A stretch of DNA of 43,901 nt from a virus. Positions 1-43,901 of this stretch are shown here, piece by piece. The position numbers were made by a program, and so were the translations under genes. The notes beneath the pieces were generated by a model, which was not told the DNA's origin, did no database searches, and saw only the letters and a program-made list of their open reading frames with translations. Every line of letters begins with the position of its first letter. Position 1 is the stretch's first letter. The stretch is taken from IMG/VR virus record IMGVR_UViG_3300042514_000632, positions 1 through 43,901 of that record; one strand, 5' to 3'.

Positions 1-158
1 GAGCCTATGCTCCACGATGACTGTAGGGGCATCCTGAAGGGCTTGAACCTTGTCCACCATAATGGCGATGGCGAGGGGTAGTTGACCAGCAGGGATATTT
101 TCAATCTCGTCCAGAAGCCTAGTAGAACCACGAGTGACAATCTGGGAGAGCAGGTTAG
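1..158. repeat. Terminal redundancy, left copy (matches 43744-43901)
   Basis: Bases 1-158 equal 43744-43901 except for A at 127 against G at 43870. The repeat lies inside one reading frame that continues through both copies, so joining the ends restores a single gene. This fits the overlap of a circular assembly. The difference falls in the third position of a glycine codon (GGT against GGC), as expected of real strain variation. Confidence 0.95.
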
Positions 159-390
159 CCGTCTGCTTCTTCCAAGTACCCAATTCAAAACCCTTATTGT
201 CCTCAGTATCTTTTCTAATGGCTAGCACAGTAGGCTTGGACACGCCTGTAGCCTCGACCACGGCACTAGCCCCCTGTCCGTCTTGAAGTAGTTCAATGAC
301 CTTGTCACGCTTTTCCTTAGGTATCTTTTTTCCTGTCACCTGAATAAAGGGATTAGTGCTTAGGCGTTCCTTGCTCGACTCGTATTCCAT
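1..390 (-). CDS. Helix-turn-helix protein, N-terminal 130 residues (gene continues at the right end of the window)
   Basis: The frame starts with ATG at 390 and runs off the left edge without a stop. Joined with 43657-43743 it gives a 158-residue protein. Residues about 24-55 form a helix-turn-helix (KRDKVIELLQDGQGASAVVE, then a turn and SKPTVLAIRK). The rest is helical, with a segment LPLAIAIMVDKVQAL followed by a basic EHR motif. It is divergent from the early operon, with its own leaderless-type promoter overlapping the early one, which suits a regulator of the switch. A small terminase subunit is the main alternative, because those also carry an N-terminal HTH and helical core, but the large terminase is about 10 kb away on the circle. 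DNA binding is likely; the exact role is inference. Confidence 0.75.
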   Translation of the reverse strand, partial: MEYESSKERLSTNPFIQVTGKKIPKEKRDKVIELLQDGQGASAVVEATGVSKPTVLAIRKDTEDNKGFELGTWKKQTANLLSQIVTRGSTRLLDEIENIPAGQLPLAIAIMVDKVQALQDAPTVIVEHRL

Positions 391-395
391 ACCGC

Positions 396-423
396 ACCCT
401 AATCGGCTTGACTAATATAGCAA
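396..423 (-). promoter_or_regulatory. Promoter of the leftward HTH gene
   Basis: On the minus strand, -35 TTGCTA (418-423), 16-base spacer and -10 TAGGGT (396-401) lie 5 bases before the ATG at 390. The -35-to-ATG distance matches the leaderless promoters elsewhere here. It overlaps the rightward early promoter. Confidence 0.45.
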
Positions 424-436
424 GCATTAATAAAAG
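406..436 (+). promoter_or_regulatory. Early operon promoter with overlapping inverted repeat
   Basis: -35 TTGACT (408-413), 17-base spacer and a weak -10 TAAAAG (431-436) precede the early operon. The arms GCTTG (406-410) and CAAGC (421-425) form an inverted repeat across the -35 regions of both divergent promoters, a plausible operator for the adjacent HTH protein. Confidence 0.45.
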
Positions 437-477
437 TAAAAGATATTTACAAGATGAAAATAAAAGTAAAAGATATT
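429..477 (+). repeat. Two direct copies of a 19-bp sequence, 30 bp apart
   Basis: AATAAAAGTAAAAGATATT occurs at 429-447 and again at 459-477. The second copy is coding (KIKVKDI at the start of the endonuclease gene), the first is untranslated and just upstream of the start. It is either a local duplication or a two-site binding element. Confidence 0.9.
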
Positions 478-819
478 CCGTCCTTGCGTGACAAGATTGC
501 CGTGTCCCAGAATGGGAACTGCTGGCTGTGCAAGATAGACCTCAGGTGCGTGACCGCCTGCCTAGACCACGACCACGAGTCAGGGCTTATCCGTGGGGTG
601 CTGTGCCAGAACTGCAACGGCATTGAAGGTAAGATAAGTAATCTTGCTCGTAGAGCCAAGCGTCAGCGTACCAAGGCTGAGTTCGTTGCCAGCGTTCTTT
701 CTTACTGGGACTGCTTTGCTCAAGCACCTCGTACTGAGATGCACCCTACGCACAAGACCGCAGATGAGAAGAGATTGAGACGGAATAAGAAAGCGAAAGA
801 AAGACGAAAGAAGGGTTGA
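454..819 (+). CDS. Endonuclease VII-like (HNH) nuclease
   Basis: A 121-residue protein with the layout of T4 endonuclease VII (gp49) and related HNH nucleases. A zinc site is formed by C23/C26 and C51/C54, and the catalytic LDHDH motif is at 37-41, followed by GLIRGVLCQNCN. Family members cut branched DNA such as Holliday junctions, which clears structures before packaging. The C-terminal 30 residues are very basic and probably bind DNA. It is first in the early operon, directly before a RecE-like nuclease, so it belongs to the recombination module. The start follows the first copy of a 19-bp repeat. The family call is firm; junction resolution is inferred from it. Confidence 0.88.
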   Translation: MKIKVKDIPSLRDKIAVSQNGNCWLCKIDLRCVTACLDHDHESGLIRGVLCQNCNGIEGKISNLARRAKRQRTKAEFVASVLSYWDCFAQAPRTEMHPTHKTADEKRLRRNKKAKERRKKG

Positions 820-844
820 CACTTTGTGATACAGGGCTTCAATA
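816..844 (+). promoter_or_regulatory. Leaderless-type promoter of the RecE-like gene
   Basis: TTGACA (816-821), 17 bases, TCAATA (839-844), then 6 bases to the ATG at 851. Transcription would start on or next to the initiation codon. Confidence 0.55.
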
Positions 845-850
845 GCCCCG

Positions 851-1663
851 ATGACTATCACATCCACCAACGGCTCAGACCCTGCGTTCCTCGCTGGGAT
901 TGCTGACGCTGACTACCGCAACGCAACTGGTCTGGCTCAGTCCTCCCTCAAGGAGTTCCTCGTCAGCCCTGCTCACTACCTCGCCAGCACGGAGGTTAAG
1001 AAAGAACCGACCAAGGCTATGATTCTTGGCACGGCTTTCCACGCCCTGATGCTTCAGGATGACCCGACCAAGTTCTTTGCCGTAAAAGAAAAGGTGGATG
1101 GTCGCACCAAGGAAGGCAAGGCGTACAATGAGTCCTTTGCCGTAGAGAACGCTGGCAAGGCTGTCATTGATTCTGATGAGTACGCCACGATTCAGGCTAT
1201 GAAGGCAAGCGTGATGGCTCACCCCCTTGCCTCTAGCCTGCACAAGGCTCTGACGCATAAGGAGGTCGCTGTGTTCGGCACGGCTCGCCCTGAGTCTGGT
1301 GAGGTTCGCCTGAAGGGAATGATTGACGGCTACTCTGCTACTGAGGGCTTTGCTCTGGACTACAAGAGTGCTGAGGATGCCTCGCCTACTGGTGCTAGGA
1401 AGGCTATCTGGGACAGACGCTACGACATTCAGGAAGTTCAGTACCGCTGGTTGCTTGATGCGAACGGAAAGGTTTGTAACAACTTCTATTTTATTCTGGT
1501 AGAAAAAGTAGCCCCCTTTGCCGTGGGCGTGTACCTGCTGTCCAAGCACAGCCGTGACAAGACCACGCAACTCTGGGAGAACTCTATCTACGACTTTGCC
1601 GTCTGTCAGTCCTCTGGTAAGTACCCTGCTTACTCCGACTCCTCTGTTGAGGTGAACCTGTGA
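851..1663 (+). CDS. RecE-like PD-(D/E)XK exonuclease
   Basis: This 270-residue protein matches the C-terminal nuclease domain of exodeoxyribonuclease VIII (RecE) and related phage PD-(D/E)XK proteins. An N-terminal segment with SSLKEFLVSPAHYLAS is followed by AMILGTAFHALML. The nuclease core comes later: GMIDGY supplies the first acidic residue, ALDYKSAEDAS the D-x-K pair, and YDIQEVQYRWLL the downstream Q-x-x-x-Y helix. Such enzymes resect double-stranded ends to expose single strands for an annealing protein, here the ERF protein at 3781. Its stop overlaps the next start (GTGA). A promoter lies directly in front of the ATG. Confidence 0.85.
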   Translation: MTITSTNGSDPAFLAGIADADYRNATGLAQSSLKEFLVSPAHYLASTEVKKEPTKAMILGTAFHALMLQDDPTKFFAVKEKVDGRTKEGKAYNESFAVENAGKAVIDSDEYATIQAMKASVMAHPLASSLHKALTHKEVAVFGTARPESGEVRLKGMIDGYSATEGFALDYKSAEDASPTGARKAIWDRRYDIQEVQYRWLLDANGKVCNNFYFILVEKVAPFAVGVYLLSKHSRDKTTQLWENSIYDFAVCQSSGKYPAYSDSSVEVNL

Positions 1664-2355
1664 GCGAGCCTAAGTTCACAGGCGTGTGGATTCCTGCCGC
1701 CATCTTCCAGACCACCACCATCAGCATCACCGCTAAGGTGGTGTATGGTGTGCTGGAGAGTCTGGACAATGATGGCGGTTGCTTTGCCTCTAACGCCTAC
1801 CTGTCCAAGCACCTTGGGCTTGAGGAGCGTCAGGTTCGCAACCTGCTGGCTGACCTTGAAGCCGCTGGACTCATTACCCGCACAGAGGAGACTGGTCGCA
1901 GAATCATTCGCACCATTGAAAGGGTTGCCGTTGTCAATGCCTTAACCAATGGGCAGGTGACTTGCTCTGAGGGTGGCAATAAATTACCTAGGGGGCGGCA
2001 AGAAATTGCCGTGGGGGGCGGCAAGAAATTGCCTACATATAACAAAGAAGATAATAAAGGAGATAAAGATACAGTCCAAGAGCAGGTTTGGCTTGTTCGT
2101 TTGCCCTTTGGTTCTCAGGCTTTCATTACCGCTTGGAAGTCTTGGGTTGTCTATCGTAAGCAACTCAAGAAGACTCTTACCGACTCCAGCGTACAGGCTC
2201 AGTACAAGGAGTTCTCTCTCTGGGGAGAGCAGAAGTCCATTGAGTCCATTGAGCAGTCCATCAAGCAAGGCTGGCAGGGACTGTTTGAACCCAACAGAAA
2301 GTTCGCTGGCAAGACATCAAAGCCCTTGACATCTGAAGACCACAACGCATTCTAA
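1660..2355 (+). CDS. Winged-helix replication initiator (lambda O / DnaD type)
   Basis: A 231-residue protein starting with GTG inside the stop of the preceding gene. Residues about 8-85 read as a winged helix: KFTGVWIPAAIF, then ISITAKVVYGVLESL and NAYLSKHLGLEERQVRNLLA as the recognition region. This N-terminus is typical of phage replication proteins that bind the origin. A low-complexity linker (around 105-130) leads to a C-terminal helical domain with SLWGEQKSIESIEQSIKQGW, which resembles the region contacting the helicase loader in O- and DnaD-type proteins. The next gene is that loader, so the pair probably recruits host DnaB. Iterons could lie within this gene, as in lambda, but I see no clear set. 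Confidence 0.78.
   Translation: MSEPKFTGVWIPAAIFQTTTISITAKVVYGVLESLDNDGGCFASNAYLSKHLGLEERQVRNLLADLEAAGLITRTEETGRRIIRTIERVAVVNALTNGQVTCSEGGNKLPRGRQEIAVGGGKKLPTYNKEDNKGDKDTVQEQVWLVRLPFGSQAFITAWKSWVVYRKQLKKTLTDSSVQAQYKEFSLWGEQKSIESIEQSIKQGWQGLFEPNRKFAGKTSKPLTSEDHNAF
2326..2354 (+). promoter_or_regulatory. Leaderless-type promoter of the helicase loader gene
   Basis: TTGACA (2326-2331), 17 bases, ATTCTA (2349-2354), 5 bases to the ATG at 2360. It overlaps the end of the initiator gene. Confidence 0.5.
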
Positions 2356-2359
2356 TCCT

Positions 2360-3043
2360 ATGTCCCAAGATATCGCCTGTCATTGTGGTAAGCGTGGTGC
2401 GTTGTTCGCCAAGGAAGACCACAGCCTTGTCCGCTACCACCTCTGCCGTGACCACCTAGACCCTGCTAGGGTCTCTTACGAGGGACTGGTCGAGTCTCAG
2501 TTCCCTCCCTCTATGCCTGCCCTGTTCCGAGACACGCAGGTGGAACGCCTGCACCCTAACATTCAAAAGGCTTTGGACTGGAAGCCTGAGGGTGATGTGA
2601 GTGGGCTGTTGCTCCACGGCACTACTGGGATTGGGAAGACCAGAGCAATTTGGGAAATCATTCGCAGGAAGTGGGTCGAGGCTACCAAGCGTGACCGCCA
2701 GTTGGCTTACCAGTTCCTCACTATGCGGAAGATTGAGGGTATGATTGAAAAGGGCTTTGATGACCGCCAACACGCCAAGATGCTGGAGAGCCTAATCGAA
2801 CTGCCGTTCCTCATCATCGATGACTTTGGTAAGGAGCGTCTGACCCAGCGTATGGCTTCCGACCTGTTTGCCATCATTGACGAGCGTAGCACGGCTCGCA
2901 GGGCTACAATCATCTCCACGAATTATAACGGCACTACCCTGCTGGAGCGATTTGATGGGCGTGACATCGAGACTGGCAAGGCTCTAATCCGCAGGCTCAA
3001 GGACTACTACACGATGGCTGGAATGGGCGAAAAGAAAGTTTGA
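2360..3043 (+). CDS. DnaC-like helicase loader (AAA+ ATPase)
   Basis: A 227-residue protein of the DnaC/DnaI/IstB family. The N-terminus has a probable zinc knuckle (CHCGKRG at 7-13 and LCRDH near 28-32). Walker A is GTTGIGKT at 87-94, Walker B LIIDDFGKE at about 151-159, sensor 1 is in TIISTNYN, and a basic C-terminus with ALIRRLKDY carries the sensor 2 arginine. These ATPases open the DnaB ring and place it at the origin marked by the initiator, encoded here just upstream. No phage helicase, primase or polymerase is visible, so it should load the host helicase. Confidence 0.88.
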   Translation: MSQDIACHCGKRGALFAKEDHSLVRYHLCRDHLDPARVSYEGLVESQFPPSMPALFRDTQVERLHPNIQKALDWKPEGDVSGLLLHGTTGIGKTRAIWEIIRRKWVEATKRDRQLAYQFLTMRKIEGMIEKGFDDRQHAKMLESLIELPFLIIDDFGKERLTQRMASDLFAIIDERSTARRATIISTNYNGTTLLERFDGRDIETGKALIRRLKDYYTMAGMGEKKV

Positions 3044-3061
3044 ACTATTTCACTTTTCCGC

Positions 3062-3090
3062 TTGCATCGTATTACCATTTCCTTTTCTTA
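3062..3090 (+). promoter_or_regulatory. Leaderless-type promoter of the transglycosylase gene
   Basis: TTGCAT (3062-3067), 17 bases, TTCTTA (3085-3090), then 7 bases to the ATG at 3098. The geometry supports 3098 as the true start over an in-frame ATG at 3062 that would put extra residues before the signal peptide. Confidence 0.5.
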
Positions 3091-3097
3091 CCAGTCT

Positions 3098-3598
3098 ATG
3101 AAGCACCTACTCAGCCTGCTGGCTCTTTGTTCTTTTGCTTCCGCTAAGCCTGCGGAAGTCATCACGGACAAGTTCTTGGACTCTGTCGCTATGATTGAAT
3201 CTAATTTCAATCCTAATGCCGTAGGTGACAAGGGCAAGGCTATTGGTGCTTACCAATTGCACGAGGACGCTTGGATTGATGCCTGCAAGTGGATGGAGCA
3301 TAATGATGATGGCAGTTACAAGGATGGCTTCTCTTGGCTGGTAGGTCACATCAACACCCAATGGAAGACACGAGCCAAAGACCCTGTTATCTCTCGCATT
3401 GTTGCAAAGAATTATTTTTCCCTCTTGCACTATCGCTTCAAGAAGCGTGGTATCAACCCTACCGAAATCCAACTTTATATGGCTTACAATATGGGCTTTG
3501 GCGGTGCTTCCAAGTGCGACTTCAATCCGACCTCTTACAAACTTGATGACGCTCGTGTCTGTATCCTTAAGCGAGCCAGCATCATTCTCTCTCGATGA
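3098..3598 (+). CDS. Secreted lytic transglycosylase (SLT-type lysozyme fold)
   Basis: A 166-residue protein with an N-terminal signal peptide (KHLLSLLALCSFASA, cleavage probably after residue 16). The catalytic glutamate is in AMIESNFNPNA (E34), followed by KAIGAYQLHEDAW and later YMAYNMGFGG, the order found in family 1 transglycosylases and related goose-type lysozymes. It would cut the glycan strands of peptidoglycan in the periplasm after Sec export. It is embedded in the replication operon, away from the holin and spanin-like genes at 7.5-8.5 kb, which is unusual for an endolysin. It may act in lysis or in wall remodelling. Its stop overlaps the next start (ATGA). Confidence 0.85.
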   Translation: MKHLLSLLALCSFASAKPAEVITDKFLDSVAMIESNFNPNAVGDKGKAIGAYQLHEDAWIDACKWMEHNDDGSYKDGFSWLVGHINTQWKTRAKDPVISRIVAKNYFSLLHYRFKKRGINPTEIQLYMAYNMGFGGASKCDFNPTSYKLDDARVCILKRASIILSR

Positions 3599-3768
3599 AA
3601 ACCAAAACCAAACGCCTTTTAAGAACCTCTGAAGATATGCTCACAGTTCGCTTGCCTCATAAACTTCTCGTGTCAATCACAAAGATTTCAAAAAATGTGG
3701 CTATGACTCGCTCAACTTTTGTTAGAACTATTTTGCAGAAAGAAGTTGACAGCCACCCCCTTTCGTAA
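3595..3768 (+). CDS. Small ribbon-helix-helix regulator
   Basis: A 57-residue protein starting with ATG inside the stop of the transglycosylase gene. After a basic N-terminus (KTKTKRLLR) comes DMLTVRLPHKLLVSITKISK, a beta strand plus helix A, then a turn and MTRSTFVRTILQKE as helix B. This is the CopG/Arc plan, in which a dimer strand enters the DNA groove. Such proteins usually repress nearby promoters. The ERF promoter lies over its last codons, so local autoregulation is plausible. Fold assigned from the pattern alone. Confidence 0.72.
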   Translation: MKTKTKRLLRTSEDMLTVRLPHKLLVSITKISKNVAMTRSTFVRTILQKEVDSHPLS

Positions 3769-3774
3769 TACCTT
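3746..3774 (+). promoter_or_regulatory. Leaderless-type promoter of the ERF gene
   Basis: TTGACA (3746-3751), 17 bases, TACCTT (3769-3774), 6 bases to the ATG at 3781. The -35 lies within the end of the ribbon-helix-helix gene. Confidence 0.5.
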
Positions 3775-3780
3775 CCTCCT

Positions 3781-4590
3781 ATGTCCGACAACACCTATTC
3801 TGAATTCTCCGACTCACTTTTTACTCACAAATCTATGAACCGCAATACGCCTGAACAACAGACTGAACTCAACATCGCCCTTGTCAATGCTCTCTCTGAG
3901 ACGCAGGACATCGTTGCTGACTCTACTAATCCGTTCCATAAAAACTCCTATGCCAGCCTATCCAAGCACCTCGAAATCCTTAAGCCTATCTTCAAGAAGC
4001 ACGGACTTGGTGTCCTCCAGTTCCCCATTGGAAATGAAGGTGCTGTCGGAGTGCGAACCATTATCGTCCACGCCTCTGGCGGTAGTGTTGAAGCAGATGC
4101 TCTTATCCCTGCTGACAAGGAAATGTCTGGTCAGGACGCTGGGTCTATCTATTCTTATGTTCGCAGGTATTCTCTGGCTTCTTTGGCTGGTGTGGCTACT
4201 GAAGACTGCGATGCAGAAACTAATCGCATTGCCAAGTCTGGTTCTAAGCCGACAGCCTATGCTCCAAAGGCTGTGGCTCGTCCTGCTACGGCTGTGACCG
4301 CCCCTGCGTCTCCTGCTAAGCCTGCCCCTGCTGGCTTTGTGGCTGTCGCTCCCTTTGGTGACCGCAAGGGTACTCCCCTGAGCGACCTGCCCCTAACTGA
4401 ACCTAATCGTGAGGTGAAGTTCGGTGACCTCAGTTACTTTGCTACCCGCTGGACTCCCAAGCCCTTTGGTGACAACACTACTGTGTCCGCTAAGGACGCT
4501 AACACCAAGGCTGAGGCTGTTCGTCTCTGGAATGAATCCCAGAACCCTTCTGCCAAGCCTGCCGAGACTTCCGATGAAGTTCCTTTCTAA
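3781..4590 (+). CDS. erf: ERF-family single-strand annealing protein with SSB-like C-terminal tip
   Basis: A 269-residue protein. Residues about 19-145 match the ERF superfamily: the helix ELNIALVNALSE, NPFHKNSYASLSKHLEILKP, GLGVLQFP, then KEMSGQDAGSIYSYVRRYSL ending in the acidic TEDCDAE. ERF proteins form rings on single-stranded DNA and anneal complementary strands, here made by the RecE-like nuclease. A proline/alanine-rich linker (about 150-185) leads to a C-terminal part ending in TSDEVPF. That tip resembles the acidic tip of bacterial SSB (DDDIPF), through which SSB recruits repair proteins. The promoter supports the start at 3781; an in-frame ATG at 3835 is possible. Confidence 0.87.
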   Translation: MSDNTYSEFSDSLFTHKSMNRNTPEQQTELNIALVNALSETQDIVADSTNPFHKNSYASLSKHLEILKPIFKKHGLGVLQFPIGNEGAVGVRTIIVHASGGSVEADALIPADKEMSGQDAGSIYSYVRRYSLASLAGVATEDCDAETNRIAKSGSKPTAYAPKAVARPATAVTAPASPAKPAPAGFVAVAPFGDRKGTPLSDLPLTEPNREVKFGDLSYFATRWTPKPFGDNTTVSAKDANTKAEAVRLWNESQNPSAKPAETSDEVPF

Positions 4591-4609
4591 TCTCTAACCC
4601 ATCATACCT

Positions 4610-4804
4610 ATGACCCTAACCGCTAAGCCCTATAACAACTCGCAGTACATCGTTCTCAGCGATGGTCGAGTGGCTCGTCTCTTGAAGCCGACCAAGATTC
4701 ACAACCAGACCTACATCAATCTCATCATCGACAAGAAGATGAAGCGTGTGAACACCACCACGCTGATGCAGGTTCTGTTCCCCGAGAATGGAGTACAGTC
4801 CTAA
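4610..4804 (+). CDS. Small protein with a NUMOD-like strand pattern
   Basis: A 64-residue protein I cannot assign firmly. The segment YIVLSDGRVARLLKPTKIHN followed by YINLIIDKKMKRVNTTTLM has the sequence rhythm of NUMOD4-type DNA-binding modules found beside HNH nucleases, but no nuclease domain is attached. It has no promoter of its own that I can see and follows the ERF gene by 19 bases, so it is probably co-transcribed. Its 3' end overlaps the next gene by 17 bases. Confidence 0.65.
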   Translation: MTLTAKPYNNSQYIVLSDGRVARLLKPTKIHNQTYINLIIDKKMKRVNTTTLMQVLFPENGVQS

Positions 4805-5174
4805 GAGCGTAGGGGTAACCTACCTACGCCACGCCATCATCGCTCAGAAGAAACGCCCACAGAATAAATTCGTTACCATACCTATGAAACAAGCAGAGGA
4901 AATCGTTTCCCAATCGGTAGACTTCAAGTCTGCTGATGGCAAGTATGTAGCAACGCAGAACTCTGTTCGGGCGGCTTCTCTGATGCTTTGCATTCCTGCA
5001 AAGGAACTGTGCGAGCGTCTCAACAATCCTGCTACAGCCCAGTTGCTCAGCGACTTGGCTGAGGCTAAGAACAAAATCCATTCCCTTCAGCGTACTGGAG
5101 ACCGCCTTGCTCAACTCGCAGGGGACAAGGACTTCAATGCTATGAAGGACTGGGTACACGCCAAAAAACTCTAA
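4788..5174 (+). CDS. Hypothetical protein, helical
   Basis: A 128-residue protein of unknown function. The second half is helical with a heptad-like stretch (QLLSDLAEAKNKIHSLQRTG). An internal ATG at 4884 is preceded by ATACCT, the same context as other starts in this operon, and would give a 96-residue protein without the 17-base overlap. The two starts cannot be separated by eye. The stop is joined to the next start as TAATG. Confidence 0.65.
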   Translation: MEYSPKSVGVTYLRHAIIAQKKRPQNKFVTIPMKQAEEIVSQSVDFKSADGKYVATQNSVRAASLMLCIPAKELCERLNNPATAQLLSDLAEAKNKIHSLQRTGDRLAQLAGDKDFNAMKDWVHAKKL

Positions 5175-5470
5175 TGAAATTAAACAAAAAAGGCGTTAAG
5201 CAGTTTGATGACAACCTCGTTGATAATGGGGAGTTCAGCGATATGACTGCTACCATTATGGACAGCCCTACAGTCTATAAGAACCTAAAAAAATGCCGAG
5301 GCGAGGCGTTCCTCTTTAAAATGTCTCCTCCGTTCCAAGGACACGAGTACATCGTTGAGTCTACTATACCTTCAGAGACTATGTACTTCCCTGCCGACAA
5401 GTACGGCAAGGTGAAGGACTTCCTCAACCTGCCCCTTGACCTCGACAAGGAGGGCTACGAAATTGTATGA
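5174..5470 (+). CDS. Hypothetical protein
   Basis: A 98-residue protein with no family I recognise. It has a basic N-terminus (MKLNKKGVKQF) and a mixed alpha/beta pattern with FLFKMSPPFQGHEYIVEST. It starts in the stop of the upstream gene (TAATG) and ends inside the next start (ATGA), which places it in a translationally coupled run from 4788 to 6187. Confidence 0.65.
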   Translation: MKLNKKGVKQFDDNLVDNGEFSDMTATIMDSPTVYKNLKKCRGEAFLFKMSPPFQGHEYIVESTIPSETMYFPADKYGKVKDFLNLPLDLDKEGYEIV

Positions 5471-5766
5471 GACTCCAGTTCGTATATCGTATGGCTCTCT
5501 CCAGAGGCTTGACCGCTAAGGAGGCTGGTGCTGAATACAATATGAACCACCAGAGCATTGCCAAGTGCAAGAATAGGTATGGGCTTCCTAGTCTCATCTC
5601 CGAGTACGAGAAGTCTGACAGAAAGGCTATGATTAGTATGAGCAATAAGGAGTTGGAGTCATTGATTAAGATTCTTGAAGTAGACGGAAACAAGACCAGC
5701 AAAGAATATATCTACGCAACCGATGAACGAACTCTACGAGCCGCCAAGGAGGGCAAGCAGTCGTGA
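5467..5766 (+). CDS. Small helix-turn-helix protein
   Basis: A 99-residue protein. Residues about 5-40 fit a helix-turn-helix: YRMALSRGLTAKEAGAEYNM followed by HQSIAKCKNRYGLPSLI, in which AKEAGAEYNMNHQSIAKCKN gives helix, turn and recognition helix. The second half is acidic and helical. It is probably a DNA-binding regulator in the early operon; its target is unknown. Start and stop both overlap the neighbours by four bases. Confidence 0.65.
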   Translation: MRLQFVYRMALSRGLTAKEAGAEYNMNHQSIAKCKNRYGLPSLISEYEKSDRKAMISMSNKELESLIKILEVDGNKTSKEYIYATDERTLRAAKEGKQS

Positions 5767-5993
5767 GCGAGGAGACGCAAGATTTAGAAAACAGTCTTAA
5801 TCGTCTGCGGGACAGGTACGCTGAGATGTGTTCCAAGAACGAGGCTCTACGCAAGGCGGGGGCTAGCCTTAGCAAGGAGGTTATGGTGGTTATGCTCAAT
5901 GGAGGTTCTCACGAGGAACTCATTAAGGCTCACGATGACTGGAAGGACTTGACTGACGGCAAACCCAAATGGGGCAAGACCTGCACCAAATGA
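5763..5993 (+). CDS. Hypothetical coiled-coil protein
   Basis: A 76-residue protein starting with GTG in the stop of the preceding gene. Residues about 5-30 (TQDLENSLNRLRDRYAEMCS) have heptad spacing, suggesting a short coiled coil and oligomerisation. No family recognised. The stop overlaps the next start as ATGA. Confidence 0.6.
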   Translation: MSEETQDLENSLNRLRDRYAEMCSKNEALRKAGASLSKEVMVVMLNGGSHEELIKAHDDWKDLTDGKPKWGKTCTK

Positions 5994-6187
5994 TTCACGA
6001 ATTCAGAAACCCTATTCCAGTCAACACCGACATCGGCTACGGCTGGCTGATGTATGTTCGTGACGGAGGAACTTTTAGTAACGATATTTTTGCTGTTGTG
6101 TTTGAGAAGGATGGAGTCATTCGTCATATGCGTACCGACCAATTTAAGGTCTTGCGTAACGACACTTTCGATATCACCAATGAGTAA
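5990..6187 (+). CDS. Hypothetical small protein
   Basis: A 65-residue protein, mainly strands by pattern (GWLMYVRDGG, DIFAVVFEKDGVIRHMR). The start at 5990 overlaps the upstream stop as ATGA and is preferred to a longer in-frame start at 5969. No function recognised. Confidence 0.6.
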   Translation: MIHEFRNPIPVNTDIGYGWLMYVRDGGTFSNDIFAVVFEKDGVIRHMRTDQFKVLRNDTFDITNE

Positions 6188-6917
6188 ACTAATCAAGTTC
6201 GTAGCCGTGGGAGACAACCACGGAGATATGGTGGACAAGGATGTTGCAAAAGAATTCTATAAGTTCCTTAAGTGGTTCTCCCCTGACCAAGTCATTCACC
6301 TTGGTGACAACTGGGACTTCCGTTCCATTCGTAGAGGTGCTGGTCGCAAGGAAGAAGACGAGTCGTTGGTTGCTGATGTCAAGGCTGGCAAGGATTTCAT
6401 CAGCCGCACCCAGCCTACTATTTTCTTAAACGGAAACCACGATGACCGCCTCGACCAAATTATCAACGGCTCTACGCACGGAATGATGGTGGACTATTGT
6501 AGCGACCTAAAGAACGACATCCGCAACCATCTCAAGAAAAATGGATGCAAAAAGATTTACGACTACCACGCTGAGGACGGAGTACACACCCTAGGCAAGG
6601 TCAAGTTCGTACACGGCTACACCTGTGGCACTCGTGCCGTAGAGGAACACGCCATCCATTACGCTGAGCCTCAGGGTGCTGTCATTATGGGTCACCTGCA
6701 CTCCATCCAGCAGGTCAACGCCAAGAAGCATAACGGAGCAGTCGGATTCTCTGGCGGCTGTCTGTGCGTCAAGACGATGGACTATAGTAAGAACCGCCTA
6801 GCCACGAGCAAGTGGGGGTCAGGCTGGACTTATGGGTTCGTTCAAGGTAACGACTGGAAGGTCTGGCAGGCTCACCGAGTTGGCAAGAAGTTCATCTACT
6901 CTGTCAAAGGACTTTAA
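6180..6917 (+). CDS. Calcineurin-like metallophosphoesterase
   Basis: A 245-residue protein with all the metal-binding motifs in order: GDNHGD (11-16), GDNWD (42-46), GNHDD (85-89), VHGY (144-147) and GHLH (171-174). These bind two metal ions in phosphoesterases. The family includes lambda protein phosphatase, nucleotide phosphodiesterases and SbcD-type nucleases; there is no extra domain to decide the substrate. It starts 8 bases inside the upstream gene. A longer in-frame reading from 6054 lies in an overlap and adds a segment unlike the family, so 6180 is preferred. Confidence 0.85.
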   Translation: MSKLIKFVAVGDNHGDMVDKDVAKEFYKFLKWFSPDQVIHLGDNWDFRSIRRGAGRKEEDESLVADVKAGKDFISRTQPTIFLNGNHDDRLDQIINGSTHGMMVDYCSDLKNDIRNHLKKNGCKKIYDYHAEDGVHTLGKVKFVHGYTCGTRAVEEHAIHYAEPQGAVIMGHLHSIQQVNAKKHNGAVGFSGGCLCVKTMDYSKNRLATSKWGSGWTYGFVQGNDWKVWQAHRVGKKFIYSVKGL

Positions 6918-6924
6918 ACTTTCT

Positions 6925-7164
6925 ATGAACAACAAAGACCTCAAGGCTCTGGAGAAACTGTTTGGCAAGGCTGTGCCTGAAAAGCCTGCCGATGGGTTCT
7001 ACACCCGCAGGGAAATTCAGAAGATGTGGAACAGTTCTGAGCCTGTTATCTCACGGAAACTTAGTGCCGCCTTGAAGAATAATCTTCTTGAAATGCGGAT
7101 GTACCGAGTGAAGTCTGGTATGATTACTCGCCCTATTCCACACTACCGAATCATCACTAAGTAA
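6925..7164 (+). CDS. Small winged-helix-like protein
   Basis: A 79-residue protein. GFYTRREIQKMWNSSEPVIS followed by RKLSAALKNNLLEMRMYRVK and PHYRI fits a helix-turn-helix plus wing. The start at 6925 has the TTTCTATG context common in this operon; a longer reading would overlap the phosphoesterase by 93 bases. Likely a DNA-binding protein; function unknown. Confidence 0.62.
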   Translation: MNNKDLKALEKLFGKAVPEKPADGFYTRREIQKMWNSSEPVISRKLSAALKNNLLEMRMYRVKSGMITRPIPHYRIITK

Positions 7165-7170
7165 TCTCCT

Positions 7171-7449
7171 ATGACCAACGCTGATAAACTCAAAGAATTC
7201 CTTATGAACTTTGACGAGAACATCGTCATCGCAGACGGATGTGAACACGCCTTCCTTGGTGTGTCCAACACTCCTGATGGGTATTGTGCCGTGTACTCCA
7301 CGGAGCGTATCGTCGCTAATCTTATGGAGGAAGATATGATGACCTTTGACGATGCGGAAGAGTATATGCACCTCAACATCCTTGGCAAGGACTATGGTGA
7401 CAACGCTCCTCTGTTCGTTGATATCATTCCAGACGAATTCTGGAAATGA
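7171..7449 (+). CDS. Hypothetical acidic protein
   Basis: A 92-residue acidic protein, last secure gene of the early operon. Its pattern (ENIVIADGCEHAFLGVSNTP, YCAVYSTERIV, then an acidic helix) suggests a compact alpha/beta fold. The start follows ATCTCCT. It ends about 40 bases before the end of the convergent late operon. Confidence 0.65.
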   Translation: MTNADKLKEFLMNFDENIVIADGCEHAFLGVSNTPDGYCAVYSTERIVANLMEEDMMTFDDAEEYMHLNILGKDYGDNAPLFVDIIPDEFWK

Positions 7450-7748
7450 AGTTCGGAGATTATGTAGGTAGCAAGATTGAAGACGGACTATTCAGACAAG
7501 ACTGGGGCTTCTTTGCGTTTGTCTTCTTTATTAGCATCTTGTTCGGAAGCCTTATTGGACTTGTCCTTGTAGATAGAGATAGCAATTCCAATCACCGACA
7601 CACACACCGACACAGCAACAACCCAAGTGAACCAAGTGGAGTCGAATATCCAAGCGGAAGCCATAGCCAGCATACCGCCAGCCATAACAATACCAGCGGA
7701 CTTTTTGAAGGGTGTAAATGCAAATGCCAACAAACCAGCGATAAATAA
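7446..7748 (+). CDS. Doubtful membrane-protein ORF antisense to the spanin-like gene
   Basis: A 100-codon frame whose ATG overlaps the preceding stop as ATGA, the coupling used throughout this operon. Residues about 20-42 (GFFAFVFFISILFGSLIGLV) form a good membrane segment. However, all but the first 14 codons are antisense to the lipoprotein gene, and the second half (His/Ser/Asn-rich) looks like a shadow of it. It is either a shadow or a genuine overprinted protein. Confidence 0.3.
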   Translation: MKFGDYVGSKIEDGLFRQDWGFFAFVFFISILFGSLIGLVLVDRDSNSNHRHTHRHSNNPSEPSGVEYPSGSHSQHTASHNNTSGLFEGCKCKCQQTSDK

Positions 7749-8234
7749 TCCCAAGCCAGCGGTGCTGAACTGCCAGAGAATCTTCTGCTTGAATTCAGCG
7801 TCAGCCCTGCTGTTAGCCTCAGCCAACTCCAAGTCCCTCTGCTCTACCATAGCATAAAGGACATCGGTCTCAGCGTCTACCTTAGATGCCTCGTCCTTGT
7901 CCTTCTGGATAGCCTTGGAGTCGCTTTGAGCAAGCATACGGCTGTACTCCTCCACCTTGATTGTCGAGGGCTTAGAAACGCCACCCAGACGGATTACTTG
8001 TCCTTGGACGAGTTCTCGAACATCTCCCTTAGGGAGGCTATTAACGACAGCAGTAAGGGCAGAAGCAGAATCGGAGACGATGCTTTCGACTTTCGAGATG
8101 TAGTTGTCTTTTTCTTCATTAGTGAATGATGTTGCGGGGGGTTGTTGAGGTTGTACGGATTGGCATCCAGTAAGGGTTACAAAAGCAAATAGCATTGCCA
8201 GCCTTTGTAAACTTTTGAGCCACTTAGTTTTCAT
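7488..8234 (-). CDS. Lipoprotein with C-terminal membrane segments, candidate unimolecular spanin
   Basis: A 248-residue protein. The N-terminus is a lipoprotein signal (hydrophobic LAMLFAFVT, lipobox LTGC, lipidated C24). Residues about 35-150 are hydrophilic and helical, with a coiled-coil-like end (VEQRDLELAEANSRADAEF). Three membrane segments follow (about 152-176, 179-197, 200-222) and a charged tail. A lipid anchor at the outer membrane joined through a periplasmic helix to inner-membrane segments is the plan of unimolecular spanins such as T1 gp11, which fuse the two membranes at lysis; three segments instead of one is unusual. It directly follows the holin (TAA-ATG contact), consistent with a lysis cassette. 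Role inferred. Confidence 0.6.
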   Translation of the reverse strand: MKTKWLKSLQRLAMLFAFVTLTGCQSVQPQQPPATSFTNEEKDNYISKVESIVSDSASALTAVVNSLPKGDVRELVQGQVIRLGGVSKPSTIKVEEYSRMLAQSDSKAIQKDKDEASKVDAETDVLYAMVEQRDLELAEANSRADAEFKQKILWQFSTAGLGLFIAGLLAFAFTPFKKSAGIVMAGGMLAMASAWIFDSTWFTWVVAVSVCVSVIGIAISIYKDKSNKASEQDANKEDKRKEAPVLSE

Positions 8235-8534
8235 TTACTTCTTGAGAACCTTACGCTTAGCCCACTCAAAAATGTCGGGGGCTAAAGCACCAGATGAGGA
8301 ATAGATTATTCCTTTGTACATAGCATCTATGTCAGCGTTGTTGATGGCGAAATAAACCAGAGTGCCAACAATAGCACCAGCAAGAGCCTTGCGAACCCAA
8401 ATAATTCCTTGCCACCTTTCGTTTGTAATTATTAAACGAGCGACAGCACCCAACGCTCCTAGGACGGCTACTATCCATCCACCCCTCTTGAACTCCTCAG
8501 CCGTGTCTAGGAGGTTCGGGTCTATAGGACTCAT
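8235..8534 (-). CDS. Holin (class I, three membrane segments)
   Basis: A 99-residue protein with membrane segments at about 19-37 (GWIVAVLGALGAVARLII), 48-65 (RKALAGAIVGTLVYFAI) and 72-88 (MYKGIIYSSSGALAPDIFEW), and a basic tail WAKRKVLKK. Size, three segments and the basic C-terminus fit lambda-S-type holins, which form inner-membrane holes that time lysis. The start overlaps the stop of the megaprotein gene (ATGA) and the spanin-like gene follows. The transglycosylase at 3098 has its own signal peptide, so it may not need the hole for export. Confidence 0.75.
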   Translation of the reverse strand: MSPIDPNLLDTAEEFKRGGWIVAVLGALGAVARLIITNERWQGIIWVRKALAGAIVGTLVYFAINNADIDAMYKGIIYSSSGALAPDIFEWAKRKVLKK

Positions 8535-11500
8535 TGCTTAGGTTCAGCCCTTTGGACTCTCCGCTTGGCTTGGTCGAGGTCTTGGTAAATGCCCTGTAAA
8601 GCCTTCTGAGGGTTGTACACCTTGAACTTGTCTCCTTGGACAACAATCATCCAGCCGACAGCGTTCTTCCAGAAGCCTCCGTTAAGACCTTTTTCAAGCG
8701 TCCAACCTCTCCAGCCCTCTAACTTGCCCATAGGCTTAGCGGAAGGAAGGTTCTTGGGGAAGGGGGACGGATAGATGGATGTGCTTAACTGGCTAGCAGA
8801 GGCAGGAGGGGGGCTAGAAGGGGCTACAGGACGCTTAGGAATCGTGGGAGTAGCAGGGGCAGGGTAGGGAAAGGCAGGGTACTTAGCAGACGGAGCAGGG
8901 ATAGTTCCAGCCTCCACATCAGCACCCACCTCAAGGTCGGACTGCTGGGACTGGTTGCTATCAAGGTCAGCACCCTCGTCCATATCCCTGCGGTTAGTAG
9001 CCTGAGCCTGCTGAATATCCTCAGCCTCAAGGTCAGCACCCTCGTTCTGATTCTGTCGGTACTCGTTCTGCCTCTGGGCGTTATCCTCAGCCTCAAGGTC
9101 AGCACCTTCAGCCATATCTTCCTCGTAGCCCTTGCGTATCTTCTTTGAAATTCGCTGAGAGTTCTTCTCGATGCCCTTGTCGAGGGGCTTGAGTATCTTC
9201 TGTAGTTCCTTGAGCGTTGCTACTGGCGTAAGTGCAGGACGAGAAATGCCTTCCTCAACAGACGCTACAATCTTATCGTAGGCTTCTCTGACTTCAGGCT
9301 CAAGTACTTCGTCAGTAGCATCCTGCTTTCTGACAGCCTCACGCAGAACCTTCATCGCATTCTTGATGTCAGGGGATATGTTAGCCGTGTCAGCGTTGTC
9401 ATCAATGAACTTACCAAGGATGCTTACGCCCTTCTTGACGCTGTCGCTTACCTTGTAGTTGCCCTCAAAAGGTTTTATGTCAGGTCTATACTCAGCATCA
9501 GATGTTTTATAGTGAGCCTTTCCGTGCATCTTAGATTCGATGAAGAATGTCTTGTCTCCATTGTAGTCTTGCCTTTCATCAGAAAGTCTAGTCTCAGAAT
9601 CCTGATATCCAATTCTCGCGTTTTCTTGGTCAATGACTGTTTCACGGAGTGTTTGAGGTCTTCTTTTTTGGTCAATCATTCTTCCACCCCAAGACCTAGC
9701 ACCTTGCTCACGGAGTCGTTCAGCCATTTCAGAATATAACAGTCTTCCGTAACCCTTGTTTCTAAATTGCTCTTTAATTTCAGCCATACCAGAGGCAGCA
9801 CTATTTCCATCTATTTCAGAAGTAAATGAGCCAATGAAGACTTCAGAGCCATTAGGAGCATCCTTGTATAGACTAAGTTTATACTCTGTACCAAATTTAG
9901 AGGAACGGAGTTTTTTAAACCTGACGCTTATATCTTTTGTTAACTTAGGATTTTCCTTGGCTACACGACCAACGAACTCTCCTTCCATTTGAGATGGCGT
10001 ATATCTCTTAGGAACATTGTCATCCGCTTGTTCTTTCGACTTTGCCTTTGCAGTATGTTCAAGAATGTTGCTCATCATCTCATCCATAGAAGGAAAACTT
10101 GGAGGCATATATCCTTCTGCATCGGAAACCTTATAGGCAGGTTGACCCTTGAGCGTCTCCTTCATAGCAGGAGTTACATCGTAACCCCTAGAGCGAGACA
10201 GAATCTCGTGCGTGTCGTGCGTGTCAGAGGTTTCATAAGCCTGAGACTTCTTAAGGTTGTTTGCAGGCTTAAGTTCTCCACCAAACTTCTTGATGTCGCT
10301 AGCAACCATCGCAGGAATATCCTTGTCGTAAAGTTGCTGACCTCTCTGGTTACGCATATCCACATCAGGGTGCGTATCCTTAGATTCAACAAACACAACT
10401 CTGTCTGCTCCGAGTTCAATCGCCTGACGCATAGCAGTTCTTGAGGCAATCTTTACAGTTTCCTTGAAGTCCTGAAGCGGGGCATTAACTCCCTTGTCTT
10501 CAGCACGGCTTAACTTTAACTTGTTTTCATTGTAAAGCAGATTGAATAAACTGTCCTTTGATTGTCCGTAGTCGTTTGTCTTGGAAACTTGCAGGTTGTT
10601 GAAGAATACAGTTTCTCCCTCTTCCTTTCCTAAAACCTCAATGTTCGTTTCAAGGTCGGACTGAAGTCTTTTTCTGTATGTTTCAGGCAATTCCTTTATG
10701 TACTTCTTGTACAACTCTCTTGATTCATTTATGAAGTCAGCCTTTATGGTTGCCTGTCTTTCTCCAAACGGAGTTGTTTCTTGCAGGCGTTCAAATGCGT
10801 CTCGTGAGGCTTTCATACGCTCTCTGAACTCAGTCATTATGCCCATATCTTTCTTAATCTGCTTAACTTCGTGCTGAGGAACTTGCTTAGCCTGTGCGTT
10901 TTGAGATTGAATTTCTTCAATAAACAGAACCCTTCTTCCTTCAGCGTCCACTCTGATTGTTGCTCTGACGTGAACGACAACATCACCCTTAGCACCAAAG
11001 TGTCCAGAAACTCCGTGGGCATACTTAGGATTAATTCTCGCAATGAATGTGTGGTTTTCTTCAACAGCACCAACGGCACGATAAGGACTAGTGTCACCAA
11101 AGTCAGCCTCTACGCCTGTTGTTTTCGGGTCTACTTCAATCTCAATTTTGTTCGTGTCAATGAAGTCTCTGATTTCCTTTATGGATGTCTTCTTCTGTCC
11201 CTTAGCCTTAAGGAACTCAGTTAGACCAATAGCGTCAGCCTCTGTCATAATGCGTCCAATGTCTCCACCAGAAGCATTCTTGATTAGGTTCAACAGTCTT
11301 GCAGGATTGATAGCCTCATCCTTGCCAACAGTCTTGCTGAAGATATTCTCAACAGTTTGATTGAGAGCAGAATAGAATGTGGGATTGGCGTAATCCTTTG
11401 TCAGTTCGGCTTCCATAAATCTTTTGAATCCTTCGTATTGTCTGCGTTGGTTTCCTCTAACACTTGCTGTTTTATCTAGAAACTCCGTTCCTGCAAAACT

Positions 11501-14500
11501 TTCCACCGAACGGAACAACTCGCTCACCTGTAAATCTCCCATTCTTCCAGTTCTTTCTTTGCTGTAATATCCTTCTTCACCACGAGACTTCGTTTTTTCC
11601 TCAAAGGCAATCGTGCTATCAATAGACTCAATCATCAGGTCAACACCTCTTAGGTGATTCCTGAAGTCTGCACCACGGCTGAGGGCGGGATTATCAACAT
11701 CTACTTCTAGGTCTTTACCAAGTTCACCGCTAAGGAGTTTGTCTCTGTAGCGAATCATCATCTCCCTGTATCTAGGCAGGTCAACAAGCAGGTCTCTACG
11801 CTTCTGTGTTATGTGTTCAGCCTTGGTTTCAGACACCTTGTACTTAGGCTCTCCAGCAAGAATCTTATCCTTTGTGGTAGCCAAGTTAAGCGTGTCCTTG
11901 CGAACTCCGTGACTTCCTTCTCTTACAATACCTTCTCCGAATGTAGCAGTTGTTGTCATAAGCAACTCAGATGAAGACCTAAGTTTGCCGCTTTTGGAAA
12001 TATAATGTGTGCTGACTTCCCTTCCGTGGGGAGGACTAATCATATCCGTCAAGCGTCTAGGAACTTCAAACACAGACATAACGGCAGGAGTAGTTTTTCC
12101 TTTGCCCTTATCGCTTCTGTAATCCATCGGGAATCCTTCGTGACCGCCTACTTTGGCAATAATCGCTTGATTTTGGGGGACTTCAAGAGCCGCAACAACT
12201 TTTCCGTATCCAAGAGACTCTCCTTCTCCACCCTGTGTTCTGGTAATAGGCTCATCTGTCAGTTTAAGAATCTCATTTCTGAATCCTTCTCCAGACATTT
12301 TCATCTCAGGGTTATTGAAAAACTTCTGGAAGTAATCCTTGTTTTTCTTGACGCTAGGAAGCGTAGCAAGTGTCTGAACAAGCCTGTCCATTGTTTCACC
12401 TCTGTTGCTAAATGTAGACTTATCCTGAGGGAAGAAGTTCTTTTCAAGAAACGCAATCTGTTCAGCCGCAGGTCTTCCGATAAGAGGCTTAAGCAAGTCT
12501 CCTTGCGGAACTCTAACTTTTGAAGTCGTGCCATCATCATTTTTTACATCCTTAACAACAAACGCTTCAGACATTGCCTTAATAATCGTGTTAACTTCAG
12601 CGGGGTCAATAGCCTTGCTTTGAACAAACTTAGCAAGCAACGATGTAACTGCACCACCTACTTGAGGATGGCTGAATGATTTGGTTTCGCGACCAGAAAT
12701 GAGAAGGAATGTTAAAGGATTTCCAGCCTTAATAGACCTTTGTCTAACCGCCTCAATTTTATTAAGACCAGCCTTGTCAACGGAAGCAAGAACAGCGGCT
12801 TGCTTGTCAGGATTAATCTTTCCTGAAATAATATTGTGCAAAGCACCGCCCTGAATCTTACTGATGACTTCACCTGTAGAGCCATCAATCAAATTCCACA
12901 CTCCAGAGTTATCATAGTTAATCAAAACAACAGGTCTTCCAGCAAACTCTTCAGATTTAACGCCCTTACGCAATCTTCCAGAAAGCCCAGCCTCCTTCAG
13001 GAACTTGTCATATCCAGACTCTCTAGCAACTGTGTCGGCAACCTTCCACGAAAGACCGACATCAGTACCTACACGGACATCTTTGCCACGAGGCATAGAC
13101 TCTTGAATGGGGTATCTGATAGAGCCTTGGTTGTCCTCAGAGTAAGAACGAGCGACTGTGTCAACTTTCTCCATACCAATGTGCGTATCGATGATAGCCG
13201 TGTTGTCCTTGACCTTGTCGGACATAACAATGAACACAGTATCAGCACTTCCACCATCGTAAACATTCTTGATTATAACGCCATCGTGACCTCCGTCTCT
13301 CACCTGCTTGATGTATCTATCGTACATATCAGGGCTGTAGCACTTGAAGTCAGCATCAACCACAAGAGGGTTGTTGAACTTAACAGCGGCTCGCACCTGA
13401 CGATATCCTGTGTCCCCTTCCTTGGGGTCTGCGTAGCCAAAGGAGGTCTTTGTTTCTCCAGAGAGGAACACTCCCACCTTGTCGTGGTCTGCTCCGTGCT
13501 TAGTGCCGAACTGCTTGGGGTCGAACTCACGAGAGGCAATCAGTTCGTGTGAACTTGTTCCGTGAGTGGCAACAGTTGTTACAGGCTTGCCTGTCTGGAA
13601 CTGCGAGTCGTAGGAATCACCAAAGAACACCTTAGCCATATTGTCATAGCCTATGCTTGTGCGTCTATGCGTGTTGATGAAGTCAAGAATAGCCTGACCA
13701 TTTCTTCCACTCTTGGTTGCTCTCTCGTAGGCAAGCAGGATGTCGTTATAGCGGTCAGCGTGGGAGACAATGACATCATAAGCGTCACGAGCCTTCTTGT
13801 ATTCCCTGCCCCTGCCATTGGCTTCCTCAGCCTTCATCTTGTCGTAAGCCTGCGTTCTGAGTTCTCTTAAGGCATAACCACGCTTGGCAACATCTTCAGT
13901 AATGGCAAAGACAGTCTCAGCGTCTGCCTGTCTGAGCCTGTGAAAGTTACTGCTAAAAAACTCCTCACGAGTCTGCCTAATCAGGCTTGTGCCTCTATGG
14001 AAAGCCTTGCCTTCATCTGTGGCAAAGATGTCTCCGAGTTCCCTGCCCTTAGCAAGCGTCTGGTCATCAAACACCTTAAAGGACGCTTGTCTCTTCTGCT
14101 GGTCTTCCTGTACCCTCTGGATTCTGACTTCAGTCTCTGCTCTTTCTGCGGCGTAAGTTTTCTCCATCGCAACGCTGGCGAGGTCTTTATCCTTAAACGA
14201 ACCAAGCGACTTTCCGTTATTATCGTACAGATGAGCCGTTCCCTTGGCATCAGCGGTAATCTTGTAGCCAGAAGCGTGAGTGAAGATGTTGCCAACAGGT
14301 GTCTTTTCGACTTCCATATCTGACACCTTGAAGTTCTTGCTGAGGTCTCTGTGAGCGTTTTCGAGGTTAAACTCATAACGAGTGGGCAGGTCGCTCTTCA
14401 TCGGAGTCATCAAATCCATACTCTGGTTAAAGACTGTGGATGTCTTGCCTCTAGGAATCTCAGCAATAGGCTTATTGAAGTACGACTCGCTCTGACGCTT

Positions 14501-17500
14501 AGCCATACCAAGGAACTGGTGCATCACATTTCTACGCTCACCACCAAAGCCATCACCACGAGCAAGCGAGGGAAGCAAAGAAGACTCAACACGAGTTCTG
14601 TCCGTGCTAGCCTTGCTAGCGTTGCTGAGGTAGTCAAAGAACGACTGGTCAAAGGCGTTTCTATCGCCCTGCCAGAGGTCTCTAACAGCAGGGTCAGCCC
14701 ACAGGGTGTTGCCACGCATATCAATAACCTTCTTGTCCAGACCCTTCATCACGAGGGAGAGCGTTCCATCCTTCTTGACCTTGATGTCGTAACCAACAAC
14801 GATGGTCTCTCTGGAAGTAATAGGAACATCAGCACCATAAAGACGAGGTGAATTTGGTCCAACCTGAGTTTCCTGAGACGCTCCGTGGTAAAGATACGAG
14901 ACAACATTAGACCCCTTGCCTTCAACGATGTCCTGAACATTCTTGATTCTGTCAGCCAGCAGTTGACTGATGTGACCTTCCTTGACTAGGTGTGTAAGGA
15001 TTGTGTCGTTTAGTCTAGTGCCAAGGGTGCTTGAGGCGTTGAAGTTTCCGTCAACATCAAGCAGTCCAGCGACAATCTTAGGGTCGAGTTTAGACAGCGA
15101 GTCGTGAATAGCCTTGCCGACTTCAAGACGCTCTTGCTTAACTTGGGCTTCAGTCAGACCTCTGGGCTGTCCGTTCTTGTCGTAGAAATGTTTGAGTCCA
15201 TCGATACCGCTACTCTCAAAGAAAGCCTTGCGAGCCTCAGGGCTGAGCGTTCTTACATCAAGGCTGTTAGAACTGCCCTTACGCTTGCCAGCAACCGAGC
15301 GAATCAAGTCCTGAGCAAGGAAGTCAATGGCAGAGGAACGCTGAGCGGCTGTTCTCTTTCCGTCAGTTCCGAAAGCCACATCAAAGCCCTTGTCGAAATC
15401 AAAGGTAGGTCTCTGCTTCTTAGCACCGCCCTGCCAGAAATCAATGAAGCCGTTCTGGACTCTGTCCATTACGCCACGCATACCTGTGAATTCTGCTCCG
15501 TGGAACAGGTAGTCAACAGACTTGCCCTTCAGGAACTGAGTGAAATAGTGAGCACCGAATTCCTCAACAAGGTAGTCCAACGCACGAGCCGAATCAGGGT
15601 TCATCCTAGCCGTTGAGCCAGCCTTTTCGTACTCAGCGAGGTGAGCATCGAACTCAGCAAGACGCTTCTTGACTTCAGCAACAGGAAGCCTGTTTCCGTT
15701 TTCGTCTCTGGTGAACTGTAGTTCTCGTCTGGCAAACTTTCTGAACTCCTTAGGGTCGATTTCGGCAGGCTTGACCTTCTTGCCATTCTCATCGAACTCA
15801 CCAAGAATAGCCTTTGAGAAGCCGTCCTTGAAGTGTCTTTCCATCATCGTGCTTCTGAACACAGCGTGGAAGAGTTCGTGGTGCATCGTGTTCTTACCAG
15901 CAGACTCCGTGTCCATATGGATGGTGACCCGCTTCTTACCGCTGGCATCCATATCCGTGAACATAACGAACCCTTCTCCTCCGTACCAATCGGCAACGCT
16001 AGCACCATACTTGACAGGCTTGCCCTGAGCATCGACAACTCTGAGACCTGTATCCTTGTCAATCTTGTAGCCTTCAGAGTCCAGTCCGTGGGACTTCAGT
16101 AACGCAACAGCATCGCTCTTTCTGCCGACAAGCATCCGCATATCAGGAGCAATTCTGTCAAGACCTCCAATGACCTGCAAAGCACCTGCTCTATCTCCGA
16201 GAAGCGTCTGGCGTTCTAAAAATGCAGAAAGACCCTTGTAATTCGGGTCATTACTAGCCTTAGCAAGTTCCATTTTGAACCCGCCCTGAACCTCAGCCCT
16301 AGCCATCTTAGTGCCTCCAGAGATATCAGCAAACAGTCTGCCAGCCCCAGCACCAACAGCACCAAGGGCAACACCAGCACCAATGCCGTGTCCTAGCCCT
16401 TCCTTGCCACCGCTGAGGTATCCGAGCGTACCGCCAATCATAGCACCCTGACCAGCACCTTCAGCGATGCTGTAGCCGTAGGAGAACATCGGGTCAACGG
16501 CATCAATAACCTTCAGGAGACCCTTGGCGTGTGCCGAAAGATTTGGAGTCTGCAAGAGAGCCTCTCTAGCAAACGAAAGATGTCCACGCTTTCCACCCTG
16601 TCTGAGCATCTGGTTTCCGACAGCACTTACAGCCTCGCCAACACCAGAAGCAACACCAGCACCAACATAGACATTTGAGATAGTAGAAACGACAGGGATA
16701 TGACCTCCAAGTATTGACGATGTGGTTGTGCCGATGGCAGAAAGTCTGGCAGTCTGTCTGAGTTCAGCCATAGGAATGCCAGAGGCAGTCTCTAGGACAT
16801 TGCCTCCAACTGTAACAGCCTTGTCGATAGTACCCTTTGTGACATTGCCGATGAACTCAATAGGAGCACCAACGCCCCATTTGAGACCGCCACCAATAAT
16901 GGCAGACTTAATAGCCGCCGCCCGACCACCAAGAGAAATTACTTTTTCTCCAAGACCAACGGCTCGCATACCAGCAGTAACGCCAGCACCAAACGGAACA
17001 AACAAAGTGGGGTCAGCGATATAAGACATCGCAAGCGTGATGTCGTGGTCAATGACATCCTTATCCATAACAATAGTATCTTCTCCAGAGGCTAGTCTGG
17101 CAGAATGCTTGTTGAACTTACGAGCCGCCAAGAACTGGTTGTACCCTTCAGGGCTTCCGTCACCAGCGATAGCGTTCTTAAGACCAAACAAAACGCTGTC
17201 AGGATTGGCACTCTGGGCAAGCATACCATAGAGGTTGCGTGTACCTTGAGCAAAGGCTTCAATGAGAGAAGGCGGGGCTTTAGCCAGAGCCTTCATAGGA
17301 TGGTCAGCAACAGCCCCAGCCGCCCTTCCTAGGTCATCAAGAACCATACCAACGCCCTCTCCAATTCCATCAAGAAGGCTGGACTCGTGCGTCTTGTTGT
17401 ACGCAACATACTTCAGATATTCTGGCAGGGTAGGAGCGTAGTCCATATCCTGCTTGAGAGCCTCAAAGACATCTTCTCCAGTAAGCGGAGCATTGATACG

Positions 17501-17659
17501 CTCTACCGCTAGTTGACGCTCCTCAGGAGACAGGGAGTCTAGATAGGTCTTAGTTTCCTCGTTGAAGTTAGCCGTAGCGGGGTCAGCCTGCCCTGCTAGC
17601 CCTCCAGCCCTGCCGTCTTGTCTGAGATTTTGGAATCCTTTGTCATAGAGTTCAGCCAT
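8531..17659 (-). CDS. Giant polyvalent internal virion protein (zincin, ART, LPD and GNAT modules)
   Basis: A 3,042-residue protein. I place the start at 17659, where TAAT-ATG couples it to the upstream stop; the frame stays open to 17848 but that part lies inside the previous gene. Modules by approximate residue: glycine-zipper hydrophobic region 250-450; zincin protease with HHELFH near 595 and a possible third ligand in EEFGAHYF; ADP-ribosyltransferase-like domain 1365-1490 (THGTSSHEL, GVFLSGE, GHDGVIIKN, DTVFIVMSD); LPD-type polyvalent domain 2180-2470 (GHFGAKGDVVVHVR, VLFIEEIQSQ, LYDKDIPAM); GNAT acetyltransferase 2560-2680 (QFRNKGYGRLLYSEM); GADLEAED repeats 2850-2920; proline-rich linker; Trp-rich C-terminal domain. 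Such proteins are injected with the DNA, so this one probably forms part of the ejection machine and carries effectors into the host. It takes the place of T7 gp16. Confidence 0.82.
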   Translation of the reverse strand: MAELYDKGFQNLRQDGRAGGLAGQADPATANFNEETKTYLDSLSPEERQLAVERINAPLTGEDVFEALKQDMDYAPTLPEYLKYVAYNKTHESSLLDGIGEGVGMVLDDLGRAAGAVADHPMKALAKAPPSLIEAFAQGTRNLYGMLAQSANPDSVLFGLKNAIAGDGSPEGYNQFLAARKFNKHSARLASGEDTIVMDKDVIDHDITLAMSYIADPTLFVPFGAGVTAGMRAVGLGEKVISLGGRAAAIKSAIIGGGLKWGVGAPIEFIGNVTKGTIDKAVTVGGNVLETASGIPMAELRQTARLSAIGTTTSSILGGHIPVVSTISNVYVGAGVASGVGEAVSAVGNQMLRQGGKRGHLSFAREALLQTPNLSAHAKGLLKVIDAVDPMFSYGYSIAEGAGQGAMIGGTLGYLSGGKEGLGHGIGAGVALGAVGAGAGRLFADISGGTKMARAEVQGGFKMELAKASNDPNYKGLSAFLERQTLLGDRAGALQVIGGLDRIAPDMRMLVGRKSDAVALLKSHGLDSEGYKIDKDTGLRVVDAQGKPVKYGASVADWYGGEGFVMFTDMDASGKKRVTIHMDTESAGKNTMHHELFHAVFRSTMMERHFKDGFSKAILGEFDENGKKVKPAEIDPKEFRKFARRELQFTRDENGNRLPVAEVKKRLAEFDAHLAEYEKAGSTARMNPDSARALDYLVEEFGAHYFTQFLKGKSVDYLFHGAEFTGMRGVMDRVQNGFIDFWQGGAKKQRPTFDFDKGFDVAFGTDGKRTAAQRSSAIDFLAQDLIRSVAGKRKGSSNSLDVRTLSPEARKAFFESSGIDGLKHFYDKNGQPRGLTEAQVKQERLEVGKAIHDSLSKLDPKIVAGLLDVDGNFNASSTLGTRLNDTILTHLVKEGHISQLLADRIKNVQDIVEGKGSNVVSYLYHGASQETQVGPNSPRLYGADVPITSRETIVVGYDIKVKKDGTLSLVMKGLDKKVIDMRGNTLWADPAVRDLWQGDRNAFDQSFFDYLSNASKASTDRTRVESSLLPSLARGDGFGGERRNVMHQFLGMAKRQSESYFNKPIAEIPRGKTSTVFNQSMDLMTPMKSDLPTRYEFNLENAHRDLSKNFKVSDMEVEKTPVGNIFTHASGYKITADAKGTAHLYDNNGKSLGSFKDKDLASVAMEKTYAAERAETEVRIQRVQEDQQKRQASFKVFDDQTLAKGRELGDIFATDEGKAFHRGTSLIRQTREEFFSSNFHRLRQADAETVFAITEDVAKRGYALRELRTQAYDKMKAEEANGRGREYKKARDAYDVIVSHADRYNDILLAYERATKSGRNGQAILDFINTHRRTSIGYDNMAKVFFGDSYDSQFQTGKPVTTVATHGTSSHELIASREFDPKQFGTKHGADHDKVGVFLSGETKTSFGYADPKEGDTGYRQVRAAVKFNNPLVVDADFKCYSPDMYDRYIKQVRDGGHDGVIIKNVYDGGSADTVFIVMSDKVKDNTAIIDTHIGMEKVDTVARSYSEDNQGSIRYPIQESMPRGKDVRVGTDVGLSWKVADTVARESGYDKFLKEAGLSGRLRKGVKSEEFAGRPVVLINYDNSGVWNLIDGSTGEVISKIQGGALHNIISGKINPDKQAAVLASVDKAGLNKIEAVRQRSIKAGNPLTFLLISGRETKSFSHPQVGGAVTSLLAKFVQSKAIDPAEVNTIIKAMSEAFVVKDVKNDDGTTSKVRVPQGDLLKPLIGRPAAEQIAFLEKNFFPQDKSTFSNRGETMDRLVQTLATLPSVKKNKDYFQKFFNNPEMKMSGEGFRNEILKLTDEPITRTQGGEGESLGYGKVVAALEVPQNQAIIAKVGGHEGFPMDYRSDKGKGKTTPAVMSVFEVPRRLTDMISPPHGREVSTHYISKSGKLRSSSELLMTTTATFGEGIVREGSHGVRKDTLNLATTKDKILAGEPKYKVSETKAEHITQKRRDLLVDLPRYREMMIRYRDKLLSGELGKDLEVDVDNPALSRGADFRNHLRGVDLMIESIDSTIAFEEKTKSRGEEGYYSKERTGRMGDLQVSELFRSVESFAGTEFLDKTASVRGNQRRQYEGFKRFMEAELTKDYANPTFYSALNQTVENIFSKTVGKDEAINPARLLNLIKNASGGDIGRIMTEADAIGLTEFLKAKGQKKTSIKEIRDFIDTNKIEIEVDPKTTGVEADFGDTSPYRAVGAVEENHTFIARINPKYAHGVSGHFGAKGDVVVHVRATIRVDAEGRRVLFIEEIQSQNAQAKQVPQHEVKQIKKDMGIMTEFRERMKASRDAFERLQETTPFGERQATIKADFINESRELYKKYIKELPETYRKRLQSDLETNIEVLGKEEGETVFFNNLQVSKTNDYGQSKDSLFNLLYNENKLKLSRAEDKGVNAPLQDFKETVKIASRTAMRQAIELGADRVVFVESKDTHPDVDMRNQRGQQLYDKDIPAMVASDIKKFGGELKPANNLKKSQAYETSDTHDTHEILSRSRGYDVTPAMKETLKGQPAYKVSDAEGYMPPSFPSMDEMMSNILEHTAKAKSKEQADDNVPKRYTPSQMEGEFVGRVAKENPKLTKDISVRFKKLRSSKFGTEYKLSLYKDAPNGSEVFIGSFTSEIDGNSAASGMAEIKEQFRNKGYGRLLYSEMAERLREQGARSWGGRMIDQKRRPQTLRETVIDQENARIGYQDSETRLSDERQDYNGDKTFFIESKMHGKAHYKTSDAEYRPDIKPFEGNYKVSDSVKKGVSILGKFIDDNADTANISPDIKNAMKVLREAVRKQDATDEVLEPEVREAYDKIVASVEEGISRPALTPVATLKELQKILKPLDKGIEKNSQRISKKIRKGYEEDMAEGADLEAEDNAQRQNEYRQNQNEGADLEAEDIQQAQATNRRDMDEGADLDSNQSQQSDLEVGADVEAGTIPAPSAKYPAFPYPAPATPTIPKRPVAPSSPPPASASQLSTSIYPSPFPKNLPSAKPMGKLEGWRGWTLEKGLNGGFWKNAVGWMIVVQGDKFKVYNPQKALQGIYQDLDQAKRRVQRAEPKQ

Positions 17660-17660
17660 A

Positions 17661-19871
17661 TTATCGGGATTTGTTTGCTTGGATTCGTGCTTGTCTCTCA
17701 AGTCCAGATACATCTCCAGCGGTAGGTTTGTATTGAACTGAAATTCCAGCAGAATTGCTTTGCAAGGTTTCCTGAGCAGTCCGCAACAATGTATCAAGTT
17801 TGTCAATGCTAATCTTGTCGAGGGCAAAGAACTCACGAGGGTCTCCAATGCGTTCTTGAATCATTTGGTGTTCAGGAAGAGCAACAGGCCCAGTACCGAC
17901 TGTTTCCACACGAATAGCCGCCTTAATCTTGGCAATGAGTGATGTAGCCTTGCCGTAGTCAGCCTGATTAAGAACAGCAATCGAATGTCCAGTCTTCTTG
18001 AACAACTCCTTAAGTTCAGGCACATACCTACGCACCATAGCAACATCGTTTACAACAGTATCAAAGTCCTGAGCCTTCTTTTCTCCACCGCTAACAAAGC
18101 CAGCAAGAAGAATGCCAGAACCCTTGATGCGTTCTTCAAACTGGAATCTACCAGTAGCAGGGTCTTGTCTGCCGTAGTTGTAAAGCCCTCGTTCACTTCT
18201 AGCCTTGTCGCTAACAACCTCTCCCTTAACAGGGGGGATGTACTGAGCACCCTTAGATGTAATCATCACCTGACCGCCATCAGGAGCAGGCATAAACTGA
18301 ACATCTGTCTCAGGTCTAATGGACTTGTACACAGCATCAAGGGTAGACGGAATAACGCCCTTTCGGTTCTCGACAAACCATTGACGGACAAACTCCTTCT
18401 CCTCCGCATAGGTCATATCACGAGCAGTCGTTTCAATGCCTTCCTGAATCTTGGTGTCGTAGTTAAACGGCAGGTCAAAGGACTGAGCCTTCTTAACAGC
18501 CTCAGCGTCAGGTTCTGTAATAAATTTTTCGTTTTTAACTGCCTCAAGTTTCTTTTCTGAAGCCGCTGTTTGTTTAACTACAGCCTCGCTTGTGGAAGAA
18601 AGAGCCTTTCTGAGTTTTGCAATTTCTTCAGCGTTAAGGTTTTTCTTGATATTAATGCCAGCATCCACAGCCGCTTTTGTAATTGTTTCAGCCGCAGGAG
18701 AGTATGTGTTAACAACTGTTTCAGTTCTAGTAGGTGATATTCTTCCCATTCCAGCACCTATTCCAGAAAACCCAGGAATATCTACAGTAATTTGACTAGC
18801 CGTAGGATTAAGTGTTTTTTCCTTGGTTTTAATTTCGTCTAAAATTTCGGAAACATTAACAGGTGAGTCTGATTTGATTGCTTCATCAAGTTTTTTTCTA
18901 GACTCTTCAATTAACTGACTTCCAAGCGTATTAAGTTTTACATCAAGTTCGTATGCAGGTGTTTTTGCAGTTTTAATACGTTCTTCGAGAATTTGTTCTA
19001 TATTCTCATTGGAAGTACCTGACGCTCTCTGCTTGGCAAGGGCATCAGTCGCCATCTGCTGTCTCATCGCATCAGCAGAAGCCGTAGTAGTTCCAGCGTA
19101 GTAATCCGCTTCCTTGGCGTAGTCGGTAGCACCATCCTCTGTAGTTGCCGTATTAGCCCTCAGGTTGCTCCAGTCAGAAATGCCCTGAATGATGGTGTCT
19201 CTGAACTTAGGGTCGGTCTGACCAAGTTTAGCATCGCTAGCAAAAGCCGTGCTCCATCCGTCAGCCAGTTTACCAAGAGCAGAGTCAATATCGAATCCAG
19301 ACAGATTAGGCGTGTTGTCCTTAGCGAGTTGAAAGTGCTTTCGGTTGTTTTCAAAGTTCCAGTCGGGAGACTTGTCAGGCTGATAGGGCAGAGCATCGAC
19401 AGAAAAACCCTTCTTGTCTGTAGCCTTAACCTTGGCTGACAAAGCAGACTGAACACCCTGCTGAACCCTGACTAGATTGCCTTCCTTATAGATGGCAAGG
19501 GCAGGGGCAATCTGGGCTTGGAAGGCTTCAGCCTCAAGGAGAAGAGCCTGCTTCTGCCCTCTAGACATAGAGGAGAACTTGCCAATCTTCTTAAGGATAG
19601 GATTGAACGAGTCCGCAAACGGAGCAAGTTCAGGGTTCTCTCTGATTTGCTTAGTAAGGAACTCAAAGTTGCCACCAAGACCCTGAGCCTTGGCTGTAAG
19701 CAGTTCATCTTCCGCTTGGTTCTTTGCGTAATTCTTGATGCCATCAGCAAGGTTTTGACCAAGTCCAGTAAGAGCATTTGATGTCTGAGCCGCCATCTGC
19801 CCATAGGCAGAAACGAGGTTTCCTGTGGAAGCCTCAATGCCGCTTTGATATTTTTGAAAAGGAGATGCCAT
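17661..19871 (-). CDS. Internal virion (ejection) protein, T7 gp15-like by position
   Basis: A 736-residue, mostly helical protein with many Ala/Gln/Lys segments and no enzymatic motif that I can see. It begins MASPFQKYQSGIEASTGNLV, a pattern common in podovirus internal core proteins. It lies between a short Gln/Ala-rich protein and the giant protein, the same order as gp14-gp15-gp16 in T7, where the three form the trans-envelope DNA channel. Assignment rests on order, size and helical composition, not on a recognised domain. Confidence 0.7.
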   Translation of the reverse strand: MASPFQKYQSGIEASTGNLVSAYGQMAAQTSNALTGLGQNLADGIKNYAKNQAEDELLTAKAQGLGGNFEFLTKQIRENPELAPFADSFNPILKKIGKFSSMSRGQKQALLLEAEAFQAQIAPALAIYKEGNLVRVQQGVQSALSAKVKATDKKGFSVDALPYQPDKSPDWNFENNRKHFQLAKDNTPNLSGFDIDSALGKLADGWSTAFASDAKLGQTDPKFRDTIIQGISDWSNLRANTATTEDGATDYAKEADYYAGTTTASADAMRQQMATDALAKQRASGTSNENIEQILEERIKTAKTPAYELDVKLNTLGSQLIEESRKKLDEAIKSDSPVNVSEILDEIKTKEKTLNPTASQITVDIPGFSGIGAGMGRISPTRTETVVNTYSPAAETITKAAVDAGINIKKNLNAEEIAKLRKALSSTSEAVVKQTAASEKKLEAVKNEKFITEPDAEAVKKAQSFDLPFNYDTKIQEGIETTARDMTYAEEKEFVRQWFVENRKGVIPSTLDAVYKSIRPETDVQFMPAPDGGQVMITSKGAQYIPPVKGEVVSDKARSERGLYNYGRQDPATGRFQFEERIKGSGILLAGFVSGGEKKAQDFDTVVNDVAMVRRYVPELKELFKKTGHSIAVLNQADYGKATSLIAKIKAAIRVETVGTGPVALPEHQMIQERIGDPREFFALDKISIDKLDTLLRTAQETLQSNSAGISVQYKPTAGDVSGLERQARIQANKSR

Positions 19872-19892
19872 AAATTATTTAGGTTATTTCCG

Positions 19893-20759
19893 TTAGCCCT
19901 TAGACGCTGCTCCATACGCTCCTGCGGCCGCAATAGAAGCCCCACCAGTAATCATAGCACCACCAATAGTGCCTACCGCCCCAAGCAAACCGCTTGTAAG
20001 GGCAGACCTAGACTGAGCGTTGGCAATCTGGGCATCCATAGCCTCCTTGCGGTTAGCCGTAATAAGACCAGCGTTGTACTGAGATTCAGGCTGGAAAAGT
20101 TGAGCACCAAGACCCTGTGACATATTGTATGCAGAGCCGTACATATTGGCAGGAGAGTAGGCATTAGCCTGATTAAGCATCTGGCTTCCGTATGTTCCCA
20201 TAGCCTGCTGGAAGTTCTGCTGACCTTGCGTATACATAGAACCAGCGAACTGCCTAGCCCTGTCCTCACGAGCCAGACCTAGGTTATATGAGTTCAGAAC
20301 CTCCTGTGCGACTGCTTGATTGCCTGTGAGACCTCTAGCCGCCATAGCCGCCCTAGCCGACTGCTGAGCCTGCGTAGTCATCTGGGAAGTGAGTCCTGTG
20401 CCAGCCTGAAGTCCTTCCATAGCACCTCTGTTCATCTGGTCGTAGAGACCCATAGTCTGCGACCCAACGCCCTGTCGGTAAGCCTGCATTGACTGCTCGC
20501 CAATTTGACCATACACAGGGGTCATAGCATTAGCGAACTGGCTACTCAGTTGAGCCGCCTGAGGAATAGCCTTGCCATATGAGTCCATCTGGTACTGCAT
20601 CTGCCTATCCATCATCTGCTGTTGGAGTTGCTGATACTGCGGTTGATACTGGCGTTCCAGTTCAAGCAAGCGAGGCTGAATAGCCGCTTGTGCGTCCATA
20701 GCGTCACGCATTTCTTGTGCGTAATTACGAGGGGCAGGGGCTGATACTTTTTTTCCCAT
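19893..20759 (-). CDS. Small internal virion protein, T7 gp14-like by position
   Basis: A 288-residue protein rich in Gln, Ala, Met and Tyr, with long helices (QYQQLQQQMMDRQMQYQMDS) and a C-terminal glycine-zipper hydrophobic segment (GLLGAVGTIGGAMITGGASI). That combination is typical of the first ejected protein of podoviruses, which inserts in the outer membrane. The giant protein and the 736-residue protein follow downstream. The TAATAAAATG start lacks a Shine-Dalgarno sequence. Confidence 0.72.
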   Translation of the reverse strand: MGKKVSAPAPRNYAQEMRDAMDAQAAIQPRLLELERQYQPQYQQLQQQMMDRQMQYQMDSYGKAIPQAAQLSSQFANAMTPVYGQIGEQSMQAYRQGVGSQTMGLYDQMNRGAMEGLQAGTGLTSQMTTQAQQSARAAMAARGLTGNQAVAQEVLNSYNLGLAREDRARQFAGSMYTQGQQNFQQAMGTYGSQMLNQANAYSPANMYGSAYNMSQGLGAQLFQPESQYNAGLITANRKEAMDAQIANAQSRSALTSGLLGAVGTIGGAMITGGASIAAAGAYGAASKG

Positions 20760-20763
20760 TTTA

Positions 20764-21186
20764 TTAGATAGTTAAGAGGTTTATGTACTTGTTAGGCAGT
20801 TCACGGAACTTGCCGTTTTGTACTCCGATTTTCTTCTGGTTCTCCCAGTTCGGGAAACGCCTCTTGAAATCGGTAACAAGAGTTCTTCTGGCTTCTGGCG
20901 TTGTAGCCATCCAGTCCATAATGCACAGAGGGTGCATACCCTCTAGTTTGAAATCAACAACCTCAGAGAACTTGCATAGGTCATCCTCTGTAGGTGTATT
21001 GTTCTTTACTGGATAGGCAACGCCAAGACCAGTAAGTTCCTTGTTTTCCCAGACCTCAAAGAGATATCCAAAATAGGAAGACCAGCGGAGGTAAGTTCTT
21101 AACTCAATGTCGTCAAACCCAAAGCATACACGCTTGCCCGAATCTCTGCGGGAAAGTATGAATGCTATTTGTTTGTCGAATATCAT
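20764..21186 (-). CDS. Hypothetical virion-operon protein
   Basis: A 140-residue protein of mixed alpha/beta pattern (RVCFGFDDIELRTYLRWSSY, LFEVWENKELTGLGVAYPVK). A strand-rich first half giving way to helices, ending NKYINLL, recalls the GNAT-like small proteins placed before internal core genes in several podoviruses, but I do not see a convincing acetyl-CoA motif. The start is fused to the upstream stop (TAATG), so it is translated with the tail fibre gene. Confidence 0.6.
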   Translation of the reverse strand: MIFDKQIAFILSRRDSGKRVCFGFDDIELRTYLRWSSYFGYLFEVWENKELTGLGVAYPVKNNTPTEDDLCKFSEVVDFKLEGMHPLCIMDWMATTPEARRTLVTDFKRRFPNWENQKKIGVQNGKFRELPNKYINLLTI

Positions 21187-22181
21187 TAAGCGGTCTTGTA
21201 TTTGTAAATGCGGAACTTGGACGGAGGTAAACTTCCTCCTGTGATTATAGTTGTGTAAGGGCCAGTAGTTGAAAACAATGATAGTTCGCTTCCAGCAGCA
21301 GCAAAAGCATCAAGTTTAAATGTTTCACTTACCATTCCAACTCCTGTTGGCACTACCCACCTTGCAGTATAATAACCATAATAATAAGAACCACCACCCT
21401 GAGAATCAAAAAATTTATTATCAAAAATGTATGCACCAGTTCGATATGCTTGGCTTCCATACCTTCCAGCAAAATCATATGAATAGCCTTGTTTGCCTTG
21501 GTGTCTAAAATATACTTCAAAAATCCAAATTTCGCTGGATGGTTTTGTAAAAACAGAAGAAGTAAATGCTGAATCGTAAAATCCTGCGTATGTAGCCGTA
21601 AATAAAGCAGGTGTTTCTTCGTAGACTTCAGTCAGCACATAGCCGACTGTCCCATTGACTTGCAACGCACCAGTAAAATTAGCAGTACCTTTAACTTCTC
21701 CAACTTGGATAGGGCTTTGGAAATCAATTGTCTGAAGTCCAGCATTAAAACTCATTCCTCCAGTACCTGCCGTAACATCAAATGAACCATTACTAGAAAG
21801 TCCAACTGCATTAATATCTACATCTTTAGCATAAATCGAAACCAGACCGCTAGTGCCACCATTGCCACCTCTTAAAGCCAAATGACCAGTTGTACCAGTT
21901 GCCCCCACTTCAAGCGTTCCATTATTAGTTAACCCATCTATGTTGTCTGTAATAATATCACTACCAGTATCAAAAATGTTCTTAAGTTGAGTTTTCTTTA
22001 AAGCACCAGTAGTATCAACAACAAAAGCGTACTCATCATTAGTAAGCGTGGTAAGATTAGACTGAGAAGTGATGACAGAAGGGTCAAGGGTAGCCGCATC
22101 AATCATTTGATTAAGTCCTGTGGCTGTAACGATTTCGCCAGATACCCACGGAGGGCTTTTACCAGAGTTAATTTGTGGCAT
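21186..22181 (-). CDS. Tail fibre or appendage protein, paralogue of the 22224 gene
   Basis: A 331-residue protein. Its first 60 residues nearly match those of the upstream gene (MPQINSGKSPPWVSGEIVTA, then GLNxMID, DPSVIT, QSNL). This shared N-terminus probably attaches both to the virion. The middle is a repetitive strand region rich in Gly/Thr (GNGGTSGLVSIYAKDVDINA). The C-terminal part (about 200-331) is a different aromatic-rich domain, so the two fibres likely bind different receptors. Confidence 0.75.
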   Translation of the reverse strand: MPQINSGKSPPWVSGEIVTATGLNQMIDAATLDPSVITSQSNLTTLTNDEYAFVVDTTGALKKTQLKNIFDTGSDIITDNIDGLTNNGTLEVGATGTTGHLALRGGNGGTSGLVSIYAKDVDINAVGLSSNGSFDVTAGTGGMSFNAGLQTIDFQSPIQVGEVKGTANFTGALQVNGTVGYVLTEVYEETPALFTATYAGFYDSAFTSSVFTKPSSEIWIFEVYFRHQGKQGYSYDFAGRYGSQAYRTGAYIFDNKFFDSQGGGSYYYGYYTARWVVPTGVGMVSETFKLDAFAAAGSELSLFSTTGPYTTIITGGSLPPSKFRIYKYKTA

Positions 22182-22206
22182 ATTATTTCTTAGAGATTAG
22201 GTTCTT
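22122..22206 (-). repeat. 85-bp duplicated segment, downstream copy
   Basis: Matches 23106-23190 with one difference. It covers the first codons of this fibre gene and the bases encoding KNLISKK plus stop, which in the other copy are the true end of the 619-residue gene. Here that tail is a noncoding relic, showing that this copy was the one inserted. Confidence 0.9.
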
Positions 22207-22223
22207 GTTTGTCGAACACCATA

Positions 22224-23165
22224 TCAAATTCCTATAGCAAACCAAGTAGGGTAAACGATGCCACCAGCGTGGCTTCCAGACCAGTTGCAATAAACGCTAA
22301 ATGAAGTGGTCGTAGGATTGCCGTTTAACTTAATTCCGTTTTCGTACCCTACCGAACCGCTTGTCATAACAGTTGCGGTCTTAGCCGTAATCTGAACGCT
22401 AAAACAGGCTGTAGCAAACGCAGTAGGGAAATTGATGGTTTGGGCTGAATAGTTAGCCATTCCAACAGCAGAAGTACCCCATTGCAGAATCAGTCCGTTT
22501 GGGAGTTTAATAAACCCATTGGCTGTTAAGGCTGAGGACTCAACAGGATTGAAGGATTTCCAAGCACTTCCGTTATAAACTTCAGCATCAGTTGTAGTAG
22601 AGTTAAATCTAAAATCACCAGCCACAGGCGTTGCTGGACGCTGGGCTGTTGTGCCAACAGGAATTTTAACGGCACTAGTATACGAAAATGTGGTTCTTGT
22701 TTGGAAATCTATTACTCCAGTAGCACCACCACCTTGACCATCAAATGTCATTCCGTTTGATTGAACATATAAACTTCCACTTCCTCCAGCGGAAGTAGTA
22801 TCAATGCCGATATTGCTAGATTGGCTTCTTAAAGTTAATCCACCTATGCCATCTACCATCATTGCAACTGATGGATTTGACTGAATTAACATCAAAGTAG
22901 ACGAACCAGTTATCTGGCTTATGAGGTCTGTTTTAATATCTTTACCAGTCAGCAGGGCTTTCTTAAGTTGTGTTTTATTAAGCAGACCAGTTGACGGGTC
23001 AACAATCAGCGTGTATTCATCCCCAGTAAGCGTAGCGAGATTAGACTGAGCAGTAATTACAGAAGGGTCAATCGTAGCAGAATCAATCATTCCGTTAAGA
23101 CCTACGGCTGTAACGATTTCGCCAGATACCCACGGAGGGCTTTTGCCAGAGTTAATTTGTGGCAT
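22224..23165 (-). CDS. Tail fibre with gp53-like C-terminal receptor-binding domain
   Basis: A 313-residue protein. The N-terminal 60 residues are shared with the next gene. Residues about 190-205 hold a short collar motif (AQRPATPVAGDFRFNSTT) seen in many fibres. The C-terminus reads GFIKLPNGLILQWG, then INFPTAFATACFSVQ and ending TWFAIGI, the layout of the gp53-like C-terminal domain of tail fibres (P2 H and podovirus fibres), which forms the receptor-binding tip. It follows the tail hub gene by one base. Confidence 0.8.
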   Translation of the reverse strand: MPQINSGKSPPWVSGEIVTAVGLNGMIDSATIDPSVITAQSNLATLTGDEYTLIVDPSTGLLNKTQLKKALLTGKDIKTDLISQITGSSTLMLIQSNPSVAMMVDGIGGLTLRSQSSNIGIDTTSAGGSGSLYVQSNGMTFDGQGGGATGVIDFQTRTTFSYTSAVKIPVGTTAQRPATPVAGDFRFNSTTTDAEVYNGSAWKSFNPVESSALTANGFIKLPNGLILQWGTSAVGMANYSAQTINFPTAFATACFSVQITAKTATVMTSGSVGYENGIKLNGNPTTTSFSVYCNWSGSHAGGIVYPTWFAIGI

Positions 23166-23190
23166 ATTATTTCTTAGAGATTAGGTTCTT
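23106..23190 (-). repeat. 85-bp duplicated segment, upstream copy
   Basis: Partner of 22122-22206. It joins the 3' end of the 619-residue gene with the 5' end of the first fibre gene, and appears to be the ancestral junction. Confidence 0.9.
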
Positions 23191-25026
23191 AGTCTTCTGG
23201 CTAGCATAAGCATAGACAGAGCGTATAAAAGGTCTGAAGTTTCCTATGAACTGGAAGCGAAGTCCAGTACCAAATTTTCTTATAGGAGTTCTTCTAGTTT
23301 CGTCATTGTCCAGAGGGGATGTATAATCATCAATCAGAGCGTAAGAGTCTGTATTGGTTACATCCACATAGGTGGCTACTTCTGAGCCAATCTGGAAATC
23401 GAAATCTATTTCGGCTGAACTAAACCGCTTGTCTCCAAACGAGCCGAATGTATATCTTCTTGTCTTAAGGGACGAGTCAATTGTTACAGGCGTAAACGCC
23501 AAGGGTTGAAGCCTAGCACCCTCTGTATCAAGTTTAAACACGGGGTCATTAAGTTTAGGCTTTCCCAACTGAGCACCATATTCGTCAAAGTCAAGTTCTT
23601 CAGTAAGAAAAATGCCCTCGTTTGAATCAACGATAAAGAGTCTTCTGATGCTATCCTTCTTGGCTACGATAAAGTTGAAAATATCTATGCCAGCAGGGAA
23701 GGTGTCAACAGACTCCCAAGCATTAAGGATGAAGTTGTAAATAAGAACGGCATTGTTCTTTTCAGCACCATCAAGAGGGACAGCAAGGTAATAACGATTG
23801 TCAGAGTAAATAGCCACGGAACGATAAGCATAAGTCCTATTGATTCTCTTGATGACATCGTTTATTGGGGCTGAGATGGGCTGAGCATTGGTCAGCAAAC
23901 GCATAGACTCGTTAGAGCCAACCTGCGTAGGATTCATAGCGTACACACCATTATCCGAAAGGAACAGAATACCTCCATTGGCTTGGACAACGCTACGCTT
24001 AGCAATGCAACCCACATCTGTAACAAGCGTTTTGACAAAGCAGTCGGTGGAAAGGGCATCACCTGTAGCGTATCTGCCAACGCCTGTGTTCACATAGAAT
24101 ATGCTGTGACGCATAAAAACTGTGAACTCGTTTAGCGTCCAAGGACTAACTGCAATAACCTCGTCATTTCCTCCATTGTTAAATGTAAAGGCATCTAACG
24201 AGTCCCAATGCACATAGTCAAGAAAGTTACTGACGCAAACTGTATCCCTATTTCTAGAGACATTAGGTTCGTTGTGAGACTTGCCCTGAGCAATTAATCT
24301 ATTGCCGTAATAAAGCAACTGAGAGCAGTTCGGGAACTGGTGTCCAGACGCAGGGGATGTCGGCTGAGCAATTATGGTGGTCGCCATATCCCACTTCAAC
24401 GGACGCTTATCATAACCTCTAGTTATAAAAACATTATCAATCGCTTGCACAACATCGCATCCATCTGATGTGTTGATGTACTCGATTGAAGTGTTGCAAG
24501 TGCCTGTTGTAAGAGCCAGTACCTGAGGAATTACATAGGTAAATGTAGTTGTTCCTGTTACTGTGATTGTGTATATGCCGTTGTAACTGGCGTTGCTTGT
24601 AACAATTGACAACGAGTTGCCAGTAGTATATCCGTGAGTAGTAGCAGTTGTAACTGTAATTACAGTAGTGCTTCCTGCTATCGCAGAAGTAAATGTAGAG
24701 GAGTTCTTGCGACTGGGAAAAGGGATAGGAGACGATAGAATCTCAGTCTGAGGGTTATAATACCAGAGGTCACGCTCTGTAATCAAAACAATGATTTCCT
24801 GCCCATTGTTAGTTATGTAGGTACAAGAGCCGTAGATGTCCTGACCAACGATAGCACCTATGGTTTTACGCTGAAGCCCTCGTCTAGGCGTGGCAACGCC
24901 TCTGTCTAGGCGGTAGTTAATGGACTCAGAAACATATCCTTCAGGCAACGAAGAAGGGTTGTCACGACTATTTAAGCCAATGAAACCCTTATCGCCATCA
25001 CGAAGATATGTCTCTTGTTGAGCCAT
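23167..25026 (-). CDS. Large tail hub or nozzle protein
   Basis: A 619-residue protein, strand-rich throughout, starting AQQETYLRDGDKGFIGLNSR, with a Thr/Gly-rich insertion (about 105-170) and repeated blades such as YGSCTYITNNGQEIIVLITE. Size, strand content and position before the fibres resemble podovirus tail tubular B/nozzle proteins (T7 gp12) or P22-type tail proteins with beta-propeller domains. The family is inferred from these, not from a diagnostic motif. Start fused to the upstream stop (TAATG). Confidence 0.68.
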   Translation of the reverse strand: MAQQETYLRDGDKGFIGLNSRDNPSSLPEGYVSESINYRLDRGVATPRRGLQRKTIGAIVGQDIYGSCTYITNNGQEIIVLITERDLWYYNPQTEILSSPIPFPSRKNSSTFTSAIAGSTTVITVTTATTHGYTTGNSLSIVTSNASYNGIYTITVTGTTTFTYVIPQVLALTTGTCNTSIEYINTSDGCDVVQAIDNVFITRGYDKRPLKWDMATTIIAQPTSPASGHQFPNCSQLLYYGNRLIAQGKSHNEPNVSRNRDTVCVSNFLDYVHWDSLDAFTFNNGGNDEVIAVSPWTLNEFTVFMRHSIFYVNTGVGRYATGDALSTDCFVKTLVTDVGCIAKRSVVQANGGILFLSDNGVYAMNPTQVGSNESMRLLTNAQPISAPINDVIKRINRTYAYRSVAIYSDNRYYLAVPLDGAEKNNAVLIYNFILNAWESVDTFPAGIDIFNFIVAKKDSIRRLFIVDSNEGIFLTEELDFDEYGAQLGKPKLNDPVFKLDTEGARLQPLAFTPVTIDSSLKTRRYTFGSFGDKRFSSAEIDFDFQIGSEVATYVDVTNTDSYALIDDYTSPLDNDETRRTPIRKFGTGLRFQFIGNFRPFIRSVYAYASQKTKNLISKK

Positions 25027-25163
25027 TAATCCCCAGATTTAAGTTTTCGGAGGATTTCCTTGCCCCATTGCACTTTCTTGGACTCAGCGTTCTTAACGCC
25101 AGAGTAGAAGCCAGCAACAAACAGGACAACAGTAGCAATGAGATAGATTAGAAGTTCAAACAT
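25026..25163 (-). CDS. Small membrane protein between tail genes
   Basis: A 45-residue protein with one membrane segment (LLIYLIATVVLFVAGFYSGV) and a basic C-terminal half (KKVQWGKEILRKLK). It starts four bases after the fibre gene's stop and its own stop is fused with the start of the hub gene as TAATG, so it fits the coupled late operon exactly. It may be a virion membrane component or a second holin-like protein; the sequence does not decide. Confidence 0.65.
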   Translation of the reverse strand: MFELLIYLIATVVLFVAGFYSGVKNAESKKVQWGKEILRKLKSGD

Positions 25164-25167
25164 AAGA

Positions 25168-25974
25168 TTAAGTTCTCAAGACATCTTGATTAGACATCGT
25201 ATTGTTGTCATAGACACTTGCAATCTGACATTGATGCCAAGCCCCGTTTTTACGAACATAGTAGTTGCCATCGCTAGGAGCATCAACAAAAGCGGAAGGA
25301 GAAGTTGTAAGCGTGGTAGAGTCAGGGAATGTAATTCCTGTAGCAGAAACAGTTAATCCAGAACCCATTCCATCCTGCATACGCAGGGTGTTAGCAGAAG
25401 AATCGTATTTAAATGAGTAATATCCAGACCCCATCGAGTAACCATTAAAGTTACCAGTTAGGTCAATGTTGGTAACAGAAAGAGTCGGAACTGTAAAGGA
25501 AGTCCAGCCAGCGTTTTGTCTGGCATAAAGGCTTCCATTGCTAGGAGCATCTGAGATGCCACCGCCACCGCCACCAGTAGCCACAGCCCAAGCCGCATTC
25601 TTACGAACATACTCAGAGCCATCAGAAGGAGCATCAGTAAGATAAGAACCGATAGGCTGATAGGTGCTACTAGCCGCAGAGGTAGTCAAATACGAAGTCA
25701 TCCCAGAAAGCGTCTGGTAGGTGCTAGAGGCAGTAGCCGTGGTTAAATAACCGCTGATAGAAGCCCCAGCAGGGATAGTTACAACCCCTGTGAAGGTAGG
25801 ACTGGCTTTAGGAGCGTAAGTGCTTGAGGCACTAGCCGTAGTTAAATACGAAGCAGAAACCCAAGTTTGCAGGGCTAGAGTGCCAGCGTTAATCTCGTTG
25901 ATTTTGGATTGAGTAATCTCATTGCCAATTTCGACTACATTTGCTGGTAGATTAGGACTGATGGAGATGGACAT
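25168..25974 (-). CDS. Tail fibre-like protein with YLTT and APSDG repeats
   Basis: A 268-residue protein. The first 120 residues hold three or four YLTTASASSTY-type repeats with ASPTFTG inserts, the triple-helix/beta repeat of many phage fibres. The motif DAPSDGxxYVRKNxAW appears three times (around residues 118-135, 146-160 and 236-252) and is common in fibre stalks. No peptidase or receptor-binding domain is visible at the end, so it may be a stalk or connector fibre. Confidence 0.75.
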   Translation of the reverse strand: MSISISPNLPANVVEIGNEITQSKINEINAGTLALQTWVSASYLTTASASSTYAPKASPTFTGVVTIPAGASISGYLTTATASSTYQTLSGMTSYLTTSAASSTYQPIGSYLTDAPSDGSEYVRKNAAWAVATGGGGGGISDAPSNGSLYARQNAGWTSFTVPTLSVTNIDLTGNFNGYSMGSGYYSFKYDSSANTLRMQDGMGSGLTVSATGITFPDSTTLTTSPSAFVDAPSDGNYYVRKNGAWHQCQIASVYDNNTMSNQDVLRT

Positions 25975-26017
25975 ATTGTTTTTGATGGATTGTTGTATGT
26001 AAGACTAATGCGTCTCA

Positions 26018-26317
26018 TTACACCATCGAAAACGCAAGATGCACAGGAGTAGCCGCCGCAGAAGCAACAACACGAATAGTGCCGTTGTAGTTCTCAATGT
26101 TGAATAAAGTGGCAGGCTGAAGAATGAATCCTGTAGTATCAGTAGCGGATAGGATAATCGTAATCGTAGCCGTAGAAGACTGATTCTGGATGATGGTGCT
26201 GACACGCTTTTCGCCACCTCCAACAGCCGCCAGAAGGGTAGTGATAGATGTTCCGATATTAGTAGTCGAATGGGTAAACGACTTAAGAAGCGGAGTAGAG
26301 AGAGATGTTGCAGACAT
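26018..26317 (-). CDS. Small strand-rich virion protein
   Basis: A 99-residue protein rich in Ser, Thr and Ala with alternating hydrophobic strands (RVSTIIQNQSSTATITIILS, GTIRVVASAAATPVHLAFSM). The pattern suggests a beta sandwich, as in head decoration or fibre-attachment proteins. Position between connector and fibre genes supports a structural role. Not assigned to a family. Confidence 0.6.
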   Translation of the reverse strand: MSATSLSTPLLKSFTHSTTNIGTSITTLLAAVGGGEKRVSTIIQNQSSTATITIILSATDTTGFILQPATLFNIENYNGTIRVVASAAATPVHLAFSMV

Positions 26318-26320
26318 AAA

Positions 26321-27088
26321 TTAGTAGGTGTTAGTCATATTGATACGACCAAATTGTGATTGCTGACGGAGGCTCTTATCGTATTCCATATCAAGAACTT
26401 CCTTAGCCTTGGCATCGATTGTGACCGCTTCTTGTATCTGTCCTTCTGAGACAAGCCAATTAGCGGCTGAAGCCCAAGCCATAAATGAAGAGAATATATA
26501 CGGAATGTCCGTCTTAACCCACAGAGTAGGGTGGGTATTAGGGTTCTGACCAGCACTCGTAGAAGAGACTGTGCAAGTATAAAAGTTGCCAGCGTGAGGC
26601 TTGCCAACAACAGGAGTAAAAGAGCCTGTGCCAGAGCCAGAGTCAAAGTACGCCTGTACGCCCTGATAGTACACCACAGAGGGGCTATAGAGGTCTCCTG
26701 TAAGCACAGGACAGGCAAGTCGGTACAGATACCAGCCTTCAACGATAGCCGTGTTCAGGATGACCTTTTTGTTAGTGCCGTCATCGTACAGTTGGTACGA
26801 CAACTGGACAGCCTTTGTTGTTTCCTGCGGGTTCTTAGTGAACACAGCCAGAATCTCTCCAGCCCCTGTAGCAGGGGTGAAGTATGTAACATTGTTTACA
26901 TCAACTGTTGTGGTAAAACTAACGATGCGACAGATGTCAGCCCAGTTGTTAGCCTCCCAAGCCTCACGCATACGAGCGTTGCTGAAGTCACGGAACTGAG
27001 CAAAGGTGTCAGCCGTGATGTTTTGGCGGTCATTCCCAGAGTACTGGAGAGCGTCAAAGAGGATTTGAGAGTAGTTCGATGTTCTCAT
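26321..27088 (-). CDS. Connector or tail adaptor protein
   Basis: A 255-residue protein. An N-terminal helical part (NYSQILFDALQYSG, FRDFSNARMREAWEANNWAD) resembles head-tail adaptors and tail tubular A proteins. A strand-rich insertion at about 125-185 (YYQGVQAYFDSGSGTGSFTP, GNFYTCTVSSTSAG) looks like a carbohydrate-binding module, and a helical C-terminus ends in DYDKSLRQQ-like repeats. The role is inferred from the order capsid, small protein, this gene, tail genes. The start overlaps the upstream stop by four bases. Confidence 0.6.
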   Translation of the reverse strand: MRTSNYSQILFDALQYSGNDRQNITADTFAQFRDFSNARMREAWEANNWADICRIVSFTTTVDVNNVTYFTPATGAGEILAVFTKNPQETTKAVQLSYQLYDDGTNKKVILNTAIVEGWYLYRLACPVLTGDLYSPSVVYYQGVQAYFDSGSGTGSFTPVVGKPHAGNFYTCTVSSTSAGQNPNTHPTLWVKTDIPYIFSSFMAWASAANWLVSEGQIQEAVTIDAKAKEVLDMEYDKSLRQQSQFGRINMTNTY

Positions 27089-27450
27089 TTAATGAGATAT
27101 CCGTCACCTGTAAAAATTGCCCCTTGGACACAAGTCCGCTTGATGCGGTTCTTAACTGCCACTTCGGGGTTATCTCTGATGAAGTCGTTCACAAATTGGT
27201 CATCAGACCAGCATTCCTTGCCGAGTCTGTGCGACCAATAGTGAAAGGCATCCAGAGGGATAGAGGCGATTTTCTCGCCAATACCCTCAACGCTTTTAGC
27301 GGCGTTGTTGTTGTGAAAAATAGCCGATTGCTTAGCAACCGACTTAGCCTTGACCTCATTCATTCTCCAGCCGTGCAGGAGTTCCTGCTCCACCCTATTT
27401 CTAAGGTGGGCAGGGACTGCATCAGCCAGACTTTGAATGATGTCTGACAT
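27085..27450 (-). CDS. Hypothetical protein downstream of the capsid gene
   Basis: A 121-residue protein with helical N-terminus (DIIQSLADAVPAHLRNRVEQ) and a compact C-terminal part (WSDDQFVNDFIRDNPEVAVK). It lies between capsid and connector genes, where head-completion proteins are common. No family recognised. It starts 8 bases after the capsid stop. Confidence 0.6.
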   Translation of the reverse strand: MSDIIQSLADAVPAHLRNRVEQELLHGWRMNEVKAKSVAKQSAIFHNNNAAKSVEGIGEKIASIPLDAFHYWSHRLGKECWSDDQFVNDFIRDNPEVAVKNRIKRTCVQGAIFTGDGYLIK

Positions 27451-27458
27451 CCTGCGTA

Positions 27459-28490
27459 TTAGGCGGTGAAGTCAAACACCCCGAAAGCGAGGGGGTTGTA
27501 GACGCAAAGTCCAGCAACCGCTTCAATCATTCGGGCTTCGCCACCACCAGCGTTAGGCAGAGCCGTCACGCCAGCGACATTACCACCATAACGCACTTCG
27601 ACTTGGTCAAACGGAATGACATAGCCGACGAATGTCGAGCCAACGCCAGCGGAAGCCTTGAGGTAGTGGGAAGGGTGGAGTCTCAGTTTGCCGAAATCGC
27701 CTTCAAAGATATCAACAGAGGCGATATAGGAAGACGATTCCGAATCACGATTGAAGGTACGAATGGCGGTCTGGGTGTTGGTAGAACCAGAGGAGGGCGT
27801 AGTGAACACGAGGTTCGTGAACGCTCTCTTCAGGGCAGTACCGCAGAGGAGGTCATAATCCTTGAACTGACCAGTCTGGGAATAGATGCCTGTGAGGACA
27901 TTCTGAACGACAGACTCAGTAAGGGCGGCAGTACCAACTGTCGAGCGATTCGCAGTAGGTGTGCAGAACTGGTCGATGACAGGAAGGACGGAATCCTTCG
28001 TAGCAATCGGCTGAAGCCACTTGTGGAGACCACGAGTCAGGTAGGGGGTTGAACCACCAGCGTCAGCCTGAGCACCATTGTCGGAGCACATCGAGGCTTC
28101 CATATCACGCTTGATAGCCTGAATGCCCTTAGCGACATTGTTGGCGAGTTCATCACGCACACCAGCGATAGTCGAGATGTCCTGCGTAAGCGGGGACACA
28201 CGGACGGAGCGTCTGTAGATTTGGATGTAGTTGCTGAGTTCAGCACGATAGGTGGTAGAACCATCCTTGGTGTAGTTATCGTAGGTGGTGACATCCGTGC
28301 CGTCAACTGTGCCAGTAATCTTCGGGGTAGGAAGAGAATCAGCCTGCCAGCGGAACAAGGTATTTCCGGGTTTGCTGCCCTTCTTAGCCATCGAGGTGAA
28401 AGGAGTATCCTTAGCATCAACGAGAGCAATGAGGTCAGCGAGTTCTTCTCTCTTGCCAGACGAGAAGGAGGGTTCTGTGAGATTAGCCAT
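27459..28490 (-). CDS. Major capsid protein, SU10 / DUF5309 type (HK97 fold)
   Basis: A 343-residue protein of the SU10-like major capsid family: N-terminal REELADLIALVDAKDTPFTS, then RWQADSLPTP, YIQIYRRSVRVSPLTQDIST, DELANNVAKGIQAIKRDMEA for the spine helix region, and a C-terminal VRYGGNVAGV domain. The HK97 fold forms the icosahedral shell. The gene follows the scaffold, and a separate scaffold is used in this group. A -10-like TATATA ends five bases before the ATG, so capsid may have its own leaderless promoter. Confidence 0.88.
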   Translation of the reverse strand: MANLTEPSFSSGKREELADLIALVDAKDTPFTSMAKKGSKPGNTLFRWQADSLPTPKITGTVDGTDVTTYDNYTKDGSTTYRAELSNYIQIYRRSVRVSPLTQDISTIAGVRDELANNVAKGIQAIKRDMEASMCSDNGAQADAGGSTPYLTRGLHKWLQPIATKDSVLPVIDQFCTPTANRSTVGTAALTESVVQNVLTGIYSQTGQFKDYDLLCGTALKRAFTNLVFTTPSSGSTNTQTAIRTFNRDSESSSYIASVDIFEGDFGKLRLHPSHYLKASAGVGSTFVGYVIPFDQVEVRYGGNVAGVTALPNAGGGEARMIEAVAGLCVYNPLAFGVFDFTA

Positions 28491-28501
28491 ATAGGTATAT
28501 A
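28491..28501 (-). promoter_or_regulatory. Possible leaderless -10 of the capsid gene
   Basis: TATATA on the minus strand (28496-28501) ends five bases before the ATG at 28490. No good -35 lies 17 bases upstream, so it is weak unless it is an activated or extended promoter. Confidence 0.3.
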
Positions 28502-28522
28502 GGTTTTAGGGGTTTTGAATGA

Positions 28523-29533
28523 TTACAGGAATCGGTTAGCGATTATAGTAGAAAGGTCATCTCTTGAGTTCGATGCAGAAAAACGCTTCTGGGCTTGCTG
28601 AGTCTTCGCATCCTTGGAAGGAACGGAGTTCGGGGCTGAAGAAGGTCTAGGCTGGTTGGGTGCTTTGTTGATAACTCCAGAGGGCTTGCCCTTGGATTCT
28701 CTAGCCTTAACGCCAGAGATGTAATCACCAATCACCATCTTGTAGTCAGGGAATTTTTGGATTTCAGGGAACGCCTTTAGGAAAGTCTCAGCGATTTGTC
28801 TGTCTCGTGATGCCTTATCCTTCCACCAAGGGTATTCCTTAGCGGCAATGGTTTCCATCTGATTGAAGTTCTGGAGGTACTGCATACGCTTAGGGAGGTG
28901 TTCTTCCATCGCATCAAGGGACTTGATTTTGATGTTTCGCACTTCTTCAGCGGAGTATTCCACTTCGTTTCCATCCTTGCCTGTAACTACTGCACCATCG
29001 GGGTTCATTTCGCACCAGCGTCTGATTTGCTTGGCTTGGTCAATCTCTCGATTAACCTCTTCTAGCGTAGACAGGTGAGCGTAAGGATTGCTCTGAGTCG
29101 GAATCTGTGCTGGCTTGTTAGCCTCTTGCGACAGTCTATCCACCTCAGAACGGAGTCGTTCCACTTCTGCTTCAGCCTCCCTGCGTTTAGCAGAGAGTTT
29201 GTCGATGCGTTTCTTAACACCTTTGGGCAAGCCCCTATCAAGTTCGTTATCTTCAGATTTGGTTTCTTCGGTTTCCTCGGAATCTGTAGACTCGTCCTGT
29301 TCGGTGGCTGTATCGTTATCTTGAGAAAGAACCTCACTATTCTCGGAAGTCGCTTGACCTTCCGCTTCAGTTTGCTCCTGCGAGACTGAAGGCTCACTAT
29401 TTTCCTTACCGCCTAGGAAGGATTCGCTAACTATGTCAGCGAGTTTACTGATATCAAAAGCCTGCGGGGTGCTTTCGTTTTTCGTAGCGTTGTTTTGAGC
29501 CGTGCTAAGGTCGGCTTGATTTTCTGTTGTCAT
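28523..29533 (-). CDS. Capsid scaffolding protein
   Basis: A 336-residue, very acidic protein with a Glu/Ser/Gln-rich N-terminal half (EQTEAEGQATSENSEVLSQD), a coiled-coil stretch in the middle (SAKRREAEAEVERLRSEVDR) and a basic C-terminal region (PSKDAKTQQAQKRF). This profile and the position between portal and capsid are those of scaffolds, which guide procapsid assembly and are then lost. The basic C-terminus would contact the shell. Confidence 0.82.
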   Translation of the reverse strand: MTTENQADLSTAQNNATKNESTPQAFDISKLADIVSESFLGGKENSEPSVSQEQTEAEGQATSENSEVLSQDNDTATEQDESTDSEETEETKSEDNELDRGLPKGVKKRIDKLSAKRREAEAEVERLRSEVDRLSQEANKPAQIPTQSNPYAHLSTLEEVNREIDQAKQIRRWCEMNPDGAVVTGKDGNEVEYSAEEVRNIKIKSLDAMEEHLPKRMQYLQNFNQMETIAAKEYPWWKDKASRDRQIAETFLKAFPEIQKFPDYKMVIGDYISGVKARESKGKPSGVINKAPNQPRPSSAPNSVPSKDAKTQQAQKRFSASNSRDDLSTIIANRFL

Positions 29534-29636
29534 TAGATAAGGTCTAAAGTCCGTTTTTATATGCAGGATGTTGTAATAGTTCCAGAACTAGTAGCCAGTT
29601 ACGGCTTAAATTTATACTAAGCAAGCACTATAGCAC
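29534..29636 (-). other. AT-rich gap between scaffold and portal-side gene
   Basis: The gap of about 100 bases holds TATAAAT-like sequence (around 29610) and a short repeated TGCT element (AGTGCTATAGTGCTTGC on the minus strand). It is the only sizeable gap within the structural genes and may hold a promoter for scaffold and capsid. No clear -35/-10 pair is visible. Confidence 0.35.
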
Positions 29637-29909
29637 TTACATACCGCTTTCTGACGAACTATGGGCTTCAGAAGGTCTTCCTTGGTCAGCCAGCACATCT
29701 TCTCGTGTCTGGATAAGGATAGACTTAAAGGCTGTAAGGGCTTCAGCCCTACCAGCGTACCAAGCCCTGTCTTCTCCCTTATTATCCTTAGAGATAGCGG
29801 AGGCTACCTCAGAATCAATGGAAGCGTCCAAAAGCATATGAAGAGCCTTCCATAGGTCGTTATTCTTTTCAAACGACAGTCCTGTGATGATTTGGTTAGG
29901 GTAACGCAT
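29637..29909 (-). CDS. Hypothetical protein next to portal
   Basis: A 90-residue helical protein (FEKNNDLWKALHMLLDASID, GEDRAWYAGRAEALTAFKSI). The RAWYAGRAEAL stretch looks like a helix found in small head-module proteins of podoviruses. Its start is fused to the portal stop (TAATG). Function unknown. Confidence 0.62.
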   Translation of the reverse strand: MRYPNQIITGLSFEKNNDLWKALHMLLDASIDSEVASAISKDNKGEDRAWYAGRAEALTAFKSILIQTREDVLADQGRPSEAHSSSESGM

Positions 29910-32101
29910 TACATCTGTTGCTCTTCAGCAGGCTGTTGTTCGTTGGCTTGGTCAATCTGCTGTTGCATCTGTCCAGCGGCTTGCTGACCAATTGGAGTTA
30001 CCCCAGTACGACCAATCTGCTTATTCTGCTGTTGCATAGCAGACATCTGAAGATTCTTCATAAAGTTCTCAATAAGAGCACGGAAATGCGGGTCGGCTTG
30101 CATCTGCTGTTGAGCCTTGGGGTTCTTCCCAATGATGTCTTGCATATACTGCAACTTGGTCGGGGCGGCAGGGTCGTTTTCGACATAGTTCGCCTCGTTA
30201 CCAAGCATCATCAAGCCGATGTCGGACTGGATGTCCTTGTACATCTGCTGGGAAGCGGAGGTCTGGTTAATGATGAGTTCCTTAGCCTTATCAGGGTCAA
30301 TAGCCTCAATAGCCGCCTTAACCAACTTATTTTTATCGATAACACCACCGCCATCCAAAGGAAGGACGAACTGCGTAATAGCCTTGAGTTTTTCAATGAC
30401 AAAGTTAGTATCCAGTTCTCGCACATCGTACTTCACTTGGAAGTCGTACATATTGCTAACGCTGGACATATTCTGCGGAAGGGCATTGCCAGTAATCTGC
30501 TCAATCTCAGCGGACTCCATATACTGAAGCATCAGCGAGAATGTCATAGCAAACGCCTCGCTCCACACATCAAGCCAGTTGTTAATGACGAACTGCTGGG
30601 TTGTCTGCGTCTTCTGAGGCATAATCTGCGGGTGAGGTAAACCAAAGTAGGAAGCGTGATTTAGTTCAACTCTGTCGATGAGCATAAACGCTACCTGTTG
30701 ATTTTGGTCAGTAGGAGCAGGCAGGAACTTATAGTCATCCATTGAGGTGACAGGCAGGTGAATTCCTGGGGCAATCTTATTGATACCACCAAGACGCTTC
30801 TTAACAAGGATAGGAGGCATCGTAGTGAACGCTGTGCGGTCACGAATGGCATCGTGTTGAGCCTTGATTTCCTCTTGGTCTGTCATCGCAATCTCAGGAA
30901 CGCCACGAGATTCCATAATGGCTCTGCGGGTGCGTTCTCTGCGGTAGATAACAAACGGATACTTATTGTGGGCGTATCCAAGCAGTCCGTGAGAGGCGTA
31001 ATCCTCGCTACCAGCCTGAGGACAGAAGATAGTCTGGTAGATGCCTTGAACGCCATTCTTATCAATGTTACGGCTGTAGGCGTAAACCAGTTCAATAAGG
31101 TTGTCGTTGCGAGCAACCTGATAGTTAATCAAGGCGGCGGCTGGAAGCAGATTCGGGTCGTTGAATTGTGACTGCATTCCCATCACATTAACAGCCTGCT
31201 CAACAAACGAGTCAGACCAGTTTTCCTGAGCCGCCATAGAACGCAGTTCAACCTCCGTGATATAGGTTCTTCTGAAAATAACACGAGCCTTCTGGATTTC
31301 AATAGTCTCGGGAGGAAACGAAATTTCGTCGTAGGGCTTAAGAGCAACAATAAGCGGCAGGTTCTTTGACACGAACTGCTCAGGGATTTCGCAGACACCA
31401 TTCTCACGCAATTCCTTGATAGCCTTTTTAACATCCTTAGGGTCAACCGACTGAAGGTACATACAGATGAGGTCTACAGCGTAGTCCTCCTGCTCGGGGT
31501 CTTGAATGGCGTTAGGAAGGTCTTTAAGCGATGTATTCGGGTCAGCCTGCACAGCCTGCTGGACAATCTGCATTAGTTCATCTAGTCGAATCTTTTGGAA
31601 TCGTGTACCCATCTCCTGCTCCCAGATGACATTAAGAGCAGACCAGCCGTACTGCTGGGTGTACTGGCAAAGGAGTTCCGCTTCCTTGCGGAGTTCAGAC
31701 CTCAGGCGTGACTCAAGAAGCCACGACATCAACACATTAGCAACAGAAGCGGACTCGGAGTCGCTGAATTCAGTCCCCTTGACCTTAACCTGACAGCGGT
31801 CAAAGGTCGTAACGCACATCGACACAAGGTCATTGATTGTGCGGTCAACAAGCCGTGAACGAACATCAGACGCTCCTTCAAACGGAAACGCAGGGTCTCC
31901 ATCGGGGCGGTTTTGGCTGTGCTTCTTGCCATCGTGCGACTGACCTTCCCATCGAGAGAGCCGAATGTCATCGTTTTCATTGATGTTGGCTGTGTTGCCT
32001 CCATTTTGCGTAGAACGCTGATACTCCTTGTAAAGATACGGAATGTTCGGGGTGTCGCTGGCAAAAACCAGTTCGTCTTGGTTATTTTTGTAAGATTTCA
32101 T
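29909..32101 (-). CDS. Portal protein
   Basis: A 730-residue protein with the portal pattern: N-terminal SRWEGQSHDGKKHSQNRPDG and FPFEGASDVRSRLVDRTIND, a helical wing region (RSELRKEAELLCQYTQQYGW), a stem with NPYDEISFPPETIEI-type residues and a long helical crown ending in a Gln-rich tail (QAAGQMQQQIDQANEQQPAE). Twelve copies would form the vertex ring that takes DNA from the terminase. It is one of the larger portals (P22 class). The neighbours, large terminase upstream and scaffold downstream, agree. Confidence 0.85.
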   Translation of the reverse strand: MKSYKNNQDELVFASDTPNIPYLYKEYQRSTQNGGNTANINENDDIRLSRWEGQSHDGKKHSQNRPDGDPAFPFEGASDVRSRLVDRTINDLVSMCVTTFDRCQVKVKGTEFSDSESASVANVLMSWLLESRLRSELRKEAELLCQYTQQYGWSALNVIWEQEMGTRFQKIRLDELMQIVQQAVQADPNTSLKDLPNAIQDPEQEDYAVDLICMYLQSVDPKDVKKAIKELRENGVCEIPEQFVSKNLPLIVALKPYDEISFPPETIEIQKARVIFRRTYITEVELRSMAAQENWSDSFVEQAVNVMGMQSQFNDPNLLPAAALINYQVARNDNLIELVYAYSRNIDKNGVQGIYQTIFCPQAGSEDYASHGLLGYAHNKYPFVIYRRERTRRAIMESRGVPEIAMTDQEEIKAQHDAIRDRTAFTTMPPILVKKRLGGINKIAPGIHLPVTSMDDYKFLPAPTDQNQQVAFMLIDRVELNHASYFGLPHPQIMPQKTQTTQQFVINNWLDVWSEAFAMTFSLMLQYMESAEIEQITGNALPQNMSSVSNMYDFQVKYDVRELDTNFVIEKLKAITQFVLPLDGGGVIDKNKLVKAAIEAIDPDKAKELIINQTSASQQMYKDIQSDIGLMMLGNEANYVENDPAAPTKLQYMQDIIGKNPKAQQQMQADPHFRALIENFMKNLQMSAMQQQNKQIGRTGVTPIGQQAAGQMQQQIDQANEQQPAEEQQM

Positions 32102-32267
32102 TTAAATATTTTGTGAGGTCATCACGGAAGTACCTCTTGTGACCACCTTTGGTGGTGAAAGTCCTCACTTGACCATTTCTGGCAAGAGATTCAAGCCTTA
32201 TCCGTCCAATTTTAGCAAAGAGCATCGCTTTTTGACGAGACAAGAGTGTCGGATAGTAGATTTCCAT
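32082..32267 (-). CDS. Small helix-turn-helix protein (MerR/excisionase-like)
   Basis: A 61-residue protein. FAKIGRIRLESLARNGQVRT followed by FTTKGGHKRYFRDDLTKYLN is the HTH_17/excisionase motif: helix, then a wing reading GGHKRYF. It lies between large terminase (TAATG contact) and portal (20-base overlap). Without an integrase in the genome an excisionase role is unlikely; regulation of the late operon or a small terminase-like role is possible. Confidence 0.72.
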   Translation of the reverse strand: MEIYYPTLLSRQKAMLFAKIGRIRLESLARNGQVRTFTTKGGHKRYFRDDLTKYLNEILQK

Positions 32268-33874
32268 TAGTACGAGCCTCCTCCCCAGCCTCGCATAGCG
32301 TCATTTCCTTGATATTGAGGATTCATTGTCATTAGGTATCGCAAGCAGTCGATAGGGTCTTTGGTAGCCCCTTTATCTCCATCCTGTCCTGTCCACTCCT
32401 TAAGGCAGTAGATTAGGTTCTCACAGGACTCTGCGATATAAAGTTTAGGCTTGTTAAGAGGACTTATCTCTTGGTTGTAGTCGTAGGCAAAGCCGTCATT
32501 AATCATTGCCACGCCTTGCTCGATTCGGATTCCTGCGGCTGGCTGAAAGTGCATAGGGTTTTCACCATCGTCAAGCATCTCTATGAGGGTAGTGCCTCCT
32601 TCGTCAGTAACAGCCTTTGTACCGCCAGCACGAGGGTCGATATAACGCTCCCAGATGACCTCTCCGTCTTCTAGGTCTAGAATCATCTGCTTGTAATCAG
32701 CCAGAGACCGCCCTGCTCCGTTTCTTTGGGCTGTTCCTGCCTTTCCGTCAGGCTCGCCAGAGGGCAACGCCCATTCGCCATCTGAAGTGTCTGGGAACTC
32801 CCTGTAGACATATATAGAGCCTTCCTTGTCAACCCTCGCCCAGAGCATAAACCAATTTCTAGCCCCAGCAGGGTCGGTAATGAAGTAGTTCGTGCCTTCC
32901 TTAGGGACAGCCTCGTCTTTGACAACATTAATTTCTGGGTTGAATCGTGGGAATTGGCTACCGCTGACATTATCAGCCCAGCCGTATGCACGAATTTTAA
33001 TCTCATAAGACTTCTTGCCAGCAAGGGTCTTCTTTAAGTTTTCAAAGGGGTTGTACGGATTGAGTTGGCTGTGAAACCACATCACCGCAGACGAACGATT
33101 AAACGACTTCGCCTTGTACGGCATATGACCACGAGGGCAACCCATCACATTCTGGGAGTCAGGGAGCAATGGCGATTCCTTGGTCTCGTAAATCTTAGCA
33201 CCACTTACATATTCTTTTACTACAGAACTGTACCCAGAGATAGGCGTAAATGTGACAACCATTTTGCCCATACGAGTGACAGCACGATAGCGTAGCGTTT
33301 CAACCCAATCAAGCGGCACGAGTTCATCGCACCAGATGAAGTCAACCTCGCCACCTTCAATGACATCTCGCTTCTGAGCGTAGTTCATAAAGAAGCATTG
33401 GCTCTTGTTAGGCAGAATAAAGGTGTTATCGCTGAATCCGTTCTTTTGAGTGTACTGAACATTCTGAACTTTGTTCTTCCTTAGTTCCTTGAACTCTGAG
33501 GGCAGGTACTTATATATGACATTCTGTTGCATCTGAATGCTCGACTGGTTTGTCGTATGCAAGCACCACACCCTAGCATCTTTTATATTTATAAGCGTCT
33601 GGACAACTCTCTTAGCCGCCCATTCCGTTTTGGACGCTCGGTTACCACCAAGGATGAGAACTTCATTGTTCTCTTTTAGCAACTGGTCGGCTTCCTTCCA
33701 ATGTGGCAAATCAAATCCGTGTCGGTAGGGGTCAAGTTTCTCAGCAAGTATCTTGTCCTCCCGCAGGGTTAAAATCTCAGCAGTCTTCTCAGCCCCTACT
33801 CGTTCAGCCAGTTTCTTGATGTCCTCTTGAGAAGGAGTAACAAGAATAGGATGAGGAGTGGGAGTGAAAGCCAT
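32267..33874 (-). CDS. terL: Terminase large subunit
   Basis: A 535-residue protein. The ATPase has a variant Walker A (GGNRASKT at about 76-83) and Walker B VDFIWCDE at about 177-184, with ITPIS-type coupling residues around VVTFTPISGY. The RNase H-like nuclease follows with YFITDPAG (near 334) and RYIDPRAGG (near 411), each carrying the expected acidic residue, and DPIDCLRYL near the end. It packages DNA through the portal encoded two genes downstream. The start ATATGG lacks a Shine-Dalgarno sequence. Confidence 0.9.
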   Translation of the reverse strand: MAFTPTPHPILVTPSQEDIKKLAERVGAEKTAEILTLREDKILAEKLDPYRHGFDLPHWKEADQLLKENNEVLILGGNRASKTEWAAKRVVQTLINIKDARVWCLHTTNQSSIQMQQNVIYKYLPSEFKELRKNKVQNVQYTQKNGFSDNTFILPNKSQCFFMNYAQKRDVIEGGEVDFIWCDELVPLDWVETLRYRAVTRMGKMVVTFTPISGYSSVVKEYVSGAKIYETKESPLLPDSQNVMGCPRGHMPYKAKSFNRSSAVMWFHSQLNPYNPFENLKKTLAGKKSYEIKIRAYGWADNVSGSQFPRFNPEINVVKDEAVPKEGTNYFITDPAGARNWFMLWARVDKEGSIYVYREFPDTSDGEWALPSGEPDGKAGTAQRNGAGRSLADYKQMILDLEDGEVIWERYIDPRAGGTKAVTDEGGTTLIEMLDDGENPMHFQPAAGIRIEQGVAMINDGFAYDYNQEISPLNKPKLYIAESCENLIYCLKEWTGQDGDKGATKDPIDCLRYLMTMNPQYQGNDAMRGWGGGSY

Positions 33875-33933
33875 ATCAGTTCATTAAAGGGGATATCTTC
33901 CTCTTCGTCATCAACTTCATCTGGGATTCGCAT
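33796..33933 (-). CDS. Possible 45-residue membrane protein overlapping the terminase start
   Basis: A frame starting at 33933 reads MRIPDEVDDEEEDIPF and then a strong membrane segment (IWLSLPLLILFLLLLLK) and a basic end. The acidic half lies in the gap before the terminase gene, the membrane half overlaps the terminase N-terminus out of frame. It could be a chance frame. It is the only coding potential in this gap. Confidence 0.28.
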   Translation of the reverse strand: MRIPDEVDDEEEDIPFNELIWLSLPLLILFLLLLLKRTSRNWLNE

Positions 33934-33971
33934 TGGTTCATCACCATCAAATGGTTTAAAATTTTTTTATT

Positions 33972-34370
33972 TTAGTACTTTCCGTTGAACCTCGGGTGTC
34001 GCACGACTACCCATCGTGCTCCATCCCATCGTACATCGGCAGTCATTCCAAGACCGAACTTAGCGGAGTCTCTGCACAGCACGGAGTGTTCCTTGCCGTC
34101 AATGAGGACACCAATGACTCGGGGGTTGCGGTACTTGCAGTACACAGTACCACGCTTCTGCTCGGGGAAGGCAACTGTCTCTTCTGGCTTGATGCCAAGG
34201 TTCTCACGGAGGAGAGCGATGCCATCTTCCGTCCACTCAATCTGCCAGAGGTTCTCGGGCTTCTTGGTGGGAATCTTCTTCCAATGGGTGTTCTCGCAAT
34301 AAGTCTCACGCAGACCCTTGATGAGGTCACGAGAGATGCCTAGGGCGATGCAGAGTTCCTTTTCCTTCAT
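33972..34370 (-). CDS. HTH-containing protein opening the late operon, possible small terminase
   Basis: A 132-residue protein. The first 25 residues (KEKELCIALGISRDLIKGLR) fit a helix-turn-helix; the remainder is strand-rich and basic (GTVYCKYRNPRVIGVLIDGK, WDGARWVVVRHPRFNG), perhaps an OB-like domain. It lies directly upstream of the large terminase on the same strand, where small subunits are common, but lacks the usual helical core. A leaderless-type promoter sets the start at 34370; a longer start at 34406 would begin inside the -35. Confidence 0.6.
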   Translation of the reverse strand: MKEKELCIALGISRDLIKGLRETYCENTHWKKIPTKKPENLWQIEWTEDGIALLRENLGIKPEETVAFPEQKRGTVYCKYRNPRVIGVLIDGKEHSVLCRDSAKFGLGMTADVRWDGARWVVVRHPRFNGKY

Positions 34371-34377
34371 AGTCGCA

Positions 34378-34406
34378 TTAGAAATGCTTATACTGCCTGC
34401 TGTCAA
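34378..34406 (-). promoter_or_regulatory. Late operon promoter (leaderless type)
   Basis: On the minus strand, TTGACA (34401-34406), 17 bases, TTCTAA (34378-34383), then 7 bases to the ATG at 34370. Nearly consensus and the best promoter in the late region. Confidence 0.65.
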
Positions 34407-34431
34407 GCCGTTTCTTTACAAATCTTAAATA

Positions 34432-34505
34432 TAGGGGCGGGGGGAGTCGAACCCTCCGACTTAAGCCTTATAAAGACTCCACTCTAACCGCTGAGTTACG
34501 CCCCC
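34432..34505 (-). tRNA. tRNA-Ile (UAU anticodon)
   Basis: A cloverleaf on the minus strand with acceptor GGGGGCG/CGCCCCT, D-stem ACTC/GAGT and anticodon loop TTTATAA between GAGTC and GGCTT. The U34 anticodon reads AUA. One A-C mismatch in the T-stem. Confidence 0.85.
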
Positions 34506-34512
34506 TTTAAAA

Positions 34513-34585
34513 TACGGCAAGCGGGGGTCGAACCCGCAACATCCAGTTTGGAAAACTGACACTCTGCCAATTGAGTTACTGCCGT
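34513..34585 (-). tRNA. tRNA-Gly (UCC anticodon)
   Basis: Cloverleaf with acceptor ACGGCAG/TTGCCGT, anticodon stem TCAGT/ACTGG and loop TTTCCAA, T-loop TTCGACC. The body closely resembles E. coli tRNA-Gly(UCC). Reads GGA. Confidence 0.88.
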
Positions 34586-34590
34586 GAAAG

Positions 34591-34671
34591 TGCGGAAAGT
34601 AGGACTTGAACCTACAAGCCTTTCGGCAACCGATTTTAAGTCGGTCGTGTATACCATTTCACCAGTTCCGC
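34591..34671 (-). tRNA. tRNA-Leu (UAA anticodon)
   Basis: Class II cloverleaf with long variable arm (TTGCCGAAAGGCTT), anticodon stem ACCGA/TCGGT and loop CTTAAAA, T-loop TTCAAGT. Acceptor GCGGAAC/TTTCCGC has a mismatch at its last pair. Reads UUA. Confidence 0.88.
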
Positions 34672-34678
34672 TAAAGTA

Positions 34679-34751
34679 TGGGACTGGCTGGACTTGAACC
34701 AGCAACAAACGGCTTAAAAGGCCGCTACTCTAACCATTGAGTTACAATCCC
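34679..34751 (-). tRNA. tRNA-Lys (UUU anticodon)
   Basis: Cloverleaf with acceptor GGGATTG/CAGTCCC, anticodon stem GCGGC/GCCGT and loop CTTTTAA, T-stem GCTGG/CCAGC around TTCAAGT. Reads AAA. Confidence 0.88.
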
Positions 34752-34767
34752 GAATAATGCGTCAAAC

Positions 34768-34839
34768 TCGACCCTCTAGGAATCGAACCTAGATGACCCG
34801 CTTAGAAGGCGGGTGTTCTATCCGTTGAACTAAGGGTCG
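34768..34839 (-). tRNA. tRNA-Arg (UCU anticodon)
   Basis: Cloverleaf with acceptor CGACCCT/AGGGTCG, anticodon stem CCCGC/GCGGG and loop CTTCTAA, T-loop TTCGATT. Reads AGA. Confidence 0.9.
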
Positions 34840-34844
34840 CAAAA

Positions 34845-34929
34845 TAGAGGGGGTCGGATTTGAACCCACGAGGCTTTTACACCTGCTAGTTTTCAAGACT
34901 AGTGCAATAGACCACTCTGCCACCCCTCT
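34845..34929 (-). tRNA. tRNA-Ser (UGA anticodon)
   Basis: Class II cloverleaf with variable arm (AGGTGTAAAAGCCT), anticodon stem CTAGT/ACTAG and loop CTTGAAA, T-loop TTCAAAT, acceptor AGAGGGG/CCCCTCT. Reads UCA. Confidence 0.88.
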
Positions 34930-34932
34930 GAA

Positions 34933-35033
34933 AGAGGAGGGTGGGTAGGATTCTAGCCCTACCGATGGATGTCGGTTAATCAGTTTACGCTATTATGCCA
35001 TTTAGACCTGTATTAACATTCACTCACATCCTC
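34933..35033 (-). ncRNA. Long structured RNA element inside the tRNA array (not a normal tRNA)
   Basis: About 100 bases occupy a tRNA-like slot. On the minus strand the 5' end GAGGATG can pair with CCTCCTC at the 3' end, as an acceptor stem would, but the inside is not a cloverleaf. GGATGT pairs with ACATCC, and GTTAAT-A-CAG pairs with CTGATTAAC to make a nine-pair stem around a 24-base loop. A second hairpin (GGTAGG GCTAGAAT CCTACC) resembles a T-arm with a non-canonical loop. It could be a decayed tRNA, a processing signal or a new small RNA. Structure seen by base complementarity only. Confidence 0.5.
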
Positions 35034-35057
35034 TGGTTGTCCAGAGCACCCAAGGTG

Positions 35058-35129
35058 AGCCTTGTGTAGGGATTGAACCTACGACCTACTGTTTACAAAA
35101 CAGTCGCACTACCGCTGTGCTAACAAGGC
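35058..35129 (-). tRNA. tRNA-Thr (UGU anticodon)
   Basis: Cloverleaf with acceptor GCCTTGT/ACAAGGC, anticodon stem ACTGT/ACAGT around TTTGTAA, T-stem GTAGG/CCTAC around TTCAATC. Reads ACA. First tRNA after the promoter at 35147-35175. Confidence 0.88.
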
Positions 35130-35146
35130 AAATCAAAGAACTAACT

Positions 35147-35175
35147 CATATTCCCAGAGAATCCTTAAGTGTCAA
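35147..35175 (-). promoter_or_regulatory. Promoter of the tRNA array
   Basis: On the minus strand, TTGACA (35170-35175), 17 bases, AATATG (35147-35152), 18 bases before tRNA-Thr. It would transcribe the array and could read on into the late operon. Confidence 0.6.
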
Positions 35176-35206
35176 TTAGAAACTTAAAATCCCTTCCCCC
35201 AGAATT

Positions 35207-35245
35207 GGGGGACTGAGGGGGTGAAGAACAGGGGGTACTAGGGGG
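35207..35245 (+). other. Four runs of five G: G-quadruplex motif
   Basis: GGGGG runs at 35207-35211, 35217-35221, 35231-35235 and 35241-35245, with loops of 5, 9 and 5 bases. The motif is on the plus strand, about 30 bases upstream of the tRNA promoter -35. Confidence 0.8.
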
Positions 35246-35251
35246 ATTCTC

Positions 35252-35286
35252 AGCCGATGCGTCAAGCAGAATCGGCTTTTATTTTC
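35252..35286 (+). terminator. Rho-independent terminator, plus strand
   Basis: Perfect 7-bp stem AGCCGAT/ATCGGCT (35252-35258, 35271-35277) followed by TTTTATTTTC. No plus-strand gene ends nearby, so it may block transcripts entering the tRNA region from the left. Confidence 0.6.
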
Positions 35287-35880
35287 TATACACGCATTCG
35301 GTGCTTGACACAACACCTTTTAACCTCCCCCATACCCCCTCGTACGCTCGCTGAGTGTCGCTCGCTTCATTGACTAGACTTATTGCTATAAAAAAAGTCT
35401 CTGGCTAGACCCGTTCAAAAACAGACAAAAGAAAAAAGTAAAGACCCCCCCCTCCCCTATGGTCGGGGCTGAAGTTATATAATAAAGCAATAGAAGTTGC
35501 TATAGAAGTATTATAGAACAGTCTATTATATAACCGCTATAGAATATTATATAAGGCTTCTTATAGAAGTATAGGGCTGAGGGTGAAAACGGATTCAGTC
35601 AGTCTATATCCTTTCTAGTAGAAGATGAGAATGGATTGAGAATACAGCCGAATCAATTGGATAGAGGTGAGTGTAAAGGAAGTGTAAAAAGCAAATCTAT
35701 CTGCTGTCTGGCAAGGGTATTAGGTGTGCTACTGGGGTGGATTAGCCGTGGTTATGGTGGCTCTAGGAGGGTGGCTTGTGTCAGGGGTAGGCTAGGTATG
35801 GGCGAGGCTATCAAAGGGCTTCTCAGGGCAAGCCAGAGGGCTTCTAGGGGGTGATTCTGGGGTGCTGGTGGTCGGGACAG
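35287..35880. other. Noncoding segment with TATAGAA boxes and repeat remnants
   Basis: No convincing gene. Four TATAGAA boxes (35501-35507, 35512-35518, 35538-35544, 35562-35568) and a variant at 35489-35495 lie in an AT-rich stretch of 100 bases, which may be an origin or binding array. From 35660 on there are degraded, inverted pieces of the right-arm noncoding repeat: GTGAGTGTAAA near 35667 and CTAGGAGGGTGGCTTGT at 35762-35778. A 72-codon frame here has no support. Confidence 0.55.
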
Positions 35881-35885
35881 GCAGG

Positions 35886-35911
35886 CACAAAAAACCCCCA
35901 GTTAAGGGGGT
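35886..35911 (-). terminator. Terminator of the 37.2-35.9 kb cluster
   Basis: On the minus strand, CCCCCTTAACTGGGGG followed by TTTTTT, 24 bases after the stop of the 154-residue gene. Confidence 0.8.
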
Positions 35912-35934
35912 GAGACCAGCAGGTGAACAGGCGT

Positions 35935-36399
35935 TCAGCCCTCGATGGGGTCGCTGGCGTAGTGGGCGGCACGAGCCGTGACGAGGTCGAGGCGGCAGGC
36001 GTGGACTTCAGAGGCGAGGGCGAGTTCGCTCATATTCTCAAGGCTGGCTTCCAAGTGGCGAGCCGTGAAGAGAGCCTGCTCCAGAATCTGGACGAACAAC
36101 TGGTCGTTGAACTGGCAGATATATTCAACGCCATCCGTCTGGTTCGTGCTGTCATCCACGCTGTTGATGAAGCGAGGGAGAGGGCGAGAGACCATAGGCA
36201 GGTGACCATTGATGAGGTCGCTGAAGTTCTGCTCCAATTGCTCGATGGCAGGCAGGTCGTTCTGGAGGTTGGCGTTCAGCCCGAAGTCAGCCGTGCCGAC
36301 CTCAATGGCTTGGCTGGCGAGACCAGTAAGGCGAGCGATTGAGCCGTAAACGAGGGAGGCTTTGGCGAGGGAGGTCATAGTGCGGATGGTGTTTTTCAT
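35935..36399 (-). CDS. Hypothetical helical protein
   Basis: A 154-residue, mostly helical protein (IRTMTSLAKASLVYGSIARL at the N-terminus; LVTARAAHYASDPIEG at the end). No family recognised. It has its own right-arm promoter and the last bases of the leader read CACCACAT before the ATG, a variant of the conserved CACCACGCAT. A terminator follows. Confidence 0.65.
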   Translation of the reverse strand: MKNTIRTMTSLAKASLVYGSIARLTGLASQAIEVGTADFGLNANLQNDLPAIEQLEQNFSDLINGHLPMVSRPLPRFINSVDDSTNQTDGVEYICQFNDQLFVQILEQALFTARHLEASLENMSELALASEVHACRLDLVTARAAHYASDPIEG

Positions 36400-36423
36400 A
36401 TGTGGTGTAGTGGGTACTGGGCT

Positions 36424-36452
36424 AATGAATCAGGTGCTGGGCGTGGTGTCAA
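36424..36452 (-). promoter_or_regulatory. Right-arm promoter of the 36399 gene
   Basis: TTGACA (36447-36452), 17 bases ending CCTGA, TTCATT (36424-36429), 24 bases to the ATG. The spacer shares CACGCCCAGC with the next promoter. Confidence 0.65.
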
Positions 36453-36456
36453 TGCC

Positions 36457-36978
36457 TTATTTAGCACGAGCCTGAAGCCAAGCCAGAGCCTCAGGGGGCG
36501 TGGTTTTAGTGGGCTTGCCCATCTTGGTCAGCGAGGCTTGGAGGGCAATGCCCTGAAGCCAAGTCTCCGAATCAGGCAGACGCTCGTGCAGGACTTCCAC
36601 AGTAGTGTTGCCGTGCATACCCATCGACATCCTCACGGCTTTGACCTCGTAGGAAATGTGACCAGCGTTGAGCAGGCTCGACTCGACCTTGGTGACTTCA
36701 GACCAGCCACGCTGGTTAGTGTAGAACGAGTCGTACTTCACGACATCGCCCAGCACCAGTTCCTTAGCCGCCTTGATTTCCACACGGAGGGAGGTGATGT
36801 AGTCACGAGCGATGGCGGCTCGCTTGGTCAGGATACGCTTCTTGCCGCCACACTTGAAACAGCGAGAGCCGTGAGCCGTGCAGAAGGAGTAACTGCCAGA
36901 GCCGCCACAGCGAGAGCAGGAGGTGGTCTCTAGAGGGTGGAGGGACTTAACTTCAGCGTAGGTAGGGGTGGTGGTCAT
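36457..36978 (-). CDS. Zinc-ribbon protein of unknown function
   Basis: A 173-residue protein. Residues about 20-46 hold two CxxC pairs in a DnaJ-like layout (CSRCGGSGS, then CFKCGGKKRI), a zinc ribbon of the kind found in small phage host-takeover proteins. The rest is mixed alpha/beta (GDVVKYDSFYTNQRGWSEVT). It may bind nucleic acid or a host protein. Leader ends CACCACGCAT before ATG. Confidence 0.68.
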   Translation of the reverse strand: MTTTPTYAEVKSLHPLETTSCSRCGGSGSYSFCTAHGSRCFKCGGKKRILTKRAAIARDYITSLRVEIKAAKELVLGDVVKYDSFYTNQRGWSEVTKVESSLLNAGHISYEVKAVRMSMGMHGNTTVEVLHERLPDSETWLQGIALQASLTKMGKPTKTTPPEALAWLQARAK

Positions 36979-37001
36979 ATGCGTGGTGCTTGGAGGAGGG
37001 T

Positions 37002-37030
37002 AACGAATCAGAGGCTGGGCGTTGTGTCAA
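37002..37030 (-). promoter_or_regulatory. Right-arm promoter of the zinc-ribbon gene
   Basis: TTGACA (37025-37030), 17 bases ending CTCTGA, TTCGTT (37002-37007), 23 bases to the ATG at 36978. Confidence 0.65.
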
Positions 37031-37238
37031 CACCCTTTTCAGAGGGGGACTTTAAGGCTGACTCCTCAGCAATCTTGCGGTCAAACAAGCGTAAGCGAGC
37101 CTTAGCCTTGGCTACCCGATTGCCCATACCCTTAGCCTCCAGTTCAGCGGCTAGCATTACTTGCTCCTCTAGGAAGAGCCTCATAGAGGCGGCTTCACGA
37201 GCGTTTAGGTTCAGGGCATTCCACTTGGTGAGTTTCAT
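37008..37238 (-). CDS. Hypothetical basic helical protein
   Basis: A 76-residue protein, one or two long helices with many Ala, Lys and Arg (AREAASMRLFLEEQVMLAAE, RVAKAKARLRLFDRKIAEES). Its 3' end overlaps the -35 of the next gene. I prefer the start at 37238 (context TCCTATG) over one 39 bases upstream. Function unknown. Confidence 0.6.
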   Translation of the reverse strand: MKLTKWNALNLNAREAASMRLFLEEQVMLAAELEAKGMGNRVAKAKARLRLFDRKIAEESALKSPSEKGVDTTPSL

Positions 37239-37259
37239 AGGACTATGGTGACTCAGCCT

Positions 37260-37288
37260 CTCTCTAGAGCAAGACATTTGATTGTCAA
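37260..37288 (-). promoter_or_regulatory. Possible promoter of the 37238 gene
   Basis: TTGACA (37283-37288) is 50 bases from the ATG, as in the neighbours, but its -10 (AGAGAG) is poor. A second pair, TATACA and TATACT 17 bases apart, lies around 37335-37365. Either may be used. Confidence 0.35.
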
Positions 37289-37405
37289 AAAGTTGTAAAA
37301 AATCTCAAAAAAATCGGTAAAAAACAACAAATCTATAGTATAACACAGTTTCTCGGTTCTGTATATAGTTATTATCGGAAATATTTAGGGGGGTCAGGTG
37401 ATTTA

Positions 37406-37574
37406 GTTCTTGTTTTTACAATCGTTTTACACTCACCAACCGACCCCTAGCAAACCCCTATAAACATTGGGTGGAATCGCTATGCCCTCACAAATGCCCT
37501 ACAAGGCTCTTGCAAGGGTCAGTCCATACCTTGGTAAGGGTCAATACAAGCCACCCTCCTAGGGCATCCTAGCG
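37406..37574 (+). repeat. Right-arm noncoding repeat, copy 1
   Basis: About 170 bases shared in order with three other copies: a tandem 11-mer block (TTTTACAATCGTTTTACACT), AAACCCCTATAAACATTGGG, ATGCCCT, AAGG, GGTAAGGGT, GCCACCCT and AGGGCATCCTAG. No reading frame is conserved. It lies upstream of the 37.2-35.9 kb cluster. Confidence 0.85.
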
Positions 37575-37653
37575 AACTAGTGAACACCTGTTCACCTGCT
37601 CACCTGTTCACCCTCTGGTTGTGAATAACTTTCTGAGGTCAGGCTGAAGATTG

Positions 37654-37827
37654 TCCTTGTATTTACAATTGTTTTACACTCACCAGCGAGGCTCAGCAAA
37701 CCCTTGATTTCATTGGGTCAAATGAGTGTCCTCTGTAAATGCCTTTTAAGGGGGGTATCAGGTCTTGCTAGGGTCAGGACTCAGGTGACCAGAAGCCACC
37801 CTCTGAGGGCATCCTAGAGCCTTCTAG
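37654..37827 (+). repeat. Right-arm noncoding repeat, copy 2
   Basis: Same block order as copy 1, 80 bases further on. Strongest conservation at TTTACAATTGTTTTACACTC, AAACCC...ATTGGG, and GCCACCCT...AGGGCATCCTAG. The CCC/GGG arms around an 11-base loop are kept, suggesting a small hairpin. Confidence 0.85.
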
Positions 37828-37832
37828 ACGGC

Positions 37833-37854
37833 AAAAAGCCCCCAGTTAGGGGGC
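37833..37854 (-). terminator. Terminator of the 39.8-37.9 kb cluster
   Basis: On the minus strand, AGCCCCC TAACT GGGGGCT followed by TTTTT, 26 bases after the ArdC-like stop. The loop resembles that of the terminator at 35886. Confidence 0.8.
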
Positions 37855-37879
37855 TAGTCACCAGCCTAGGGGCTGAGGC

Positions 37880-38734
37880 TTACGCCTCGACCTCCTCGCT
37901 GACCTCAGCCTGCTCCTCGACCTTGGTCAGGGCGGTGAAGCGTTTGAAGGCTTCAGAGGCGGCTGAGAGGATGAGGGTCTTGTCACCCTTCAGAGCCGTG
38001 AGCCAGTTCTGGACATAGGCGGTTGCGTTAGTGGTGACCTCAGGGGCTTCCAGTCCGCACTCAGCGAGGCAGAGGCTGGAGAACAGTTCAGCGACCAGTT
38101 CCTCCTTAGCGTAAGGCTCAGAGCCAAAGCCAGTAGAGTGCGTACCCTTTTCCTTGAGGGAGTGACCAATTTCGTGGAAGAGGGTAGCGTAGTAATGAGC
38201 CACGGACTTGAAGGAGTCCTTGGAGGGCATACCAATCGTGTGGGAGGAGGGCTTGAAGTAGGCGGCAGAGCCTCCGTGCGTCACAGGGGTGGTCGAGAGG
38301 CTAGCGAGACGCTCAGCGGACTGGTCAGGGGTGAAGGAGATGACCTTGTCCATACGCTTGAAGACCTTGCCGTCAGCCAGCGTCACCTTGTTCATAGGGA
38401 AGACATTGTAGTACCTGCGGAGGAGGAACTCCTTCTTGTCCTTAGACTTGGCGGCATCAATCTTGGAGAAGAACTGGACAGGCATAGACTTAGTACCCTT
38501 CTCCAGAGTGCCGCCCAGAGCCTTAATCTGGTTGAAGGTGAGGTAGTAGTTGTCGCTACCGAAAAAGCCTAGGATGAAGGCGTTGACTCCGCTGTAAGCC
38601 TTGCGGCTGATAGCGTTCTGGACGCTAACGGACTTCCAAGGCTTCTGCCAAGGGATAGTGCCGTTTTCGAGGGCGAGGATGAACTTGTCAGCGAGGATAT
38701 CAGCGACAGTAACTTTGGCAGGGGTGGTGGTCAT
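37880..38734 (-). CDS. ArdC-like anti-restriction protein
   Basis: A 284-residue protein with the two ArdC parts. Residues about 7-130 match the ArdC N-terminal single-strand DNA-binding domain (GTIPWQKPW, SRKAYSGVNAFILG, LTFNQIKALGG). The C-terminal part is a zincin-like metallopeptidase: LFHEIGHS (187-192) and the downstream YAKEELVAEL acidic ligand. ArdC proteins from plasmids shield incoming DNA from restriction enzymes, so this gene probably protects the genome early in infection. It is last in a four-gene cluster and is followed by a terminator. Confidence 0.85.
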   Translation of the reverse strand: MTTTPAKVTVADILADKFILALENGTIPWQKPWKSVSVQNAISRKAYSGVNAFILGFFGSDNYYLTFNQIKALGGTLEKGTKSMPVQFFSKIDAAKSKDKKEFLLRRYYNVFPMNKVTLADGKVFKRMDKVISFTPDQSAERLASLSTTPVTHGGSAAYFKPSSHTIGMPSKDSFKSVAHYYATLFHEIGHSLKEKGTHSTGFGSEPYAKEELVAELFSSLCLAECGLEAPEVTTNATAYVQNWLTALKGDKTLILSAASEAFKRFTALTKVEEQAEVSEEVEA

Positions 38735-38758
38735 ATGCGTGGTGGTAGGTGCAAACCT

Positions 38759-38787
38759 GAAGATAGGGAGGGCTAGCCTCAGGTCAA
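38759..38787 (-). promoter_or_regulatory. Right-arm promoter of the ArdC-like gene
   Basis: TTGACC (38782-38787), 17 bases, ATCTTC (38759-38764), 25 bases to the ATG. Upstream lies a pair of ATTGTTACAG boxes. Confidence 0.5.
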
Positions 38788-38804
38788 GCGTATAGGCTCT
38801 TTAT

Positions 38805-38834
38805 ATTGTTACAGTTGTGTGACGATTGTTACAG
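38805..38834. promoter_or_regulatory. Twin ATTGTTACAG operator
   Basis: ATTGTTACAG at 38805-38814 and 38825-38834, exactly 20 bases apart (two helix turns), just upstream of the -35 of the ArdC-like gene. The same arrangement occurs at 39832. Confidence 0.7.
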
Positions 38835-38836
38835 CC

Positions 38837-39181
38837 TCAAGTCTTCAACTTGTAGGTGCGTTCAGCCTGAGCCTTGACCTTCTTGTAGAGGTTGTAGTCG
38901 TGGCAGGGCATCTCTCCAGCCCTGCGGAGGATTGCTTGGCTATGGATACGGAGGTCGCTCGTGTGCTTCTGGAGGGCAGACTTGAACTGACCGCCAGTCC
39001 GAGAGCGAGCCTTCAGGCTCTTGACCAGAGCGTGATTGCACTCAGCGTGGTCGAGGAGTTCCTCTAGGCTCAGGCAGTACTTAGGGGTGGAGAAGTAGCA
39101 GTAGATGCCGCCCTCAGCCTTCTGGCGAGCGTAGACGAGGCTGGAGATGGATTCCTTGCGGGGGGTGAATGCGATGGTCAT
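38837..39181 (-). CDS. Hypothetical protein
   Basis: A 114-residue protein with several His and Cys residues (YCYFSTPKYCLSLEELLDHA, HDYNLYKKVKAQAERTYKLK). No recognised domain. CACCACGCAT precedes the ATG and a TTGACA-N17-TTCATT promoter lies in front. Confidence 0.65.
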   Translation of the reverse strand: MTIAFTPRKESISSLVYARQKAEGGIYCYFSTPKYCLSLEELLDHAECNHALVKSLKARSRTGGQFKSALQKHTSDLRIHSQAILRRAGEMPCHDYNLYKKVKAQAERTYKLKT

Positions 39182-39202
39182 ATGCGTGGTGGGTAGATAG
39201 GT

Positions 39203-39231
39203 AATGAATCAGAGGGTTTCCTTCTTGTCAA
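39203..39231 (-). promoter_or_regulatory. Right-arm promoter of the 39181 gene
   Basis: TTGACA (39226-39231), 17 bases ending CTCTGA, TTCATT (39203-39208), 21 bases to the ATG. Confidence 0.65.
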
Positions 39232-39460
39232 CATCCTTTACGAGCAAGCCAAAGGAGGCGTGGAACTTCTTGTTCAGGCTCGACCAGCGTTCAGTCCCCT
39301 TGACCTCTACGCCAACCTTGGCGAGCCAGACCTTGGAGAGGTGGCGAATCATAGAGGGGTGGCAGTAGCAGTACATCTTGTGCTTGTCAGCCATAATGAG
39401 GGCGTGGCTGAGGCTGATGAGTTGGAGGCGTTCAAAGCCGTCTAGGGTGATGGTTTTCAT
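39209..39460 (-). CDS. Hypothetical protein
   Basis: An 83-residue basic protein with a Cys/His stretch (KMYCYCHPSMIRHLSKVWLA). A similar short YCY motif occurs in the downstream neighbour (GIYCYFS), so the two may be distantly related. Leader variant CACACCTAAT before the ATG. Confidence 0.62.
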   Translation of the reverse strand: MKTITLDGFERLQLISLSHALIMADKHKMYCYCHPSMIRHLSKVWLAKVGVEVKGTERWSSLNKKFHASFGLLVKDVDKKETL

Positions 39461-39483
39461 ATTAGGTGTGGTAGGAGATAGGT

Positions 39484-39512
39484 AATGAATCAGGTAGTTG
39501 GGTGAGTGTCAA
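39484..39512 (-). promoter_or_regulatory. Right-arm promoter of the 39460 gene
   Basis: TTGACA (39507-39512), 17 bases ending CCTGA, TTCATT (39484-39489), 23 bases to the ATG. Confidence 0.65.
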
Positions 39513-39524
39513 ATCTATTTGCAC

Positions 39525-39773
39525 TTACTTATTCACAGGCAGGTCAGCCTTGTGCATCGCATCAGAGAGCAGGCTGTAGGCGTAACCGAGATTCTTGCGT
39601 GCGGCAAGGGCGTAGTCTTCAGCGTACCCAAGGTACTCCTTGTGGCGTTCAAGCGAGGCAGGGGTCAGCCCCTTCTCTGAGTTAGCGACAGCGTAGTTGT
39701 CACTAGCGAGCCGCAGGTACTTATGACCCTGCTCCTCGTAAGTTCTGATTTGGGCGGCGATGGTTTTATTCAT
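39525..39773 (-). CDS. Hypothetical helical protein
   Basis: An 82-residue protein, probably two helices in a hairpin (KTIAAQIRTYEEQGHKYLRL, HKEYLGYAEDYALAARKNLG). First gene of the 39.8-37.9 kb cluster; leader CACCACGCAC. Unknown function. Confidence 0.62.
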   Translation of the reverse strand: MNKTIAAQIRTYEEQGHKYLRLASDNYAVANSEKGLTPASLERHKEYLGYAEDYALAARKNLGYAYSLLSDAMHKADLPVNK

Positions 39774-39818
39774 AGTAGGTGCGTGGTGCGACTAGGAAGG
39801 TGTACATATCCTATCTAG

Positions 39819-39860
39819 GTACAAGGATATAATTGTTACAGTTATGTGTCGATTGTTACG
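39819..39860. promoter_or_regulatory. Promoter region with second twin ATTGTTAC operator
   Basis: A weak -35 (TTGTAC on the minus strand, 39819-39824) is 51 bases from the ATG at 39773. ATTGTTAC boxes at 39832 and 39852 are again 20 bases apart, 8 bases upstream of the -35. Confidence 0.55.
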
Positions 39861-39880
39861 ATTGTGGGCAGGTGTAAATG

Positions 39881-40056
39881 GTTCTTGTTTTTACAATCGT
39901 TTTACACTCAGGGGTCACCCCCTTGACAACGCACCTCTACTCCTTGGTATTCAGGCACTTACAGAAGTGTATCAAGTGCCTTGCACAAATGCCCCTAGGA
40001 GGCGTTTACGAGGGGTAGTCCATAGCGTGGTAAGGGCTGATACATACCCCCCTTAG
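39881..40056 (+). repeat. Right-arm noncoding repeat, copy 3
   Basis: Keeps the 11-mer block (TTTTTACAATCGTTTTACAC), CACAAATGCCCCT, GTGGTAAGGG and the CCCCCCTTAG end; the ATTGGG block is lost and replaced by a stretch with inverted CACTTACAGAAGTG. Confidence 0.75.
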
Positions 40057-40170
40057 AATCGAACGCCCATTAGGACGGCTAATGCCCCCATTAGGACTCC
40101 TTATGACTGCCTGCCAAGGCTATTTAGTGCTTGAAGTGAAGTATTCCTTGACACGCCGCCTGACACGCAG

Positions 40171-40301
40171 GAAACCCCTGTAAACATTGGGGATTATCAA
40201 TGCCCTTCACATTTGCCTTCTAAGGGGGGTATCGAGGGCTGTGAGGGTAGACACCAAGGCTACCCTACAAGGGCTTTGTAGGGCATCCTAGAGGGTTCTA
40301 G
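40171..40301 (+). repeat. Right-arm noncoding repeat, copy 4 (partial)
   Basis: Lacks the 11-mer block but keeps AAACCCCTGTAAACATTGGG, ATGCCCTTCAC, TAAGGGGGGTATC and AGGGCATCCTAGAG. It resembles copy 2 most closely. Confidence 0.8.
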
Positions 40302-40373
40302 GGGGTGCTGGCAGGGGTGATTAGGGGGCTAAACCAGCCCTCTAAACTATTTTCAACTTTCGTATCAATAGGC

Positions 40374-40402
40374 TTGCATCAGACCCCAGACCCCTTATCG
40401 TA
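40374..40402 (+). promoter_or_regulatory. Promoter of the acidic-protein gene
   Basis: TTGCAT (40374-40379), 17 bases, ATCGTA (40397-40402). The predicted transcript has a leader of nearly 90 bases. Confidence 0.45.
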
Positions 40403-40405
40403 ATG

Positions 40406-40480
40406 GAGTAGGGGGAAGTTCACCTACTCGCTCTTTGAAAACTCTCGGCTGAACCTGCAATCTCGCAGGAGGCTGATACC
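40406..40480 (+). promoter_or_regulatory. Structured leader: hairpin, boxA-like element, second hairpin
   Basis: Hairpin GAGTAGG/CCTACTC (40406-40429) is followed by CGCTCTTTGAAAACT (40429-40443), which resembles the boxA antitermination element of rRNA leaders and lambda nut sites. Then comes hairpin CCTGC AATCTC GCAGG (40454-40469) and AGGCTGATACC. The second hairpin recurs before the 41091 gene. Confidence 0.6.
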
Positions 40481-40497
40481 TAAAAACACCAACGCAA

Positions 40498-40938
40498 ATG
40501 AAGAACTGGATTAAGAACTGGCTGGGCATCAACGCCCTCGCCCTCACCCTCAAGGCTACGGATGTCCAAGTCCGAAAGGAACTGGACGCTGTAACCACTA
40601 AGTTGGACGAACTGGAGACCCCCGACTTGTCGGATGTCGAAAGCCGTCTTGACGATGTCGAGGAGAAGCAGAACGACCTCGACCTTGGCGATTATGTCAA
40701 GCACGAGGACTTGGATGACAACATTGAGAACTGGCTGAGCAACAGCGACTATGCTGACTGTGACCGAGTGCGTGATATTATCCAAGAGGAAGTCGATAGC
40801 GATGACCTTGAAGAGAAGATTACGGAAGCGGTTCAGGAGCAGGTCAAGGAACTCACCCAGCCCTCTAAGGAGGAACTCAAAGAACTCATCAAGGTGGTTC
40901 TGGAGGAGATGGTCAAGAAACTGGCTGAAGCCAAGTAA
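40498..40938 (+). CDS. Very acidic coiled-coil protein
   Basis: A 146-residue protein rich in Asp and Glu with heptad patterns (VRKELDAVTTKLDELETPDL, DVESRLDDVEEKQNDLDLGD) and a C-terminal helix (EELKELIKVVLEEMVKKLAE). No enzyme motif. Strong negative charge, small size and place beside an ArdC gene would suit a DNA-mimic or an assembly partner; neither is shown. Its elaborate leader suggests high or regulated expression. Leader end CACCAACGCAA before ATG. Confidence 0.68.
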   Translation: MKNWIKNWLGINALALTLKATDVQVRKELDAVTTKLDELETPDLSDVESRLDDVEEKQNDLDLGDYVKHEDLDDNIENWLSNSDYADCDRVRDIIQEEVDSDDLEEKITEAVQEQVKELTQPSKEELKELIKVVLEEMVKKLAEAK

Positions 40939-40945
40939 GGAAAAC

Positions 40946-40973
40946 AGGGGGAGGTTACTAACCCCTTCTTTCT
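40946..40973 (+). terminator. Terminator-like hairpin after the acidic-protein gene
   Basis: GGGGGAGGTTACTAACCCC followed by TTCTTTCTT. A close relative follows the next gene. Confidence 0.6.
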
Positions 40974-40985
40974 TCATAAAGGTGT

Positions 40986-41015
40986 TTGACAGGTGAGAGT
41001 TATCAAAGCACATTA
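40986..41015 (+). promoter_or_regulatory. Promoter of the 41091 gene
   Basis: TTGACA (40986-40991), 18 bases, ACATTA (41010-41015), followed by CTTTC as in the 43314 promoter. Confidence 0.5.
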
Positions 41016-41046
41016 CTTTCTGTTCGTTGACATCACTTTGGCTAAA

Positions 41047-41073
41047 CCAGCAAACCTGCTGGAGGCTAATACC
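41047..41073 (+). promoter_or_regulatory. Second copy of the leader hairpin
   Basis: CCAGC AAACCT GCTGG then AGGCTAATACC. Compared with 40454-40480, the stem changes are compensatory (CCTGC/GCAGG against CCAGC/GCTGG) and the hairpin is 29 bases from the ATG in both cases. Confidence 0.72.
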
Positions 41074-41090
41074 AAACCAAAAACACGCAT

Positions 41091-41525
41091 ATGAATACTG
41101 AAAATATTAATCCCAAACAAAAGTTCGCTGTTGAGGGCGTTCTACACGCTGATGCTAGCAGTCTCGACTGCACAGTAACGGCTGTCTACTACGGCTTCAA
41201 CTGCTCTCCTCGCCAAGTCCGCTATTACAAGTTGGACAAAAGCGTTGAAAGCATTTTGCAGGGCGGTTACACTCGCTCCAGCATTGTGAACTTCTTGTTC
41301 AAGGTTAAGGAAAAAATGCAAAAGGCTGAACTTAAACACGCTGAATACAAAGAAAAGGCTGAAGGTGTTCGTTTAAAGCAAAACACTAGCACCGACTCGT
41401 TAACCCGACAGGTTCTCCGCAAGGAGGCTTGTCGAATTGAGACTAAAATGTATAACTACGAGTACGAGGTCTTGGGCAAGTACCAGCGAGCCGTTGAGTC
41501 TCTGCGGAAGTTCCTAGAAGAGTGA
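41091..41525 (+). CDS. Hypothetical basic protein
   Basis: A 144-residue protein. The N-terminal third is strand-like (AVEGVLHADASSLDCTVTAV, SPRQVRYYKLDK); the rest is a long basic helix (FKVKEKMQKAELKHAEYKEK). Leader ends ACACGCAT before ATG. Function unknown. Confidence 0.65.
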   Translation: MNTENINPKQKFAVEGVLHADASSLDCTVTAVYYGFNCSPRQVRYYKLDKSVESILQGGYTRSSIVNFLFKVKEKMQKAELKHAEYKEKAEGVRLKQNTSTDSLTRQVLRKEACRIETKMYNYEYEVLGKYQRAVESLRKFLEE

Positions 41526-41531
41526 AATGCA

Positions 41532-41555
41532 GGGGGAAGTAACTAACCCCTTTTT
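41532..41555 (+). terminator. Terminator-like hairpin after the 41091 gene
   Basis: GGGGGAAGTAACTAACCCC followed by TTTTT, homologous to the hairpin at 40946. Confidence 0.6.
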
Positions 41556-41595
41556 GGTTAAGTGATGACACTTTCCGTTCTTTTCCACCACGCAT

Positions 41596-41790
41596 ATGAA
41601 GCAATACTACATCAAGTCCGCTAATGTTAAGAAGTTCTGCAAGAGCCACGGCAAGCGAGTGAGCAAGGATTTCCTTGAAGCACTCGACCGCCATATGGAG
41701 AAGAAACTTCTTCAGGCTCTGACCGAACACAATGGCGGTAAGAAGACCTTGGACATCGCCCTAGCAGGCTACATCCTCGGTAACAAGTAA
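41596..41790 (+). CDS. Putative bacterial-type histone-fold protein
   Basis: A 64-residue protein that follows the single-histone-fold plan of bacterial histones such as Bdellovibrio Bd0055. A short first helix (VKKFCKSHG, 11-19) leads to RVSKDFLEALDRHMEKKLLQ and the long second helix (about 23-45), then KKTL (49-52) in place of the R-K-T-V loop, and a third helix (DIALAGYIL). It has a basic N-terminus. Bacterial histones bind or bend DNA as dimers; a phage copy could package DNA, silence it or displace host factors. Assigned by pattern only; another small three-helix protein is the alternative. CACCACGCAT precedes the ATG. Confidence 0.55.
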   Translation: MKQYYIKSANVKKFCKSHGKRVSKDFLEALDRHMEKKLLQALTEHNGGKKTLDIALAGYILGNK

Positions 41791-41795
41791 ACACA

Positions 41796-41811
41796 GGGGG
41801 GTCAAACCCCC
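41796..41811 (+). terminator. Short GC hairpin after the histone-like gene
   Basis: GGGGG TCAAA CCCCC followed by TTCTCTTTC. A weak terminator or attenuator before the next start. Confidence 0.5.
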
Positions 41812-41830
41812 TTCTCTTTCCACCACGCAT

Positions 41831-42028
41831 ATGAAAAAATATAAGATATCAGATATCAGATGGGACGATGACCAAGAGGTACGGACTGACCTGCCACGGA
41901 CTGTGACAGTCTTAATAGACCCTCTGAAGGCTCAAGGCGGCTACGAGGTTGAAGATGTTCTCAGCGACTGGCTGAGCGACCACTACGGCTGGCTCAACCT
42001 AGGGTTCAAGTTCAAGGAGGTTAAGTAA
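41831..42028 (+). CDS. Hypothetical acidic protein
   Basis: A 65-residue protein (YKISDIRWDDDQEVRTDLPR, then TVTVLIDPL and EDVLSDWLSDHYGWLNLGFK), likely a small alpha/beta fold. CACCACGCAT before the ATG and a terminator behind it. No family recognised. Confidence 0.62.
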   Translation: MKKYKISDIRWDDDQEVRTDLPRTVTVLIDPLKAQGGYEVEDVLSDWLSDHYGWLNLGFKFKEVK

Positions 42029-42033
42029 CAATC

Positions 42034-42065
42034 AGGGCAGGCTCTAAGGGGCTTGCCCTTCTTTG
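42034..42065 (+). terminator. Terminator of the plus-strand right-arm genes
   Basis: AGGGCAGGC and GCTTGCCCT pair (one G-U) around an 8-base loop, followed by TCTTTG. Confidence 0.65.
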
Positions 42066-42261
42066 TGCCTAGATGCCTAGGCTGAGTGCCGCCTAGATGA
42101 CCTGAGGATGCCCTAGGAGGCTCTTTGATTCAGGGGGTGACCAAGGACTAGGGCTGGAATCAGGAGGTCTCAGAATCAATCCTACGAGCCGCCTGAAGAC
42201 CTTCCCTATTGTTCGGCTATAGAATCCAGTTATATGTAACCTGTCAATCTTATTCTGGCAC
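42066..42261. other. Noncoding segment between convergent clusters
   Basis: No gene visible. It holds GGATGCCCTAGGAGG, the reverse complement of the AGGGCATCC block of the right-arm repeat, near 42107-42121, and one TATAGAA box (42218-42224) like those near 35500. Confidence 0.5.
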
Positions 42262-42293
42262 AAAAAGAGGGGAGAGGTTCTTAGTCTCTCCCC
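42262..42293 (-). terminator. Terminator of the 42.9-42.4 kb genes
   Basis: Perfect 8-bp stem GGGGAGAG/CTCTCCCC around a 9-base loop, followed on the minus strand by TCTTTTTG. Confidence 0.8.
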
Positions 42294-42355
42294 CCATAGA
42301 AGCCTACCACGGCTTCTTTACTAGCCACGCAACGCAGGGGTGACCCCCTGTGAAA

Positions 42356-42610
42356 TTAAAAGGTCTTCTTGTCTAGGATAACAAACTCGTCTCCATCTTT
42401 GATTATCCGCACACGCCAGCCCTCGGGCTTGCTCGTGTTGTTGTACCAGCGGATGACCTGAACAGGGTCGTGAGAGGCGTACACGCTCTCGTAGCAACCC
42501 TTGACACCCTTAGCCTCCTCCACACGGAAGATGCTTTTAGAAGTGACTTGGACTTTCTTATTCCACAGCGTGAGGCTGTGGGGTTCGATATGAAAACGGA
42601 CAGGCTTCAT
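42356..42610 (-). CDS. Hypothetical protein
   Basis: An 84-residue basic protein, strand-rich (VRFHIEPHSLTLWNKKVQVT, GWRVRIIKDGDEFVILDK). The start at 42610 follows the stop of the upstream gene by four bases, so the two are an operon. No family recognised. Confidence 0.65.
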   Translation of the reverse strand: MKPVRFHIEPHSLTLWNKKVQVTSKSIFRVEEAKGVKGCYESVYASHDPVQVIRWYNNTSKPEGWRVRIIKDGDEFVILDKKTF

Positions 42611-42614
42611 AGTC

Positions 42615-42923
42615 TTAGACAATGGGCGGGACTTCAACTGGCGGCACAGGGGCAGGCAGAAGGGCTTCATACTCGCTACGAGCAAGCAACTCCATCTCAA
42701 ACTCCGACTTGGTGTAAATCTTAGTCGAGTCGATAGATGTGTAGTTGCAGACCTCGTAGAACGAGTAAGACTTCTCGCTGGAGTGCGGAGAAGCCTCTGC
42801 CTTGGTCTTCTTGAACCAGAGGAGGGTCTCGATAGCCGTGTCAAAGACAGGGCTGGTGGTGGTGCTGGTCTTTGTCTCGTAAGAGACATAAGAAGACACA
42901 ACGAAGTATTTTTCGATTTTCAT
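42615..42923 (-). CDS. Hypothetical protein
   Basis: A 102-residue protein (KYFVVSSYVSYETKTSTTTS, EKSYSFYEVCNYTSIDSTKI) with a proline-rich end (PAPVPPVEVPPIV). Probably a strand-rich small domain with a tail; function unknown. Own promoter and a CACACGCATAAT leader. Confidence 0.63.
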   Translation of the reverse strand: MKIEKYFVVSSYVSYETKTSTTTSPVFDTAIETLLWFKKTKAEASPHSSEKSYSFYEVCNYTSIDSTKIYTKSEFEMELLARSEYEALLPAPVPPVEVPPIV

Positions 42924-42947
42924 ATTATGCGTGTGGGTGAGAAAGGG

Positions 42948-42975
42948 AATGTATTACTATTGAGGTGAGAGTCAA
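42948..42975 (-). promoter_or_regulatory. Right-arm promoter of the 42923 gene
   Basis: TTGACT (42970-42975), 16 bases, TACATT (42948-42953); -35 is 52 bases from the ATG. Confidence 0.5.
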
Positions 42976-42984
42976 CGATTATTT

Positions 42985-43314
42985 TCAGATATCTTCTCCC
43001 CCTTCAGGGAGGTTAGCGAGGTACTCGCAGAGTTCAAAGTTCTCGTTCAGACTGTCAAGGATGGAGTCTTCAATAGCCTTGAGGTCGCTCTTGGTCAAAT
43101 TATTAGCGTCCTTGTCGGAGTTCAGGATGCAATTCCAGTCCGTAATCTTCAGGCGAGTGAAGCAAGCGAACAGGGCGGGGCTATCACCACGCTCGCCAGA
43201 AGACTGGTCTTCAAGCGTGTATTTGGCGTAACCATTGATGGTGAGTTCCCTGCCGTTGACCTCGACTTCAAGGTGTTCGATAGGGTAGGTGAGTTCTGGT
43301 TGTTTGCGGGGCAT
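42985..43314 (-). CDS. Hypothetical protein, paralogue of the 43370 gene
   Basis: A 109-residue acidic protein. YPIEHLEVEVNGRELTINGY followed by AKYTLED matches YRFKNLNIKHEGLDFLVNGI and AHYVIED in the next gene upstream, so the two share a strand-rich N-terminal half. The C-terminal half is helical and acidic (LKAIEDSILDSLNENFELCE). Both end in a helix preceded by SDSxx. Function unknown. Confidence 0.68.
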   Translation of the reverse strand: MPRKQPELTYPIEHLEVEVNGRELTINGYAKYTLEDQSSGERGDSPALFACFTRLKITDWNCILNSDKDANNLTKSDLKAIEDSILDSLNENFELCEYLANLPEGGEDI

Positions 43315-43323
43315 AGGAAAAGT

Positions 43324-43351
43324 AATGTAATACGATTTGCTCTAAGGTCAA
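43324..43351 (-). promoter_or_regulatory. Leaderless-type promoter of the 43314 gene
   Basis: TTGACC (43346-43351), 16 bases, TACATT (43324-43329), 9 bases to the ATG. Confidence 0.5.
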
Positions 43352-43369
43352 GCGTCTTTAAAAAGAAAA

Positions 43370-43630
43370 TTAAATCTTATTCCCTAGAACACGACAGAGG
43401 TGGCTGTCTTTATGAAGGGCGATTATAACCGAGTCAGAGAGGTAGCCAAGGACTTCCTTGGACTGGACATAGCCACCAACGCCAATGGCATCGTAGACCT
43501 CAGCGTCTTCAAAGCCAGCCTGCTTGCCGTCTTCATCGTAATCTTCAATAACATAATGAGCAATGCCATTGACCAAGAAGTCTAAACCCTCGTGCTTGAT
43601 GTTCAGATTTTTAAATCTGTAGGAGTACAT
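43370..43630 (-). CDS. Hypothetical protein, paralogue of the 42985 gene
   Basis: An 86-residue acidic protein (MYSYRFKNLNIKHEG start). See the 42985 gene for the shared half. A promoter whose -10 ends 9 bases before the ATG at 43630 supports this start; an in-frame ATG at 43645 lies inside the -10. Confidence 0.66.
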   Translation of the reverse strand: MYSYRFKNLNIKHEGLDFLVNGIAHYVIEDYDEDGKQAGFEDAEVYDAIGVGGYVQSKEVLGYLSDSVIIALHKDSHLCRVLGNKI

Positions 43631-43639
43631 AACGACACC

Positions 43640-43668
43640 CAGCATTCAGAAAAGTATTACTCTGTCAA
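43640..43668 (-). promoter_or_regulatory. Leaderless-type promoter of the 43630 gene
   Basis: TTGACA (43663-43668), 17 bases, weak -10 ATGCTG (43640-43645). The -35 lies over the last codons of the HTH gene. Confidence 0.45.
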
Positions 43669-43901
43669 CTTCTTTTCTTGGGGGGACGGAACATCTATAA
43701 TATCCCCCCTGAGCATAGAGTTTATGTCCTCGTGGCTGACCCTGAGCCTATGCTCCACGATGACTGTAGGGGCATCCTGAAGGGCTTGAACCTTGTCCAC
43801 CATAATGGCGATGGCGAGGGGTAGTTGACCAGCAGGGATATTTTCAATCTCGTCCAGAAGCCTAGTAGAGCCACGAGTGACAATCTGGGAGAGCAGGTTA
43901 G
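43657..43901 (-). CDS. Helix-turn-helix protein, C-terminal part (gene starts at 390 at the left end)
   Basis: Frame open from the right edge to a TAA at 43657. The last 29 codons (43657-43743) are unique to this end and complete the 158-residue protein: the tail reads RVSHEDINSMLRGDIIDVPS and ends KKLTE, an acidic then basic C-terminus. The remaining codons repeat those of the left end. Confidence 0.75.
   Translation of the reverse strand, partial: NLLSQIVTRGSTRLLDEIENIPAGQLPLAIAIMVDKVQALQDAPTVIVEHRLRVSHEDINSMLRGDIIDVPSPQEKKLTE
43744..43901. repeat. Terminal redundancy, right copy (matches 1-158)
   Basis: See the left copy. One silent difference at 43870. Confidence 0.95.

Follow-up and report, generated by a model that had tools for sequence, protein, structure and literature searches.

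A repeated noncoding element of a freshwater tailed phage carries a 19-base core that recurs in dozens of phages and mobile elements otherwise unrelated to one another

In this phage a noncoding control element of about 185 bases is present three times in full and once in altered form. Its 19-base core recurs letter for letter in dozens of phages and mobile elements that share no other relationship, mostly among repeats resembling binding sites or beside integrase, primase, packaging or tRNA genes. The copies (units A to D) are tentatively read as sites at which a nucleoprotein complex would assemble, and control of early transcription or replication would be their most likely use.

The window (the whole stretch analysed, 43,901 nucleotides, IMG/VR record IMGVR_UViG_3300042514_000632) ends in a direct repeat of 158 bases with one mismatch, and contig L003 spans the junction of this repeat; the record therefore represents a tailed freshwater phage whose genome, about 43.7 kb long, is circular-complete. 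Hundreds of IMG/VR proteins are related to the major capsid protein. Close relatives were gathered through the contigs of these capsid protein relatives and through the ArdC-like protein encoded at 37880-38734, and the collections searched were metagenomic. A putative terminase gene (32267-33874), which gave no family match, was assigned by position and size and is a guess. Of 388 genomes in the phylum of the Verrucomicrobiales bin, 15 contain homologues of it, a distribution which suggests a host in Verrucomicrobiota. A cluster of seven tRNA genes was located at 34432-35129.

The initial annotation placed four diverged copies at 37406, 37654, 39881 and 40171, with inverted remnants elsewhere in the genome. 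All of these are real, although position 40171 falls on the core of D, whose unit starts at about 40126. The features are as follows.

37398 to 37581, plus strand: unit A, with T-type module, TRTAAAC-type core and tail
37410 to 37435, plus strand: module of A, TTGTTTTTACAATCGTTTTACACTCA
37452 to 37470, plus strand: core of A, AAACCCCTATAAACATTGG
37560 to 37574, plus strand: tail of A
37645 to 37830, plus strand: unit B, with T-type module, TGATTTC-type core and tail
37657 to 37682, plus strand: module of B
37698 to 37716, plus strand: core of B, AAACCCTTGATTTCATTGG
37805 to 37819, plus strand: tail of B
39873 to 40060, plus strand: unit C, with T-type module and right half, a hairpin replacing the core
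39885 to 39910, plus strand: module of C, identical to the module of A
39954 to 39980, plus strand: GGCACTT..AAGTGCC inverted repeat in C, at the place of the core
40126 to 40301, plus strand: unit D, with G-type module, TRTAAAC-type core and tail
40130 to 40155, plus strand: module of D, CTTGAAGTGAAGTATTCCTTGACACG
40172 to 40190, plus strand: core of D, AAACCCCTGTAAACATTGG
40279 to 40293, plus strand: tail of D
35668 to 35693, minus strand: inverted copy of the T-type module
35760 to 35779, minus strand: inverted copy of the ACAAGCCACCCTCCTAG block of unit A, 95% identical over 20 nt
42105 to 42120, minus strand: inverted copy of the tail block of unit A, 16 of 16 nt

Local alignment scores between the copies were 73 (A-B), 60 (A-C), 52 (B-D), 46 (B-C), 45 (A-D) and 26 (C-D); dinucleotide shuffles never exceeded 29, and 300 random segments of the window never exceeded 26. 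All pairs except C-D thus lie far above chance, and because the C-D score is at chance level these two units are joined via A and B, not directly. Aligned independently of the blocks first described, the full units A, B and D have a layout which is almost free of indels, consisting of a paired TTG..TTKACA module, 41-42 nt, the 19-nt core, 107-108 nt and the tail. The distance from module to core is 42, 41 and 42 nt in A, B and D, respectively, and that from core to tail is 108, 107 and 107 nt, so that the spacing is near-constant and the copies are more than ordered blocks with variable gaps. Nor are the four copies all alike: C retains the module and the AAATGCC..AGTCCAT..TGGTAAGG half and has neither core nor tail. 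Each pair of units stands upstream of a leftward early operon.

The units were found at the same places in eight relatives (L001, L002, L004, L005, L006, L009, L049 and L237), as far as the contigs reach, with their order and near-identical spacing kept; the region at 35.7 kb with the inverted blocks is also conserved in relatives. One homologous unit was found in the more distant L066/L067, and a search with a second pattern, taken elsewhere in the unit, showed the full unit in this phage clade only. Units C and D showed 83-93% identity to those of L001, L004 and L005, and the next gene 70% in L001 and L005 and 84% in L004; in two of these three relatives the units are therefore better conserved than that gene. 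The selection on sites that had been suggested is supported by the retention of units and spacing, by this conservation and by the lack of a kept reading frame. The modules of A and B are T-type in the window and in L237 and G-type in L002, L006 and L009; C has a T-type and D a G-type module throughout, A and B switching together between relatives. This pattern indicates that modules have been exchanged between copies; recombination hot spots, also listed originally, would be a putative function of the repeats. An exception is L005, in which unit A has neither module type.

No conserved reading frame was found across the units, as first noted. In L004, L005 and L049, length differences of one base shift an ORF of 70 amino acids over C, and unit A is itself one base longer than B; such differences break any reading frame. 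The units were consequently rejected as a decayed gene. It is quite unlikely that they encode structured regulatory RNAs, one of the functions originally suggested. Such RNAs would agree with a length that barely changes over 185 nt, with predicted fold energies of about -46 to -91 kcal/mol for single copies, and with small palindromes near the tail (CTAG-N4-CTAG, CCCT-N3-AGGG) which vary with some compensation. However, the consensus of 15 copies folds with only -9.8 (plus strand) or -6.7 (minus strand) kcal/mol, the control being column shuffles in which dinucleotides are not kept, and the common fold with compensatory changes that a covariance analysis might have revealed was not found. A consensus for each copy type gives more energy, but the structure then differs between types. 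The units gave no Rfam match, and an Rfam search of the window returned tRNAs only. The joint variation of the tail palindromes would also fit DNA-binding sites. Based on the absence of a common fold and of a kept frame, the units are read as DNA sites and are probably not RNA. The put sites of phage HK022 are likewise cis elements near early promoters; they act as RNA with conserved hairpins, whereas no common fold was found for the units.

Three further sites adjoin the units.

37278 to 37397, no strand: A+T-rich stretch preceding A
37580 to 37595, no strand: 16-bp palindrome GTGAACACCTGTTCAC, operator-like, its sole occurrence in the window
37620 to 37628, minus strand: DnaA-box-like site TTATTCACA, between A and B

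The 100-base segment with the highest A+T content in the window starts at 37281. Promoter-like matches near 37.34 and 39.83 kb were not above chance. The modules contain TTGACA and were considered as sigma-70 promoters, a reading rejected because the scan gave no -10 element at 16-18 nt. A 28-nt repeat, ATTGTTACAGTTRTGTGNCGATTGTTAC, is found in two copies, 93% identical, at 38805-38832 and 39832-39859, upstream of two leftward genes. Two rightward genes have a common leader, GGCTnAACCnGC..GGAGGCTnATACC, at 40447-40481 and 41040-41074; it has no match in Rfam, and its hairpin changes from CCTGC/GCAGG to CCAGC/GCTGG between relatives, a compensatory change. In many early genes CACCACGCAT or a similar sequence replaces the Shine-Dalgarno sequence directly before the start codon (36395-36415, 38735-38750, 39182-39196, 41080-41093, 41581-41595 and 41817-41830).

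An origin of replication was another of the functions first listed. The phage encodes an O-like initiator (1660-2355), followed by a gene for a DnaC-like loader. As in lambda, whose origin lies inside gene O, three 20-nt iterons forming imperfect palindromes are found inside the O-like gene (1969-2033) and are followed by A-rich DNA (whole layout 1969-2070); this locus is separate from the units, which are for that reason probably not the main origin. The layout can be made out within the O genes of L059, L066 and L260, less clearly in L227, although the iteron sequences diverge between relatives; all four also bear the core elsewhere, some 2-9 kb away. The units carry repeats other than the O-gene iterons, with only the DnaA-box-like site and A+T-rich DNA. 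An auxiliary origin is possible given these last two features beside A, and a similar DnaA-box-like site recurs close to the core in the distant relatives L033, L050, L134 and L260; elsewhere the core sits among repeats and near DUF5906-type primases. That the units are secondary origins or replication enhancers is nevertheless judged rather unlikely in view of the O-like initiator with its iterons and of the origin-like layouts away from the core in several relatives. The GC skew turns at 22.0 and 3.3 kb and is uninformative as an origin check. In phage P4 a directly repeated cis region of about 120 bp (crr) is needed besides ori1. The direct repeats, and GGTGAACAG-like repeats near unit A, resemble this arrangement; unlike P4, the phage has an O-like initiator, and no P4-alpha gene was seen among the scanned proteins. 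A literature search for the P4 sequence GGTGAACAG found no text.

The presence of the core far outside this phage group goes beyond the initial annotation. Using patterns taken from this window, by which the loci were also chosen, and with reversed patterns as the only control, AAACCCCTRTAAACATTGG was found in 38 IMG/VR viral stretches (about 10 of them this phage group itself) versus none for the reversed pattern, and in 30 genome stretches. The copy-B variant AAACCMYTGATTYYATTGG was found in at least 119 IMG/VR stretches versus 3. Fifty-nine of 79 distinct variant backgrounds lie outside long ORFs; some matches are coding, e.g. a lipoprotein start common to nine loci. With a pattern covering both variants, 45 of 50 records held exactly one match. 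Repeated 7-mers are more frequent in the flanks of the core than in random windows (p = 3e-9 for the variant, 6e-4 for the genome set and 0.08 for the viral TRTAAAC set), and the repeats differ by element. Base pairing of the flanks showed no clear excess across backgrounds, and a hairpin loop was dropped on this ground. A rolling-circle nick site was also rejected, since pSpnP1 has a separate TCTTGATA site upstream. A literature search using the core as text found nothing. The core seems to be inverted between relatives: in L033, L035, L038, L047 and L050 its orientation is opposite relative to a CTTGA..TTGAC module, and in L033 and L050 also relative to a DnaA-box-like site.

The genes nearest the core include integrases, primases, polymerases, homing endonucleases and small terminases, a listing made without a baseline of random phage genes. 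In proviruses and bacterial genomes, the core follows complete tRNA genes (Gly, Glu, Ser, Leu, Cys, Arg, Gln, Val, Thr and Pro) at a distance of up to about 25 nt or adjoins tRNA fragments, as expected for the ends of integrated elements. Among annotated records, BLAST matches of low significance (E about 1-7), which are anecdotes, lie in a Staphylococcus phage between the integrase and truncated hlb genes, in Legionella between dnaA and rpmH, and in pDTG1 adjoining mob genes. In genome G005 three cores (L302, L308 and L311) lie 8-10 nt downstream of three different tRNA genes (Gln, Leu and Val), with similar DNA on the side away from the tRNA; they may form one family of integrated elements whose tRNA targets differ.

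These neighbours raise the question whether the units are relics of attachment sites multiplied after loss of an integrase. In several genomes and proviruses (e.g. L205) the core has an integrase gene on one side and, on the other, a tRNA 3' end or another attachment target, as also in Staphylococcus phiST9-C, a match of low significance, and in L161 it directly follows a tRNA gene. In the window, however, there is no integrase (PF00589) and no part of a tRNA beside the units, which are conserved rather than decaying; moreover, 38 of 50 core-bearing records, many of them fragments, show no tyrosine integrase. Such an origin is accordingly regarded as improbable. The resemblance to a lambda-type attP with its IHF H' site lies in a short, repeat-flanked bend-type site between attachment core and integrase gene, and copy B fits the IHF consensus; here there are several units, no integrase and no attachment core, and the main core variant does not have the IHF consensus. 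A role as DNA-packaging sites is very improbable: in a few records the genes closest to the core are small terminase genes, but the units occur in several copies and lie at least 3.5 kb from the putative terminase gene (32.3-33.9 kb).

The 13-bp IHF consensus is WATCAANNNNTTR (PMC7581858). It is matched exactly, on the minus strand, by the core of B together with the preceding C, and is not matched by A or D, unit C having no core. About half of 78 variant backgrounds have the outer base required by IHF. Among 398 genomes of the Roseomonas phylum just 1 contained the TGATTTT form of the motif, and the E. coli collection gave no match at the BLAST sensitivity used. Given the misfit of the A/D variant and this near-absence, an ordinary IHF site appears unlikely. 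The recurrence of the core beside attachment, replication and packaging functions suggests that a putative architectural DNA-binding protein, for which IHF is the obvious model, reads it.

Of the functions originally listed, enhancers, or assembly sites, fit best. The preferred reading, held tentatively, is that the units are cis-acting DNA sites for nucleoprotein assembly, in which the paired module would be the binding module, the core probably a bend or docking site, and the inverted repeats stand at set distances. A DNA-binding protein of the host, or one that is widely shared, would bind the core, and the duplicated units would serve early transcription and/or replication, given the position of each pair ahead of a leftward early operon. 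When mobile elements that are not related have a short exact sequence in common, it usually points to a shared host factor (parS, dif, DnaA boxes). It is conceivable, though doubtful, that the 19-23-nt core (AAACCnYTG, ATTTY or TAAAC, ATTGG) is an undescribed site of phages, plasmids and integrative elements of several phyla, that one widely distributed factor recognises it and aids attachment, replication and packaging complexes, and that it was multiplied into a modular early-control array in this clade. With a motif beside attachment, replication and packaging genes, such cis sites could be located simply in uncultured phages, and the duplicated copies would be a place for studying how phage control DNA evolves by module exchange.
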